DNA from: an uncultured Butyricicoccus sp.
Lineage (GTDB): Bacteria; Bacillota; Clostridia; Oscillospirales; Butyricicoccaceae
Length of the DNA stretch: 64,000 nucleotides
Direction of reading: 5' to 3'
Assembly (NCBI GenBank): GCA_904420185.1
Contig: CAJFUJ010000061.1
Coordinates: 1 to 64,000, forward strand
Below are positions 1 to 64,000 of this stretch, piece by piece. How positions within the stretch are numbered: position 1 is the first letter of the stretch; each line of letters begins with the position of its first letter. Below the pieces are notes generated by a model, which was not told where the DNA came from, made no database searches, and saw only the letters and a list, made by a program, of their open reading frames with translations. Made by a program: the position numbers and the translations under genes.

Positions 1-348
1 CGCGTAGTTGACATAGTCGTTGCCCAGGACGATTACTTTGGATTGTGCATTGCTATTTATAATAACCTGCATATAAATTTCCACATTCTCAAATCCAAAT
101 CCCCGCATGGGAAGGATGGTTCTATATTCGTTATATTTGCTAAGGCATTTCAAAATTCTTTCCCCATCGTATGCGGTTAAATGTTCTATTTCAGGTTCGC
201 CGCTTTCAAAATTTTTATTATATTGGACATAGCCGACCAAGCTGGTATCGATCGCATTTTCATCTACAAGCGGCATTGGCAAAAAGAAAATGATGAGGCC
301 GCAAATGAGAGCTATCATGCGTATCCGTTTTTTCATCGGTTTCATCAT
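1..348 (-). CDS. hypothetical membrane-anchored/secreted protein, C-terminus cut by window edge
   Basis: Open minus frame from ATG at 348 to base 1: MMKPMKKRIRMIALICGLIIFFLPMPLVDENAIDTSLVGYVQYNKNFESGEPEIEHLTAYDGERILKC...; N-terminal basic + hydrophobic segment. Confidence 0.6.
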   Translation of the reverse strand, partial: MMKPMKKRIRMIALICGLIIFFLPMPLVDENAIDTSLVGYVQYNKNFESGEPEIEHLTAYDGERILKCLSKYNEYRTILPMRGFGFENVEIYMQVIINSNAQSKVIVLGNDYVNYA

Positions 349-724
349 TCCCTTCCCATCCGTTATCCTCCGCGCAAGAATCCCTGCTCTGTCCGCCTTT
401 AAACCGGGCGGTCCGGCTAGTGGGCTGCCGGCTGCAAGGTCGACAGATAGGCAAACAGGGTTTGATAGACCTGCTGCCCACCTGGCACGACGCCAGATAC
501 AGTGTCACCCGCGCGCTGCAATTTCTGCGCCTTTTATCCGGATGACTTGCCTAAAGTATACCGGCTTTCCCTGTAAAAATCCATTCTCGTTTTTCATAAA
601 TTGACACAAAAAACTTTGTACAAACTTTTTTCACGAATTCTGTCACAAAACACCCCTTTCAAACGTGTATATAAGTAGGGGGGTCTGCGCTTTTTTCCTG
701 TCCCAAAAAAATTTCCGCAAGGGC

Positions 725-753
725 TTGACAAGTGCCGTTAGCGGTTGTATTAT
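725..753 (+). promoter_or_regulatory. sigma-A type promoter TTGACA-17-TATTAT for the GntR/ABC operon
   Basis: TTGACA 725-730, 17 bp spacer, TATTAT 748-753. Confidence 0.75.
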
Positions 754-775
754 TGTATTAACCACTTAGTACAAT
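752..775. promoter_or_regulatory. inverted repeat ATTGTATTAA-CCAC-TTAGTACAAT, candidate GntR (YtrA-type) autoregulatory operator
   Basis: 10 bp arms with a single mismatch, overlapping the -10/+1 region directly upstream of the gntR gene. Confidence 0.65.
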
Positions 776-796
776 CACACAAAAGGAGGAACGGCA

Positions 797-1168
797 ATGA
801 ATTGGAATCTACGGGATGACCGGCCGATTTGGGTGCAGCTGACCGAACAGCTCACCTTGCGCATTGTATCGGGCGAATACGCGCCAGGAGCCGCCCTGCC
901 CCCGGTGCGCTCGCTGGCGGCCGAAGCGGGGGTCAACCCCAACACCATGCAGCGCGCACTGGCCGAGCTGGAAAACCAGGGTTTAGCCGAATCCCGGCGC
1001 ACGGCCGGGCGGACGGTGACCGAAGACCTGCAGCGCATCCAAGAAACCCGGCGCAAGCTGGCGTTTGGGCGGCTGGAAGAATTTTTCGCATCTATGCGCG
1101 CGCTCGGCTACACCGACGAGCAGACCCGCGCGCTGCTCACAGAGTGGGAAAAGGAGGACCAAGCATGA
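797..1168 (+). CDS. GntR family (YtrA subfamily) transcriptional regulator
   Basis: MNWNLRDDRPIWVQLTEQLTLRIVSGEYAPGAALPPVRSLAAEAGVNPNTMQRALAELE wHTH; AGGAGG RBS. Confidence 0.9.
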   Translation: MNWNLRDDRPIWVQLTEQLTLRIVSGEYAPGAALPPVRSLAAEAGVNPNTMQRALAELENQGLAESRRTAGRTVTEDLQRIQETRRKLAFGRLEEFFASMRALGYTDEQTRALLTEWEKEDQA

Positions 1169-1872
1169 ACGACACATTGATTGTAGCCCAAGGGCTGACC
1201 AAAACCTATAACGCCATCCCTGCGCTCGACCACATCGACCTGACGGTGGGCAGCGGCCGCATTGTTGGCCTGTTGGGACCCAACGGCTCGGGCAAAACCA
1301 CCCTTATCAAGCTGTTATGCGGCCTGTTGCAGCCGACCACCGGCCTGCTGACCGTGGATGGCCACGCGCCGGGCATCTACACCAAGAGCATCATCTCGTA
1401 TCTGCCCGACCGGATGTACTTCGCCGACTGGATGAAAACCAACGACCTGATTGACTTTTTCGCCGATTTCTACCAGGACTTCGACCGGAAAAAGGCCATG
1501 GAAATGCTGGCCACCCTGCACATCGGCCCCAACGAACGGCTCAAGACCCTGTCCAAGGGCACCAAGGAAAAGGTGCAGCTCGCGCTCATCATGAGCCGGC
1601 AGGCCAAGCTCTACCTGCTTGACGAGCCAATCGCTGGCGTGGACCCGGCAGCGCGCGACTTCATTTTGAACACCATTTTGACCAACTACAATGAAAACGG
1701 CACCGTACTGCTGTCCACCCACCTGATCGCCGACATCGAGCGGGTACTCGACGAGGTCATCTTCCTGCAGATCGGCCATGTGGTCCGGCACGATACGGTG
1801 GACAACATCCGCGAAAACGAGGGCAAATCGGTCGATCAGCTGTTCCGTGAGATCTTTGCCTACGGTATTTGA
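1165..1872 (+). CDS. ABC transporter ATP-binding protein
   Basis: Walker A GPNGSGKTT, LSKGTKEK signature, LLDEPIAGVD; ATGA overlap with upstream gene. Confidence 0.92.
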   Translation: MNDTLIVAQGLTKTYNAIPALDHIDLTVGSGRIVGLLGPNGSGKTTLIKLLCGLLQPTTGLLTVDGHAPGIYTKSIISYLPDRMYFADWMKTNDLIDFFADFYQDFDRKKAMEMLATLHIGPNERLKTLSKGTKEKVQLALIMSRQAKLYLLDEPIAGVDPAARDFILNTILTNYNENGTVLLSTHLIADIERVLDEVIFLQIGHVVRHDTVDNIRENEGKSVDQLFREIFAYGI

Positions 1873-1888
1873 GAAAGGGGGAATTTTT

Positions 1889-2740
1889 ATGTACCGCAAG
1901 CTTTGCAAATATGAATTCAAATCCATTGGGCGCACCCTGCTGCCCATCTATCTGGCGGTGATTGTGGTTTCCATCATCAATGCGTTTTCTATGAGCGTAT
2001 CGCAGCAGTTCACCGACGGGTTCGCTTTTTCGTCGGGCGGCGCGCTGCAAGATATTTTGGGGCTGCTGCAGGTCGTGTTCGTATTCGCCTACTTCGCCCT
2101 GCTGTGCGCGCTGTTTGTGCTGACCTTGGTCATCATCATCCAGCGGTTTTACAAGGGCCTTTTGTGCGACGAAGGGTATTTGATGTTCACCCTGCCGGTC
2201 AAGACCTGGCATCTGATCGCTTCCAAGGCCACCGCAGCGCTGGTGATGTCCATCCTCAGCGCGATTGCGGCCATGATTTCGATCTTCATCCTGGCCACGG
2301 GCGCCATGTCCGACCCGGCGAATTTTCTCTTCTCCCTCATCAACCCGAAAAACTGGGCCATGTTCTTCTATGACGCCAGCACGGTTTCGCCGCTTTGGCC
2401 GCTGTATGCCCTGGAGCTGTTGGCGCTGCTCATCGTCGGCGCACTCGCTTCGCTGTTTCACATCTATGTGTCCCTGGCGCTGGGGCATCTGTTCAAAAAG
2501 CACCGCATTTTGCTGGCGATTGTGGCCTATATCGTCATTTCGATGGCGCTGAGCTTTTTGAGCGGCATGGGCCTGATCGTGCTGGGCAGCTGGCTGGAGT
2601 TTGTGGTCGTGCTTCCGCTGACCGGCAACGCAGCGGCGCAGCTGGTGATTGGCGGGATGCTCGTTTGGAGCTTGCTGCAGCTGGTTGCCTTCTTCATTGG
2701 CACCGAACGCATTTTGTCCAAAAAGCTCAATCTCGAATAA
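1889..2740 (+). CDS. ABC transporter permease (ABC-2 like membrane protein)
   Basis: MYRKLCKYEFKSIGRTLLP..., six or so hydrophobic helices, RBS GAAAGGGGG, operon with ATPase. Confidence 0.8.
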   Translation: MYRKLCKYEFKSIGRTLLPIYLAVIVVSIINAFSMSVSQQFTDGFAFSSGGALQDILGLLQVVFVFAYFALLCALFVLTLVIIIQRFYKGLLCDEGYLMFTLPVKTWHLIASKATAALVMSILSAIAAMISIFILATGAMSDPANFLFSLINPKNWAMFFYDASTVSPLWPLYALELLALLIVGALASLFHIYVSLALGHLFKKHRILLAIVAYIVISMALSFLSGMGLIVLGSWLEFVVVLPLTGNAAAQLVIGGMLVWSLLQLVAFFIGTERILSKKLNLE

Positions 2741-2931
2741 ACGCATTCCCAATGGCGTGGGAGCCTGGGCAAGGTGGCGGCCTTGTCCAGGCTATTTTTC
2801 ATAACTTTTTGCAGCTCCGGCCGGGCTTTTTTTCTTGGGCGCATCCTGCTTTTTGTTTGCATCCGCTTGTGAATCCGGCTATAATAAAAAAAGATACTTG
2901 TATTCTGAAGATTGTGGAGGTCAATGCTCCT

Positions 2932-4839
2932 ATGAAAGATGGATTTTTAAAAGTTGCAGCTGCCACACCCCGTATTCGCGTGGCCGACTGCTCGTATAAC
3001 GCCTCGCGTGTGGAAGCTATGGCGGCAGAAGCGGCCGAACACGGGGCCGCACTGCTGGTGTTCCCCGAATTGTGCCTGACCGGCTACACCTGCGGCGATT
3101 TGTTTTTGCAGGACAGCCTGCTGCAAGGTGCAGAGCAGGCGCTGGCGCGCGTTATCGACGCTTCGGCGCGGCACGCAGTTTTGCTGGTTGTCGGCCTGCC
3201 TTTCCGGCTGGACGGCGCGCTTTATAATGTGGCGGCTGTCGTTTGCCGCGGCAAGCTGCTCGGTTTGGTCCCCAAGCACAGCATCCCCAATTATGGGGAA
3301 TTCTATGAAGCCCGGCATTTTACCTCTGGACGGGGCATTGCGCCCATGCCCGTGCACATCTGCGGGCAGGACACCTGGTTTGGCGACGGGTTGCTGTTCC
3401 GCTGCAACGATTTGCCGGCCTTTGTGCTCGGCTGCGAAATCTGTGAGGATTTGTGGGTCGCCGACCCGCCCAGCGCCCGGCTGGCCGCCGCCGGGGCGAC
3501 TGTCATCGCCAACCCCTCGGCATCGGATGAAACCATCGGCAAAGCGGCCTACCGCCGCGAGCTGGTTCGCAGCCATTCGGCCCGGCTGCTGTGCGGCTAT
3601 GTGTACGCCGATGCTGGTATGGGCGAATCCACCCAGGACCTGATCTTCTCCGGCCACGACCTGATCGCCGAAAATGGCGGCATTTTGGCCGAAAGTAAGC
3701 GGTTTTCTACCGGTATCCTGTATTCTGAGCTGGATTTGTCCCGGCTGCTGCACGAGCGCCGCCGCATGAACACCTTTGCTTCCCAGCCAGGCACCTATAC
3801 CGAAGTGCAGTTTGATCTGCCGCTGCGCGACACCGTGCTCACCCGTCCCTTTGCGCAGACGCCCTTTGTCCCGTCTGACAAAGCCGACCTGGAAAACCGC
3901 TGCGAGGAAATCCTGCATATGCAGGCCACCGGCTTGGCTACCCGGATGCAGCACACCCGCTGCAAAACCGCAGTGATCGGTTTGTCCGGGGGCTTGGACT
4001 CCACGCTGGCGCTGATCGTCACCGTACACGCCTTTGACCTGCTTGGCCTGGACCGCAGCGGCATCCATGCGGTGACCATGCCCTGCTTTGGCACAACCAC
4101 CCGCACCAAATCCAACGCCATGCGCCTGGCCGAGGGCTATGGTGCAACGCTGCACACGGTGGATATCAAGGATGCAGTCAGCCAGCATTTCAAAGATATT
4201 GGCCACACTTGGGAAAACCACAACGTGACCTTTGAAAATGCCCAGGCGCGGATGCGCACCCTGGTGCTCATGGATCTGGCCAATGAAATGGGCGGTTTAG
4301 TCATCGGCACCGGCGACTTAAGCGAGCTTGCGCTGGGCTGGGCGACCTACAATGGCGACCATATGTCCATGTATGGCGTCAACGCTTCCATCCCCAAAAC
4401 CCTGGTGCGGTATTTGACCGCTTATGAGGCCGCCCACGCGCCTGAAGAACTGCGCAGCATCCTGGTCGATGTGCTGAATACCCCGGTCTCCCCTGAACTT
4501 CTGCCGCCCAAAGACGGCGAAATCAGTCAGAAAACCGAAGAATTGGTCGGCCCGTATGAACTGCACGATTTCTTCTTATATTATATGGTACGGTTTGGTT
4601 ATGCGCCGCGCAAAATCTTCCGCGTAGCCCGGTTGGCCTTTGCCGGTGTCTACGATGACGAAACCATCAAAAAATGGCTGGTTACCTTTATCCGCCGTTT
4701 CTTTAACCAACAATTCAAGCGTTCCTGCCTACCTGACGGCCCCAAGGTTGGTTCGGTCACCCTATCTCCGCGCGGCGATTGGCGTATGCCGAGCGATGCG
4801 GTCAGCGAACTATGGCTGAGTGAGGCGGAAAGCTTATAA
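2932..4839 (+). CDS. nadE: glutamine-dependent NAD+ synthetase
   Basis: N-terminal nitrilase/amidase domain (FPELCLTGYTCGDLF, GCEICEDLW) and NAD synthase SGGLDST motif. Confidence 0.93.
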   Translation: MKDGFLKVAAATPRIRVADCSYNASRVEAMAAEAAEHGAALLVFPELCLTGYTCGDLFLQDSLLQGAEQALARVIDASARHAVLLVVGLPFRLDGALYNVAAVVCRGKLLGLVPKHSIPNYGEFYEARHFTSGRGIAPMPVHICGQDTWFGDGLLFRCNDLPAFVLGCEICEDLWVADPPSARLAAAGATVIANPSASDETIGKAAYRRELVRSHSARLLCGYVYADAGMGESTQDLIFSGHDLIAENGGILAESKRFSTGILYSELDLSRLLHERRRMNTFASQPGTYTEVQFDLPLRDTVLTRPFAQTPFVPSDKADLENRCEEILHMQATGLATRMQHTRCKTAVIGLSGGLDSTLALIVTVHAFDLLGLDRSGIHAVTMPCFGTTTRTKSNAMRLAEGYGATLHTVDIKDAVSQHFKDIGHTWENHNVTFENAQARMRTLVLMDLANEMGGLVIGTGDLSELALGWATYNGDHMSMYGVNASIPKTLVRYLTAYEAAHAPEELRSILVDVLNTPVSPELLPPKDGEISQKTEELVGPYELHDFFLYYMVRFGYAPRKIFRVARLAFAGVYDDETIKKWLVTFIRRFFNQQFKRSCLPDGPKVGSVTLSPRGDWRMPSDAVSELWLSEAESL

Positions 4840-4886
4840 ATTATACATTCTCCATCCGGCGCAGTATTAAGAAAGAAGGAATCTAT

Positions 4887-5270
4887 ATGGCAACCGAAGT
4901 TGTTGCGGCACTCATCCGCCAAAACGACAAATTCCTCATCTGCCAGCGTCCGGCACATCAATCACACAGCCTACAATGGGAATTTGTCGGCGGTAAGATC
5001 GAACCCGGCGAAACCCCTGAACAAGCGCTTGTCCGCGAATGCCAAGAAGAATTGGCGATCACCGTGCGGGTTGGCAGCCTATTTATGGAAGTCACCCATA
5101 CCTATCCCGATAAGACCATTCATCTGCGGCTTTACAACGCGGAAATCCTTGCGGGGACGCCGCAGCGTATTGAGCCTGCTGACATCCGATGGGTCACTCC
5201 AGCCGAAGCGCTGTCCTATCCCTTCTGTGAGGCCGACACCGCCATTTTGGAGCGCTTGCAGCAACCGTGA
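4887..5270 (+). CDS. NUDIX hydrolase (MutT/CTP pyrophosphohydrolase-like)
   Basis: GGKIEPGETPEQALVRECQEEL Nudix box. Confidence 0.9.
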   Translation: MATEVVAALIRQNDKFLICQRPAHQSHSLQWEFVGGKIEPGETPEQALVRECQEELAITVRVGSLFMEVTHTYPDKTIHLRLYNAEILAGTPQRIEPADIRWVTPAEALSYPFCEADTAILERLQQP

Positions 5271-5279
5271 CCTGGTCAC
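5267..5279. promoter_or_regulatory. GTGACCTGGTCAC palindrome, candidate Crp/Fnr-family site
   Basis: 13-bp perfect palindrome (odd centre); centre 29 bp upstream of -10-like TATCCT at 5302. Confidence 0.55.
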
Positions 5280-5364
5280 GGTGCGCACCGCCGGAGTTTG
5301 GTATCCTATTGCCATCAAGAAAACCGTCCGCTTCCACTGGCGGGCCATTTGGGAGGAATGAAGG

Positions 5365-5580
5365 ATGCCGCAAACCCGTTTGCGCCGCGCGCGCCAAGCC
5401 ATTGTAGACCAAGACCTATGTGTTGCCTGCGGCTGCTGCATGAAAGCCTGTCCACGCGCCGCTATCCAGGTTCAAAAAGGCGTATATGCCGTAGTAGACG
5501 CGGCCTTATGCGTTGGCTGCGGCCTATGCGCCAAGGCCTGCCCGGCTTCGGTGATCTCTGTCGGGGAGGTTGCCATATGA
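5365..5580 (+). CDS. 2[4Fe-4S] ferredoxin
   Basis: CVACGCCMKACP and CVGCGLCAKACP motifs; GGAGGAATGAAGG RBS. Confidence 0.93.
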   Translation: MPQTRLRRARQAIVDQDLCVACGCCMKACPRAAIQVQKGVYAVVDAALCVGCGLCAKACPASVISVGEVAI

Positions 5581-6146
5581 AAAAGCATTGGTACGATTAT
5601 CTGTGGATTTTTTCGTCTGTCTATCTCATCCTCGGCTTTTTTAATATCCTATTCGCCTGGCTGGGGATGCTGTGTTTTCTCATCCCGCTGGTGATCGCCA
5701 CAGCCGGCGGCGGCAAGGCCTATTGCAACCGTTACTGCGGCCGCGGCCAGCTGTTTTCGCTGCTGGGCGGCAAATTGGGGCTGTCCCGCAACAAACAAAT
5801 CCCCGCCTTTTTGCACAGCAAATGGTTCCGGTATGGGTTCCTGGCCTTTTTCATGGCCATGTTCCTGGTGATGCTCTTCAACACCTACCTGGTGTTTGCG
5901 GGCGCGCAGGACCTGCGCCAAGCGGTCACCCTGCTTTGGACCTTCCGCCTGCCCTGGCACTGGGCCTATCACGGCACGCTGTTTGCCCCCTGGGTTGCCC
6001 AGTTTGCCTTTGGGTTTTACAGTGTGATGCTCACCTCGACCGTGCTGGGACTTGCCACCATGGCACTGTTCAAACCGCGGGCTTGGTGCGTGTACTGTCC
6101 CATGGGGACCATGACCCAACTGATTTGCAAGGCCAAAAACCAGTGA
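5577..6146 (+). CDS. NapH/NosR-like 4Fe-4S membrane protein
   Basis: CNRYCGRG ... WCVYCPMGT cysteine motifs with several TM segments; ATGA overlap with ferredoxin. Confidence 0.8.
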   Translation: MKKHWYDYLWIFSSVYLILGFFNILFAWLGMLCFLIPLVIATAGGGKAYCNRYCGRGQLFSLLGGKLGLSRNKQIPAFLHSKWFRYGFLAFFMAMFLVMLFNTYLVFAGAQDLRQAVTLLWTFRLPWHWAYHGTLFAPWVAQFAFGFYSVMLTSTVLGLATMALFKPRAWCVYCPMGTMTQLICKAKNQ

Positions 6147-6155
6147 CTTGATCAC
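6143..6155. promoter_or_regulatory. GTGACTTGATCAC near-palindrome, candidate Crp/Fnr-family site
   Basis: GTGA-N5-TCAC; centre 29 bp upstream of TATACT -10 at 6178. Confidence 0.6.
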
Positions 6156-6224
6156 GGTATTTTCATCCCATACCGGGTATACTAAAAGCATACAAAAACT
6201 TCTCCACTGAAAGGGGCAATTGAT

Positions 6225-6533
6225 ATGTCGATTCTTCATATTACCAAGGACAATTTCCAAGCCGAAGTGCTGCAATCCGACCGTCCGGTTCTGTTGGATT
6301 TCTGGGCATCCTGGTGCGGCCCCTGCCGCATGGTCGCGCCCATCCTGGAGGAAATCGCAGCCGAAACCGACCGTTTTTACATTGGTAAGATCGATGTGGA
6401 CGCCGAGCCCGAGCTGGCCGCACAGTTCCGCATCATGAGCATCCCGACACTTATCGTCATTCAGAACGGCCAGGTAGTCAATCAGGCGGTTGGCGCACGT
6501 GGCAAAGAGGATATCCTCAGCATGATTCCCTAA
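6225..6533 (+). CDS. trxA: thioredoxin
   Basis: [12 protein letters not shown] active site; full-length Trx fold pattern. Confidence 0.95.
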
Positions 6534-6568
6534 ACCAATCTCCTACTCCCCGAGTAATTCCTTACACA

Positions 6569-6621
6569 AAAACCCAAAATGCCGCGGTTCCCTTTCGGGT
6601 ACCTGCGGCATTTTGGGTTTT
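6569..6621. terminator. bidirectional terminator between trxA and the convergent crp/fnr gene
   Basis: 17-bp stem AAAACCCAAAATGCCGC / GCGGCATTTTGGGTTTT with flanking A/T tracts. Confidence 0.9.
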
Positions 6622-7277
6622 TATTGCGCCAGTGTCCGCAGCCGTTTTCGGTCCAACAGCTGCACTGTCCCGCGCGACAGGCGCACCAGCCCTTCGGACT
6701 GGAAATATTTGAGCATCCGCGTAACCACCTCGCGGGCCGAACCCATGTGGGCGGCGATTTTTTCGTGGGTGATGGCCAGGGTGTCGCTCTGCTCAACCTG
6801 GCTCTCCTCCAACAGGAAGTCGGCCAGGCGGCTGTCAAACCGCTTGAACAAAATCTGATCCATCCGCCACATAATTTCCGACAGGCGGGTGGCCATGAGT
6901 TCGTTGGTGTAATTGGCTGCTGCGGCCGATTGCTGCATGATCTCTTGATACAGCCCCGCCGGGATGACCCACAGCGCCGCATCGGTTTCGGCTTCGATCA
7001 CCACGTCGAATTGCAGGCTGGCCATCATGCAGGAGGCCGAAAACAGGCAGATATCCCCTTCAAACAGGCGGTAGAGGGTGACCTCCTTGCCCTCTTCCGA
7101 GCGCATAAACGCGCGCAGCCGTCCCGACTGCACGACCAGCAACCCCACGCAGTCGGCTGACCCGTTGTGCAGCACCGTCCCTTTGGCGACCTGGCGCAGC
7201 GTGGCCGCATCTTGCAGGCGCTGCTGCTGCGCGGGCGTCAGCTTATCCCAAATCGGAAAATATTGTTCCAGCGGCAT
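6621..7277 (-). CDS. Crp/Fnr family transcriptional regulator
   Basis: cNMP-like beta roll, EVTLYRLFEGDICLFSASC, HTH ITHEKIAAHMGSAREVVTRMLKYF. Confidence 0.9.
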   Translation of the reverse strand: MPLEQYFPIWDKLTPAQQQRLQDAATLRQVAKGTVLHNGSADCVGLLVVQSGRLRAFMRSEEGKEVTLYRLFEGDICLFSASCMMASLQFDVVIEAETDAALWVIPAGLYQEIMQQSAAAANYTNELMATRLSEIMWRMDQILFKRFDSRLADFLLEESQVEQSDTLAITHEKIAAHMGSAREVVTRMLKYFQSEGLVRLSRGTVQLLDRKRLRTLAQ

Positions 7278-7462
7278 GATGTCCGCCTCCCCTTGGCTTT
7301 TTCTTTATCATAGCATACCGCGCGGCGGCTGCACAACCCCGCCGCCCGACACTTTTTCCAAAAAATCGCGCGGATTTTGGCGCAGACTCTATATTTTCCC
7401 TGCGTAATATGGTATGATAAAATCGATTATACGGTGGGAGCCCTAAGCAAGGAGTGGTTGTG

Positions 7463-7921
7463 ATGAGAAAAACCGGTTCGCGGCTGTTTTTGGCGGCCAT
7501 GACGCTTGTGTGCCTGTGGGGCGCGTACCACTGCCCGACCCAGCCGGTTCTGCCGGACGCTTCGGACGATCTCTACTTCGATGTCATCCGCTTGGACTAC
7601 CAATCCTACAATGCACCTTGGCGCGCCTCGGGCGGGCATACCATCGCCGGGCTGGAAGCCGAAACCCTGCTTGCACTGCTGCAGGCGGGCAAATTGCAGC
7701 CCTCTTTGGGGTTCGACGCGCAGACCTCAGTCCAGGCCCGCTCGGGCGACGTCATTTTCTATTGCCCCCTGTACCACACCGGCGATGTCAGCCAGCGCAT
7801 GGAGCTGCGCCTGTATCAGCTCGCCGGGCAGACCAAGGGCTATCTGTATCTGCCGGATGGGACGTGCTATGCGCTGGAACCCACCGCGCCGCTGCTCGAA
7901 TTTGTGAAGGCCCGCATCTGA
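7463..7921 (+). CDS. secreted/anchored hypothetical protein
   Basis: MRKTGSRLFLAAMTLVCLWGAY signal segment; AAGGAG RBS 9 nt before ATG 7463. Confidence 0.65.
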   Translation: MRKTGSRLFLAAMTLVCLWGAYHCPTQPVLPDASDDLYFDVIRLDYQSYNAPWRASGGHTIAGLEAETLLALLQAGKLQPSLGFDAQTSVQARSGDVIFYCPLYHTGDVSQRMELRLYQLAGQTKGYLYLPDGTCYALEPTAPLLEFVKARI

Positions 7922-7932
7922 GCCATGTGCGC

Positions 7933-7960
7933 TTCCCTGCCCGCCGGGGCAGGGAATTTT
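7933..7960 (+). terminator. Rho-independent terminator
   Basis: TTCCCTGCCC-GCCG-GGGCAGGGAA followed by TTTTTA. Confidence 0.8.
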
Positions 7961-8052
7961 TACAGGCCGTTTTCATTTTTTGTCGCGCTTCGTGCTATAA
8001 TAAGGCATAGTGGGCGCTGGTGCGCCGAATTTGCAAAAGAAGGTGCTGTTTT

Positions 8053-9855
8053 ATGAGTCAATCTCTTCCGGCGCGCGCCGATGTGGACGTGCGCTTTACC
8101 TGGAACCTAAACGATATTTACCCAAATGATGACGCCTGGCGGGCCGCGCTGACCGAGGTGCGCGGCGCCGGGGACCGGCTGCGCGCCTTCCAAGGGCGCC
8201 TGGGCGAAAGCGCGCAGACCCTGCTCGAACTGTTCCGCCTGGAGGACGAACTCTCCCAAACACTGGACAAGCTGGGCAACTACGCCCGCCGCAAGGCCGA
8301 TGAGGACACCCGCAACCCGGTCTATCAGGAGATGAGCGCGCAATTCATGCACCTGGCGGTCGAGTTGAGCCAGGCGTCCGCCTTTGAAACGCCCGAACTG
8401 CTCGCCATCCCGGCGGACACGCTGGACGGCTTCTTTGCCGCCGAACCGGCGCTCGAGCACTACCGGCTGGCCATCACCCGCATCCGCCGCCAAAAAGAAC
8501 ATACCCTGTCCCCCGAATGCGAAGCCCTGCTGGCCGCCGCAGGCCCCATGAGCCAAGCGCCGGACGATATCTTCTCCATGCTCAACGACGCCGACATGAC
8601 CTTCCCGGACGCCGTGGACGGCCAAAATGTGCCCCATCCGGTCACCCATGGCACCTTTGTGCCGCTGCTGCAATCGCCCGACCGCGCGCTGCGCCAGTCG
8701 GCCTTCCGGTCGCTGTACAGCGTATATGGCCAGTTCCGCAACACCTCGGCCGCCATCCTGTCCAGCCAGATGAAGCAGCTGCAATTCTTCGCCAATGCAC
8801 GCAACTACCCCTCCGCCCTGCACGCGGCCCTGGACCAGACTGAGGTACCGGTGGACATCTACCACAACCTGATCGCCACCGTACACAACCATCTGCCCGC
8901 CATGCACCGCTATGTCCGGCTGCGCAAGCGCCTGCTCGGGGTGGACGCGCTGCATTTTTACGACCTCTACACCCCCATGGTCGCAGACCAGGACGTCAAA
9001 GTCGATTACGAGCAGGCCAAACAGACCGCCCTGGCCGCTTTGGCCCCCCTGGGCGAAAGCTATTTGAACCTGCTGCGCGAGGGCTTTGACAACCGCTGGA
9101 TCGACGTATACGAAAACCAAGGCAAGCGTTCGGGCGCCTATTCGGCGGGCGCGTATGGCGTGCACCCCTATGTGCTGCTCAACTACACCGACACGCTCGA
9201 CGATATGTTCACGCTGGTGCACGAAATGGGCCATGCACTGCACTCCTACCTGTCCAACAAGCACCAGTCGGTCACCTACGCCAACTATGTCATCTTTGTC
9301 GCCGAGGTGGCCTCCACCTGCAACGAAGCCCTGCTCATGCAGCACCTGCTCCAGACCACCACCGACAAGCGCCGCCGGGCCTATCTTATCAACCATTTCC
9401 TCGAGCAGTTCCGCGGCACCCTGTACCGGCAGACCATGTTCGCTGAATTCGAACTGTGGTGCAGCGAACAGATCCGCGCCGGGGAGGCGCTGACCGCCGA
9501 AGCACTGTCGGCCAAGTACCAGGCGCTCAACCGCGCCTACTACGGCGAGGACATCGTCCTGGACGAGGAAATCGCACTCGAATGGGCGCGTATCCCGCAT
9601 TTCTACTACGATTTCTACGTCTATCAGTACGCGACCGGCTTTGCCGCAGCGATTGCGCTGTCCCAGCGCATTTTGCACGAAGGCCAACCGGCGGTGGACG
9701 ATTACCTTCGCTTTTTATCCGGCGGCTGCTCGGCCGATCCGGTGACCCTGCTCAAAGGTGCAGGTGTGGATATGGCATCCCCTGCCCCGATTGCCCAGGC
9801 GCTCGAACGGTTCGACGCGCTGATCGGCGAACTGGAAATCCTTTGCAACGAATAA
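8053..9855 (+). CDS. pepF: oligoendopeptidase F (M3 family)
   Basis: HEMGHALHSYLS zinc motif, M3B family sequence throughout. Confidence 0.95.
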   Translation: MSQSLPARADVDVRFTWNLNDIYPNDDAWRAALTEVRGAGDRLRAFQGRLGESAQTLLELFRLEDELSQTLDKLGNYARRKADEDTRNPVYQEMSAQFMHLAVELSQASAFETPELLAIPADTLDGFFAAEPALEHYRLAITRIRRQKEHTLSPECEALLAAAGPMSQAPDDIFSMLNDADMTFPDAVDGQNVPHPVTHGTFVPLLQSPDRALRQSAFRSLYSVYGQFRNTSAAILSSQMKQLQFFANARNYPSALHAALDQTEVPVDIYHNLIATVHNHLPAMHRYVRLRKRLLGVDALHFYDLYTPMVADQDVKVDYEQAKQTALAALAPLGESYLNLLREGFDNRWIDVYENQGKRSGAYSAGAYGVHPYVLLNYTDTLDDMFTLVHEMGHALHSYLSNKHQSVTYANYVIFVAEVASTCNEALLMQHLLQTTTDKRRRAYLINHFLEQFRGTLYRQTMFAEFELWCSEQIRAGEALTAEALSAKYQALNRAYYGEDIVLDEEIALEWARIPHFYYDFYVYQYATGFAAAIALSQRILHEGQPAVDDYLRFLSGGCSADPVTLLKGAGVDMASPAPIAQALERFDALIGELEILCNE

Positions 9856-9890
9856 AATCAGAAACAAAACCTAAGGGCTGTTTGGAAACA

Positions 9891-9926
9891 GCGAAGGCCG
9901 GCTCGTCCTTGTGAGCCGGCCTTCGC
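9891..9926 (+). terminator. terminator-like hairpin downstream of pepF
   Basis: GCGAAGGCCGGCTC / GAGCCGGCCTTCGC 14-bp stem. Confidence 0.7.
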
Positions 9927-9956
9927 CATGCACCAAATAAACGACAAAACCCACCA

Positions 9957-10070
9957 TCCTGGAATGCAAATTCCAGGACAGTGAGTTTTCGGTCAAGCCT
10001 TTTTCAAAAGGCTTGCGGGGTCCAGGGGCAGAGCCCCTGGCGGGGGTGCAGGGGGCTGGCCCCCTGCGGA
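9957..10070 (+). repeat. dispersed palindromic (REP/MITE-like) element, copy 1
   Basis: hairpin TCCTGGAAT-GCAA-ATTCCAGGA then GTTTTCGGTCAAGCCTTTTTCAAAAGGCTTGCGGGGTCCAGGGGCAGAGCCCCTGG...; related copy on minus strand at 41631-41750. Confidence 0.6.
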
Positions 10071-10073
10071 ACG

Positions 10074-11978
10074 TTATGCGTGATTGCTCAGGCAATCGAT
10101 CACAAATTGGGGATCGTTGGTGGTCTTGAGGGTGTGCAGGACGTCCTCGTCCTCCAAGGCGGTGCAGATCCCAGCCAGCAGGTCCAGGTGTTCGTCGCCC
10201 ACACCTGCGATGCCGAAGATCAGCTGGGCTTTTTCCTCACCGAAATCCACACCCTGTGGATATTGCAGCAGGACAACACCCGATTTTTTGACACGAGCCT
10301 TTTCCTCACTGGTGCCGTGTGGGATGGCGACACCCATACCCATGTAGGTGGTGACCAACTTTTCGCGCTCGATCATGGCGTCGATGTACGACTCATCTAC
10401 ACATCCCATATCGACCAGCAAGCGGCCTGCCGTGCGGATGGCTTCCTCCTTGGACACCGGTTCCAGCCCCAGCTTGATGCCCTCGGGGCGGATCAGGCTT
10501 GGACGGGCTTGGTCCGGCTGGTCGGATGCTTGTGCCGGGGACTCTGCCGGTTGGTCGGCCGGTGCATCGGCCGGCTTGTCGGCTGTCAGCTGTTCATAGA
10601 GCTGGTCGAGGTTGGGATCGGCCAGGAAGTTTGCCAGCGTAACCAGCTGGGCCTGGGGTGCGCTGCGGCGGGCGCGGTCGGCCAGAATCTGCTGGCAGAC
10701 CACAATATCGGCGTCCGCCGGGATGTTGTCCACGCTGGTGTTGGTGACAATGAGATCGGGGCGTTCGCCCTTGATGCGGTTGCGGAACTTGGTCGCGCCC
10801 ATGGCCGACGAGCCCATGCCCGCGTCGCAGGCAAAGATAACCTTGTGCACCTGCGCGCCCTGTTTTACAGCCCCCGTATCCGCCGGGAGTGGTTGGCCCT
10901 TGGCCTCGGCCTTCATGGCCTGCATCTTGCTTTGGGCTTCGTCCAGGTTCTTGGCGCCCGCCATTTTGACAATGGGCGCGGCGATAACAAAGGATACGGC
11001 CGCCGCAATGGCCACGCCGATGATGCTGATAAAGATGCTGTCGCGCGGGCTCATCATGATAAAGGCAATGATGGAACCGGGTGCCGCCGGGCCGTTCAGG
11101 CCCGCGCCGGTGATCGAGAAGAAGAAAATGGCGCACATGTTGCCGACAATCGGCGCAAGGATGACCGCCGGGTTCATGAGGATGTACGGGAAGTAGATCT
11201 CATGGATACCACCAAAGAATTGGATGATGATTGCGCCCGGCGCAGAATCCCGGGTGGTGCGGTCCTTGGAAAAGATCCAATAGGCAAGCAGTACGCCGAG
11301 GCCGGGGCCGGGGTTGGTTTCCAGCATGTACATGATCGACTTGCCGGCCTCTGCGACCTGCTCGGCGCCGATTGGGGTGAAAACGCCGTGGTTGATGGCA
11401 TTGTTGAGGAACAGAACCTTGGCAGGCTCCAGGAAGATGGATACGAGCGGCAGCAGGCTGTGCGAAATCAGGAAGCTGACGCCTGCCGAAAGAACCGTCA
11501 GGATGGCGCTCATAACCGGGCCGACTGCGTAGTAACCCAAAATGGCCATAATCATGCCGAAAATGCCGACCGAGAAGTTGTTGATCAACATCTCAAAGCC
11601 CGCAGGCATCCGGTTTTCCATAACCTTGTCAAACTGCTTGATGACCCAGCCCGCCAATGGGCCCATGATCATCGCGCCCATGAGCATGGGCTGGCCTTCG
11701 GTGCCACCGACGCCCGCAATACAGCCCATGACGGCAATGGCGCCCATCACGCGGCCGCGGTCGCCGCCGACCATCTTACCGCCTTGGGCGGCAATCAGGA
11801 TGGGCAGCAGATAGGTAAGCATGTACGGCTGGATGGACGCCAACCTTTCGTTGGGGAACCAGCCTTTTTCAATAAACAGTGCGGTGATAAAGCCCCAGGC
11901 AATAAATGCACCGATGTTGGGCATGACCATCCCGCTCAGGAATTTGCCGAATCTGGCAATTGCGTTTTTCATACGCAA
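10074..11978 (-). CDS. mtlA: PTS mannitol-type EIICBA
   Basis: FGKFLSGMVMPNIGAFIAWG EIIC start, IIB CDAGMGSSAMGA, IIA GMGVAIPHGT. Confidence 0.9.
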   Translation of the reverse strand: MRMKNAIARFGKFLSGMVMPNIGAFIAWGFITALFIEKGWFPNERLASIQPYMLTYLLPILIAAQGGKMVGGDRGRVMGAIAVMGCIAGVGGTEGQPMLMGAMIMGPLAGWVIKQFDKVMENRMPAGFEMLINNFSVGIFGMIMAILGYYAVGPVMSAILTVLSAGVSFLISHSLLPLVSIFLEPAKVLFLNNAINHGVFTPIGAEQVAEAGKSIMYMLETNPGPGLGVLLAYWIFSKDRTTRDSAPGAIIIQFFGGIHEIYFPYILMNPAVILAPIVGNMCAIFFFSITGAGLNGPAAPGSIIAFIMMSPRDSIFISIIGVAIAAAVSFVIAAPIVKMAGAKNLDEAQSKMQAMKAEAKGQPLPADTGAVKQGAQVHKVIFACDAGMGSSAMGATKFRNRIKGERPDLIVTNTSVDNIPADADIVVCQQILADRARRSAPQAQLVTLANFLADPNLDQLYEQLTADKPADAPADQPAESPAQASDQPDQARPSLIRPEGIKLGLEPVSKEEAIRTAGRLLVDMGCVDESYIDAMIEREKLVTTYMGMGVAIPHGTSEEKARVKKSGVVLLQYPQGVDFGEEKAQLIFGIAGVGDEHLDLLAGICTALEDEDVLHTLKTTNDPQFVIDCLSNHA

Positions 11979-12022
11979 GGCAACTCCTTTCCTCTCATCT
12001 CGTTTTCTCTTGGTTTTCTTTT

Positions 12023-12071
12023 GGCTTTCGTTTTATATATTCATTGTACTGTCTGCTTGCCTGCTTTGCAA
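12023..12071 (-). promoter_or_regulatory. mtlA promoter (TTGCAA-17-TACAAT) with downstream AAACGAAAGCC-type repeats
   Basis: -35 at 12066-12071, -10 (ATTGTA on plus) at 12043-12048, motif GGCTTTCGTTTTATATATT 12023-12041. Confidence 0.6.
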
Positions 12072-12249
12072 GCAATAGATTTGGCAACATTGTCCCCGCG
12101 TGCTGATGCCAAGCTGTTCTTTATCAGCATTTTTCCTAAATTCCCTTGGGAATGTCTATGCATTCCGCCGAAAAAAACATCCCATCGGCCGATGAGATCA
12201 CCATTTGGCACCATTCGATCGGACCAAATTTGGATCGTAGCGCGCGATC

Positions 12250-12271
12250 TGCAAAATCCATGGATTTTGCA
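12250..12271. promoter_or_regulatory. 22-bp perfect palindrome TGCAAAATCCATGGATTTTGCA in mtlA-mtlR divergent region
   Basis: direct reading; possible operator. Confidence 0.55.
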
Positions 12272-12396
12272 AACACTTTTGGGATCTTCCAATCGTGGTT
12301 TCTCACGGAAGTCTATTTTTTCCCTATCCACACTTCCAGTAAATATGGTATAATATCAACAGAGATTCTTGCATTTTGGGAAAAGGGGGAACTGCT

Positions 12397-14424
12397 ATGA
12401 ACCGCCAATTGCCGGTGCTCAGCGCCAACGGCAGCCGGCTGCTGCGCAAACTCAGCGAACTACCGCCGGTTTGGTTTACCGCAGCAGCGTTGGCTGAAAG
12501 CATTGGGGTGAGCCGGCGCACCGTCATGCGCGAATTGCCAGGTATGGAAAAATGGCTGGAAGCTGCCGGGTTCCACCTCATCCGCAGCCCCGGACAGGGG
12601 GTCCGCTTGGAAGAGGGCGCTGGGCGGCGCGCTGAGCTGCGCGCGCTGCTGGATAGCAAACAAATTGTTCCCTCACGGTCTGAGCGTATCGATCAGCTGT
12701 TGGTCCTGCTTTTCTCGGCTGGCGAACCAGTCAAAACCACTTATTTGGCGCATATGTTGCAGGTCTCTGAGCATACTTTGTCCAGTGACCTAAACGTGGC
12801 AGCCGATTGGCTGCTGGCCCGCGGCGTCACATTGCGGCGTCGGTCGGGTGTGGGTGTATGGTTGGAAGGTACACCCGAAAGCCTGCGCCGTGCGCTTGGT
12901 GTGCGCCTTCGGCCGCAGCTTGCACAGATGGATTGGCAGAAATTTTTGTCCGACGCGCATACGCCCTTGTCGCTGCTCGACCAGGAAGACACCCGGGCTG
13001 TGGTCAGCGTGCTGCTGGCATTTGAACAAAAGACCACCTTTTGCTTTAGCGACAGCGCCTTCCTCTCCATGGTTTTGCATTTAACACTCCTCGCCGGGCA
13101 GGTGCGCGCCGGCTCTCTTCCCCAACCAGATCCTGCATCCGACTCTGCCGGGGATGCCGCTGCCCTACGCCGCGAACTGGAACAAGCGCTCGGCTTACGC
13201 CTACCGGATGGTGAAACCGACTATTTAAAGCACTGCTTACAGGCGGCCTCCGGCCGCCAGGACTGGGATGATCCTGCGCAAATGCAGATTCGCTATTTGG
13301 CTTCCCTGCTCATCCGGGGCATGGAGCGTGAAACCGGCGTGGAATTGACCGGCTTTTCTTCACTGCGCGAAGATCTCTGCGCCCATTTACGCCCCATGTT
13401 GCTGCGGATTACCCGCGGCGAACGCATTGAAAATGCCCAGCTGCTCCCTATGCAGGAACAATATCCTGCCCTCTGGCAAGCCATGCGGCGGGTGTGTGCA
13501 GAAACGGCTGCCGCACTTGCCCTGCCGCCGATTCCAGACGAGGAGGCTTGTTTTTTGGCCATGCATTTTGGCGCGGTGCTCGAGGAGTGCGAACGAACCC
13601 AGCGGCGCTTGCATGCAGTTGTCGTTTGCCCGAGCGGGATGGCGACCAGCCGGTTTTTGACCAGCCAGCTGGACCGCGAGGTCCCCGAAATCACTGTGGA
13701 CCGCATGTGTGCTATGCGCAGTCTGGATGTGGACGACCTGCGCCGGCACGGCGTGGATTTAATCATCTCGACGGTACCGCTGCAAATCGACTTTCCCCAT
13801 ATTGTAGTCGGCGCTGTGCTGCAAGAAAAGGACCGCATCCAGCTGCGCGATGCAGTTGAAAATTTCCAGCGTCCCACAGCTCCTGTCCGGCAGACCATTG
13901 CACCTGCGGCCGATGTGCGGTACACAGGCGCATTGAGCGCCTGTATTCTCAGCCTGCTGGATACAGTTGCTACCCGCACAGTAGATGCACCCCGCACACG
14001 TATGGATCTCATTTGTGCAGCAGCCCGTCTGTTCTGCACCTCCTCTGCCGGTGCCGAACAGGTGGAGCAGGCACTGCTGCGCCGCGAAAATCTGGGGGAC
14101 ACCCTTTTACCCCCCTTGCAGGCACTGCTGCTGCACTGTAAAACCGATGCCATAGAAGGTTGCCGTCTGGGCTACCTCAAAGCCACGCCGCCGTTTTATG
14201 AGGGAGAAAACCGTATCGAAGGCGCAATCGTCATGTTAGCCCCCACCCAGGGTGAAGAGGTTTGGCAGCCGGTTATGCAGGAGGTCAGCGCGCTTCTCAT
14301 CGACCAGCCGGTGCTGCGCGATGCCTTATATGCCGGCGAACCGGCGCGTGCCGCTGCGTTACTGGAAAACTTTTTAAGCCGCCGTTTTTGCCGGGAGCTG
14401 AGCCGCCGGACTCCGCGGCCCTGA
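12397..14424 (+). CDS. mtlR: PRD-containing transcriptional activator, MtlR-like
   Basis: N-terminal HTHs (IGVSRRTVMRELPGME), PRDs, PTS IIB-like CPSGMATSRFL, C-terminal IIA-like domain; divergent from mtlA. Confidence 0.8.
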   Translation: MNRQLPVLSANGSRLLRKLSELPPVWFTAAALAESIGVSRRTVMRELPGMEKWLEAAGFHLIRSPGQGVRLEEGAGRRAELRALLDSKQIVPSRSERIDQLLVLLFSAGEPVKTTYLAHMLQVSEHTLSSDLNVAADWLLARGVTLRRRSGVGVWLEGTPESLRRALGVRLRPQLAQMDWQKFLSDAHTPLSLLDQEDTRAVVSVLLAFEQKTTFCFSDSAFLSMVLHLTLLAGQVRAGSLPQPDPASDSAGDAAALRRELEQALGLRLPDGETDYLKHCLQAASGRQDWDDPAQMQIRYLASLLIRGMERETGVELTGFSSLREDLCAHLRPMLLRITRGERIENAQLLPMQEQYPALWQAMRRVCAETAAALALPPIPDEEACFLAMHFGAVLEECERTQRRLHAVVVCPSGMATSRFLTSQLDREVPEITVDRMCAMRSLDVDDLRRHGVDLIISTVPLQIDFPHIVVGAVLQEKDRIQLRDAVENFQRPTAPVRQTIAPAADVRYTGALSACILSLLDTVATRTVDAPRTRMDLICAAARLFCTSSAGAEQVEQALLRRENLGDTLLPPLQALLLHCKTDAIEGCRLGYLKATPPFYEGENRIEGAIVMLAPTQGEEVWQPVMQEVSALLIDQPVLRDALYAGEPARAAALLENFLSRRFCRELSRRTPRP

Positions 14425-14527
14425 TCGATATGCCCTGGGAAATATTTTTTAGCGCTGTCCATTTTGGGTGGCGCTTTTTTTGTGCGCCCTATACAAAAAC
14501 ATCCTTTAAAAATTGTTATTTCAACAG

Positions 14528-14582
14528 TTGCAAAGATCATTTTCTGTTGTTATAATAATCATAGGCTTTCGTTTTAAATATT
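14528..14582 (+). promoter_or_regulatory. pfkB promoter TTGCAA-17-TATAAT with downstream GGCTTTCGTTTTAAATATT
   Basis: -35 14528-14533, -10 14551-14556; 19-nt motif at 14564 shared with mtlA promoter (inverted). Confidence 0.65.
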
Positions 14583-14616
14583 TCGGCTGGGCGTTTTACC
14601 GGCAGGAGGTAATCAT

Positions 14617-15546
14617 GTGATTTATACAGTAACCCTGAACCCTGCGCTCGACAAAACGGTCGAGATCCCCAATTTTTCGCTCGACGCGGTCAACCGCATC
14701 GCAAAAATGCGTACCGACCCCGGCGGCAAGGGGCTGAATGTATCCAAGGTCATCGCCAAACTGGGCGGAACCAGCACGGCACTCGGTGTTCTGGGCGGCA
14801 CAACCGGCCGCCGTATTGCTGATGCAATGGAGGAACTTGGCATTTGTTGCAACTTCACCTTTGTGGAGGGCGAAACCCGCACCAATCTCAAGGTCATCGA
14901 TCCCCTGCAACACACCAATACTGACCTAAATGAACCCGGCTTACAGGTGGATTCGGGGACGCTTGCGCGGATGCTCGAACGCCTCACCGGGGTGATTGTG
15001 CCTGGCGATTTGGTCATTTTGTCGGGCAGCCTGCCACAAGGTGCACCGGTTACAACCTATGGCGACTGGACAGCTGCCTGTCAGGCAGCGGGCGCACGCG
15101 TCTTTTTAGATGCGGACGGCGAACCACTCGCCCACGGTCTGGCCGCCAAGCCTTACTTGGTGAAACCCAATCACCATGAGCTATCCCGTCTGACCGGCCG
15201 CACCCTGACCTCGGCCGAGGAACTGCTGGCCGCTGCACGCGACATGATTGCAGGCGGCGTAGAGCGCGTGGTCGTATCTATGGGCGGCGACGGTGCGCTG
15301 TTTGTAGACCAGGACACCGCCTATCGCGCGGAGGGCCTGGACGTGCCGGTCGGCAGCACAGTCGGCGCAGGCGATAGTATGGTCGCAGCGCTGGCTTATG
15401 CCACTGCGCAAGATCTGTCCGCTGGAGACACCGTCCGTTTGGCTGTGGCAACCAGCGCGGCCAACGTCATGTGCAGCGGTTCGCAGGCCGCTGAGCGCAG
15501 CGCAGTTGAAAAACTGCTGCCACGCGTTGTGTTCCACCAGCTTTGA
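14617..15546 (+). CDS. PfkB family hexose kinase (1-phosphofructokinase/tagatose-6-P kinase type)
   Basis: MIYTVTLNPALDKTV, GGKGLNVSKV, VGAGDSMVA; GTG start with GGAGG RBS. Confidence 0.9.
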   Translation: MIYTVTLNPALDKTVEIPNFSLDAVNRIAKMRTDPGGKGLNVSKVIAKLGGTSTALGVLGGTTGRRIADAMEELGICCNFTFVEGETRTNLKVIDPLQHTNTDLNEPGLQVDSGTLARMLERLTGVIVPGDLVILSGSLPQGAPVTTYGDWTAACQAAGARVFLDADGEPLAHGLAAKPYLVKPNHHELSRLTGRTLTSAEELLAAARDMIAGGVERVVVSMGGDGALFVDQDTAYRAEGLDVPVGSTVGAGDSMVAALAYATAQDLSAGDTVRLAVATSAANVMCSGSQAAERSAVEKLLPRVVFHQL

Positions 15547-15585
15547 TCCAGGTTCACTTGTATGATTTTGTGAAGGAGAATTACT

Positions 15586-16848
15586 ATGAAAGCAAAAGCC
15601 GTCCGTTTGCACGCTGCCAACGATTTGCGTCTGGAAGAATTTGAGCTGCCCGAAATCCGCGACGATGAGATCCTCGTCAAGGTGGTTTCGGATAGTGTTT
15701 GTATGTCCACCTATAAATGCGCCATTTTGGGTACCAAGCACAAGCGCGTACACGAAGACGTGGCCGAACACCCGGCCATTATGGGCCACGAATTTGCAGG
15801 CGATATCGTCAAAGTAGGCGCGAAACATGCTGATCGCTTCAAGCCCGGCATGAAATTCACCCTCCAGCCTGCCCTGAACTACAAGGGAACCATGTGGTCG
15901 CCCGGTTACTCGTATGAGTTTTTCGGCGGCGACACGACCTATTGCATCATCCCACCCGAGGTAATGGAGCTGGGCTGCCTGCTCGAATACAAAGGCAAGG
16001 CGTATTATGAGGCCTCGCTGGCCGAACCAATGAGTTGCAGCATCGGTGCGTTTAACGCCTGCTTCCATACCCAGATGGGGGTTTATACCCACGAAATGGG
16101 CATCCGCAAGGGGGGTAAGCTGGCCCTTCTGGCCGCAGCCGGTCCGATGGGCCTGGGTGCGCTGACCTATGCGCTGCACCGCGATGTGCGGCCGTCCATG
16201 GTTGTCGTGACCGATATCAACGCCGACCGGTTAGCCCGTGCCGAACAGCTCTTCCCAGTGGAGCAGGCCGCAAAGGATGGCATCGAACTACACTTCGTCA
16301 ACACCGCCGGCATGGAGGACCCGGCCGCTGTGCTGCGGGATTTGACTGGCGGGACTGGCTTTGACGATGTATTCTGCTATGCGCCGGTTGCCCAGGTCGT
16401 CGAGCTGTCGAGCGCTGTGCTAGGCCGCGACGGCTGCCTGAACTTCTTCGCGGGTCCGACCGATCCCAACTTTTCCGCGCCGATCAATTTCTACGACGTC
16501 CATTACAATTCCACCCACGTCATCGGCACCACGGGCGGCAACACTGCCGACATGATCGAGTCGCTCGAGCTGACCGCCGCCGGCCGGATCGACCCGTCGG
16601 TCATGGTCACCCACATCGGCGGGCTGGACGCCGCCGCCGAAACCACCCTCAACCTGCCCAAGATCCCGGGTGGCAAAAAGCTCATCTACACCCATATCTC
16701 CATGCCGCTGACCGCCATCGAGGATTTCCGCGCCAAGGGCGCCGAAGACGAACGCTTTACCGCGCTGGCCGATATCATCGATGCGCATAGCGGGCTGTGG
16801 TGTCCGGAGGCTGAGGAATACCTGCTCGCACACTGGGTTCAGTCATAA
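15586..16848 (+). CDS. zinc-type dehydrogenase, L-sorbose-1-phosphate reductase-like
   Basis: GHEFAGDIVKVG MDR core; overall length/motifs like SorE-type reductases; operon with PfkB. Confidence 0.7.
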   Translation: MKAKAVRLHAANDLRLEEFELPEIRDDEILVKVVSDSVCMSTYKCAILGTKHKRVHEDVAEHPAIMGHEFAGDIVKVGAKHADRFKPGMKFTLQPALNYKGTMWSPGYSYEFFGGDTTYCIIPPEVMELGCLLEYKGKAYYEASLAEPMSCSIGAFNACFHTQMGVYTHEMGIRKGGKLALLAAAGPMGLGALTYALHRDVRPSMVVVTDINADRLARAEQLFPVEQAAKDGIELHFVNTAGMEDPAAVLRDLTGGTGFDDVFCYAPVAQVVELSSAVLGRDGCLNFFAGPTDPNFSAPINFYDVHYNSTHVIGTTGGNTADMIESLELTAAGRIDPSVMVTHIGGLDAAAETTLNLPKIPGGKKLIYTHISMPLTAIEDFRAKGAEDERFTALADIIDAHSGLWCPEAEEYLLAHWVQS

Positions 16849-16871
16849 CACCAACGAAAGGGGGCGCGTCC

Positions 16872-17624
16872 ATGCAGCAGCGCCGGAAGGAAATTGTAGA
16901 CTTTGTCAACGCCTGTGGCACAGTTCGCTTTTCCCAACTGAAAGCACGCTTCCCGCAAGTGTCTGAGATGACTCTACGCACCGATCTAAAGGCACTGGAC
17001 GATGCCCGCAAGTTGATCCGCATCCATGGCGGCGCAAAATCAGTGGACATGATTGTCGGGACCGACGATTTTTTGCTGCGCCGTGCCCAGCGTTCGGTCC
17101 CACAAAAGACGTGCATCGCGCAAAAAGCCCTGACTTTACTGCGCCCTGACTCCACCATCTATCTGGATTCGGGCAGTACAACCACCGCGTTTGCCCGCGT
17201 CATCCCGGATGAACGCTATCAAATCTTTACCAATAGCTTGTCTTGTGCGAGCGAGCTGTATCACCTGACCCAGGCGCGCGTTTGTCTGATCGGCGGTCTG
17301 CTCAACCGGTATAGCCAAAGCCTTTGTGGCATACAATCCATCGAAGCCATCCGCACCATCCACTTCGATATCGCCTTTTTGGGAACCACCTGTTATTCGG
17401 ATAAAGCCGGGTTTTCCTGTGGTATGGAGGACGAAGCCCACCTAAAACGGGCGGTCATCGAACAGTCCGAACAGAGCTATGTGCTGATGGATGCCAGCAA
17501 GGTGGATTTGACCAGCACGTTTTCCTTTGCGTCGCTGCAAACCGTCACAGGCATTGTATCGGACGGCACGTTGCCCGACACCTTGCTCGCCCGCTGCCGT
17601 GAATTAGACAAAAATATTTTATGA
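16872..17624 (+). CDS. DeoR family transcriptional regulator
   Basis: N-terminal HTH (QQRRKEIVDFVNACGTVRFSQLKARFPQVSEMTLRTDLKALD), sugar-P sensor DSGSTTTAFAR. Confidence 0.9.
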   Translation: MQQRRKEIVDFVNACGTVRFSQLKARFPQVSEMTLRTDLKALDDARKLIRIHGGAKSVDMIVGTDDFLLRRAQRSVPQKTCIAQKALTLLRPDSTIYLDSGSTTTAFARVIPDERYQIFTNSLSCASELYHLTQARVCLIGGLLNRYSQSLCGIQSIEAIRTIHFDIAFLGTTCYSDKAGFSCGMEDEAHLKRAVIEQSEQSYVLMDASKVDLTSTFSFASLQTVTGIVSDGTLPDTLLARCRELDKNIL

Positions 17625-17630
17625 CTGCTC

Positions 17631-17675
17631 CCCCGCCCGCCGGATCTTTTACTGTCCGGCGGGCGGGGCTGTTTT
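17631..17675 (+). terminator. Rho-independent terminator
   Basis: CCCGCCCGCCGGA / TCCGGCGGGCGGG stem, then GCTGTTTTGT. Confidence 0.8.
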
Positions 17676-17835
17676 GTGCTTTCCCATGATGCGGCGCGCA
17701 ATCAACCGTTTTTCTGCACACAATTCCCCCGCATAAGCACAGCCTTTGGCCTCTATCTGTGTTATGAAAGAAACGGGAAACTTTGTACAGCGTTTCCCAC
17801 CGCAAACAGAATCTAAGAGAGAAGAGAGGCTTACT

Positions 17836-19248
17836 ATGATGTCCAACGAAACGTTAATCCATCAAGCTGCCATGGAGATCCTACGCGATACCGGCATCCG
17901 GATGCGCAATGTGCAAGCGCTTGACATCTTATCCAAAAACGGCATCCGTGTCGAAAACGAAATCGCTTATTTCACCGAAGAACAAATTATGCACTGGGTC
18001 AAGCTGGCGCCTGCCCGCTTTACGCTGTATGGCCGCAATCCACACTATGCCGTGCATTTGGGCGATGGGACGGTCAATCCTGCGCCTACTTATGGTTGTG
18101 CTTTTGTTGCCGGGCGCGACGGCGTCCAGCGCCCGGGAACCCTTGACGACTATGTGCGCTGCGCCAAATTGGTGCAGGCCAACCCAGACTATGCCATCAA
18201 CGGCGGCATTTTGGTGCAGCCCAGCGACGTGCCCGAAGCATCCGCTGCACTGGGTATGTTTTACGCCGCGCTGCTGCATACCGACAAGGTGCTTTTGTTG
18301 CCCACCGGCTCCAAAGCCGAAATGGAAGCTATTATGGAAGCCGGGTGTGCGCTCTTCGGTGGTGCACAAGCCCTAGCTGAAAAGCCCCGCATGATTGCCC
18401 TGATCAACACCAATTCCCCGCTCTCACTCGATACCACCATGCTGGATTGTCTGATGGTGCTCGCCCGCTATGGGCAGCCGGTGATCCTATCCCCTGCCGC
18501 CATGCTGGGTGCCACTGGCCCGCTACCGCTGGCGGGTACACTGGCCAGCGGCACTGCCGAAAACCTCGCCGGCATTGCCCTGGCGCAGATGATCCGTCCA
18601 GGTACGCCTGTTGTGTTTGGTATGCAATCGACCGCCGCCGACCTGCGCGACGTATCCTTTGCGTGCAGCGCGCCCGAAGGCACGGTTTTGCAGGGCTTTG
18701 GCGCCAAGCTTGCGCAATTTTACGGCCTTCCTTCCCGCGGCGGCGGCAGCCAAACCGACGCGCCCTTCTTAAATATCCAAGCCGGCTATGAATCCATGCT
18801 CACCTTCTATTCGGCTTACCGGCATGGCATCAACCTCGTTATGGAAGCCGGCGGTGTGCTGGACAGCGTCAATGCGACCTCAATCGACAAGATGTTATGC
18901 GACTTTGAGGTGATCCGGCTGGTCAAGACCGCTTTTGCTCCCCTCCTTGTCGATGAAGAAACTTTGGATTTGGAAGAAATCAAGCAAGCTGCGCACACAG
19001 GCAGCTTTTTGGATACCGATTACACCTTGGATCACTTTCGTGATCTATATATCCCGCGGGTTGGCGCACGCAGCGCCAAAAGCCCGACCTATTTCGAGGA
19101 CAGCTTGGACAGCGAATTGGCCCGCCTTTTGGCCGTCTATGATGCCAACCCGCCCACACTCGATCGGGATCTTCAGCGCCAGGTCCGCACCTGCCTGGAA
19201 AAAGGCGGCTTGGACCCGCAAATTCTGGACCAGATCGAACGGTTATAA
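17836..19248 (+). CDS. trimethylamine methyltransferase (MttB) family protein, no in-frame amber codon
   Basis: MttB superfamily pattern (TYGCAFVAGRDGVQRPGTLDDYVR, GSQTDAPFLNIQAGYESML); continuous frame. Confidence 0.85.
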   Translation: MMSNETLIHQAAMEILRDTGIRMRNVQALDILSKNGIRVENEIAYFTEEQIMHWVKLAPARFTLYGRNPHYAVHLGDGTVNPAPTYGCAFVAGRDGVQRPGTLDDYVRCAKLVQANPDYAINGGILVQPSDVPEASAALGMFYAALLHTDKVLLLPTGSKAEMEAIMEAGCALFGGAQALAEKPRMIALINTNSPLSLDTTMLDCLMVLARYGQPVILSPAAMLGATGPLPLAGTLASGTAENLAGIALAQMIRPGTPVVFGMQSTAADLRDVSFACSAPEGTVLQGFGAKLAQFYGLPSRGGGSQTDAPFLNIQAGYESMLTFYSAYRHGINLVMEAGGVLDSVNATSIDKMLCDFEVIRLVKTAFAPLLVDEETLDLEEIKQAAHTGSFLDTDYTLDHFRDLYIPRVGARSAKSPTYFEDSLDSELARLLAVYDANPPTLDRDLQRQVRTCLEKGGLDPQILDQIERL

Positions 19249-19366
19249 CCGGAAAGCGGTGATCGATTTCCAAAGCACCTATTTGGATGGCTTTATCTAA
19301 AATCCATGGACCAATCGTTTCCTGCACGCATGGGGTCTTGCAAAAATATTTTCCTACCCTTTCTCT

Positions 19367-19395
19367 GCATAGCTTACACAGTTTTACACAAACTA
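19367..19395 (+). promoter_or_regulatory. candidate forespore sigma (sigma-G-like) promoter GCATA-17-CAAACTA upstream of spoVAD
   Basis: close to gnATr / cATnhTA consensus. Confidence 0.35.
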
Positions 19396-19470
19396 GGGAC
19401 AACTTGAATTTTAGAAATCCCCGCCTGTCGCAAAACAGCGGGGCTTTCGCCCCAAAGGAGGCTGATTTCC

Positions 19471-20481
19471 ATGGCGCAGCGCATTGGACAACGCACCCTG
19501 CGCTTTGACCGCCCGCCGGGGTTGCTCGGCTATGCTGCCGTAGTGGGAAAAAAGGAATCCCATGGCCCCTTACACGGTACGTTCGACGTCGTCGGGCCGG
19601 ATTCCCACTTTGGACAAAAAAGTTGGGAACTCGCTGAAAGCCAAATGCAAAAAACCGCGCTGCAAACCGCGCTGCAAAAGGCCGGCTATACCCTTGCCGA
19701 TTTGCAAATGATTTTAGCGGGCGATCTTCTCAACCAGTGCATCGGTTCGGCTTTCGCATCGGTGCAGTCCAATGTCCCCTATCTGGGTTTATACGGCGCA
19801 TGTTCTACCATGGCTGAGGGGCTCGTGACCGGCGCTTGCATGGTGGACGGCGGTTGCGCCGATCTGCTAGCAGCTGCAGCGTCCTCCCACTTTTGTTCGG
19901 CCGAGCGGCAATACCGCTTTCCCCTTGCCTATGGTGGACAGCGACCGCCCACTGCCCAATGGACGGCCACCGCAGCCGGCGCCGTCATCCTCGGCCAGAC
20001 CAAAAGCCCGCTGCATATTACCCATGCAGTGATTGGCCAGATGGTGGACATGGGTGTCAAAGACGCGAATAATATGGGGGCTGCGATGGCACCTGCTGCC
20101 TACCATACCCTGTCCATGCTGCTCGACGACCTGCACGCCCACCCAGCCGATTTTGACTGCATTGTAACCGGCGACCTGGCGGACGTGGGCGCCAGCCTGC
20201 TGGTGCGCTTGTTTGAACAAGATGGTGTGGATATTACGCCAGTCTATTCTGACTGCGGGTCCATGCTCTACGGCGATGACCAAGATACCCATGCAGGTGG
20301 ATCGGGCTGCGGCTGCTCGGCAGCTGTGCTATGCGGCAAACTGCTGCGCGATATGCAGGATGGGACGATCCATCGTCTGATTTTCGCCGGGACGGGCGCA
20401 CTGATGAGCCCGACCTCCATCCAGCAGGGCCAGTCCATCGCAGGCATTTGCCACGCAGTCGTAATCGAACGGAGGGACTAA
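19471..20481 (+). CDS. spoVAD: stage V sporulation protein AD
   Basis: thiolase-like SpoVAD sequence: RFDRPPGLLGYAAVVGKKES.GPL, GACSTMAEGLV, DCGSMLYGDDQDTHAGGSGCGCSA. Confidence 0.93.
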   Translation: MAQRIGQRTLRFDRPPGLLGYAAVVGKKESHGPLHGTFDVVGPDSHFGQKSWELAESQMQKTALQTALQKAGYTLADLQMILAGDLLNQCIGSAFASVQSNVPYLGLYGACSTMAEGLVTGACMVDGGCADLLAAAASSHFCSAERQYRFPLAYGGQRPPTAQWTATAAGAVILGQTKSPLHITHAVIGQMVDMGVKDANNMGAAMAPAAYHTLSMLLDDLHAHPADFDCIVTGDLADVGASLLVRLFEQDGVDITPVYSDCGSMLYGDDQDTHAGGSGCGCSAAVLCGKLLRDMQDGTIHRLIFAGTGALMSPTSIQQGQSIAGICHAVVIERRD

Positions 20482-20844
20482 ATGCACTATATACAAGCCT
20501 TTGTAACCGGTGGAATCATCTGTGCGCTGTCACAAATTTTAATCGATAAAACCAAGCTGACCCCGGCGCGCATTTTGGTCAGCTACGTGGTGCTCGGCGT
20601 GATTTTGACCGCCGTGGGTGTCTACCAGCCACTTGTCGAATGGGGCGGCGCGGGTGCGACTGTCCCGTTGCTCGGGTTCGGCTATTCCTTGGCCAAGGGC
20701 GTGGCCAAAGGGCTGGCCGAAAACGGCCTATTGGGCATTTTCACGGGCGGCGTGACCGGCGCGGCGGGCGGCATTGCAGCTGCTATCGTGTTTGGCTGCC
20801 TGTTTGCGTTGCTGTGCAAACCCGCCGACAAGTCCGGCCAATAG
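20482..20844 (+). CDS. spoVAE: stage V sporulation protein AE (SpoVAEb type)
   Basis: AFVTGGIICALSQILIDKTKLTPARILVSYVVLGVILTAVG. Confidence 0.9.
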   Translation: MHYIQAFVTGGIICALSQILIDKTKLTPARILVSYVVLGVILTAVGVYQPLVEWGGAGATVPLLGFGYSLAKGVAKGLAENGLLGIFTGGVTGAAGGIAAAIVFGCLFALLCKPADKSGQ

Positions 20845-20867
20845 CCAATATACCCAACACAGGAAGC

Positions 20868-20906
20868 AAAATGGCATCCCCTGCACATTGCAAAGGATGC
20901 CATTTT
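20868..20906. terminator. bidirectional terminator
   Basis: AAAATGGCATCC / GGATGCCATTTT between convergent genes. Confidence 0.85.
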
Positions 20907-20907
20907 A

Positions 20908-22509
20908 TCATTCGCCGCAGTATTTTATCAGCGTCGCACGGATGGCGCCTGGTCCACGCGTAAGCTCAGCAAACATCTCAGTGACCCGGTCAGCCAGGCC
21001 AACTTCGTAGAGGTTTGCGCCAAAGATCGGCTTGGACGACAGCAGCGGATACAGTTGCTTTTCTTTCGCTGGTTCTCCGCCCAACGTAATCCCATCCAGC
21101 AGCTTATCCAGATAGGGCAGCAGCGGGTCTGGGCTGCGCTCAAACGGTTTCCCTTGATCGTCCACACCGAGTAAATACCGGAGCCAGCCAGCCAATACGA
21201 GCGGGATAAAGGTCAAGTTGGACACACGGTGCATGGGGACAGTCGAATTATAATACGCATATAGAGTTTCTCCAAATCGAATCCCCAGCTTTTGTGAGGT
21301 ATCGGTCGCTGTTCGCTGCGGGGTATCCGGTAAGAAGGGGTTGGGATACCGCTCGCTCAGCACCTCATGCAGGAATTCAACCGGATTGATAACCCCAGGG
21401 TCCTCGACCATGGGCATCGCCTCAATGGTGCTCATATGGGTAATGAGCGACACCAGCTGTGGGTCATGCATTTCGTCATGAATCGTTTTGTAGCCCAGCA
21501 GGCATCCGTAAATCCCCAAAGCTGTATCCATGGGGTTGAGACAGGTGCAGGCTTTCATATGCGCAGAGCGCTCAACGATTTTGCGGTTTGTAAAGATGAT
21601 GCCAAGCTGTTCAAGCGGCGGATGCCCGTTTGGGAAATTGTCCTCGATCAGCAGGTACTGCGGCCGCTCGGTGTTGACAAATGCTGCCGCATAGGTTCCT
21701 TTTTCGGTAAGGAAGGGGCGAATCCCCTCCAGACCGTCTGCTTCTAGTTGCTCCGTCACCCGGATATCCGGCCGCGGGGTGATCTTATCGATCATAGACA
21801 ACGGGTAGGAAAGCGTATGCACCAGCCAGTCATATGCCTCCTGGGTGATGAATTCACCGTCCAGCCATGCCTGTGCCATATCGGTCATTGCGCGGTGCAA
21901 GCGGGTGCCGTTGTTCTGACAGTTGTCCAACGAAACGAGGGCAATTGGGGGCTGACCTGCCTGCTTACGTGCCAAGCAGAGGGCAGCCAAACGGCCGAAA
22001 AAGGAGGCGGCGGCAGCCTTGGGGCCGACCGAGGCATCCCAAGCAAAATCAGGCAGGAAATTGCGTTCTTGATCGCGGATGGTGTAGCCCTTTTCGGTGA
22101 TGGTCATGGTGACCATCTGCAAGCTGGGTGAACAAAAGATTTCGCGCAGCCGGTCCATGTCCTCGCTCATCTTGAGGCTTTCTGTAACCGAAGCAATCAC
22201 TTCTTTTTGGATATGGCCATCGGCATACAAAGTCGCAATAATCGATAGGTTATCATTTGCACGGTACACACGGTCGATGAGCTCCTCGTCATACCCTTCG
22301 CAGCAGATCACGCCGGTTTTCGATAACTCGGCGGTGAGCAAGCGCTGGGCCAAAGCGGCCGGAAACGCACGGAACAGGCTCCCCGCGCCAAAATGCAGCC
22401 AAGTGGGGGTGTCATGGGTCGCTTCCCGAGCGGCCTCAATATCATAGGATGGCAGGCGATAACCCTTCCAGGATAGGTTATTGCGCAAACTCTCCAATGT
22501 CAATTTCAT
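20908..22509 (-). CDS. mannitol dehydrogenase / fructuronate reductase family oxidoreductase
   Basis: LHFGAGSLFRAF, SLDNCQNNG, long-chain polyol dehydrogenase architecture. Confidence 0.85.
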   Translation of the reverse strand: MKLTLESLRNNLSWKGYRLPSYDIEAAREATHDTPTWLHFGAGSLFRAFPAALAQRLLTAELSKTGVICCEGYDEELIDRVYRANDNLSIIATLYADGHIQKEVIASVTESLKMSEDMDRLREIFCSPSLQMVTMTITEKGYTIRDQERNFLPDFAWDASVGPKAAAASFFGRLAALCLARKQAGQPPIALVSLDNCQNNGTRLHRAMTDMAQAWLDGEFITQEAYDWLVHTLSYPLSMIDKITPRPDIRVTEQLEADGLEGIRPFLTEKGTYAAAFVNTERPQYLLIEDNFPNGHPPLEQLGIIFTNRKIVERSAHMKACTCLNPMDTALGIYGCLLGYKTIHDEMHDPQLVSLITHMSTIEAMPMVEDPGVINPVEFLHEVLSERYPNPFLPDTPQRTATDTSQKLGIRFGETLYAYYNSTVPMHRVSNLTFIPLVLAGWLRYLLGVDDQGKPFERSPDPLLPYLDKLLDGITLGGEPAKEKQLYPLLSSKPIFGANLYEVGLADRVTEMFAELTRGPGAIRATLIKYCGE

Positions 22510-22797
22510 TTTTGTTTACCTTCCTTCCCAAGCAAAATCAACTTTACCAACCTCGGCGGGACGGGCAAAGTAATCTGGCGGTATCGACGCACAGATAGAC
22601 CTTTTAAGAATAGTATATCAAATTCAGCCGCAGACGAATAGTGCGTTTTGGAAAAACCCGAAAAAAAAAACGAAAAAAGCAGAAGGGCTCTGATCCTTTC
22701 ACCTGGCCGGTATTTTCAAGCTCAACAGCCAGGCGACTTCAAATGCTTGCTGGCGCATCAGGTGAAAACGCATCCGTATAAAATTTAAGTATGAAAA

Positions 22798-22838
22798 GAC
22801 AGCGGCCCGGAATACGCCTTATCGTCCGGGCCGCTGTC
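22798..22838 (-). terminator. terminator downstream of tepA
   Basis: GACAGCGGCCCGGA / TCCGGGCCGCTGTC stem. Confidence 0.75.
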
Positions 22839-22850
22839 CTTTACCGGCTG

Positions 22851-23570
22851 TTATTGGCTTGAACCAGCTAACTCTTTGCCAGCAGCATTGGCAGCATCCA
22901 TCATGGCATGCAGCGCGGACAAGGCATCGGACAGGCTGCCAACCGCATCGATTAAGCCATGCGCCACTGCATCACGCCCTCCAACCACGGTTCCAACATC
23001 GGCGGACATCTGGTCGGTCGCCATCATCAGCCGTTCGAACACCGCAGGGTCAATCTGGGAGTGGGATGTGACAAAAGCAGTGATCCGCTCTTGAATCGAA
23101 CGAAAATAAGCGTACGTCTGTGGTGAAGCGATCACGGTCCCACTCATCCGCACCGGGTGGATGGTCATGGCAGCACTGGGTGCAATGAAGGATTTTCTTG
23201 CTGCGACTGCCAGTGGCACACCAATCGAATGCCCGCCACCTAACACCAAAGAGACAGTTGGCTTACGCATCCCAGCGATCAACTCAGCAATGGCCAGCCC
23301 GGCTTCCACATCCCCGCCCACGGTGTTGAGCAGAACCAGAAGGCCGTCGATGTCATCTGCCTCCTCCACAGCGGTGATTTGTGGAATGATATGCTCATAT
23401 TTTGTAGTTTTGGTCTGCTGCGGGGCTTCCATATGTCCCTCGATCTGCCCTACGATGGTAATGCAGTGGATCGCACCGCGTGCGTTGCGCGTTGTCACCG
23501 AACCGGTTTGCTCAATGCTGTCCCGCTCAGGCGTTTCTTGATCTGGAAGGGAGGATGGTTGTTGGCACAT
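22851..23570 (-). CDS. tepA: ClpP-like serine protease, TepA/YmfB family
   Basis: NTVGGDVEAGLAIAELI, GGGHSIGVPLAVAARKSFIAPSAAMTIHPVRM; AAAGGAG RBS before ATG 23570. Confidence 0.8.
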   Translation of the reverse strand: MCQQPSSLPDQETPERDSIEQTGSVTTRNARGAIHCITIVGQIEGHMEAPQQTKTTKYEHIIPQITAVEEADDIDGLLVLLNTVGGDVEAGLAIAELIAGMRKPTVSLVLGGGHSIGVPLAVAARKSFIAPSAAMTIHPVRMSGTVIASPQTYAYFRSIQERITAFVTSHSQIDPAVFERLMMATDQMSADVGTVVGGRDAVAHGLIDAVGSLSDALSALHAMMDAANAAGKELAGSSQ

Positions 23571-23749
23571 AGATCGGCTGCTCCTTTCAATCCTAGTTTG
23601 GCGCCCCGGCGCCATGGTACCTGTTTATCCTTTCCCGATCGATTTCCAGCTATGCGCAAAATGTCATGGTTCTATTTTACAGTTTCGTATTACGGCTTGT
23701 AATGAAAAAGGCGGTCTTATCCAGTGCTTTCTACAAACATAACGCAAAG

Positions 23750-24046
23750 TTATCAACATTTACACAAGGTTATCCACAGATACTGACCTGTTTTCCGCAA
23801 GGTTATCCACAGATTTGGCCTATACGTTTGGAAATTTCCGAAACCGCTTGGCTGTTTTACCGGAAAAAAGCATCGGTTCGCTACATTGGGTAATATATAT
23901 TGTGGATAAAACTGTGCGGATAGGGGAAAACCCTTTTTGCGGTTAATTACAAAATGTAATATTTATTTTGTTTATTACATTTAAACGATTTTCCTGCACG
24001 AATATGTGGATTATCCTGTGGATAAATCACCGTAATCTGTGGATAA
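23750..24046. promoter_or_regulatory. cluster of DnaA boxes flanking an AT-rich core
   Basis: Perfect boxes: TTATCCACA 23770-23778, 23803-23811; TGTGGATAA 23901-23909, 24017-24025, 24038-24046; one-mismatch TTATCAACA 23750-23758 and TGTGGATTA 24005-24013. Confidence 0.8.
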
Positions 24047-24063
24047 CTACGTTTGTATATTGC

Positions 24064-24489
24064 CTACGTCTTCTCTTCCGCCTCAGGCGTTATCAACTCC
24101 CATGCTTGCACCTCATACTGACCAGCCTCCAGCAAATGCAGCTGCACCATTAGCGTGCCCGCCTCCCCTGCTGGAATCTCAAAGGAAAGTATTTGCGCGG
24201 CCTGGTCATATCGCGCAGCGATCCCCTCCTCATTGAGCAGTGCTTCCATTTCCAGCCCTGCTACACTGGGCTCCAATGCAGCTGCCTCTTCGATTTCCCC
24301 CAACAGGGTCTGTGCTCTGCTGTCCGCTTCAAAATAGTCCCTTGCGACGTCCCAGCCATGGGAGGACACCATATAATCGGACTGCGCACGGCTCAGCGAA
24401 AGCATGGATACGCAGGCAAATAGCAGCAAAATCAAAACATTTACGATCGTCGGAAAACCGACAGCCAGGCTGCTTTTCCGTTTTCTCAT
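24064..24489 (-). CDS. hypothetical single-TM protein of pseudopilin cluster
   Basis: MRKRKSSLAVGFPTIVNVLILLLFACVSMLSLSRAQS; translationally coupled to next gene upstream. Confidence 0.65.
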   Translation of the reverse strand: MRKRKSSLAVGFPTIVNVLILLLFACVSMLSLSRAQSDYMVSSHGWDVARDYFEADSRAQTLLGEIEEAAALEPSVAGLEMEALLNEEGIAARYDQAAQILSFEIPAGEAGTLMVQLHLLEAGQYEVQAWELITPEAEEKT

Positions 24490-24926
24490 GGCCCCTCCCC
24501 CGCTGCGCTGCCGGTATACTGCCGCACGGATAGTTCGGCGACCGCAGCGCCACCAGATACCGGTGCCACCGTAATCTCAGCCTCCACCACATGGTTTTCC
24601 AGTGGGCTGACCGAAAGGCGCAAGGCATAGATCCCGTCCGCTTGGGCGACCGGCCGCCAATCCTGGTTATACCAGGCGATAAAATCACCATCTTCTATGC
24701 GGCCCGAAAGCATTCCGGGCAAGTCCTGCGGGTCGCCATTTGCCGCGCGAAAGGCCATGGCCACGTTTTGGACGACCTGCTGCGCCTGGGCATTGACCCG
24801 GCTACCTGCGCTGAGTGAATAGGCGCGCGACAGCGTCATCATGCAAATCGCTGCGCCCACACAAAAAACCAACAAGTTGACCAGCATTTCGAGCAAAAAC
24901 AGCCGGGTACGGCTTAGATGTTTCAT
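24486..24926 (-). CDS. pseudopilin-like protein
   Basis: MKHLSRTRLFLLEMLVNLLVF N-terminal prepilin-like helix with Glu; ATGA overlap with upstream gene. Confidence 0.65.
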   Translation of the reverse strand: MKHLSRTRLFLLEMLVNLLVFCVGAAICMMTLSRAYSLSAGSRVNAQAQQVVQNVAMAFRAANGDPQDLPGMLSGRIEDGDFIAWYNQDWRPVAQADGIYALRLSVSPLENHVVEAEITVAPVSGGAAVAELSVRQYTGSAAGEGP

Positions 24927-25399
24927 CCGGCGTTCCCCTCCCCTGCTGCACGCGGTGCGAGCAGCAAAGTCTGTTTGCTGCCATCGGGTGCGGTATAATC
25001 GGCACGGATCAGCCGGTCTAGCTGGCGTATGTGCAGCGAACCGGCTTGGCACAGGCGCTCAGCCGTAGCCACACTTTTGGCGGCATCCTGCTTATAAAGG
25101 TAGCCATCACGGCAAAAATATAGCCAATCGACACCATTTTCCCTGGCTTGCAATGCGGTAGTTCCATCGGTCATCTGCACAACGGACAGCCCCTGGATTT
25201 GATCGGCCCGGCGGGCCACGCCTGCCAGATAATCCAGTGGCACCAGCCGGCTATGTGTGTCGGTCGCGCGCTGGTCGATCCCCTCATAAACCGCAATGGC
25301 CTTCACCGCCAACACGCCACAAAATGCAGCAAAAATCACAAAAAAGATCAAAACAAAGGTGGTTCCTGCTCGGTGACGGGCAAGGGTCGTCCATTTCAT
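24923..25399 (-). CDS. pseudopilin-cluster membrane protein (DUF4860-like)
   Basis: MKWTTLARHRAGTTFVLIFFVIFAAFCGVLAVKAI; coupled start/stop with neighbours. Confidence 0.6.
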   Translation of the reverse strand: MKWTTLARHRAGTTFVLIFFVIFAAFCGVLAVKAIAVYEGIDQRATDTHSRLVPLDYLAGVARRADQIQGLSVVQMTDGTTALQARENGVDWLYFCRDGYLYKQDAAKSVATAERLCQAGSLHIRQLDRLIRADYTAPDGSKQTLLLAPRAAGEGNAG

Positions 25400-25701
25400 G
25401 CCCAGGCCCCTCCTTTCTGGCGTCGAACCGTGATTTCAGGCATACGGTCGGGCGCAACCCGGCGGTATTCCACTGAAAAGCTGCGGTTTTGCAGGCGGAT
25501 GCCATAGTGGTCCTCCAGGTAGTCCAGGTCGGGCGGATACCGTCCCTCGACCGCATAGCAATGCTCGGCTGCTTGCCGCAGTTCATTTTCCAGTGCCTGC
25601 CGGCTTTCCCGCACCATCCAGTCGTCAATCCACTGCACGCCGCAGAAAAAAATAACGGCAATTAGGGTTGCTGTAATCAGGCTTTTCAGGATGCTTTTCA
25701 T
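25396..25701 (-). CDS. small pilin-like protein
   Basis: N-terminal TM then AEHCYAVEGRYPPDLDYLEDHYGI, a pattern typical of (pseudo)pilins. Confidence 0.6.
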   Translation of the reverse strand: MKSILKSLITATLIAVIFFCGVQWIDDWMVRESRQALENELRQAAEHCYAVEGRYPPDLDYLEDHYGIRLQNRSFSVEYRRVAPDRMPEITVRRQKGGAWA

Positions 25702-25710
25702 GTCTTTCCC

Positions 25711-26736
25711 TCACGTCATCGCGGTTAAACCGCCCAGCAGCGGCAGCATGACCGAAAGCAAAATCGCGCCAGCCGATACGCTCAGCATCAGCACAATCAC
25801 CGGTTCAAGCCGGATGAGCAACCGTTCCATCCGCACAGCGGTATCTGTGGCCAGACGGGCGGCAGCTTCGTCCAGTACAAATGCCGGCCGGCCGGCCATG
25901 CGCAAACGGCTGAGCGCCTCACCGCTGACAAGGCCGCTTTGGGCCAGTGCTTGCGGCAGCGCCGCGCCCGTATCCAGTGCGGCCTGCATCTGCACAGCCG
26001 CCTGATCGATTTCGGCGTGCTTGGTCAAAAATGCGGCCAGCCGCACGCAATCCCGGTCTTTTTGTCCACAATAACAAAATAGCGCCAGCGCAGCAGTAAA
26101 TTGGGCGGCAGCTATTTTACGGGTCAGCAGCCTGCCTTTCAAAAATTTTGCGTTGCGGTTTTGCAGCAGCAGCCACAGCCAGACCCCGGCAAAAACCGCT
26201 CCTGTCAGCAGCACGCCAGCGATTCCAGCTAGCCACCGTCCTGCTGTCATCGCCCAGCGGGCGAAAGGGGAAAACGACAGGCCCAGAGCAGAAAACTGGT
26301 CTGCAAACACCGGTAGGACAAAGCCGGCTGTGATGATCAAAATCGCGGCGGACAGGGCAGCCATCACCGCCGGATAGGCGGCCCGGCCGCGCAAACTCTG
26401 ATTGGCCACTTTTTCCCGTTCAAAATAGGTTGACAGCGCACTCAGTGTTTGCTCCAAGCGATCCTGTTGTTCACCATATGCAATCAAATCCACCATATAT
26501 TCTGGGAAGGCGCCGGTTTTGCGCATGGCACCAGCCAGTGTCCCCTCGCGCACACCGGTGCGCAGCGTCAAATAAAGTCTTTCTTCCCCTGCGCTGGTCG
26601 CGCGTGCGGCCAGCGCAGAAAAGCATTCGCTCAGTGTATGACCGCGCCGGAGATAGCTGCCCGTATCGCGGCAAAAATCATCCAATGTATGGTTGGGCAG
26701 CAGACGCTCGGTTTTTTTCTGAAACCGTTTGAACAC
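25711..26736 (-). CDS. type II secretion/type IV pilus inner-membrane protein F (PilC-like)
   Basis: FCRDTGSYLRRGHTLSECFSALA, YPAVMAALSAAILIITAGFVLPVFADQF. Confidence 0.85.
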   Translation of the reverse strand: MFKRFQKKTERLLPNHTLDDFCRDTGSYLRRGHTLSECFSALAARATSAGEERLYLTLRTGVREGTLAGAMRKTGAFPEYMVDLIAYGEQQDRLEQTLSALSTYFEREKVANQSLRGRAAYPAVMAALSAAILIITAGFVLPVFADQFSALGLSFSPFARWAMTAGRWLAGIAGVLLTGAVFAGVWLWLLLQNRNAKFLKGRLLTRKIAAAQFTAALALFCYCGQKDRDCVRLAAFLTKHAEIDQAAVQMQAALDTGAALPQALAQSGLVSGEALSRLRMAGRPAFVLDEAAARLATDTAVRMERLLIRLEPVIVLMLSVSAGAILLSVMLPLLGGLTAMT

Positions 26737-26912
26737 GCGCTTCCCTCCCTTCTTCGCTCACGTTCCTCCTTATTATAGACCGATTATACGATTGGGTAAA
26801 GCGGATTCTCAGGATTTTCAGACCAGATCTCCGGGAAAGTTTTGACGTAGCCCCTATGGGGCGGTATAATAAAAGACGGAAGTTGACACGGTGTGGTAAG
26901 GAGGAAAATCCC

Positions 26913-27941
26913 GTGAATACAATTTTGCTTGATCCGGTGAAAGATGCGGACGCCTACAAAAAGGCGGTTTCGTTGTTGCGTGCCGGCGAAGTCGTCGGTA
27001 TGCCGACCGAAACCGTTTATGGCCTTGCAGCCAACGCATTAAACGGCGCAGCGGTTAAAAAAATCTTTGTCGCCAAAGGCAGACCGCAGGATAATCCTCT
27101 TATTGTCCATATCGCCGACCAAAAACAACTCTATACGCTGGTGCAGAGTGTCCCAGAAAGCGCGAAAAAATTGGCCGCAATATTTTGGCCCGGCCCATTG
27201 ACCATGATTCTGCCCAAGGCAAGCTGCATCCCGGATGTGGTTTCAGCCGGTTTGGACACGGTTGGTATCCGTTTGCCCAGCCATCCAGTCGCACGACGGC
27301 TGATCTGGGAGGCCGGTATCCCGCTTGCTGCTCCCTCAGCCAACACCTCTGGCCGGCCTTCCACTACCACCTCCAAGCATGTGCTGGAGGACTTAGGCGG
27401 CAAAATCCCGGCCGTATTGGAGGGAGGTCCGTGCATTGTGGGGGTCGAATCGACGGTGATCTCACTTTCCGGCGCCAAGCCGCGCCTGCTGCGGCCAGGC
27501 GGGATTTCCCTTGAGCAGCTGGAGGAAGTCTTGGGTGAGGTCGAAGTCGATCGTGCGCTATGTGAAAAAATCGGAGATGATGTGCGCGTATCCGCTCCGG
27601 GCATGAAATACCGGCACTATGCGCCCAAAGCGCCTGTAACCGTGGTCTGCGGCGACCCCGAGCGCACGGCCGCTTACATCACCCGCCACGCCGGTATGGA
27701 CGCAGGGGTGATCTGCTTTTCCGAGTGCGCTTTCCAATTTGCCATGCACGAACGTCGGGTCATCGGCGCGGCGGGCGATGTGCAAACCCAGGCCCGCCGC
27801 ATTTTCGACGCGCTGCGCTCGTTTGACGGCACCTCGGTGCGCGAGATCTGGGCGCAATGTCCGAACGACCGGGGGTTGGGGCTGGCGGTCGCCAACCGGC
27901 TCAAAAAAGCCGCTGGATTCCATGTAATCAATATTGTTTGA
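26913..27941 (+). CDS. tsaC: L-threonylcarbamoyladenylate synthase (Sua5/YwlC type)
   Basis: MPTETVYGLAANA, KGRPQDNPLIVHI, SANTSGRPSTT; GTG start with AAGGAGG. Confidence 0.93.
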   Translation: MNTILLDPVKDADAYKKAVSLLRAGEVVGMPTETVYGLAANALNGAAVKKIFVAKGRPQDNPLIVHIADQKQLYTLVQSVPESAKKLAAIFWPGPLTMILPKASCIPDVVSAGLDTVGIRLPSHPVARRLIWEAGIPLAAPSANTSGRPSTTTSKHVLEDLGGKIPAVLEGGPCIVGVESTVISLSGAKPRLLRPGGISLEQLEEVLGEVEVDRALCEKIGDDVRVSAPGMKYRHYAPKAPVTVVCGDPERTAAYITRHAGMDAGVICFSECAFQFAMHERRVIGAAGDVQTQARRIFDALRSFDGTSVREIWAQCPNDRGLGLAVANRLKKAAGFHVINIV

Positions 27942-27952
27942 GGGGGCATGTT

Positions 27953-28552
27953 ATGCACATCATCGGATTGACCGGCAGCTCAGGCGCCGGTAAAACTGCC
28001 GTTTCATCCTACTTACAGGCTTGGGGCGCTGGCTCTGTGGACGCGGACGCAGTCTACCGCACGCTGTGCAGCACTTGTCCGTCCATGCTGGAGGCGCTTG
28101 CCGCAGCGTTTGGGGACGTTTTGGACGGAAATGGCGCGCTCGACCGGCCCAAGTTGGCGAGTATCGTGTTTTCCAACCCGGCAAAGCTGGAGCAGCTCAA
28201 TGCTGTGACCTTCCCCTTTATCCGCGCCGCATCCGAAGAGCGCTTCGCTGCGCTGGCCGCGGCGGGCAAGCAAATCATCCTCTACGATGCACCGACCCTG
28301 TTCCAAACCGGTGCGGACAGCCTATGCCAAGCCGTCATCGGTGTGATTGCTTCACGTGAAACACGCATCCGCCGCATTATAGAGCGGGATCATCTGTCCC
28401 ATGCCGCCGCGTGCGCCCGCATCGACAGTCAGCCGGACGAGGCGTTTTACCGTTCTCGGTGCCGGTTTATCATTGAAAACAACGGCGACCTGCCTGCTTT
28501 GGAAGCACAAGCGCGCCATCTATGGTCCGATTTACAGGACTTTGACAAATAA
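27953..28552 (+). CDS. coaE: dephospho-CoA kinase
   Basis: IIGLTGSSGAGKTAVSSYL, DADAVYR; CoaE length. Confidence 0.92.
   Translation: MHIIGLTGSSGAGKTAVSSYLQAWGAGSVDADAVYRTLCSTCPSMLEALAAAFGDVLDGNGALDRPKLASIVFSNPAKLEQLNAVTFPFIRAASEERFAALAAAGKQIILYDAPTLFQTGADSLCQAVIGVIASRETRIRRIIERDHLSHAAACARIDSQPDEAFYRSRCRFIIENNGDLPALEAQARHLWSDLQDFDK
28348..28363. promoter_or_regulatory. parS-like site TGCTTCACGTGAAACA (inside coaE)
   Basis: 1 mismatch to TGTTTCACGTGAAACA. Confidence 0.65.
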
Positions 28553-28618
28553 AACCGCCCAAAGCGCGGATACTATCAACGATTTATCCATTTTCATCTT
28601 CATCAAGGAGGAACGTAT

Positions 28619-30010
28619 ATGACGTCCGAAGAACTGTTTTATCAAAAAAAACCGGCCTTTGGCCGGGTGGATTCCGAAAAGGTCCAACAATATGCTGAGG
28701 GCTACAAGGCCTTTCTCGACCGGGGCAAGACCGAGCGTGACGCGGTGACCACCATCGTCAACATCGCCCACGAAGCCGGTTTTGTCCCCTACAAGCGCGG
28801 GATGTTGCTCAACCCGGGCGACCGCATCTATTGCGTCAACCGGGAAAAGGCGGTCGCGCTGGCTGTCATCGGCGCCGAAAGCTTGGACAATGGCATCGCA
28901 CTAACCGCCGCGCATCTGGACGCTCCCCGCATCGACATCCGCACCGTGCCCCTCTACGAGCAGGACGGCATGGCCTTTTTCAAGACCCACTACTACGGCG
29001 GCATTAAAAAATACCAGTGGACCGCCATCCCGCTGGAGTTGCGCGGCGTGGTCTGCGTGTGCCGCAACGGCAAAATGCTCAAGTTCCGCGTGAACATCGG
29101 TGCCGACCCGAGCGACCCCAAATTCGTCATCACCGACCTGCTCCCCCATCTAGCCAGCAAGCAGATGGAGCAAAAAATGACCGACGGCATTAAGGCGGAA
29201 AATATGAACATCCTAATCGCCTCCAAGCCTTCGGAGACCGAGGACGAAACATGCGGCGAAAAGGACAAAATCAAGCTGGCTGTGATGGAGTACCTCCACC
29301 AAAAGTACGGCATGACCGAGATCGACTTCCTTTCGGCCGAGCTGTCGTGCGTACCGGCGTTCAATGCCTGCGATGTTGGCTTTGACCGGTCTATGGTGGG
29401 CGCTTACGGCCACGACGACCGGGTATGTGCCTATCCGGCCGCGACCTCGCTGATCGCGCTGGAGGGCACGCCCCGCCGCACCGCGGTTTGCCTGCTGGTC
29501 GATAAGGAGGAAATCGGCTCGGAGGGCGTGACCGGTATGCAGTCGCGCTTCTTCGACACCTTCATGGCCGACCTGTGCCGCGCCCAGGGCGTCTACCCCG
29601 AGGTGTGCTACGAGCACTCGACCTGCCTGTCCACCGACGTGTGCAACGCCTTTGACCCCAACTATGCCGACGTTTCCGAAGCGCGCAACGATGCCCGCAT
29701 CAACTGCGGCTTTGCGCTGATGAAATACAGCGGTGCGCGCGGCAAATCGGGCACCAGCGACGCGACCGCCGAACTTATGGCCCAGATCCGCTTGATTCTG
29801 GAGAACGCCGGCGTGCCGTGGCAGACCGCCCAGCTCGGCCGGGTCGATCAGGGCGGCGGCGGCACGGTGGCCATGTACCTGGCCAACCGCAACATCGACA
29901 CCGTGGATGCCGGCGTGCCGGTTCTGTCCATGCATTCCCCGTTCGAGGTGATCTCGAAATTGGATCTGTATTGCGCGTTTTTGGGCATGGGCGCGTTTTA
30001 TCAGGCATAA
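28619..30010 (+). CDS. M18 family aminopeptidase
   Basis: TAAHLDAPRIDIRTVPLYE, DKEEIGSEGVTGMQS, HSPFEVISKLD. Confidence 0.93.
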   Translation: MTSEELFYQKKPAFGRVDSEKVQQYAEGYKAFLDRGKTERDAVTTIVNIAHEAGFVPYKRGMLLNPGDRIYCVNREKAVALAVIGAESLDNGIALTAAHLDAPRIDIRTVPLYEQDGMAFFKTHYYGGIKKYQWTAIPLELRGVVCVCRNGKMLKFRVNIGADPSDPKFVITDLLPHLASKQMEQKMTDGIKAENMNILIASKPSETEDETCGEKDKIKLAVMEYLHQKYGMTEIDFLSAELSCVPAFNACDVGFDRSMVGAYGHDDRVCAYPAATSLIALEGTPRRTAVCLLVDKEEIGSEGVTGMQSRFFDTFMADLCRAQGVYPEVCYEHSTCLSTDVCNAFDPNYADVSEARNDARINCGFALMKYSGARGKSGTSDATAELMAQIRLILENAGVPWQTAQLGRVDQGGGGTVAMYLANRNIDTVDAGVPVLSMHSPFEVISKLDLYCAFLGMGAFYQA

Positions 30011-30252
30011 AACACACAAAACGCCTTCCCAAGTGGGAAGGCGTTTTTTATTTGCGGTACGATTTTACAAAAAATATAAATTTTTTTTGGCGAAACTGCC
30101 AATGCAGCCCGGGGAAATTGGAAAAACTCTTTGTACACCCTTGACAAATGCATGGCAAACATAGAAAATAGGATTAGATAGCTTGTTTGCACAAGCGCAA
30201 AACTTTCCAGGACGCGCTGCCACTTGCAAACGGAATAGAGAAACGAGGAAGG

Positions 30253-31962
30253 ATGAAGTTTTCAGTGATTCAAATTCAAGCATTGGGCGTATCCGAAGGT
30301 TTGGCCAAGGCCAAAGCCTTTGTCTTGCGCGAGCCCGACCTGAGTGTCAGCAAGCAAAAGATTGACGATATCCCCGCCGAACAGGCACGTGTAGACGCAG
30401 CAGTGCAGGACGCCAAGCAGCAAATCGAACACATCCTCGAGGAAGCTGGGCAGACGCTCGGCAACGAGGCCGAAATTTTCGAGGCCCATCTGATGATGAT
30501 CGAGGACCCAGATTTTGTTGACGGCATGAAGGACATCATCGCAAATGAAAATGTGTGCGCCGAATATGCCTGCAAGGTCAACTGCGACAACTTCCAAGAG
30601 ATGTTCCGCGCCATGGACGACGAATACATGCAGGCCCGCGCGGCCGACATCGGCGACATCTCCATGCGGGTGCTCAAGGTGCTGAAAGGTGTATCCGATA
30701 ACCTGCTCGACACCATCGACGACCCTTGCATCATCGTCGCAAACGACTTGACCCCGTCGGATACTGCCAAGGTGGGCACCAAACCAGTGCTGGGCTTTAT
30801 CACCCAGATCGGCGGCCGCACCAGCCATTCGGCCATTATGGCGCGCTCCATGGGCCTTCCCGCTGCTGCCGGCGCCGGAGAACAAGCGCGCATCATCCAA
30901 AACGGGGATTACATCCTGCTCGATGGCTGTTCGGGAGAAGTCGTCGTCAATCCGGACAAGGAAACCGAGGAGTCCTTTGACCGCAAAAAGGCCCAGTTTG
31001 ACGAGCAGCGCCGGATGCTGGAAACCTACCGCGACCAGCAGGGCGCCACGTCGGACGGCCACCGCGTCATCATCGAGGGCAACATCGGTACCCCAGCAGA
31101 CGCGGTCCGCGTGGACGAAGTCGGCGGCGAAGGCGTGGGCCTGTTCCGCTCGGAATTCCTCTTTATGGACCGTCCCGACCTGCCGGGCGAGGATGAGCAG
31201 TTTGAAGCCTATAAGCAGGCTGCCGAAACCATGACCGGCCGCCCGGTTATCATCCGCACACTGGACATCGGCGGCGACAAAGAAGTGCCTGCCTTGGCAC
31301 TTGAAAAAGAACAAAATCCCTTCTTGGGCTATCGCGCCATCCGCATTTGCCTGGATCGGGAAGAGCTGTTCCTGACCCAGCTGCGCGCGCTGCTGCGTGC
31401 CTCGGCCTTTGGCGATATCCGCATCATGTTTCCCATGATCTCCTCACTGGAGGAGGTGCTTAAGGCCAAGGCCATGGTTGAAAAGGCCAAGGAACAGCTG
31501 CGTACCGAAAACATCGCTTTCAATGCACAGATCAAAGTGGGCATCATGGTGGAAATTCCGGTGGCCGCCATCTGCGCGGATATCCTGGCCAAAGAAGTGG
31601 ACTTTTTCTCCATCGGCACTAATGATCTGATCCAATATTCCTGCGCGGTTGACCGCATCAACGACAAAATTTCATCGCTCTACCGGCCGCTGCATCCGGG
31701 CGTGCTGCGCCTGATCAAAATGACTGCCGATGCGGCCAAGGCGGCGGGCATTGAATGCGGCGTATGCGGCGAAATGGCTGGTTCGCGCGGCATGGCCAGC
31801 GTTCTGTGCGGCTTAGGTGTGACCAATTTGTCTATGTCGGCTTCGTCCATTTTAGCTGCCAAGAGTGACCTAGCGCACCATACCTACGCCGAATGCGTCA
31901 AGCTGGCAAACAGCCTGCTGGGCGGGGTTTCTGCAACCGAAAACGAATCCAGTTTTCGCTGA
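30253..31962 (+). CDS. ptsI: phosphoenolpyruvate-protein phosphotransferase (PTS enzyme I)
   Basis: GGRTSHSAIMARSMGLPA, GEGVGLFRSEFLFMDR, SIGTNDLIQYSCAVDR. Confidence 0.95.
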   Translation: MKFSVIQIQALGVSEGLAKAKAFVLREPDLSVSKQKIDDIPAEQARVDAAVQDAKQQIEHILEEAGQTLGNEAEIFEAHLMMIEDPDFVDGMKDIIANENVCAEYACKVNCDNFQEMFRAMDDEYMQARAADIGDISMRVLKVLKGVSDNLLDTIDDPCIIVANDLTPSDTAKVGTKPVLGFITQIGGRTSHSAIMARSMGLPAAAGAGEQARIIQNGDYILLDGCSGEVVVNPDKETEESFDRKKAQFDEQRRMLETYRDQQGATSDGHRVIIEGNIGTPADAVRVDEVGGEGVGLFRSEFLFMDRPDLPGEDEQFEAYKQAAETMTGRPVIIRTLDIGGDKEVPALALEKEQNPFLGYRAIRICLDREELFLTQLRALLRASAFGDIRIMFPMISSLEEVLKAKAMVEKAKEQLRTENIAFNAQIKVGIMVEIPVAAICADILAKEVDFFSIGTNDLIQYSCAVDRINDKISSLYRPLHPGVLRLIKMTADAAKAAGIECGVCGEMAGSRGMASVLCGLGVTNLSMSASSILAAKSDLAHHTYAECVKLANSLLGGVSATENESSFR

Positions 31963-31983
31963 TTTACAATCCAATTTACCAAG

Positions 31984-32020
31984 AAAAAGCGAGGCATTCC
32001 GAAAAGAAGCCTCGCTTTTT
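31984..32020. terminator. terminator between ptsI and convergent gene
   Basis: AAAAAGCGAGGC / GCCTCGCTTTTT. Confidence 0.85.
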
Positions 32021-32046
32021 ATCGTTCTGTTTTGATGCCAAGTGGC

Positions 32047-32796
32047 TCATCCGACAATCTGCCAACCGTCCTCCAGGACATAGTGCAGGATATATTCATT
32101 TTCCCCTGCTTCCACCGTCACCTCTGGTGCGTCTCCTTGCAGGGAAACCCCCGGTACATCGGTCCAAACATACTGCTCCAGGGCCAGTACATCGCCTGCC
32201 ATCATCTCGGTCAGTTCACAGGAAGAGGTAAACACAATCTCGTCATTGTTCCACACCTGGGCTGTGATCATTACGCGTGCAGTTTCAGTAGCCTCGGGGC
32301 TTTCAAGCGCGTCATCCGTTTGTGCCGTCTCTGGTTGCTCCGCATCCAGGGTTGTCTCTTGTTCTACCGGCTGTGCAGAAGACGCTGTGCTGTCCTGCGT
32401 TTGGGTGGTGGATGTCGCTCCGTCTTGGCTTTCCACATTTGCTGCGGGGGGCAGCTCGGTTACAGCTTCTGACTCTTCCGAGGAAGATGGCACATCAGCC
32501 GTTTGTTCGGGTTGGACAGATACATCTTCTGTCTCTGCGGACGGGGCGGACGGCGCTTGGGCAATTTCTTCTGTCTCAGAAGGCTCGGCCACAGGCTGGG
32601 CCGCTTCATCCACCACGGGCTGGGCAGCCGGTTCCTGCGTCTCCGCAGCAGGTGCCTGCTGCTCCGCCGGTGTTTCTTCTACCTGGGTTGTTTCCGAAAC
32701 CGAAGCGGTCGCTTCTACTTCATCAGCGGCCGCTGCAATGGTTGTAGTTGCGGCAAGCATGGCAAGTGTGCATAGCAATGCAATCTTTCTTTTCAT
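32047..32796 (-). CDS. secreted acidic low-complexity (Ala/Glu/Thr/Pro-rich) protein
   Basis: MKRKIALLCTLAMLAATTTIAAAAD signal peptide; long EPAAQPV/SETEE-type linker; compact C-terminal domain. Confidence 0.75.
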   Translation of the reverse strand: MKRKIALLCTLAMLAATTTIAAAADEVEATASVSETTQVEETPAEQQAPAAETQEPAAQPVVDEAAQPVAEPSETEEIAQAPSAPSAETEDVSVQPEQTADVPSSSEESEAVTELPPAANVESQDGATSTTQTQDSTASSAQPVEQETTLDAEQPETAQTDDALESPEATETARVMITAQVWNNDEIVFTSSCELTEMMAGDVLALEQYVWTDVPGVSLQGDAPEVTVEAGENEYILHYVLEDGWQIVG

Positions 32797-32885
32797 GATA
32801 GACTCTCCTCTGTATCAAAACATGTTCCTTTGTGCAAAAACATTTGTTGGGATCGGTATTACAATCCCAAGTATATCGTTACATG

Positions 32886-32903
32886 GATACATCTAAGATA
32901 CAT
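32886..32903 (-). promoter_or_regulatory. SARP-type heptad direct repeat ATGTATC-N4-ATGTATC upstream of the secreted protein gene
   Basis: plus-strand GATACAT-CTAA-GATACAT; 10 bp before TATACT on the minus strand. Confidence 0.6.
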
Positions 32904-32932
32904 TTCGCCGCCGCAAGGGAAATTTTTTATTT

Positions 32933-33370
32933 TTATTGATAGAGCAGCACGTCGTCGATCATACGGAACAACTCCAGGCCGCTGCGGAAAAAGCTTGATT
33001 TTCGATTTTCCACCCAAACGACCTCACCTTGCCAAGTAGCGTTTTGGCGGTAGCTGATGCTCAGCAAAAAGGTCGCCAACTCACCTGGCGGGCACTGGAA
33101 ATTTTTCCACCCTTCCCGTGCATACAGCCGTGTGTGTGCTGCGGTGCAGTGCAAAAGCGTCCGCCGCTCTTCGCACCGCTGGGTCAGCATGGTGCAATCC
33201 AGCAGCTCGTCTACGTGGCGTATCAGCGTCATCAGGGCGCGGAATCTAAATTCCTGTGCTTCGAATGCATTATAGAATCTTCCCTGCATTTCCCCGTCTT
33301 GATAAGCATCTATGCATAGGTACATTCGCCTAGCCTCGTATGGGATATCTCCCATGGCAGGAACCAACAT
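32933..33370 (-). CDS. hypothetical cytosolic protein
   Basis: ORF with GGAGGG RBS before ATG 33370; no recognised family. Confidence 0.65.
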   Translation of the reverse strand: MLVPAMGDIPYEARRMYLCIDAYQDGEMQGRFYNAFEAQEFRFRALMTLIRHVDELLDCTMLTQRCEERRTLLHCTAAHTRLYAREGWKNFQCPPGELATFLLSISYRQNATWQGEVVWVENRKSSFFRSGLELFRMIDDVLLYQ

Positions 33371-33413
33371 CCCGTTCCCTCCTCTCATTTGTGTATTATT
33401 ATCGCACCTAGCG

Positions 33414-33431
33414 GATACATCCGGGGTACAT
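33414..33431 (-). promoter_or_regulatory. SARP-type heptad direct repeat ATGTACC-N4-ATGTATC upstream of the 33370 gene
   Basis: plus-strand GATACAT-CCGG-GGTACAT; 10 bp before GATAAT on the minus strand. Confidence 0.6.
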
Positions 33432-33520
33432 TTCCGCGCTCTTCAGAAATTTCTGATGAACGAATTTTATGTAGAAGAATCAAATGCCAGAAAACGCGCT
33501 TGCTTTCCGGCATTGATTCT

Positions 33521-34756
33521 TCATTTGGCTTGCAGCATGGGTATGACTCCACTCCGCCTTGCCGGTTGTAGCGGCCGCAGTTTGCAAGAGAGCACAACAG
33601 GGGTTTTGGGATATTTTTTTCGATAGGCCCGGTGAATCCGCTCCAAAACCTGTTCGCCCGTTTCATAAGTAACCGTCGGGAGCAGCATGACATATTGTGC
33701 CAAACTGTACCGCGCCACCACATCGCCACGGCGAAGTGAAAACCGAATCTCTTCTAACAGCTGATCCATGACTTGATTGAGCAGCTCGGCTTTTGGCATA
33801 TTCAAATACGCATCTGTGACCGTAATCAGGCCTAAGAACACACTTCCACCATAGCGTTCCAAACAGCGCTCTTCAATGCGGTATAAATCCCGGAAAATGC
33901 TATATTCGCATACAAATGCCCCACGTGCATCATCTGTTTCGGACATATTGGCGCATACTTTTTCAATATCCAGATCGGTTGCTTGCTCTGTGCTTGCAAT
34001 ATTGCGGTATAGCTCACGCAGCGGCTCCGAGACCTGCACACCCAATCGTTTATAAAACATTTCTGTAATATGGTCGTAATGCAGTTTTGCATCGGATAAA
34101 CGGCCACAAGCGATCAAGGCTAAAATCATTTCCTGGTTGAGTGTCTCATCCAGATCGTCGATGCGCAGCGCTTTGGTGCACAGTTCAATAATTTCCTCTG
34201 GCCGTCCTTCTTCCCGCAGCATCTGGCACAATAGATAGGTCATGCGCAGAAAACAGCTGTGATAGTATGTGGAAGACGCAATCATCCACATATTTGTTTC
34301 ATTGAGGAAGCGGCCTTTGTACAAGTCGATTGCGCGGTATAACAAATCAATCTGTGGGCGGCTTTCCTTTTTCCCACAGCACTGTTGGTACAGCGCTTCG
34401 AACTCCTCGGCATCGATTGCATAGGAGATCGATGGAGTCCATTGGCAATTTCCTTGCCGCACGGTTAAAAAATCCATGCCCGCCGGTGCACCGCCCTGTG
34501 TCAACAGGCTGCGGAACCGGTGAATCAAGGTTTTCAACGCATTGCTTGGATTGGAACAGTCCCCATCCGACCAAAGCAACTCATAAATTTCAAGTTTTGG
34601 AACCGCACGCTGATGATGGACGGTTAGATATTCTGCCAGCTCCAGCAGTTTTTTGGCGCGCTCCAGCGGTTCACTGATCCGCTTTCCCCGGTAGTATATT
34701 GCAAATCCCCCAAAGGTCTGAATCCATATCTCTGGTGAATGCTCTTGTTGCCACAT
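33521..34756 (-). CDS. SARP/BTAD-type transcriptional regulator with degenerate GGDEF-like C-terminus
   Basis: wHTH IWIQTFGGFAIYYRGKRISEPLERAKKLLELAEYL..., BTAD helices, C-terminal RRGDVVARYSLAQYVMLLP. Confidence 0.8.
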   Translation of the reverse strand: MWQQEHSPEIWIQTFGGFAIYYRGKRISEPLERAKKLLELAEYLTVHHQRAVPKLEIYELLWSDGDCSNPSNALKTLIHRFRSLLTQGGAPAGMDFLTVRQGNCQWTPSISYAIDAEEFEALYQQCCGKKESRPQIDLLYRAIDLYKGRFLNETNMWMIASSTYYHSCFLRMTYLLCQMLREEGRPEEIIELCTKALRIDDLDETLNQEMILALIACGRLSDAKLHYDHITEMFYKRLGVQVSEPLRELYRNIASTEQATDLDIEKVCANMSETDDARGAFVCEYSIFRDLYRIEERCLERYGGSVFLGLITVTDAYLNMPKAELLNQVMDQLLEEIRFSLRRGDVVARYSLAQYVMLLPTVTYETGEQVLERIHRAYRKKYPKTPVVLSCKLRPLQPARRSGVIPMLQAK

Positions 34757-34948
34757 GCAGCCTATCCCCCTCCTTTACAAAAACCAGCATTTGTACAGTT
34801 TTATTATAACAAATGATTGTTATTCTCGCAAGTATGCCCCTTCGTCTAATTTCTAAGCATAGTGCATTCGCCATCTGCATATAGATAGAGAAGTCACGCG
34901 GCCGCCAGCCCGCGCGGCAGCAACCGAACAAAAGGAGTTGATGCAACC

Positions 34949-36775
34949 ATGTGTGGAATCGGGGGACTGGTCGATTATGAACGGGGCGCACGCGTGTGGA
35001 GCGACGTCGGCCGGCGGATGGATCGCGTGCTGACTCCGCGCGGCCCAGACGGCGGCCAGCAATATATGGATGACACTGCCCTTCTGGTGCACCGGCGGCT
35101 GATTGTCGTTGATCCGGACGGCGGCGGGCAACCCATGGCCTCCCCGGACGGCAAGATCATCTTAATCTATAATGGTGAGTTATATAATACAGAGGATCTG
35201 CGTGTCCTTTTGCTGGCCAAGGGGCATGTCTTTCTCGGACATTCTGATACAGAGGTCCTGCTACACGCTTATTTGGAATGGGGGACCGCTGCCTTTGAAC
35301 GGCTCAATGGGATTTATGCCTTTGCACTTTGGGACAAAGCCCACGCCCAACTCATCCTATGCCGTGACCGGCTGGGCGTCAAACCACTTTTTTATAGCTG
35401 CCGCAAAAACGGATTGGTCTTTGGCTCGGAAATCAAGGCTATTTTGTGCCATCCAGAGATTCAACCTCGCGTGGGGGCCGATGGCTTGCGCTCGGTGTTG
35501 CTGCTTGGCCCCGCCCGCCCACCTGGTTTCGGTGTATTCGAAGGCATCGATGAGCTGTTACCTGGCCATTATGCGGTGCTCACCCCAGAACACTTATCCA
35601 TTCGCCCTTATTGGACCCTCCGTGCAAGTGAACATACCGACTCTCCTGCCCAGACGCTGGCGCGCACGCGGGAGCTGATCGAAGATGCCGCCAACCGCCA
35701 GTTGGTCAGCGATGTGCCACTGTGTACCTTTTTGTCGGGCGGGTTGGATTCATCCATTTTATCCATGCTCGCTGCACGGGCCTACAAACGGCAAAATAAA
35801 CAACTGCACACCTGGTCGGTCGATTATCGTGACAACGACAAGTATTTTACAAAAAGCCTATTTCAACCGAACAGCGATGCCGATTTTATCGGCCAAATGG
35901 TGGAGGCCATCGGCTCGGCCCATCATGCGGTCGTCTTAGAAAATCCGGCGTTATGCGCCGCCCTTTTGCCCAGTGTAGACGCGCGTGACCTGCCCGGCAT
36001 GGCCGATGTGGATTCGTCGCTGTTGCTCTTTTGCGCGGCAGTGAAAAAGGAGTTTACCGTGTGCCAATCGGGCGAGTGCGCCGATGAACTGTTTGGCGGC
36101 TATCCCTGGTATCATCGGGAGGAAATCCTGTTTGAAGACACATTCCCCTGGTCCCGCTCGGTGGATTTCCGGATGCAACTGTTACAGGACGGTGTGGTAC
36201 AAGATGGTCCAGCCTTTGTGCGGCAGCATTACCTGGACACCTGTGCAGCGGCCGACAAACTGCCAGGTGAAAGCAAAAAAGATGCCCGTATGCGCGAAAT
36301 GTTCCTTTTGAACTTGCGCTGGTTCATGGCAACCCTGCTCGACCGCAAGGATCGCATGAGTATGTACTCCGGCCTTGAAGTGCGCGTTCCATTTTGCGAT
36401 CACCGCATCGTGGAATACGCCTACAATATGCCCTGGCACCTCAAAGCCTGGGATGGGCGGGAAAAAGGCATCGTTCGCAAAGCGTTTGAAAACGATTTGC
36501 CCACAGAGATTGTATGGCGCAAAAAATCCCCTTACCCAAAGACGTTCTCCCCTGAATATACCGGGCTGGTCTGCTCCTACGTGCGCCAGATCATGCAGGA
36601 TGAGCACTCTTATATCCCCAAGCTGTTCCGTGCAGACGCCATTGAAGAACTGCTGGCAGCCCCCGACGATATGCCAGAGCCGTGGTATGGCCAGCTCATG
36701 CGTGGACCGCAGGTGTTCGCCTATCTGATTCAACTCGACCGCTGGTTTAAAAAATATCGCATTTCGCTTGTTTAA
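34949..36775 (+). CDS. asnB: asparagine synthase (glutamine-hydrolysing), class B
   Basis: MCGIGGLVDY, SGGLDSS, VRVPFCDHRIVEYA. Confidence 0.95.
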   Translation: MCGIGGLVDYERGARVWSDVGRRMDRVLTPRGPDGGQQYMDDTALLVHRRLIVVDPDGGGQPMASPDGKIILIYNGELYNTEDLRVLLLAKGHVFLGHSDTEVLLHAYLEWGTAAFERLNGIYAFALWDKAHAQLILCRDRLGVKPLFYSCRKNGLVFGSEIKAILCHPEIQPRVGADGLRSVLLLGPARPPGFGVFEGIDELLPGHYAVLTPEHLSIRPYWTLRASEHTDSPAQTLARTRELIEDAANRQLVSDVPLCTFLSGGLDSSILSMLAARAYKRQNKQLHTWSVDYRDNDKYFTKSLFQPNSDADFIGQMVEAIGSAHHAVVLENPALCAALLPSVDARDLPGMADVDSSLLLFCAAVKKEFTVCQSGECADELFGGYPWYHREEILFEDTFPWSRSVDFRMQLLQDGVVQDGPAFVRQHYLDTCAAADKLPGESKKDARMREMFLLNLRWFMATLLDRKDRMSMYSGLEVRVPFCDHRIVEYAYNMPWHLKAWDGREKGIVRKAFENDLPTEIVWRKKSPYPKTFSPEYTGLVCSYVRQIMQDEHSYIPKLFRADAIEELLAAPDDMPEPWYGQLMRGPQVFAYLIQLDRWFKKYRISLV

Positions 36776-36886
36776 CGGATTCATAAAAAAGGGCCTTTCC
36801 ACAAATGGAAAGGCTCCTTCCCTCTATTGAATCAAGCAGCGCCCACACGCTGGGTTTTAGGGTCTCCCTGTGTTTTACGGCGGTGA

Positions 36887-36902
36887 TGTTTCACGTGAAA
36901 CA
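36887..36902. promoter_or_regulatory. parS site TGTTTCACGTGAAACA (perfect)
   Basis: 16-bp palindrome matching B. subtilis-type parS consensus. Confidence 0.92.
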
Positions 36903-37379
36903 TCAATCCTGCTCCCTGCTGAACCAATCGGTCAACGCATCTACGATCACCCTGTGGTCATCCATATGCGGCAGGCCGGATACAGCAATGACACCCACCT
37001 GGCCAACCCCGCGCACAATCAGCGGGAAACCGCCGCCACACATGGCAAATGCCATATGATCCAACCGCTCGCCGGTCATTGTCAAGCCTTTTTCCTCAAA
37101 TTCAGCCCACACGCGCAGCGACGACTTGCCGAACTGATTGACGGTATTGATTTTGCGCTGTACCCAGTCCACATTGTGCTTGGTGCCGCCTGCGGTGACA
37201 TGCTGAAACAGCCGCAGGCCATTTACCTCAATTGCAATTGCACCCCCCTGCTGAAAAGGCTTGAGCTGTTCCACCAGGCGCAGTCCCAGCGCCAGCCCAT
37301 CCGCATGGGAAAACGCACGAAACTGGAACTTTTCCTCCTGTAAAGCGCAGGACTCCGTGATTGTTTGATAGTCTGTCAT
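36903..37379 (-). CDS. heme-degrading-domain/UPF0303 (GlcG/HbpS-like) protein
   Basis: GTKHNVDWVQRKINTVNQFGKSSLRVWAEFE...YAMCGGGFPL-type motif. Confidence 0.75.
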   Translation of the reverse strand: MTDYQTITESCALQEEKFQFRAFSHADGLALGLRLVEQLKPFQQGGAIAIEVNGLRLFQHVTAGGTKHNVDWVQRKINTVNQFGKSSLRVWAEFEEKGLTMTGERLDHMAFAMCGGGFPLIVRGVGQVGVIAVSGLPHMDDHRVIVDALTDWFSREQD

Positions 37380-37532
37380 AGTATGCAATCCTTTCTGTTC
37401 ACAAAAGCAGTTCTTTATTTTTATTATAAATCGGCTTCGTCTGAAAGGCAACGTCAAATCTTTTTCATCGCAAATCATCGCTTTGGGGACGCAAATGTTG
37501 TTCCATATGCAAATTGGCAAAGGAGATTTTCT

Positions 37533-37946
37533 ATGCAAGATGCACGCAATACAGCGGTTGGCTATCTGGTTGTCTCGGTTTCAACCGCGCGCAACGCCAT
37601 CCCGATTGAAAATGCACTGGTTACCGTTTCTTCGGTCAACGACAACGGCGTAGCCGATTTGGTCTTTACCACGCGCACCAATCGCTCTGGGCAAACGCCT
37701 GCACTCCCCCTGCCCGCGCCGCCGCAAAGCAATTCACTCTCTCCTGGCAGCGACTATCCCTATGCCCGCTATGCAGTGACAGTGGACTATGACGGCTATC
37801 AGCCGGTTTCCTCATTTGATCTGACCATTTTCGCTGATATTGTTGCGACCCTTCCCGTATACTTAGTTCCGCTGGAGGAATCTGACATACCTCCCGTCTC
37901 ACCCGAGGTGCGTATATTCCCCAGCCACAGCTTAATGGAGGAGTGA
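37533..37946 (+). CDS. hypothetical protein with carboxypeptidase-regulatory-like beta domain
   Basis: GYLVVSVSTARNAIPIENALVTVSS...RYAVTVDYDGYQPVSSFDLTIF; AAAGGAG RBS; followed by PG-binding proteins. Confidence 0.65.
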   Translation: MQDARNTAVGYLVVSVSTARNAIPIENALVTVSSVNDNGVADLVFTTRTNRSGQTPALPLPAPPQSNSLSPGSDYPYARYAVTVDYDGYQPVSSFDLTIFADIVATLPVYLVPLEESDIPPVSPEVRIFPSHSLMEE

Positions 37947-37952
37947 CTGCTT

Positions 37953-39356
37953 TTGGCCTTACCGTTTATCCCTGAAACCATCACCGTCCATCTTGGCCGG
38001 CCGGAAAGTGCGGCACGCAATGTGACCGTTCCCTTTCCCGATTACATCAAAAACGTCGCCTCGTCGGAAATCTACCCCACTTGGCCGGAAAATGCCATCC
38101 GGGCAAATATGTATGCGCAAATCTCCTATGCGCTCAACCGGGTCTATACCGAGTGGTACCGCGCGCAAGGGTATGATTTCGACATCACCAATTCCACGGC
38201 CTTTGACCAGGCCTATGTGCATGACCGCGACATCTTTGACAACATCTCCCGCATCGCAGACGAGTTGTTCTCCGATTATCTGGTCCGTCCTGGATCGGTC
38301 GAGCCCTTGTTCGCCCAATACTGCAATGGAACCACGGTTACTTGCAATGGCTTAAGCCAATGGGGGACGGTTCCCCTGGCGGAAGAAGGGATGACACCTT
38401 TTGAAATCCTCACCTATTTTTATGGGCAAAATCTTGAGATCGTCGAAAATGCACCTGTTGCACCCAATCTGGGTACCTATCCGGGCAGTCCGCTGCGCCG
38501 GGGCATGATCAACGAGGACGTACGCACCATTCAACTGCGTTTGAACCGCATATCCTCCAATTATCCACTGATCCCTAAAATTTATCCGGTCAATGGTGCT
38601 TTTGATCTCTCCACCGAGGACGCGGTCAAAACATTTCAGCAAACCTTCCGTCTCACGGCCGATGGCATTGTCGGCAAAGCGACTTGGTACCGCATCGCCT
38701 ATCTGTACACCTCGATTAAGCGGCTGGCCGAGCTCAACAGCGAAGGGCTGTCGCTGCAAGAGGTCACCCCTGTTTTAACCGGGGTACTGCAACGGGGCGA
38801 CCGCGGCGACCAGGTGCGGCTCGTGCAGTATTACCTGTCGGTTCTGGGAACTTACTACGCCGAGATCCCAGTGATTGCCGACGACGGCATCTTCGGCGAA
38901 CAGACCGAGCAGGCGGTCATCGCTGCCCAAAAGCTGTTCGGCCTGACACCCGATGGGATTGTCGGCGAGCAGACCTGGAATGCAATTTACTCTTCGTACT
39001 TAACGATTGTACAGGCCAATCCCAACCTGACAACCGCCGACGGTGTCCCAGTTTTCCCTGGCCGCATTATGATCGAAGGGATGTCTGGCGCGGATGTCGA
39101 GCAGGCACAGACCTTCTTGGCATTTTTATCGGGCATTTATCCGGAGATCCCAGAAATCCCAGTGACCGGTTACTTTGGAGAACGTACGCGAGAGGCCGTC
39201 ATCGCCGCACAGGAGCTGTTCGGCTTGACCGTGACCGGTACCATTGGTCCTGCCACCTGGGACATCCTCGCCGAGCAATATGAAACCGCGACCCGCGGTG
39301 CACAAACCGCACAGCAGCAGTATCCGGGCTATGTGCTACAAAGTCAGGAGGAATGA
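37953..39356 (+). CDS. peptidoglycan-binding-domain repeat protein (spore cortex-lytic associated type)
   Basis: SpoIID-like N-terminus (YIKNVASSEIYPTWPENAIRANMYAQISYALNRVYTEWY) and three PG_binding_1 repeats; TTG start with GGAGGAG. Confidence 0.8.
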   Translation: MALPFIPETITVHLGRPESAARNVTVPFPDYIKNVASSEIYPTWPENAIRANMYAQISYALNRVYTEWYRAQGYDFDITNSTAFDQAYVHDRDIFDNISRIADELFSDYLVRPGSVEPLFAQYCNGTTVTCNGLSQWGTVPLAEEGMTPFEILTYFYGQNLEIVENAPVAPNLGTYPGSPLRRGMINEDVRTIQLRLNRISSNYPLIPKIYPVNGAFDLSTEDAVKTFQQTFRLTADGIVGKATWYRIAYLYTSIKRLAELNSEGLSLQEVTPVLTGVLQRGDRGDQVRLVQYYLSVLGTYYAEIPVIADDGIFGEQTEQAVIAAQKLFGLTPDGIVGEQTWNAIYSSYLTIVQANPNLTTADGVPVFPGRIMIEGMSGADVEQAQTFLAFLSGIYPEIPEIPVTGYFGERTREAVIAAQELFGLTVTGTIGPATWDILAEQYETATRGAQTAQQQYPGYVLQSQEE

Positions 39357-39359
39357 GCA

Positions 39360-39887
39360 TTGTATACCGATGAACAGCGCCAGGAACATATTCGCGGTTT
39401 GCAGCAGGATTTGCGGGTCATCCAGGCTGCACAGGATGGGCCGCTTCCCAAAATCAGCGGTGTATACGACGCCTTGACCGAGGATGCTGTGCGCCGTTTT
39501 CAGCGGCAACAGGGTCTACCGGTCACCGGCCGCACCGACTTGACCACCTGGGACCGCATTGTCCATGCAGCCAATCGTGCGCGCAGCCAGACCGCCCTTC
39601 CCCTCGCGGTGCGTGTCTTTCCAAGCGCCTTGCAGCTGGTGGAACCAGGCGACCAGGGGCGGTTTCTTTACATCTTGCAGGGCATCTTAAACGGCCTAGC
39701 CGATACCTATGCCAATATGCCCGCTATCCCCTACTCAGGGGTATACGACGACGCAACCGAACAGAGCGTGACCGCCTTGCAGCGCGCAGCCGGCCTGCCG
39801 GCCACCGGCCGCCTGGATGCCGACACCTGGAATGCCCTAGCCCATCTGTATTCTCATGTGGGGACCCGGCCGGTGGAGAGGACGTGA
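39360..39887 (+). CDS. peptidoglycan-binding-domain protein
   Basis: two PG_binding_1 repeats (GVYDALTEDAVRRFQRQQGLPVTGRTDLTTWDRI). Confidence 0.75.
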   Translation: MYTDEQRQEHIRGLQQDLRVIQAAQDGPLPKISGVYDALTEDAVRRFQRQQGLPVTGRTDLTTWDRIVHAANRARSQTALPLAVRVFPSALQLVEPGDQGRFLYILQGILNGLADTYANMPAIPYSGVYDDATEQSVTALQRAAGLPATGRLDADTWNALAHLYSHVGTRPVERT

Positions 39888-39945
39888 ACCGGCTTGTTTG
39901 TGTCCGCTTGTCGTGCTATACTAAAACAAAAAGGGGTGAACCAGC

Positions 39946-40665
39946 ATGGCTTTTGCAATTCACAAGCCGCTACAAGTGGCCTGCATTGCGCTTTATTGGG
40001 CGGGCACAGTGGCCTTCCTGGTTTATCTGGGCTGGAAGGTTTACGGTGGCAGCCTCGCCCCCTTTGATGGGCTGCTCATAATCTTCCCACCAATCTGTGC
40101 GGTGGCCGTGCTATGCCGTTCCCCCTCCCCTGCGCCCAAACCAGCCAGCCGGCCGCGGGTCTGGCACTTGTTCCAGGTGGCCGGGTGGATCGTACTCTTT
40201 GGGCTGCTGTTGGCAAGCCTGATTGGCGGGCATCGATATGATGTGGGTGTGTATCAGCTATTGCTGTTGCTCGTGATATTTTGCTTGCTGGAGCAGCGGC
40301 GCAAGCGGCTGGGACGCAGTCTTTCCCTTTCCCGTTTCTTTTTGCTGTTGTTTACCGTCTATTTGCTCGTTGCCATTGGGTTCTGCGCTGTCGTCCATCC
40401 CGCGACTGTGCGTCAGGGTGCCGCGCTGGTACGCGGACAGGGCTATACCGCAGTAGGCTACGGTGGGCATATCAGCGATACTTCCTTTCTTTCCTCGACT
40501 TTTTTGGATTTTACGCCCATGACCGGTCGTGAACAGGCCCTGGGACTGTACTTCTACGCCGCCCAAAAGGATGGCCAGCCTTATGGCGTACTGGTCAGCG
40601 TGTTGGGAAACCGTGTGGTCGGCTACACCCAAAACCAGGCCATCATTGCGGTCTTTGCCGGCTGA
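39946..40665 (+). CDS. hypothetical multi-TM membrane protein
   Basis: four hydrophobic helices followed by soluble domain; AAAAGGGGTG RBS. Confidence 0.65.
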   Translation: MAFAIHKPLQVACIALYWAGTVAFLVYLGWKVYGGSLAPFDGLLIIFPPICAVAVLCRSPSPAPKPASRPRVWHLFQVAGWIVLFGLLLASLIGGHRYDVGVYQLLLLLVIFCLLEQRRKRLGRSLSLSRFFLLLFTVYLLVAIGFCAVVHPATVRQGAALVRGQGYTAVGYGGHISDTSFLSSTFLDFTPMTGREQALGLYFYAAQKDGQPYGVLVSVLGNRVVGYTQNQAIIAVFAG

Positions 40666-40680
40666 CCCCCACAGCAAAAC

Positions 40681-40720
40681 AAAGCTCCGGCTGCATTCAC
40701 CCAAGCAGCCGGAGCTTTTT
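40681..40720 (+). terminator. Rho-independent terminator
   Basis: AAAGCTCCGGCTGC / GCAGCCGGAGCTTT then T. Confidence 0.85.
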
Positions 40721-40724
40721 GCAC

Positions 40725-40740
40725 TGTTTCACGTGAAACC
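40725..40740. promoter_or_regulatory. parS-like site TGTTTCACGTGAAACC
   Basis: 1 mismatch to parS consensus. Confidence 0.8.
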
Positions 40741-40750
40741 ATTTCATTGT

Positions 40751-41554
40751 TTATGGAACCGCATATTCGCCCGGCGTAATCGCCATGACAATGCGCGGCG
40801 GCTCAATCAAACCGTGCTGGTACTGGACCGGCCAACGGATCTCCTGAGAGATGCCGTAATTGTCCATACCGTCGATGGTCTCCCCGCTTTTCATCATCGG
40901 CCCAACCGCATAAAGCAGTGAGGCGACGCTATATGCGTGTTTCATCAGCGCGTTGGGGTTGAGGGAATGAAAGTGGTATTGCAAGTCGGGCAGACCGATT
41001 TGGCTGAGCCCCACAGTATCGATCATCATATCCCCTTCGGTACCGCTCACGCTGAAAAAGCGGGTATTCACGCACAGATACAAAAACCGGTCGCCGCCCC
41101 GTGAAGGATTGCTCCGCATCTGCTCAGCTGTAAGCAGCCGGCCAGCTGCCGGCGTATAGACGGCCACACAATCGGGATAGCAGGCAAACACGGCTTCTGT
41201 CATTTGCACAATCAGGTCGCCGCGCGCCTTATAATCCAGCCCCTGGGCATTTTGGTCGGACAGCCGCACATGATGGGTACAGCGCGCAAGCAACTGGTTG
41301 GCTTGCGGCACATTCCACATCTGCCCGCGTGTAAAATCCGAGATACAGGACGGATCAAAAGGCGACGGCGGGTCCACGCAAATCCGGGCCGGGTATTTGC
41401 CCACTGTATAGGCATCCTCTGCCCAAGCAGCGCTATCCAAGCGCTCGGACAGTGCTTTCTCAAGCGCCTCCCGGCCGGCTTCTTCTGGACGGTTTTCGAA
41501 TAAGAGCTCTATTTCAAACACCGGCGTCCCCGGGTTGTGCTGGTTCTCCTCCAT
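40751..41554 (-). CDS. DUF4261-like hypothetical protein
   Basis: full-length ORF, soluble; family call tentative. Confidence 0.6.
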   Translation of the reverse strand: MEENQHNPGTPVFEIELLFENRPEEAGREALEKALSERLDSAAWAEDAYTVGKYPARICVDPPSPFDPSCISDFTRGQMWNVPQANQLLARCTHHVRLSDQNAQGLDYKARGDLIVQMTEAVFACYPDCVAVYTPAAGRLLTAEQMRSNPSRGGDRFLYLCVNTRFFSVSGTEGDMMIDTVGLSQIGLPDLQYHFHSLNPNALMKHAYSVASLLYAVGPMMKSGETIDGMDNYGISQEIRWPVQYQHGLIEPPRIVMAITPGEYAVP

Positions 41555-41630
41555 GGGTCCACTTCCCTTCTGTTTCTTTATGGTTTATTATACGCCCTGC
41601 CGGGTGGGTTGTGCAAGGGGAACTCTTTTT

Positions 41631-41750
41631 CGCGGGGCGTCTTTTCCCCAGGGTGCTTTTTCGCGGGGCGCCGCCCCGCACCCCGCGCGCCTTTTGAAAA
41701 AGGCGCGGCCGAAAACTTTGCGGCCCGGCATGCCTTCGCATGCCGGGCCG
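41631..41750 (-). repeat. dispersed palindromic element, copy 2 (with preceding hairpin that also acts as serS terminator)
   Basis: hairpin CGGCCCGGCATGC-CTTC-GCATGCCGGGCCG 41721-41750; minus strand GTTTTCGGCCGCGCCTTTTTCAAAAGGCGCGCGGGGTGCGGGGCGGCGCCCCGC. Confidence 0.6.
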
Positions 41751-41769
41751 CGGGATTTGGAAGACTTTA

Positions 41770-43047
41770 TTAGATGTGGTCGCAGCCCATAAAGCCGCGC
41801 AGCGCTTCCGGGATGGTAACCGACCCGTCGGCGTTTTGATAGTTTTCCAGGATGGCTGCAACCGTGCGGCCGACCGCTACGCCCGAGCCGTTGAGGGTAT
41901 GGGCATAAACCGGTTTGCCTTCCGCGTTGCGGCAACGGATATTGGCCCGGCGCGCCTGGAAATCCAGGAAGTTGGAGCACGAGGAGATTTCGACGTACCG
42001 GCCATAGGACGGCATCCAGACCTCAATATCGTAGGTGCACGCCGAGGAGAAGCCAATGTCGCCAGTGCACAGGCAGACCACGCGGTACGGCAGGCCTAGA
42101 CCCTGGAGCACCCGCTCGGCTTCATGGGTTAAGTTTTCCAGCTGGTTCCAGGAGTCCTCCGGAGCGGTGAAGTTGACCAGCTCAACCTTGTTAAACTGGT
42201 GCTGGCGGATGAGGCCGCGGGCGTCACGGCCAGCCGCACCCGCTTCGCGGCGGAAGCAGGCCGAATAGGCGGTGTAGCGCACCGGGAGCGCATCAGCGGG
42301 AAGGATCTCATCGCGGAACATGTTGGTCACCGGCACCTCGGCGGTGGGGATAAGATATAGGTCGCTGTCCTCCCGGCCCAGCTGATACATCTGCTCAGAA
42401 AACTTGGGCAGCTGGCCAGTACCGGTCATCGATGCGCCGTTTGCAATGAACGGGGGTAGAATTTCGGTATAACCACCTTCTGCATCGGTATGGGTGTTGA
42501 GGAAATAGTTGATCACCGCGCGCTCCAGCCGGGCGCCCACGCCACGATAGAAATGAAAGCGCGAGCCGGTGACCTTGGCTGCGACGTCGGGCAGCAAAAT
42601 CCCCTTGTCGGCGCCAATGTCCCAATGGGCTTTGGGCTCGAAGTCAAACTGCTTGGGCTCACCCCAGCGGCGCAGCTCAGGGTTCTGGCTATCATCCGCA
42701 CCAGTGGGAACCCGGTCAGCCGGCACGTTTGGGATACCGAGCAGGACATCTTTGAGTTGGCCTTCGATCTCGGTGCGCTGGGCATCCAGCTCTTTGACCC
42801 GTGCGGCGATTTCCTTCATCTCGGCCATGATGGCGGTGGTGTCCTCCCCTGCTTTTTTCATCTGCGGGATTTGCTTGGAAACTTTATTTTGCTGCGCCTT
42901 CAGCGACTCTACTTCACCGATGATCGCTTTACGCTTGTCATCCAGCGCAATCGCCTGATCGATTGCCGCATCGTATGAAGCCCCACGCAGTGCCAAACGC
43001 TCTTTGACCTTAGCGGTATTCTCCCGGATAAAACGAATGTCTAACAT
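41770..43047 (-). CDS. serS: seryl-tRNA synthetase
   Basis: [22 protein letters not shown], class II motifs ([25 protein letters not shown]). Confidence 0.96.
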
Positions 43048-43068
43048 AATCTTTTACTCCCTATGCTT

Positions 43069-43617
43069 TTAATTTGAATATTGATCTTTGATCTCAAGAT
43101 AGCGGTCAGCGAGCGCGCCGGTAAACACCGCATTTTGGGCCGTGCCATCCAACCGGCCTGAACCATAGTTGGTTTCAAGATACGTGATACAGGTTTGAAT
43201 GGTTTGGGTATCCTCGGATGCAACAGCGTTTTCCAGCTGGAGCAGCTGATAATAGGCATCGTGCTCGTCCAGCCGCTGCTCCAAAACCGCGGCCAAGTCA
43301 TCGTCTGACGTGGCCTCCAACGCGGTACGGATGGATTGCAATTGGCTGTTGGCCTGCTCCAGCGCTGCCGCCTGCTCCTCCAAGGTCTGCTGCAAGGTTT
43401 CCACCTTGGCCTGCACGCCCTGGACCGTGCTATCCCGCTGAGCCAATTCACTGTTCATGCTGGCCAGCTGCCGGTCTGCCCGCAGCTGGGTGAGATAGCT
43501 GAGCAGAATGAGCACCAACGCCACACAAAACAGGCCGATGATATAAAAGGCCAGGTATCGCTTGCTCTGCTTTTTGGTTTCCTGCTCGCAAGCTGTTTCC
43601 TTCTTTTTTTCTTCCAT
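43069..43617 (-). CDS. single-TM coiled-coil protein immediately downstream of parB
   Basis: TM helix YLAFYIIGLFCVALVLILLSYL then heptad-rich segment. Confidence 0.7.
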   Translation of the reverse strand: MEEKKKETACEQETKKQSKRYLAFYIIGLFCVALVLILLSYLTQLRADRQLASMNSELAQRDSTVQGVQAKVETLQQTLEEQAAALEQANSQLQSIRTALEATSDDDLAAVLEQRLDEHDAYYQLLQLENAVASEDTQTIQTCITYLETNYGSGRLDGTAQNAVFTGALADRYLEIKDQYSN

Positions 43618-43635
43618 GCTGTTCCTCCCGGTCTG

Positions 43636-44511
43636 TTATACGGTCAGGCGCTTGAGCGCTTCGAGAAGCCGTTCCAAATCGTCCGCGCCGTAAAATTCCA
43701 GCGTGACCGTTCCGCTTTTTTTCCCTTGCTCGATGCGCACCTTTCGCCCCAGCTGACTTTCCAGTCCGCGCGCAGCCTCGGCCAGATAATCCACCGTGGT
43801 GGGTGCCTGGGTGGGCATCAGTTTTTCGGGCTCTGCCGGCTGGTTGAGCTGGCGGGCATATTTCTCAGCTTGCCGGACCGACATGCCTTGGATCTGCTCG
43901 ATGGCTGCCAACCGCTGTGATTCATCCTGAATGGCCAGCAGCGCGCGCGCGTGGCCGGGCGATAACCCGCCAGACGCCACCCGTTCGCGCGCCTGTGCGG
44001 GTAAGGCGAGCAGGCGCAGCGCATTGGACACAGCTGGACGGGACTTGCCCACCCGGTCGGCCACCTGCTCCTGGGTCAGTCCAAAGCGGTGGATCAGTGC
44101 ATCATAACCCTCAGCCTCTTCGATGGGGTTGAGGTCTTCGCGCTGTAAGTTTTCGATCAGCGCCAGCTCCATGACCGTCGCATCGTCGGCTTCGATGACC
44201 ATGGCGGGGATTTCGGTCAGACCGATGCTGCGTGCGGCGCGCCACCGGCGTTCACCCGCAATGATTTGGTAATAGCCGTTTGCCGCGGCGCGCACGGTGA
44301 TCGGTGTGATCACGCCGTGGTTGGCGATCGACTGTTTGAGCGCATCCATCGCGTCCTTGTCGAATGCCTTGCGGGGCTGGTCCGGATTGGGCTCGATCAG
44401 CGCCATTGGCAATGTAGAAATGCCCGCCGCTTGCGCCGGATCTTCGCGCAGGCTTTCCCCTAGCAGGGCACCAAAGCCCTTGCCCAAGCCGCCTTTCCCT
44501 GTCTTTGCCAT
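43636..44511 (-). CDS. parB: chromosome partitioning protein ParB/Spo0J
   Basis: PNPDQPRKAF, IAGERRWRAA, HTH GLTQEQVADRVGKSRPAVSNALRLLALP. Confidence 0.95.
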   Translation of the reverse strand: MAKTGKGGLGKGFGALLGESLREDPAQAAGISTLPMALIEPNPDQPRKAFDKDAMDALKQSIANHGVITPITVRAAANGYYQIIAGERRWRAARSIGLTEIPAMVIEADDATVMELALIENLQREDLNPIEEAEGYDALIHRFGLTQEQVADRVGKSRPAVSNALRLLALPAQARERVASGGLSPGHARALLAIQDESQRLAAIEQIQGMSVRQAEKYARQLNQPAEPEKLMPTQAPTTVDYLAEAARGLESQLGRKVRIEQGKKSGTVTLEFYGADDLERLLEALKRLTV

Positions 44512-44529
44512 GCCTTCGCCCCTTTCTTG

Positions 44530-45285
44530 TTATGGATCGCTGTTTTTGTTCAGAAATTCCTCTGCCAAGGATAAATAAGCCTCCGCACCGCGGCACAAGC
44601 GGTCATACGCGGTGATCGGTTGGCCGTGGCTGGGCGCCTCGGACAAGCGCACATTGCGTGGGATAACTGTGGCATACACCCGGTCGCCGAAGTGCTTTTT
44701 GACCTCCTCGACCACCTGCACGGCCAAGTTGGTGCGCCCATCGTACATGGTCAACACAATGCCTTCGATTCGAATCGAGCGGTTCAAACCCTTTTGCACG
44801 CTGCGCACGGTGGCCATAAGTTGGCTGAGCCCTTCTAGTGCATAATATTCGGTTTGTAGTGGCACCAGAAAGCTGTCGGCCGCGCACAGGCATTCGAGTG
44901 TCAAAATGCCCAGCGAAGGTGGGCAGTCGATGAAAATGTAGTCATATGAATTTTTCACCGGCGCGAGCACATCCCGCAGTCGGTATTCCCTGCGCTCCAG
45001 CCCAAGCAAGTCGATTTCCGCGCCTGCAAGGTCGGTGTTGGACCCCAACAAATCCACCCACTTGGTGTGAATGATCGCTTTCTTTGTGTCCGGCTCATCG
45101 GAAATGACCAAATCATATACGGTGGTCTCGATCAGCCGCGGATCCATACCAAAGCCCGAGGTTGCGTTGCCCTGGGGGTCAAAGTCGCACAACAACACCT
45201 TTTTCCCCTTTTCCTGTAAAGCAGCTGCTAGATTGACCGCGGTTGTCGTTTTGCCGACCCCGCCCTTTTGATTGATCAGCGCCAC
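44530..45285 (-). CDS. parA: chromosome partitioning ATPase ParA/Soj (5' end uncertain)
   Basis: NQKGGVGKTTTAVNLA deviant Walker A; start codon problematic, see findings. Confidence 0.93.
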   Translation of the reverse strand: MALINQKGGVGKTTTAVNLAAALQEKGKKVLLCDFDPQGNATSGFGMDPRLIETTVYDLVISDEPDTKKAIIHTKWVDLLGSNTDLAGAEIDLLGLERREYRLRDVLAPVKNSYDYIFIDCPPSLGILTLECLCAADSFLVPLQTEYYALEGLSQLMATVRSVQKGLNRSIRIEGIVLTMYDGRTNLAVQVVEEVKKHFGDRVYATVIPRNVRLSEAPSHGQPITAYDRLCRGAEAYLSLAEEFLNKNSDP

Positions 45286-45411
45286 GGTTTTTGCACATCG
45301 TTCTTTTTTGATATGAGGTCGCCCCCCTATTGCTGGAATCAGCGCCTCGTGAACGCTGTCTAACGACTATTATATCACATCCCCTGTGAAACGCAATCGG
45401 CAAGCAGCCTA

Positions 45412-45427
45412 TGTTTCACGTGAAACA
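45412..45427. promoter_or_regulatory. parS site TGTTTCACGTGAAACA (perfect)
   Basis: between parA and noc. Confidence 0.92.
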
Positions 45428-45463
45428 GTGCAAATTTTTTTGAATTCATGCCGAAAAAAGGGA

Positions 45464-45479
45464 TGTTCCACGTGAAACG
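45464..45479. promoter_or_regulatory. parS-like site TGTTCCACGTGAAACG
   Basis: 36 bp from the perfect parS at 45412; two changes versus TGTTTCACGTGAAACA (pos 5 allowed as N, last base). Confidence 0.8.
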
Positions 45480-45509
45480 GCTTGCCGGCCACGCAAACAT
45501 CCCTTGTCC

Positions 45510-46322
45510 CTATTTTCTGCAGTTTGGAATCGAAATATGCAGCAACACCCCGTCGTCTTTATCCTCCCGTTCGACTTTCGCCTGGACGCCCGACTCTTTC
45601 ATCACGCCCACCGCTTTATCCACTGTGTTTAAAAAAAAGCGGACGTCCTTGATCAGCCGCAGAACGGTTTTTGGTTTTTCTTCGGGCGGTTCAGCGAGCA
45701 GCTTATCGATATATTGCTCGGTACGGCTGACGTTGAGTTGGTGTTCAATGATGTACGCGGTGGCCTGCAAGCGCGGCTCCTCCTCTGGGATGCGCAACAG
45801 CGCCCGTGCATGGCGCTCGGTCAAGCCGCCCTCCCGGATCATCTGTATGTTCTTCTGCGACAGCTTGAGCAGGCGTAGTTTGTTGGCTACCGCGCTTTGG
45901 GTTTTACCCACCTTACGCGCTGCTTCCTCTTGGGTGAGACCAAAGGTATCGATGAGTTTTTTAAAGCCCCATGCCTCCTCAATAAAGTCCAAATCCCGTC
46001 GTTGTAAATTCTCCACAAGGGCCAGCGCCGAGGAATCCTGTTCGGTCGCGCTCATCACAATACAAGGTACCTCGATCAGCCCAGCCTGCTTGGCAGCGCG
46101 CAGCCGCCGCTCCCCGGCGATGAGCTCAAACCCATCGCCGGTGCGGCGCACGGTCAAGGGATTGAGCACGCCATACTGCCGGATTGAATCGGCTAATTGG
46201 CTGATCGCCTCCGGGTCGAAATATTTGCGCGGCTGGTTCGGGTTTCGCGCGATCTGTGAGATTTTTACGCGCCTGAGCTGCCGCTCTGTGTTTGTGCTGC
46301 GAATGTTTAAAACTGGGGTCAT
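45510..46322 (-). CDS. noc: nucleoid occlusion protein Noc (ParB paralogue)
   Basis: IAGERRLRAAKQAG; HTH GLTQEEAARKVGKTQSAVANKLRLLKLS with Noc-type ANK residues; position after rsmG. Confidence 0.88.
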   Translation of the reverse strand: MTPVLNIRSTNTERQLRRVKISQIARNPNQPRKYFDPEAISQLADSIRQYGVLNPLTVRRTGDGFELIAGERRLRAAKQAGLIEVPCIVMSATEQDSSALALVENLQRRDLDFIEEAWGFKKLIDTFGLTQEEAARKVGKTQSAVANKLRLLKLSQKNIQMIREGGLTERHARALLRIPEEEPRLQATAYIIEHQLNVSRTEQYIDKLLAEPPEEKPKTVLRLIKDVRFFLNTVDKAVGVMKESGVQAKVEREDKDDGVLLHISIPNCRK

Positions 46323-46481
46323 GCAGCTTCCTCCTTTCCATCGGCAAAACGATGCCTATTGGTTATAGACTACCATTTTATGCCAAAAAGTAAAGGAAAA
46401 TCGACCGCGTGATAAGTATTTCCCCACCTTCTTTCGACCGTTCTCCAGGTATAATACGTATTTCCGTCTATTTTCCGCTAA

Positions 46482-46520
46482 AAAATAACCCTGTGTAATT
46501 ACATTACATAGGGTTATCAT
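46482..46520 (-). terminator. terminator/attenuator between rsmG and noc
   Basis: ATAACCCTGTGTAAT-TAC-ATTACATAGGGTTAT with T-run on minus strand. Confidence 0.7.
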
Positions 46521-46535
46521 TGCAAGGGTTTTTGA

Positions 46536-47249
46536 TTATTTCCCGCCGAGCGGGGCAGCTCTGATACGTGCAAAACGGCGCGGATATTTTTCCGGCGTCT
46601 CTCGAAGTTTTCTAATTTCCACCAGCGCACGGGCAATGCCACTAACCGGTACCATATACCGGTGGATCATCGCCGGGCTGCCACCCAGGATATCGATCGC
46701 CGTTTGTGCGTCCGCGACCTCATCCGCACAGCCCTCAGCTTTCATCGCAAGGAAAGCCCCGCCGGTCCGGACAAGCGGCAATGTCAACTCGCTAAGCACG
46801 CGCAGGTTGGCAACCGCTCGGGAAACTGCCTTGTCAAAGGTCGCGCGATGGGTCTTGGCGTACTCTTCGGCACGGGCGTGCACAGCAGTCACGTTGTCAA
46901 GCCCGAGCGCCGCAATTGCTTCTTGTAAAAAAACCACCCGCTTGTGCAAGGCGTCGAGCAAGATAAACTCGGTTTCCGGACACAAAATCGCCAGCGGCAA
47001 ACCAGGGAACCCGGCGCCGGTCCCCACATCGACCACCTTTTCCCCGGAAATCATATGGGGCGCGACCATTGCGCAGTCCAAAAAGTGACGGCTTATCACT
47101 TCGCTCGGCTCGGTCACTGCGGTCAGATTCATGACCTTGTTTTTTTCCAGCAGCAATGCTGAAAAATCCAAAAACTTATCCACAACTTGTGGACAAACCT
47201 GGGGCAAAATCTGCGCAAGCCCGTTTGTAAGCAGCTCCCGCTCGTTCAT
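46536..47249 (-). CDS. rsmG: 16S rRNA (guanine527-N7)-methyltransferase
   Basis: [27 protein letters not shown]. Confidence 0.95.
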
Positions 47250-49126
47250 TTATCTGTCCCCTTTCCAGTTTCCAAATAAATCAGCAGTGCAGTCAAATCG
47301 GCGGGCGACACGCCCGAAATACGGCTGGCCCGGCCCAGATTGACCGGTCGGATACGGCTGAGCTTTTGGCGGGCCTCAATGCGCAGCGAAGGGACAGCTT
47401 GGTAATCGATATCCGCTGGCAGCGGACGGCTTTCCATCTTGCGGAACTGTTCAACATCGCGCAGCTGCCGCTTGATATAGCCCTCATATTTCACACGGAT
47501 TTCCACCTGTTCCCGAATGACAGCCGGCAGCGCCGGGCGTTCCGGATCAAATGGGGCCAAGGCATCATAGCCGATTTCCGGCCGCCGTAGCAGCTCAATC
47601 AATTTGCCGCCTGTCTTTAGAGGGGCTGAATTACAGCTTTGCAAAAAGGCTTGCAGGGCTTGGGAGGGAGCAATCCCGACCTTTGCCAGTCGTTCGATCT
47701 CCCGCGCAACTGTTTCATACTTTTGCTTTGTGCGAGCCAGGCGCTCCTGGCTGTTCAAGCCCACACGCGCCCCGATCTCGACGAGCCGCTCGTCGGCGTT
47801 ATCTTGCCGCAACAACAGCCGGTATTCTGAACGAGAGGTCATCATGCGGTAGGGTTCGTTGGCGCCGCAGGTGACCAAATCGTCAATCAGCGTGCCGATA
47901 TAGCCATCTGCACGGTCCAAGATCATGGGCGGCTGGCCCTTGAGTTTGAGGGCTGCGTTCACGCCCGCCACTAGCCCTTGCGCCGCTGCCTCCTCGTAGC
48001 CAGACGAACCGTTGAACTGCCCAGCGCCGTATAGGCCTGCAACCTGCTTGCATTCCAAGGTGGGCAGCAAGGCAGTTGGGTCGATGCAATCATACTCGAT
48101 GGCATATGCCGGGCGCATCACTTCTGCATGTGCAAAGCCGGGTACGGTGCGCAGCATTTGGATCTGCACATCCTCGGGCATGGACGAGGAAAAACCCTGG
48201 ACATACATCTCTTCGGTGTCCAGACCCATGGGCTCGATGAACAGCTGGTGGCGCGGCTTATCGGCAAAGCGAACCACTTTGTCCTCGATTGATGGGCAGT
48301 ACCGCGGGCCAATTCCGTCAATTTTGCCCGAAAAAAGCGGCGAACGGTCCAGATTGTCTCGGATCACCTGATGGGTCTGAGTGTTTGTATAGGTCAAATA
48401 ACACACTACGCGGTTTTTCGGAGGCTGGCCGGTTTCAAATGAAAACGGAATGATCTCCTCCTCGCCTTCCTGCACCTCCAGGCCGGCAAAATCGATTGAG
48501 CGCCGGTTGACGCGCGGCGGTGTGCCGGTCTTGAAGCGCATCAGCGGCAGCCCCAGCGCGCGCAGGCAATCGGTCAAGCGGGTAGCTGCAAACATCCCAT
48601 CCGGCCCGCCTTGTTGGGTATATTCACCGATGATGATGCGGCCGCCCAGGTATGTGCCTGAACAAATAATCGCTGCGCGGCAACCGTACCGTGCCCCGGT
48701 CGCGGTTTGGACCGCGCAGACCGCACCATCCTGCACGGCAATCGACACAACCTCGGCCTGCTTGAGCGAAAGATTTTCGGTGCGTTCGAGCGCGTGCTTC
48801 ATATACTTTTTGTAATCGACCCGGTCGGCCTGCGCACGCAATGAATGCACGGCCGGTCCTTTGCCGCGGTTGAGCATCCGGTACTGGATGCACGCAGCAT
48901 CCGCTGCCTTTGCCATCTCGCCGCCCAATGCATCGATTTCACGGACCAAGTGTCCCTTGGCCGTGCCTCCAATGGCCGGATTGCACGGCATATTGCCAAC
49001 CGCGTCCAAATTGATCGTAAAACAAACAACTTTGCATCCCAGCCGCGCACCGGCCAACGCGGCCTCAATGCCCGCATGCCCTGCGCCAATCACTGCAATG
49101 TCAAAGTTGCCCGCATCAAAAGACAT
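47246..49126 (-). CDS. mnmG: tRNA uridine-5-carboxymethylaminomethyl enzyme MnmG
   Basis: [49 protein letters not shown] before ATG 49126. Confidence 0.96.
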
Positions 49127-49441
49127 TTTGGCAAACCTCCTTTTGGCAAAATACAGCAAGATATTCGCTTGTATGTTGCCTGTCTGACAAGTTTTTCTCT
49201 CCAGCTGCTGTTGTTGATAACTCTGTGTACACTGGGTATAACTCTGCGTAAAGTTTTTACTTATTGTATGAAATTAATATATTATTACAAATTGTAAACT
49301 TTCATCAACGTGTTTTCCACCTATTTACACATATTAATCCACAATCTGTTTCAATCCACGCTCGACTTCCAACTCCTGTATGTCTTTTATCTATGTTCAG
49401 CAGCATCGGTTTTATAAATTTTAAAAATATAACATCCTATC

Positions 49442-50797
49442 TCATTTTCCAACACAAAACCGGTGGAAAATGTCCTGGATAATATCTTCCCGTACGTCCT
49501 CGCCTGTCAATTCCCCTAATGCGCCGATTGCACCTTCCACATCCAAGAGTACCGCGTCTGGCGTGACGCCCGCCGCAACCGCATCGGCCGCTTGTGTACA
49601 GCACACAGCTGCCCGGCGCAACGCATCGGCCTGTCGGGCGTTGGTAATCACACCACCATCAAAAATTGTTCCTTCCAACCCAGCACAGGAAAGTAGCGCT
49701 TGGCGCAGGTCATCCAACCCCTGCCCTTGTTTGGCACTGACATGTACTACGTAGCCAAAGCCCTCTGGTATCTCCGCTTGCATTGGCTTATCACATTTGT
49801 TGACAACCAGTAGCGCTTTTGGCGCTTGCCGCGCCCAGTCCAACGCTTCCCGATCCTCGTCGGTTAACGGCACACTTCCATCAATCACTGCCAAAACCAG
49901 CCCTGCTGTCTGGGCTGCACGCTGGGCGCGTTCCACTCCGATTTTTTCTACTGGATCAGCTGTATCTCGTAGGCCTGCTGTATCTTGCAATCGCAGGCAA
50001 AGCGGACCAATCCGCACGGTTTCCTCAATGGTATCGCGCGTCGTCCCGGCGATCTCGGTGACAATTGCGCGCGCATATCCGACCAAGCCATTGAGCAATG
50101 TGGATTTTCCCACATTGGGCCGGCCGACAATGGCGCAGGGCAATCCCTCGCGCAAAATTCGCCCGCGCTCATAAGACTGGTACAAAACATCGAGCTGTCC
50201 TGTAATCCGCTCCAAAAGGCTTTGCGCTTGCTGCACAAAAAAGGGTTCAATCTCCTCATCGGGGTAATCAACCACCGCCAAAAAATGCGCAGCCAGTCCA
50301 ACCAGCTCCTGCCGCAGCGTGTGCATCTGCCCACCCGTTGCACCTGCCAACTGTCCGGCTGCATTTTCTGCCGCCTCCATGGTACGCGCAGCAACCAAAT
50401 CTGCCACTGCCTCGGCTTCCATTAAATTCATTTTCCCATTTAAAAAGGCCCGGCGGGTAAATTCCCCGGCCTCCGCTTGCCGCAATCCTTGGGCAAATAA
50501 AGCGGAAAGGGCCTCGCTCAGCACTGCTGGCGAACCATGCAGCTGCAATTCGGCCATGGGTTCGCCTGTGTAGGTTTTTTCCCCGGGGAATCGCACGGCC
50601 ATGCATTGATCGATGGTCCGTCCATCGCGCGCGAAAAGCGTGCCATAGATCAACATCCGCGGCGGGCATACGGAAAATTGTTTCCCTGAAGCTGGGCGAA
50701 AGATCGCTTCCACTGCTGCATCCGCCTGTTTACCGGAAATGCGGATCACACCAATTGCACCACCAGGCGCGGTCGCAATCGCCGCAATAGTATCCAT
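49442..50797 (-). CDS. mnmE: tRNA modification GTPase MnmE
   Basis: DTIAAIATAPGGAIGVIRISG, GRPNVGKSTLLN, C-terminal FCVGK. Confidence 0.97.
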   Translation of the reverse strand: MDTIAAIATAPGGAIGVIRISGKQADAAVEAIFRPASGKQFSVCPPRMLIYGTLFARDGRTIDQCMAVRFPGEKTYTGEPMAELQLHGSPAVLSEALSALFAQGLRQAEAGEFTRRAFLNGKMNLMEAEAVADLVAARTMEAAENAAGQLAGATGGQMHTLRQELVGLAAHFLAVVDYPDEEIEPFFVQQAQSLLERITGQLDVLYQSYERGRILREGLPCAIVGRPNVGKSTLLNGLVGYARAIVTEIAGTTRDTIEETVRIGPLCLRLQDTAGLRDTADPVEKIGVERAQRAAQTAGLVLAVIDGSVPLTDEDREALDWARQAPKALLVVNKCDKPMQAEIPEGFGYVVHVSAKQGQGLDDLRQALLSCAGLEGTIFDGGVITNARQADALRRAAVCCTQAADAVAAGVTPDAVLLDVEGAIGALGELTGEDVREDIIQDIFHRFCVGK

Positions 50798-50830
50798 TTT
50801 ATGCCTCCTTTGGAGCAAAATAAGCCATTT

Positions 50831-51325
50831 TCATGATTCCAAACTGGGCAGCGTGTGATAATACAGAAATGTGTCTCGATAGGTCCCATCTTTTGCGTGG
50901 AACCCGCCCGGCATTCGGCCGATGCGCACAAATCCCAGAGACTCATACAGAGCAATCGCCCGGGTATTTTGCTCGACAACGGCGTTAAAAATTAACAGCC
51001 GGTACCCTAGCTGCGCAGCAGTCTCCATACAGTGGCAGACCAATGCCCGGCCGGCCCCTTTTCCCCGCCAATCAGCACGCACCGCATAGCTAGCGTTGCA
51101 CTGGTGACCACACCGGCCGGCATGATTGGGATGCAAAATGTACAACCCCACCACGGTCTCCCCTTCACATGCAACACCAGTAAAATCCTGGCTGCTGAAA
51201 AAGTCCTGCCCAGACAAGGCATCCAGCGGTTGGATCTGCGGGAAGGCTTCGCCTTCTTCCACCTCTGCATTCCAGATTTCCAGCATCTGTGCTAAATCTT
51301 GTGCCTGAAACCGACGAATCTCCAT
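50831..51325 (-). CDS. GNAT family N-acetyltransferase
   Basis: RADWRGKGAGRALVCHCMETA acetyl-CoA motif, YESLGF. Confidence 0.88.
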   Translation of the reverse strand: MEIRRFQAQDLAQMLEIWNAEVEEGEAFPQIQPLDALSGQDFFSSQDFTGVACEGETVVGLYILHPNHAGRCGHQCNASYAVRADWRGKGAGRALVCHCMETAAQLGYRLLIFNAVVEQNTRAIALYESLGFVRIGRMPGGFHAKDGTYRDTFLYYHTLPSLES

Positions 51326-51385
51326 ATAGTTCCTCCTGACGAAAAAACCGGGCGGGCGCAAGGCCCGCCCAGTCCGGCTGTTTTC

Positions 51386-52381
51386 TTATTCTCGATTGCC
51401 GCGATTGCCCGAACGCGGCTGGAAGCCACGGCGCGGCGGCCGCGACGGTCCATCAGGCGCAATGACTACCCGGCGGCCAGGTTCAACACCTGTTGAATAG
51501 GTCGTCACACCCCGGAAATCCTGCAACGATGCGTGGATAATCCGGCGCTCATAGGGATTCATCGGCTCCAGCGTCATGGCTTTATGGTACTTTGATACCT
51601 TGACCGCCATTTTCCGCGCCAACCGCTCCAGGCTTTCCGCCCGCTTTGCACGGTAGTTTTCGGTATCAATTGTCAGCCGCAAGTGCTCTTCGCTGTTTTT
51701 ATTCAGCACCAAACTCGTCAGGTATTGGATTGCATCCAGTGTGTCACCACGGCGTCCAATTACCGGGCCCATATCTGGACCAGAAATATCAATGCGCACA
51801 TGGTCAGGCTCACTGATATTCAGCACAATTGCTTTGCCCTCGATATTCATCTTTTCCAACAGGCCATTGACAAATGCGACAGCTTCCTTTGCCTGCTGCG
51901 AAATCTGCTCCTCCGGCATTGGTACTGGATCAATATACGGTACAATCGGCGGATGCGCTGCGCGTCCCTCCCGCGGCGACCGCGGCGGGCGCTCTGTACG
52001 CTCTGCGCGAGGCTTGTCCGCCTTTTTTTCGCGCACCGGCGGTTTTTCACCCTTGGGTGCGGCTTTAACAAGATGGGGTGTTGTCAGGCGTGGGTCGCTT
52101 GACGCAATATTCTGAAAGTCCGCCGGCTTTTGCGCCAACTTTTTTTCCGGACGGCTTTCTGACTTTTTGTCCGGCTTTGGTGCCTCTTTTACCGGCGCTT
52201 CGTCCGGTGCTTCATAGGTGACCCGGATTTTAGCGTCAGCCGCACCAATGCCAAGAAACCCCTTTTTCCCATTGTCCAATACCTCAACCGAAACATCATC
52301 GCGATCCATATGCAGGAATTCCAGTGCCTTTTCAATCGCAATATCGCGCGTCGCACCGGTCATTTCAATGCTTTTTTGCAT
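51386..52381 (-). CDS. jag: Jag/KhpB RNA-binding protein (Jag_N, KH, R3H)
   Basis: EKALEFLHMDRDDVSVEVLDNGKKGFLGIG, GPVIGRRGDTLDAIQYLTSLVLN, NPYERRIIHASLQ. Confidence 0.95.
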   Translation of the reverse strand: MQKSIEMTGATRDIAIEKALEFLHMDRDDVSVEVLDNGKKGFLGIGAADAKIRVTYEAPDEAPVKEAPKPDKKSESRPEKKLAQKPADFQNIASSDPRLTTPHLVKAAPKGEKPPVREKKADKPRAERTERPPRSPREGRAAHPPIVPYIDPVPMPEEQISQQAKEAVAFVNGLLEKMNIEGKAIVLNISEPDHVRIDISGPDMGPVIGRRGDTLDAIQYLTSLVLNKNSEEHLRLTIDTENYRAKRAESLERLARKMAVKVSKYHKAMTLEPMNPYERRIIHASLQDFRGVTTYSTGVEPGRRVVIAPDGPSRPPRRGFQPRSGNRGNRE

Positions 52382-52384
52382 AGC

Positions 52385-53299
52385 TTATGTTCCTTCCTTT
52401 TTCTTTTTCCCTTTTTCCGGCTGTTTTTCTGGGATTGGATGGCGTTTTCGAATGATTTTCGTCATAATAATTTCCTGAACACAGGTAAAAATGTTGTTGA
52501 AAATCCAATAAACGCCGATCGCCGCTGGAAACTGAAATGCAAAATAAATACTCATCAGCGGCATCAGATAGATCATGACTTTCATGCTTCCTTGCAGCTG
52601 ATTTTTCTGCATGCGCTGCAAAATCCACGAAGACATAAATGCCGAAAAGCCGGAAAGCAACGGAATCAGAACCAAAAGATTGAGCCCCAACGAGGGCGTA
52701 ACCGACAAGTCGATCCCAAAGAAATCAAAATTCATCGGCTGCAACAGGCTTGCAATCGTATCGGATAGCCCGGCAATTTCAGGATCTAACTGGCCATTAT
52801 GAAAAAACTGATTGCAGGCCTGGGCAATTTGCGTTTGAATGGTGTATGAATTTTGGTCGGTAATCTCAATGCCGACCTGCTGGGCCAACAGATTGATATC
52901 CTGTCCTGTATCGGTCGGCAGACCGCCAGACAGGCCCATCATAAAATTCATTGGCTTGACCACGGCATAATATAAGCCCATCATAACAAGCAAGGGGATA
53001 AAGGTCGGCAAACAGCCAGACATTGGGCTAACGCCCTCTTTCTCGTACAGTTTGCTGATCTCTTCATTCATTTTCATCTTATTGTTGGCATATTTTTTCT
53101 GAATCTGCTGCATTTGCCCTTGCAGGGCAGACATACGCAGCATATTCTTTTTTCCGTGGTAAGAAATCGGCAATATAACGAGCTTTACCAACAGGGCAAA
53201 CAAAATAATTGCCAAACCATAGGACTGCACCGAGCCGTAAATCACGTTGAGCAGCATGCCCAGCGGCCGGACAATAATGATACCAAAAATATCACCCAT
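52385..53299 (-). CDS. yidC: membrane protein insertase YidC
   Basis: YGLAIILFALLVKLVILPISYHGKKNMLRM, IPLLVMMGLYYAV. Confidence 0.94.
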   Translation of the reverse strand: MGDIFGIIIVRPLGMLLNVIYGSVQSYGLAIILFALLVKLVILPISYHGKKNMLRMSALQGQMQQIQKKYANNKMKMNEEISKLYEKEGVSPMSGCLPTFIPLLVMMGLYYAVVKPMNFMMGLSGGLPTDTGQDINLLAQQVGIEITDQNSYTIQTQIAQACNQFFHNGQLDPEIAGLSDTIASLLQPMNFDFFGIDLSVTPSLGLNLLVLIPLLSGFSAFMSSWILQRMQKNQLQGSMKVMIYLMPLMSIYFAFQFPAAIGVYWIFNNIFTCVQEIIMTKIIRKRHPIPEKQPEKGKKKKEGT

Positions 53300-53394
53300 G
53301 TGTTTAACTATCCTCCAAAGTTCGCGTTTTCATGCCGTTGCGCGCCCCATAGCTGCGCTTTGGCCGCTTTCCTGCCCCCTTCCGCAGGAGGGAT

Positions 53395-53607
53395 TCAAGG
53401 AACCGGGTCATAAACATCGTGCTTGGAAAATGGGTGGCACCGGCAAATGCGTTTGAAGGCGAGCCAGCCCCCCTTGAAGGCGCCATATTTTTCAATGGCC
53501 TCCACCGCATATTGCGAGCAGGTTGGTATATACCGGCATCGCGGCGCCATACACGGCGAAATACATTTTTGATAAAACCGAATTCCCGCTAAAAAAAAGC
53601 GTTTCAC
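53395..53607 (-). CDS. yidD: membrane protein insertion efficiency factor YidD
   Basis: [37 protein letters not shown] start overlapping rnpA stop. Confidence 0.92.
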
Positions 53608-53963
53608 GCTTTTTCGCCTCCATTTTCCGAACAGACAAGACCCAATTTTTTCATTGCGCGCAACAGTTCGCGCTCTGTACGTGCACAATTCGCACCTACC
53701 ATACGCACACGTGCAACCAAAATCAGGTCATAACCCGTTATGATTTCATCTTCATGCAGACGGTATGCTTCCCGGAGCAAGCGCTTGATGCGATTACGCG
53801 TCACCGCTCCTCCCAGCTTTGGACTCACCGTCAGCCCAATGCGGCTGAATGAACGACGGTTTTTCAGCGCATATACCACTAAAAAAGGTGTAGCAGCCGA
53901 TTTACCACGCCGATACAGCCGGCGGAATTCATAATTTTGTTTGATACGATAGGTATGCTTCAT
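53604..53963 (-). CDS. rnpA: ribonuclease P protein component
   Basis: [26 protein letters not shown]. Confidence 0.95.
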
Positions 53964-54234
53964 AAAAAGGCGTTCCTAATATCCAAAAAAGAGAAGAACC
54001 ATTTTCTCCGATGCCCGGGAGACCGGCCTACTCGCTTACCGCAAACACAATTCAAATACTTTTTGCGGTCTATCCGGCAGGTTTTTCTATTTGGATCTTC
54101 TACCCTGCCGGACCGAATTGTATCGCATAGAAAATCCAAACCAAAAAATCTTTTAAAAAAGGGGCCGCGAAACCGACGGCCCCATATAAAATTCCGGCAA
54201 AGCCGGAAAGCGCAAAACATCTAACACCTACGGT

Positions 54235-54369
54235 TTAGTGGGTCAGACGTGCGCGGCCCTTCGCACGGCGACGAGCCAGCACTTTACGGCCGTTCGAAGT
54301 CGACATTCTCTTGCGGAAGCCATGCTCCTTGCTACGCTGACGCTTCTTGGGCTGATAGGTTCTCAGCAT
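54235..54369 (-). CDS. rpmH: 50S ribosomal protein L34
   Basis: [44 protein letters not shown] (44 aa, below ORF-track cutoff). Confidence 0.98.
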
Positions 54370-54583
54370 TTCTTTAGCACCTCCTACTGCATCTTAAATC
54401 AATGGGCACCGGCACAGGTCCAAACCGCCATTGTATATGCTAGCTATTTAGGCATATGCCGCTGCCTGTCCAATGCAATCTGAATCAGTATTTATTATAG
54501 GCACAAACCGACAGCCATGTCAAGGAGTTTTTCCCTTTCCCTTAAAAATTTTCGGTTCATCCACACCCTCGACAATTTCAGAT

Positions 54584-54592
54584 TTATCCACA
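54584..54592 (+). promoter_or_regulatory. DnaA box upstream of dnaA
   Basis: TTATCCACA. Confidence 0.75.
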
Positions 54593-54854
54593 GGTTTTCC
54601 AAGATTAAACTAGCTACTCCTTTTTAGTTCACAAGAAATTGTATGGATAATTCGCAAATATTGCGTATATATCGCATTTATCTGGCGATAAAATATACAA
54701 AAATCAATTTTTCTCTCCAAATATTTTATCTTGCATTCTGTGCATAGCTTGTGGAAAACTTGCGTTCAATCGCCGAATTTTCGTTGAAAGGTAGAGGGCA
54801 GTGTGCTATGATGGAATATGAACAGCACTCGGTAAAAGAGGAGAGAACGAAACT

Positions 54855-56150
54855 ATGAACGGTCCCAACGACGTCCTTAAAATGGCGCTGTCCCATATGG
54901 AAAAAACCATCAGTCCGGTTACGCTATCCGCCTGGTTTGACGATACAGAAGTTGTCTCTCTAACTGGCGATCAGATCACCCTGCGCGCATCCGGTCAATT
55001 TAAAAAGGAAATTATCGAAAGCCGCTTCATCGGTCCCCTATCCGAAGCGATCTCACAAATTTTAGGCGGAAATATCCAGATCCGTATCATTGTAGGCGAC
55101 GAACTGCCCGCTGATAACACACTGATCGGCCTATCCTTCGACGATGAATACACCTTTGAACATTTTATCGTCGGCTCCTCTAACAAATTTGCACATGCTG
55201 CTGCCATTGCAGTGGCCAATAATCCCGCTGAAAATTACAATCCTCTCTTTATTTATGGGCAGTCCGGTCTCGGTAAAACCCATCTATTACATGCAATCGG
55301 CAATGTGATCCACCAAAACCACCCCAATTTCCGCATTATTTACGTGAAAGGTGAAGACTTTACCAACGAACTCGTCACCGCCTTACAAGAAGGTGAAGTT
55401 CCTGCTTTTCGCGGCAAATACCGCATGGCCGACCTACTACTAATCGATGATGTCCAATTCATTGCCGGCAAGGAGCGCACCCAGGAAGAATTTTTCCATA
55501 CCTTCAACGCACTCTATGAATCGGGAAAACAAATCGTCCTCACTTCCGACCGGCCGCCAAAAGAAATGAACACTCTAGAAGATCGCATGAAAACCCGTTT
55601 CGAATGGGGCCTGCTCGCTGATATCCAGCCGCCCGACCTAGAAACCCGCCTAGCCATTATCGCATCCAAAGCGCTCAAACTCGGTTTTGAGCTCCCACGC
55701 GATATTATGTACCAAATCGCAGAAAATCTACAATCCAACGTCCGCCAACTGGAGGGAACAGTAAAAAAAATCAAGGCAAAACACGAGCTCAATGGAGAGC
55801 CTATTACAACAGCTATGGTTGAAAATGTGATTGAAGAGGTCAAATCCATCAATCCCGGCCTCAACCCCACCCCAGACATGATCCTCAAAACGGTTGCCAT
55901 CTTTTATTCCATGCCAGTCGACCAAATCCTGGCCAACAAGCGTTCAAAAGACACCGTCCGTCCCCGCCAAATGGCAATGTATCTTATTCGAAAACTCACC
56001 AACTATTCTCTACCAGAAATCGGTAAAGTTTTTAACCGCGACCACACAACCGTTATGCACGCCTGCAATAAAATCGAGGACGAACGAAAAATCAACCCAG
56101 AAACCGATGATATCATCCGTACCCTCATCGAAAACATTCAAAATCTATAA
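54855..56150 (+). CDS. dnaA: chromosomal replication initiator DnaA
   Basis: IYGQSGLGKTHLLHAIGN, signature RPRQMAMYLIRKLTNYSLPEIGKVFNRDHTTVMHA. Confidence 0.98.
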   Translation: MNGPNDVLKMALSHMEKTISPVTLSAWFDDTEVVSLTGDQITLRASGQFKKEIIESRFIGPLSEAISQILGGNIQIRIIVGDELPADNTLIGLSFDDEYTFEHFIVGSSNKFAHAAAIAVANNPAENYNPLFIYGQSGLGKTHLLHAIGNVIHQNHPNFRIIYVKGEDFTNELVTALQEGEVPAFRGKYRMADLLLIDDVQFIAGKERTQEEFFHTFNALYESGKQIVLTSDRPPKEMNTLEDRMKTRFEWGLLADIQPPDLETRLAIIASKALKLGFELPRDIMYQIAENLQSNVRQLEGTVKKIKAKHELNGEPITTAMVENVIEEVKSINPGLNPTPDMILKTVAIFYSMPVDQILANKRSKDTVRPRQMAMYLIRKLTNYSLPEIGKVFNRDHTTVMHACNKIEDERKINPETDDIIRTLIENIQNL

Positions 56151-56261
56151 CCATATAAAGGATTTGCAAGATTTCCTGCAAATCCAATAAGGGCTTCCCA
56201 AATCAAAACGTAACAAAATGTTTCACAACAACACCCTTACACCCTCCCCACCCCTGCAAAC

Positions 56262-56480
56262 TTATCCACATTCCTCCTGTGGAATCCACAAGAACAACCT
56301 GTGGACAAAAAATACAAAATCCAAACACCCAAAACTTATACCACTGCCCCCACAATCCCCTGTGGATAAAAAAATTCCCGGCAGCTCGAGTAAAAACCAT
56401 GTTATCCACAGTTTCCCCACTACTACTACTACTACTATAATTCTATTCTCTATTTATTCATACCCTATTCCCCGGGAAAC
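56262..56480 (+). other. oriC: oriC unwinding region: DnaA boxes plus (ACT)6 DnaA-trio
   Basis: TTATCCACA 56262-56270 and 56402-56410, TGTGGATAA 56361-56369, ACTACTACTACTACTACT 56419-56436 then AT-rich. Confidence 0.85.
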
Positions 56481-56533
56481 ACGGCAAAAAATCAAACATA
56501 CGCTGTGTATACAAAGAAAGGAACAAATCCATT

Positions 56534-57646
56534 ATGAAATTCTCCTGTGAGAAATCGACTTTAATCGACGCAATCTCTATTGCTTCTCGTGCAGTTTCTT
56601 CAAAATCAACCATTGCCTTACTAGAAGGCTTACGCATCACCGCCGCAGACCAACTGACCCTAGCCGGCTATGATCTATCCATCGGAATTCGCACCAGTGT
56701 CGATGCTGATATTATCGAAGCTGGCGAAATCGTATTAAGTGCAAAATTGTTTGGTGAGATCGTCCGTAAACTCCCCAATGACATTGTCTATGTGGAAACC
56801 GACGAAAAAATGCTTACCACCATCAAATGCGGACGCGCAGTATTCAATCTTGTCGCCTCTGCATCCGACGATTTTCCGCAAATGCCCGAAGTAGATTGCA
56901 CAAAAGAAATCTCTATGCCACAAAAAACTCTGAAATCTATGATTTCTCAAACCATTTTTGCAGTTTCTGATAATGAAGCAAAACCTATTCACACAGGTTG
57001 CCTATTTGAAACCGAGGGAAATCAACTTCATGTCGTTGCAGTAGATGGATACCGGTTATCTGTCAGACGTGAATTATTAGAAAATATGCCAGAAGAAGAT
57101 ATGAAATTTGTCGTTCCTGGCACAGCATTACGGGAAATTGAACGAATCTTAGCCGACGATGAACAGAAAACAGTATCGATTTATCCAGATGAAAAACATA
57201 TTTTGTTCCAGTTTGGATCTACCATCTTGATTACACGCTTGATTGACGGCGAATTTCTCAACTATCGTTCCGCAATTCCGCACGAATTCAATCATATCGT
57301 GCCAATCAACACCCGAGAAATGATCGAATGTATCGAACGTGTCTCCCTTATTGTATCAGAAAAGTTAAAAAATCCGGTACGCATGACCTTCGACGGACCG
57401 GTTGTTAAAATGAGCTGTATTACAGCAGTTGGAAAATCCTATGACGAATGCCCCCTAAATGAACCAGTGGAAGGATTAGAGATTGGATTCAACAACCGAT
57501 ATCTTTTGGACGCTTTACGTGCTTGTACCGACGAACAAGTCATTTTATCCCTGAAGGGTTCGCTCAATCCATTGGTTCTAACACCAACCGAAGGCGATAA
57601 GTTTACCTATTTGGTGTTGCCCGTGCGGCTTAAATCGGGGGAATAA
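56534..57646 (+). CDS. dnaN: DNA polymerase III beta subunit
   Basis: MKFSCEKSTLIDAISIASRAVSSKSTIALLEGLRI...; terminal LPVRLKS. Confidence 0.97.
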   Translation: MKFSCEKSTLIDAISIASRAVSSKSTIALLEGLRITAADQLTLAGYDLSIGIRTSVDADIIEAGEIVLSAKLFGEIVRKLPNDIVYVETDEKMLTTIKCGRAVFNLVASASDDFPQMPEVDCTKEISMPQKTLKSMISQTIFAVSDNEAKPIHTGCLFETEGNQLHVVAVDGYRLSVRRELLENMPEEDMKFVVPGTALREIERILADDEQKTVSIYPDEKHILFQFGSTILITRLIDGEFLNYRSAIPHEFNHIVPINTREMIECIERVSLIVSEKLKNPVRMTFDGPVVKMSCITAVGKSYDECPLNEPVEGLEIGFNNRYLLDALRACTDEQVILSLKGSLNPLVLTPTEGDKFTYLVLPVRLKSGE

Positions 57647-57647
57647 C

Positions 57648-57857
57648 ATGCAGAAAATTCAGATTTCCGGCGATTTTATCAAATTAGATTCGCTTTTAAA
57701 GTATGCAAATATGGTTTCATCGGGTGGAGAAGCAAAATTGCGCATTGCAGCAGGTGAAGTTTTCGTGAATGATGCACCGTGTACAATGCGTGGAAAAAAA
57801 CTTTACGAAGGTGATCGGGTAGAACTCGATGGAATCTGTGTAGAGATCGCAAAGTAA
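57648..57857 (+). CDS. yaaA: S4 RNA-binding domain protein YaaA/RlbA
   Basis: IKLDSLLKYANMVSSGGEAKLRIAAGEVFVNDAPCTMRGKKLYEGD between dnaN and recF. Confidence 0.92.
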   Translation: MQKIQISGDFIKLDSLLKYANMVSSGGEAKLRIAAGEVFVNDAPCTMRGKKLYEGDRVELDGICVEIAK

Positions 57858-57885
57858 ATTGAAAATCGACGAAAACCCCTGGGAA

Positions 57886-57901
57886 TGTTTCATGTGAAAC
57901 A
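57886..57901. promoter_or_regulatory. parS-like site TGTTTCATGTGAAACA
   Basis: 1 mismatch at the central CACGTG. Confidence 0.7.
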
Positions 57902-58041
57902 AAAAAAGATTACAAACTGTAATATCAAAACCTGTCCGCAAGTCATGGACAAAATCAAACGCAGAGCTACACGAAACATTTGTAGCTCTGCGTTTGCGGC
58001 CTTTTTTGGACATACACCTATGAGTCAATGGATGAATATTT

Positions 58042-59163
58042 ATGAAGATTAATCGCATACAATTACAAAATTTTCGCAATTATGCGGCTGAAGAATTTTG
58101 CTTTCTGCCAGGCGTCAATATCATCAGTGGCGAAAATGCCCAGGGAAAAACCAATCTGCTTGAAGCTGCTGCTGCTCTGTCTACCATGCGGCTGTTCCGT
58201 ACCGGGCAGAAAAAAGAGGGATTGCGGTTTGGTGTGCAGTCAGGTAAGATCTTAGGCGAATTTGAGGCGGAAAATCGGGATTTTACAGTGGAGATCCGCC
58301 TTTTTCAAAAAAAAGCAGCCGAGGTTTGGCGCAGCGGTGTGCGAATGAAACGGCAAAGTGATGCAAAGGGCATTTTAAAAACCGTTCTGTTCTGTCCGGA
58401 TGATCTTTATCTGATAAGAGCAGGTGCAGCAGCACGGAGACGGTTTCTAGATACTGCCCTGTGTCAGTTGCGGCCGAATTATGACCGGGTCCTCAATGAA
58501 TATGAGAGAGTACTTGCCCATAAAAATCGTATTTTAAAAGATAGCATAGAAAAACCAGCGCTTTTGGATGTGCTGGACGATTTTTCTCTGCGCTTGGCAC
58601 GGTTAGGTGCAATTCTGATCCGATACCGGGCGTACTATATCCGAAAGCTGTCGGAAAAGGCTGCGCAAGTGCATCAGGAAGCCGCACCGCAAGAGCATTT
58701 AGGGATCGTTTACAAAACAGTATCCAGCGTCCAAGATCCATTTGCAACAGCGGCGCAAATTGAAAAGGACCTCATCACCCATGTGATGGGTCACCGGCGG
58801 TTTGAGCTTGCCGCAGCCAGTTGTCTGTCTGGACCACACAAAGATGACCTGGACATTACCATTAACGGGGTTTCTGCCTCTTCTTTTGGTTCACAAGGAC
58901 AAGTGCGGACTTGTGCACTGGCCCTCAAACTGGCCGAACGAGAGATGTTCTTTGAAGATAGCGGTGAATATCCGGTGTTGCTACTCGATGACGTTTTATC
59001 TGAACTAGACCGTAAACGGCAGGATTTTGTGTTAAACCGCATCAAAACAGGACAGGTCCTGCTCACCTGCTGTGAAGAAGACGCAGCTGAAAAAATAAAA
59101 GCAGGTAAGGTTTTTTTTCTGCAAAACGGAAAAATTCTCAAGGAGTATGTGGCAGGTGACTAA
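58042..59163 (+). CDS. recF: DNA replication/repair protein RecF
   Basis: LQNFRNYAAEEFCFLPGVNIISGENAQGKTNLLEA, LLLDDVLSELDRKRQ. Confidence 0.96.
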   Translation: MKINRIQLQNFRNYAAEEFCFLPGVNIISGENAQGKTNLLEAAAALSTMRLFRTGQKKEGLRFGVQSGKILGEFEAENRDFTVEIRLFQKKAAEVWRSGVRMKRQSDAKGILKTVLFCPDDLYLIRAGAAARRRFLDTALCQLRPNYDRVLNEYERVLAHKNRILKDSIEKPALLDVLDDFSLRLARLGAILIRYRAYYIRKLSEKAAQVHQEAAPQEHLGIVYKTVSSVQDPFATAAQIEKDLITHVMGHRRFELAAASCLSGPHKDDLDITINGVSASSFGSQGQVRTCALALKLAEREMFFEDSGEYPVLLLDDVLSELDRKRQDFVLNRIKTGQVLLTCCEEDAAEKIKAGKVFFLQNGKILKEYVAGD

Positions 59164-59328
59164 GCAAGTGTCTATTTATACAGTTTTTTGGCTGGTTTGA
59201 AGACGGAATTAGTCATTTTGAACGGCAAAAACTTTATTTTTTCACAGACAAAACGGCTAAAAAGTGGTATAATATGAATAGAAGCTGGGTCGGCAAAACC
59301 ACTGGAGAAGGGCGGAAAAAAATAAGCC

Positions 59329-61583
<2,255 letters not shown>

Positions 61584-61666
61584 CGGGCTTGGGAATACAA
61601 ACCAAAATTTTCAGTTTGCAAAATGCATGATTCCCGGCAGTCCAAGTCCTCTTTTGGAGGGAAAGA

Positions 61667-64000
61667 ATGAGTCAAGAATACGAAAATCAAAAAATTATCC
61701 AAGTGGAGCTTTATCAGGAGATGAAGAGCTCCTATATCGACTATGCGATGAGCGTCATTGTGGCCCGCGCGCTGCCCGACGTGCGCGATGGCTTGAAACC
61801 GGTGCACCGCCGCATCCTGTACGCGATGTTCGAAGACGGCCTGACATCGGACAAGCCCTACCGCAAGTCAGCGACCACGGTCGGCAATGTGCTCGGCCGG
61901 TACCATCCGCACGGCGATGCTTCGGTGTATGACGCGCTGGTGCGCCTGGCCCAGCCTTTTTCGCTGCGCTATCCCCTCATCGACGGCCATGGCAACTTTG
62001 GCTCGATTGACGGTGACCCTCCGGCGGCTTACCGCTATACCGAGGCCCGCATGGCCAAAATTGCCAACCATATGCTGGCCGATATCAAAAAGGATACGGT
62101 CACCTTTCAGCCCAACTTCGATGAAGAACGCAAAGAGCCGGTAGTCCTGCCTTCGCGGTTTCCCTGCCTGCTGGTCAACGGCTCTTCGGGCATCGCAGTC
62201 GGTATGGCCACCAACATCCCACCCCACAACCTCACCGAGGTGATCGACGGGGTGTGCTATGTCATCGACCACCCCGAAGCCGACCTAGACGAGTTGCTCG
62301 CCATTATCAAGGGACCGGACTTCCCAACCGGCGGCATCATCATGGGCCGTGCCGGGATGCGTGCTGCTTATGCCACCGGCCGCGGCAAGATCAAAGTGCG
62401 CGGCCGCTGCACCATTGAGGAGACCGAAAATGGCCGCAGCCAGATTGTCATCACCGAAATTCCCTACATGGTCAATAAAGCCCGCTTGGTCGAGTCCATG
62501 GCCAACTTGGTCAAGGACAAGCGGGTGGACGGAATTTCCAACATCATGGACCACTCCTCCCGCGAAGGGATGCGCATTGTCATCGACATCAAGCGCGACG
62601 CCAATGCCCAGGTGGTCTTGAACCAGCTGTATAACTATACCCAGTTGCAGGATACCTGCTCGATGATTTTGCTCGCACTCATCCCTTCCCCGTCCAATCC
62701 GGACCGGGTGCAGCCGCGCGTGCTGACCCTGCGAGAAATCATCGATTACTATATCGACTTCCAAAAAGACGTCATCGCCCGCCGCACCCGCTTTGACCTG
62801 GCCAAAGCCCAGGCGCGTGCGCACATCCTGGAGGGTCTCAAGGTCGCCACCGACCAGGATAATATCGATCGGATCATTGCCATCATCCGTGCCTCCAAGA
62901 ACGAAGCAGAGGCCAAGGAAAACCTGTGTAAGGAGCCGTTTTGGATCGATCAGATCGCATTGCTGGGCATTGTGGACGGGTCAGAGCATTTTGAATTCCA
63001 CCTGGACGATGCCCAGGCCCAGGCGATTGTCGATATGCGTTTGGGTCGCCTGTCCGGCCTGGAGCAGCAAAAGCTCAACGACGAATACCAAGAGCTGGAG
63101 AGCAAGATCGCCAGCTTTATGGACATCCTGTCCAGCGACCGCAAGATGCTGGATGTTGTCAAAAAAGAGATGCAGGAAATCAAAAACGCCTACGGGGATG
63201 AACGCCGCACCGAAATCGCCAACGTGGCCGACGAGATTGACATTGAAGATTTGATTGAGGAAGAGGACTGCACTTATACCCTCACCCACCTCAATTACAT
63301 CAAGCGCATCCCGACTTCGGCCTACCGGGCGCAAAACCGCGGCGGCCGCGGCGTCAACGCCATGTCCACCCGGGAGGAGGACTTCACCCGCGGGCTGTTT
63401 ACCGCCTCCACCCACGACACCCTGCTGTTCTTCACCACCCAGGGCAAGGTGTACAAGCTCAAGGGCTACCAGGTACCCGAGGCCGGCCGGGCCGCAAAAG
63501 GTACCAACATCGTCAACCTGCTCGAGCTGGATACCGACGAAAAGGTCACCGCCATGTTCCCCATCCGGGAATTTTCCGACGATAAATACATGGTCTTTGT
63601 CACCCGCATGGGCACCATTAAGCGTGTGGTTCTCAGCGACTTGCAAAATATCCGCAAAGGCGGTTTACGCGCGCTGAATTTGAACGAGGGCGATGTTGTG
63701 GTCGATGTGCGGTTGACAGGCGGGGATGAAAATATCCTTATCGCTACCCATGAGGGCAAGGCCATTGCGTTTGCCGAATCCGAAGTGCGCGCCATGGGCC
63801 GCACAGCGGTCGGTGTGCGCGGCATCCGCTTGAACGAAGGCGATTATGTCGTAGGCGCAGCAAGGGCGCGTAAGGGCGCACAGGTGCTGTCTATCACCGA
63901 AAACGGCTACGGCAAGCGCACTGCCGTGGAGGAGTTTACCGTCCACCACCGCGGCGGCAGCGGGATTACCCTGCACAACCTGACCGAAAAGACCGGCTTA
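61667..64000 (+). CDS. gyrA: DNA gyrase subunit A (truncated by window end)
   Basis: [33 protein letters not shown]; open to base 64000. Confidence 0.97.

Follow-up and report, generated by a model that had tools for sequence, protein, structure and literature searches.

EmbR from Mycobacterium tuberculosis, which controls cell-envelope genes, joins a winged helix-turn-helix (wHTH) domain and a BTAD domain to a C-terminal domain for signal input, in this case an FHA domain that binds phosphopeptides. An OmpR-type wHTH followed by BTAD is likewise the hallmark of AfsR and the SARP-type activators, whose promoters carry two direct repeats one turn apart, with the 3' repeat 8 bp from the -10 element and a poor -35 element (PMC10936776, PMC4393881). 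In the AfsR model the -35 element is replaced and region 4 of the sigma factor docks on the activator, the base-contacting residues of which are R92 and T88 (PMC10936776). Degenerate GGDEF domains that act as receptors are represented by PelD from Bacillus cereus, with a non-catalytic GGDEF fold, an intact RxxD motif and a third arginine 29 residues on; its residues R363, D366 and R395 are needed for the binding of c-di-GMP (PMC7112168). In Clostridioides difficile, adhesins and type IV pili are controlled by c-di-GMP riboswitches (PMC9286219). SARP-type activators and degenerate GGDEF receptors are each already known, and the control of pili and adhesins in commensal gut Clostridia (Butyricicoccus, Oscillibacter and relatives among the Lachnospiraceae) is largely unknown. 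Searches of the open-access literature turned up neither a SARP-GGDEF fusion serving as a conserved clostridial surface activator nor a 12-bp repeat period nor the protein family described below under its core motif RQNASWQG.

The window, a stretch of 64,000 nucleotides from an uncultured Butyricicoccus sp., encodes such a fusion next to two repeat-bearing promoters (Table 1). With a probability of about 0.8, the protein is read as a SARP-type activator that responds to c-di-GMP and turns on genes of surface adhesion through heptad-repeat promoters, an assignment made from sequence comparison. The fuller version, a widespread clostridial pathway in which an activator with a dead GGDEF domain, bound to c-di-GMP, would turn on sortase pili, SipW fibres and giant adhesins together with an RQNASWQG feedback partner, is put at slightly below even odds. 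Such a system would supply a regulator whose DNA code is defined and whose targets can be listed from any genome sequence, together with a likely input signal and a linked, uncharacterised protein family; it would carry the SARP mechanism of activation from antibiotic production over to surface structures and offer a protein route of c-di-GMP control alongside the known riboswitches.

Table 1. Features of the regulator locus (positions in the window; parts of the promoters are listed in the direction of reading).
Feature	Position	Strand	Remarks
Secreted low-complexity protein, 249 aa	32047..32796	minus	signal peptide; conserved C-terminal stretch
Site 1 promoter, ATGTATC-TTAG-ATGTATC-N10-TATACT	32870..32903	minus	read directly; ATGTATC 32903-32897, TTAG, ATGTATC 32892-32886, N10, TATACT 32875-32870; predicted to drive the secreted protein
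Small RQNASWQG-family protein, 151 aa (longest frame)	32933..33388	minus	probably 145 aa from ATG 33370
Site 2 promoter, ATGTACC-CCGG-ATGTATC-N10-GATAAT	33398..33431	minus	read directly; ATGTACC 33431-33425, CCGG, ATGTATC 33420-33414, N10, GATAAT 33403-33398; predicted to drive the RQNASWQG-family gene
Regulator, 411 aa	33521..34756	minus	wHTH about 10-106, BTAD 114-253, degenerate GGDEF about 280-396
Regulator's own promoter, TTGCGA-17-TATAAT	about 34802..34830	minus	repeat absent (read directly)

The preliminary description of this DNA had placed a wHTH+BTAD regulator here, and the assignment is borne out: in Pfam, BTAD is recognized at 9.8e-17 (62 bits, cutoff 22), preceded by an N-terminal wHTH of the OmpR type for which Trans_reg_C scores 24.4 bits, slightly below its cutoff of 26.2. 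The C-terminal degenerate GGDEF domain (Pfam 0.0013) comes in addition to that claim. A profile of the regulator matches AfsR (8hvr) with E = 6e-22 over both AfsR domains, its best PDB match by sequence; with the AlphaFold model (pLDDT 90), Foldseek returns EmbR as the best match (1e-10) and AfsR among the best (2e-9). The contact residues W74, T88, R92 and R94 of AfsR correspond to W62, T76, R80 and R82 of the regulator, where R80 is kept in 83 and R82 in 84 of 98 homologues. Unlike AfsR and EmbR, the regulator carries the degenerate GGDEF domain in the place of NOD/TPR and of FHA, respectively. The host belongs to the Clostridia, many relatives use a repeat period of 12 bp, and the predicted targets are surface proteins and pili instead of antibiotic clusters, which is why the protein is classified as SARP-type by structure and promoter design and not as an antibiotic regulator.

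Direct reading finds the two heptad direct-repeat promoters, with 4-bp spacers and N10 before the -10 element, exactly as they had been claimed, and the same holds for the regulator's own promoter, which has no repeat. The gene of the secreted protein lies 79 bp from site 1, counted from the -10. If the repeats are taken as 9 bp long, they stand 11 bp apart with N8 after the second, and a -35 element is absent, SARP promoters having a poor one or none. In the organism's own genome (2.10 Mb in 66 contigs, 82.8% complete) the exact sequence ATGTAYC-N4-ATGTAYC matches twice, both times in the window, and its sole copy with one mismatch (contig C66, 50201-50218) is followed by N10 and TATACT; the pattern including the -10 element has three matches, compared to 0 for the reversed pattern. 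The genome-wide scan for which the preliminary description had called has thus yielded a third site, and it fronts a pilus operon. A site with period 12 was looked for in this genome and none was found. Within the window, the two-half-site model introduced below scores at least 8 at sites 1 and 2 only, and matches with 3 mismatches number 14 against 7.6 by chance, i.e. about twofold. The same genome encodes a paralogue of the regulator with 43% identity (G000, C61:106037-107194, plus strand; L028/L029), which is followed by genes for a TolC-like outer-membrane efflux protein, an HlyD-like protein and an AcrB-type RND protein, unusual in Clostridia. Control of this efflux operon by the paralogue through a heptad-type site was considered and dropped, because transcription there starts from a promoter of the ordinary kind, TTGACA/TATAAT, accompanied by a palindrome.

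The gene behind site 2 encodes a small cytoplasmic protein composed of two beta-beta-beta-alpha units, with the family core F-RQN-A/S-T/S-WQG. The longest frame starts at 33388, but the ATG at 33370 is favoured by its ribosome-binding site GGAGGG and by homologues that begin there, so that a length of 145 rather than 151 residues is likely. Pfam holds no family for the protein; a weak match to the PUR-alpha fold (E = 0.27) was set aside, the fold search giving nothing significant. A contig search with the family alignment as query retrieved at least 559 relatives in Clostridia; the contig search with the single regulator sequence as query gave no relatives. In a set of 87 genomes of the same family, which includes Butyricicoccus species and Intestinibacillus, the regulator is present in 28 (E<=1e-30), the RQNASWQG gene in 23 and both in 22, that is, the gene accompanies 22 of the 28 regulator-positive and 1 of the 59 regulator-negative genomes (Fisher 3e-14, shared ancestry ignored). 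A full-length regulator lies within 8 kb, mostly directly upstream, at 43 of the 80 best named RQNASWQG loci, and all 19 searched genomes with such loci possess the regulator, including those where it is non-adjacent. The family is an undescribed one, kept almost only together with the regulator, and its gene is itself a predicted target. That the protein acts as a partner or feedback modulator of the regulator is a tentative suggestion, the simplest at hand.

In relatives the promoter design reads aTGTAACCG-N2/3-aTGTAACCG-N8-TATAmT, with a period of 11 or 12 bp and 17 bp from the start of the second repeat to the -10 element. The shorter form aTGTAAC-N4-aTGTAAC-N10-TATAmT is found upstream of the RQNASWQG gene in relatives, and equivalent sites precede its orthologues in many genera. 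Neither a lack of conservation nor a chance frequency away from promoters, the two outcomes that the preliminary description had named as fatal to its proposal, was encountered on examination. By raw count across the 87 genomes the pattern exceeds its control just weakly (28 versus 15); what makes it informative is the split by regulator presence, with 22 sites in the 28 positive versus 6 in the 59 negative genomes. A two-half-site model (period 11 or 12, start of the second repeat 17 bp from the -10) scores at least 12 in 33 of 80 RQNASWQG promoters versus 0.23 expected from first-order shuffles, with the qualification that these loci were chosen for similarity to the neighbour in the window, that 4 of them (L117, L118, L119 and L169) also belong to the training set, and that sequence relatedness remains in the counts. 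Both periods are needed, as a weight matrix with a fixed period of 11 missed most Oscillospiraceae. Because of the training overlap and the similarity-based choice of loci, a motif-free test was added, in which 8-mers were paired wherever 7 or more of their positions agree, over periods of 8-16 and without restriction on the distance to TAnnnT. The maximum falls at period 12 and distance 17 (20 of the 80 promoters, again with sequence relatedness in the counts); other periods apart from 11 give about 0-1, and 710 upstream regions of other genes at the same loci give 1.3%. About half of the 80 promoters, many from Lachnospiraceae, are devoid of a recognisable TGTAAC site, and 11 of 46 promoters without this motif nevertheless display the motif-free design, with half-sites such as CGTGATAG, CGTGCCAG and TATGATTG. 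Six Lachnospiraceae loci (L149, L163, L184, L133, L175 and L186) have the period-12 design, their half-sites being for example CGTGATAG or CGTGCCAG, and a recognition helix with N-N/S in place of K-T.

Covariation between protein and DNA points to the reader of these sites. Among 35 regulator-site pairs, His or Tyr at residue 79 covaries with A versus G/C at base 5 of the half-site (p=1.6e-6), Asn at residue 75 with a base 7 that is not C (p=1.1e-4), and Asn at residue 80, the counterpart of R92 in AfsR, with T at base 3 (3/3 versus 0/32, p=1.5e-4, possibly one evolutionary event), all Fisher tests and counts ignoring shared ancestry. Along the same lines, the contacts of AfsR fall on the initial 8 bp of its 11-bp repeats, like the conserved block here. 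In a tree of the regulators, those with period-11 and those with period-12 sites group by class (5 changes, where shuffling gives 12.5 on average and none of 500 shuffles is as low); this tree still includes the wrongly extracted frame L237 with a branch length of 10, and later alignments were made without that frame. Since repeats emerge from the motif-free test in spite of diverged half-sites and the recognition helix covaries with them, it is very probably the regulator family itself that reads the sites, and direct binding of the repeats by the regulator is predicted with considerable confidence. The original proposal that this SARP relative activates both neighbours gains support from conservation, genome-wide placement, co-occurrence and covariation.

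The regulon, described earlier as a small one of unknown function comprising the two neighbours, extends beyond these and can be given a probable role: a further site lies at the C66 pilus operon, unlinked sites occur in relatives, and by their placement the predicted targets are surface proteins and sortase pili. The operon behind the third site encodes a coiled-coil protein, signal peptidase I, an LPETG surface protein with a SpaA fold, an LPETG major pilin, a class C sortase, an LPQTG pilin and a second sortase (profiles NF033745 with 284 bits for the class C sortase, TIGR04226, GramPos_pilinBB, SpaA and LPXTG anchor). With a class C sortase and an LPXTG major pilin bearing an isopeptide domain, it is by its predicted proteins a SpaA-type sortase pilus operon. 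The secreted protein encoded in the window ends in a conserved stretch, ..WTD.PG.SL.GDAPEVTV..G.NEY.L.Y.LEDGW.I, and its unlinked homologues in Butyricicoccus relatives (L064, L078, L079) bear the same kind of site and directly precede giant VWA/SLH or other giant secreted proteins. Further unlinked sites in the family precede LPXTG giants (L071, L083), one of them with collagen-binding and SpaA domains, a SipW signal peptidase accompanied by SipW-dependent, VWA and LPXTG proteins (L074), and a VWA protein (L076). Over 21 genomes with named loci, the period-12 pattern matches 30 times versus 0 for the reversed pattern. Twelve matches precede RQNASWQG genes, as expected for a pattern derived from those genes; 16 of the other 18 precede secreted or surface genes (called by signal peptide and content), SipW peptidase genes or pilus-type coiled-coil genes, the latter resembling the first gene of the pilus operon in the window's organism. 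Of the remaining two, one lies at a transposase-like gene (L219), and the other is a good site just beyond the 3' end of a regulator gene, pointing antisense into it (L222, G095:C30:33587-33621, plus strand). In the Lachnospiraceae loci L142 and L176, the regulator and RQNASWQG genes have class C sortases and a pilin at a distance of 4-8 kb. In a Fusicatenibacter MAG (L185) one contiguous cluster comprises the genes for the regulator, the RQNASWQG protein, the pilus coiled-coil protein and signal peptidase, joining the two loci of the window's organism, and a site at L087 (G050:C29:1781), with an N run nearby, stands before a short secreted low-complexity protein like that of 249 residues.

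The C-terminal domain has the GGDEF fold, by its AlphaFold model (pLDDT 90) and by Foldseek matches to diguanylate cyclases. The motif GG[DE]EF occurs in 0 of 98 homologues, its position reading S-x-x-Q-Y/F in the family and SLAQY in this regulator, and the metal and GTP positions (D-FK-ND) are variable, at odds with an active diguanylate cyclase. The triad R342, D345 and R373, on the other hand, is invariant in 96/96 homologues; over 98 regulators, which form 67 clusters at 60% identity, no other column of the domain is fully invariant except L359. Its spacing, R342-xx-D345 plus a distal arginine, is that of the c-di-GMP inhibitory site (I-site), and is shared with PelD; R342 and D345 align with FRKSD of DgcR (6zxm), a protein of known structure in complex with c-di-GMP, in which the arginine of DRVR is the partner of R373. 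As RxxD is also present in 11 of 12 canonical GGDEF cyclases sampled, its occurrence in the regulator is in part inherited, and the case rests on invariance after the loss of catalysis. Canonical GGDEF cyclases are encoded in 27/28 regulator-positive versus 31/59 regulator-negative genomes of the family (p=2e-5, kinship ignored), six of them in the window's genome; in G061, with the regulator, no GGDEF cyclase was detected, and in G050 a canonical cyclase gene lies directly upstream of one regulator copy. Given that the triad was kept and catalysis lost, a switch operated by c-di-GMP is the likeliest reading for the activator, and control by this messenger is considered somewhat more probable than not. 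In contrast to PelD, which acts post-translationally on exopolysaccharide synthesis, the domain is fused to a predicted DNA-binding activator, with c-di-GMP binding a prediction. As in C. difficile, c-di-GMP would be tied to surface and adhesion genes in Clostridia, here through a protein activator rather than RNA switches, and with other gene sets.

It can be envisaged that two protomers sit side by side on two direct 9-bp half-sites (ATGTAYCCG-like here, aTGTAACCG in relatives), 11 bp apart or, in many relatives, 12 bp apart, with the second half-site starting 17 bp before the -10 element. The protomers would take the place of the -35 element and recruit RNA polymerase by sigma adaptation as in AfsR, region 4 of the sigma factor docking on the activator; since lineages differ in using 11 or 12 bp, the protomers would have to be arranged differently to one another in the two cases. 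Binding of c-di-GMP at the retained I-site would switch the activator and so couple the expression of surface structures to the messenger. Targets would comprise the RQNASWQG protein, the secreted low-complexity protein and the SpaA-type pilus operon in this organism, and pili, LPXTG/VWA/SLH adhesins and SipW-dependent fibre proteins in relatives.

The same regulon could also be run by a protein whose C-terminal domain serves merely for dimerisation or as a scaffold, in which case activity would depend on phosphorylation, on the amount of regulator expressed or on the RQNASWQG protein. Many SARPs work without a ligand, retained GGDEF folds can serve as scaffolds, and in G061 the regulator is present although no cyclase was detected; against this stand the three I-site residues among just four invariant columns, while catalytic and GTP positions vary freely, and the cyclases in all but one of the regulator-positive genomes, so that the scaffold reading is possible but rather unlikely. 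It is improbable that another regulator or an alternative sigma factor reads the repeats and that the regulator merely co-occurs with them. The 43% paralogue could share sites, and many loci have a site without an adjacent regulator, but the regulator is present in 19/19 searched genomes with such loci, its recognition-helix residues covary with half-site bases and the period classes cluster on its tree; the promoter next to the paralogue is of the ordinary type. Nor does a -35 element of a sigma factor fit, as the TGTAAC copies lie 10 or 21-22 bp from the -10, neither of which is a -35 distance.

Where the repeats overlap the core promoter they could block polymerase, the sites then being operators and the protein a repressor. 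The geometry is nevertheless that of SARP activators, with the 3' repeat 8 bp from the -10, and in the absence of a -35 element there is no basal promoter to repress; repression is accordingly quite improbable, and activation of the predicted targets is strongly favoured. Short motifs are frequent, and three-mismatch matches in the window reach no more than about double the chance number, yet chance repeats of an AT-rich intergenic region are a practically negligible explanation for exact repeats with a -10 element found three times in the genome against a reversed control of 0, and for a design conserved across families, by which they are already refuted.

The surroundings of the activator locus hold some further genes. 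About 6 kb from the regulator, the stretch 24064-26736 on the minus strand encodes an F-type protein of type II secretion/type IV pilus systems (T2SSF, 1.9e-19), followed by small pseudopilin-like genes. In 13 of the 80 relatives the RQNASWQG gene has a gene for a PilT-like ATPase no more than 8 kb away, in many cases immediately upstream of the regulator. Divergent from the regulator lies asnB (asparagine synthase, 34949-36775, plus strand), and asnB-like fragments flank surface-protein sites in the relatives L198, L200 and L202.
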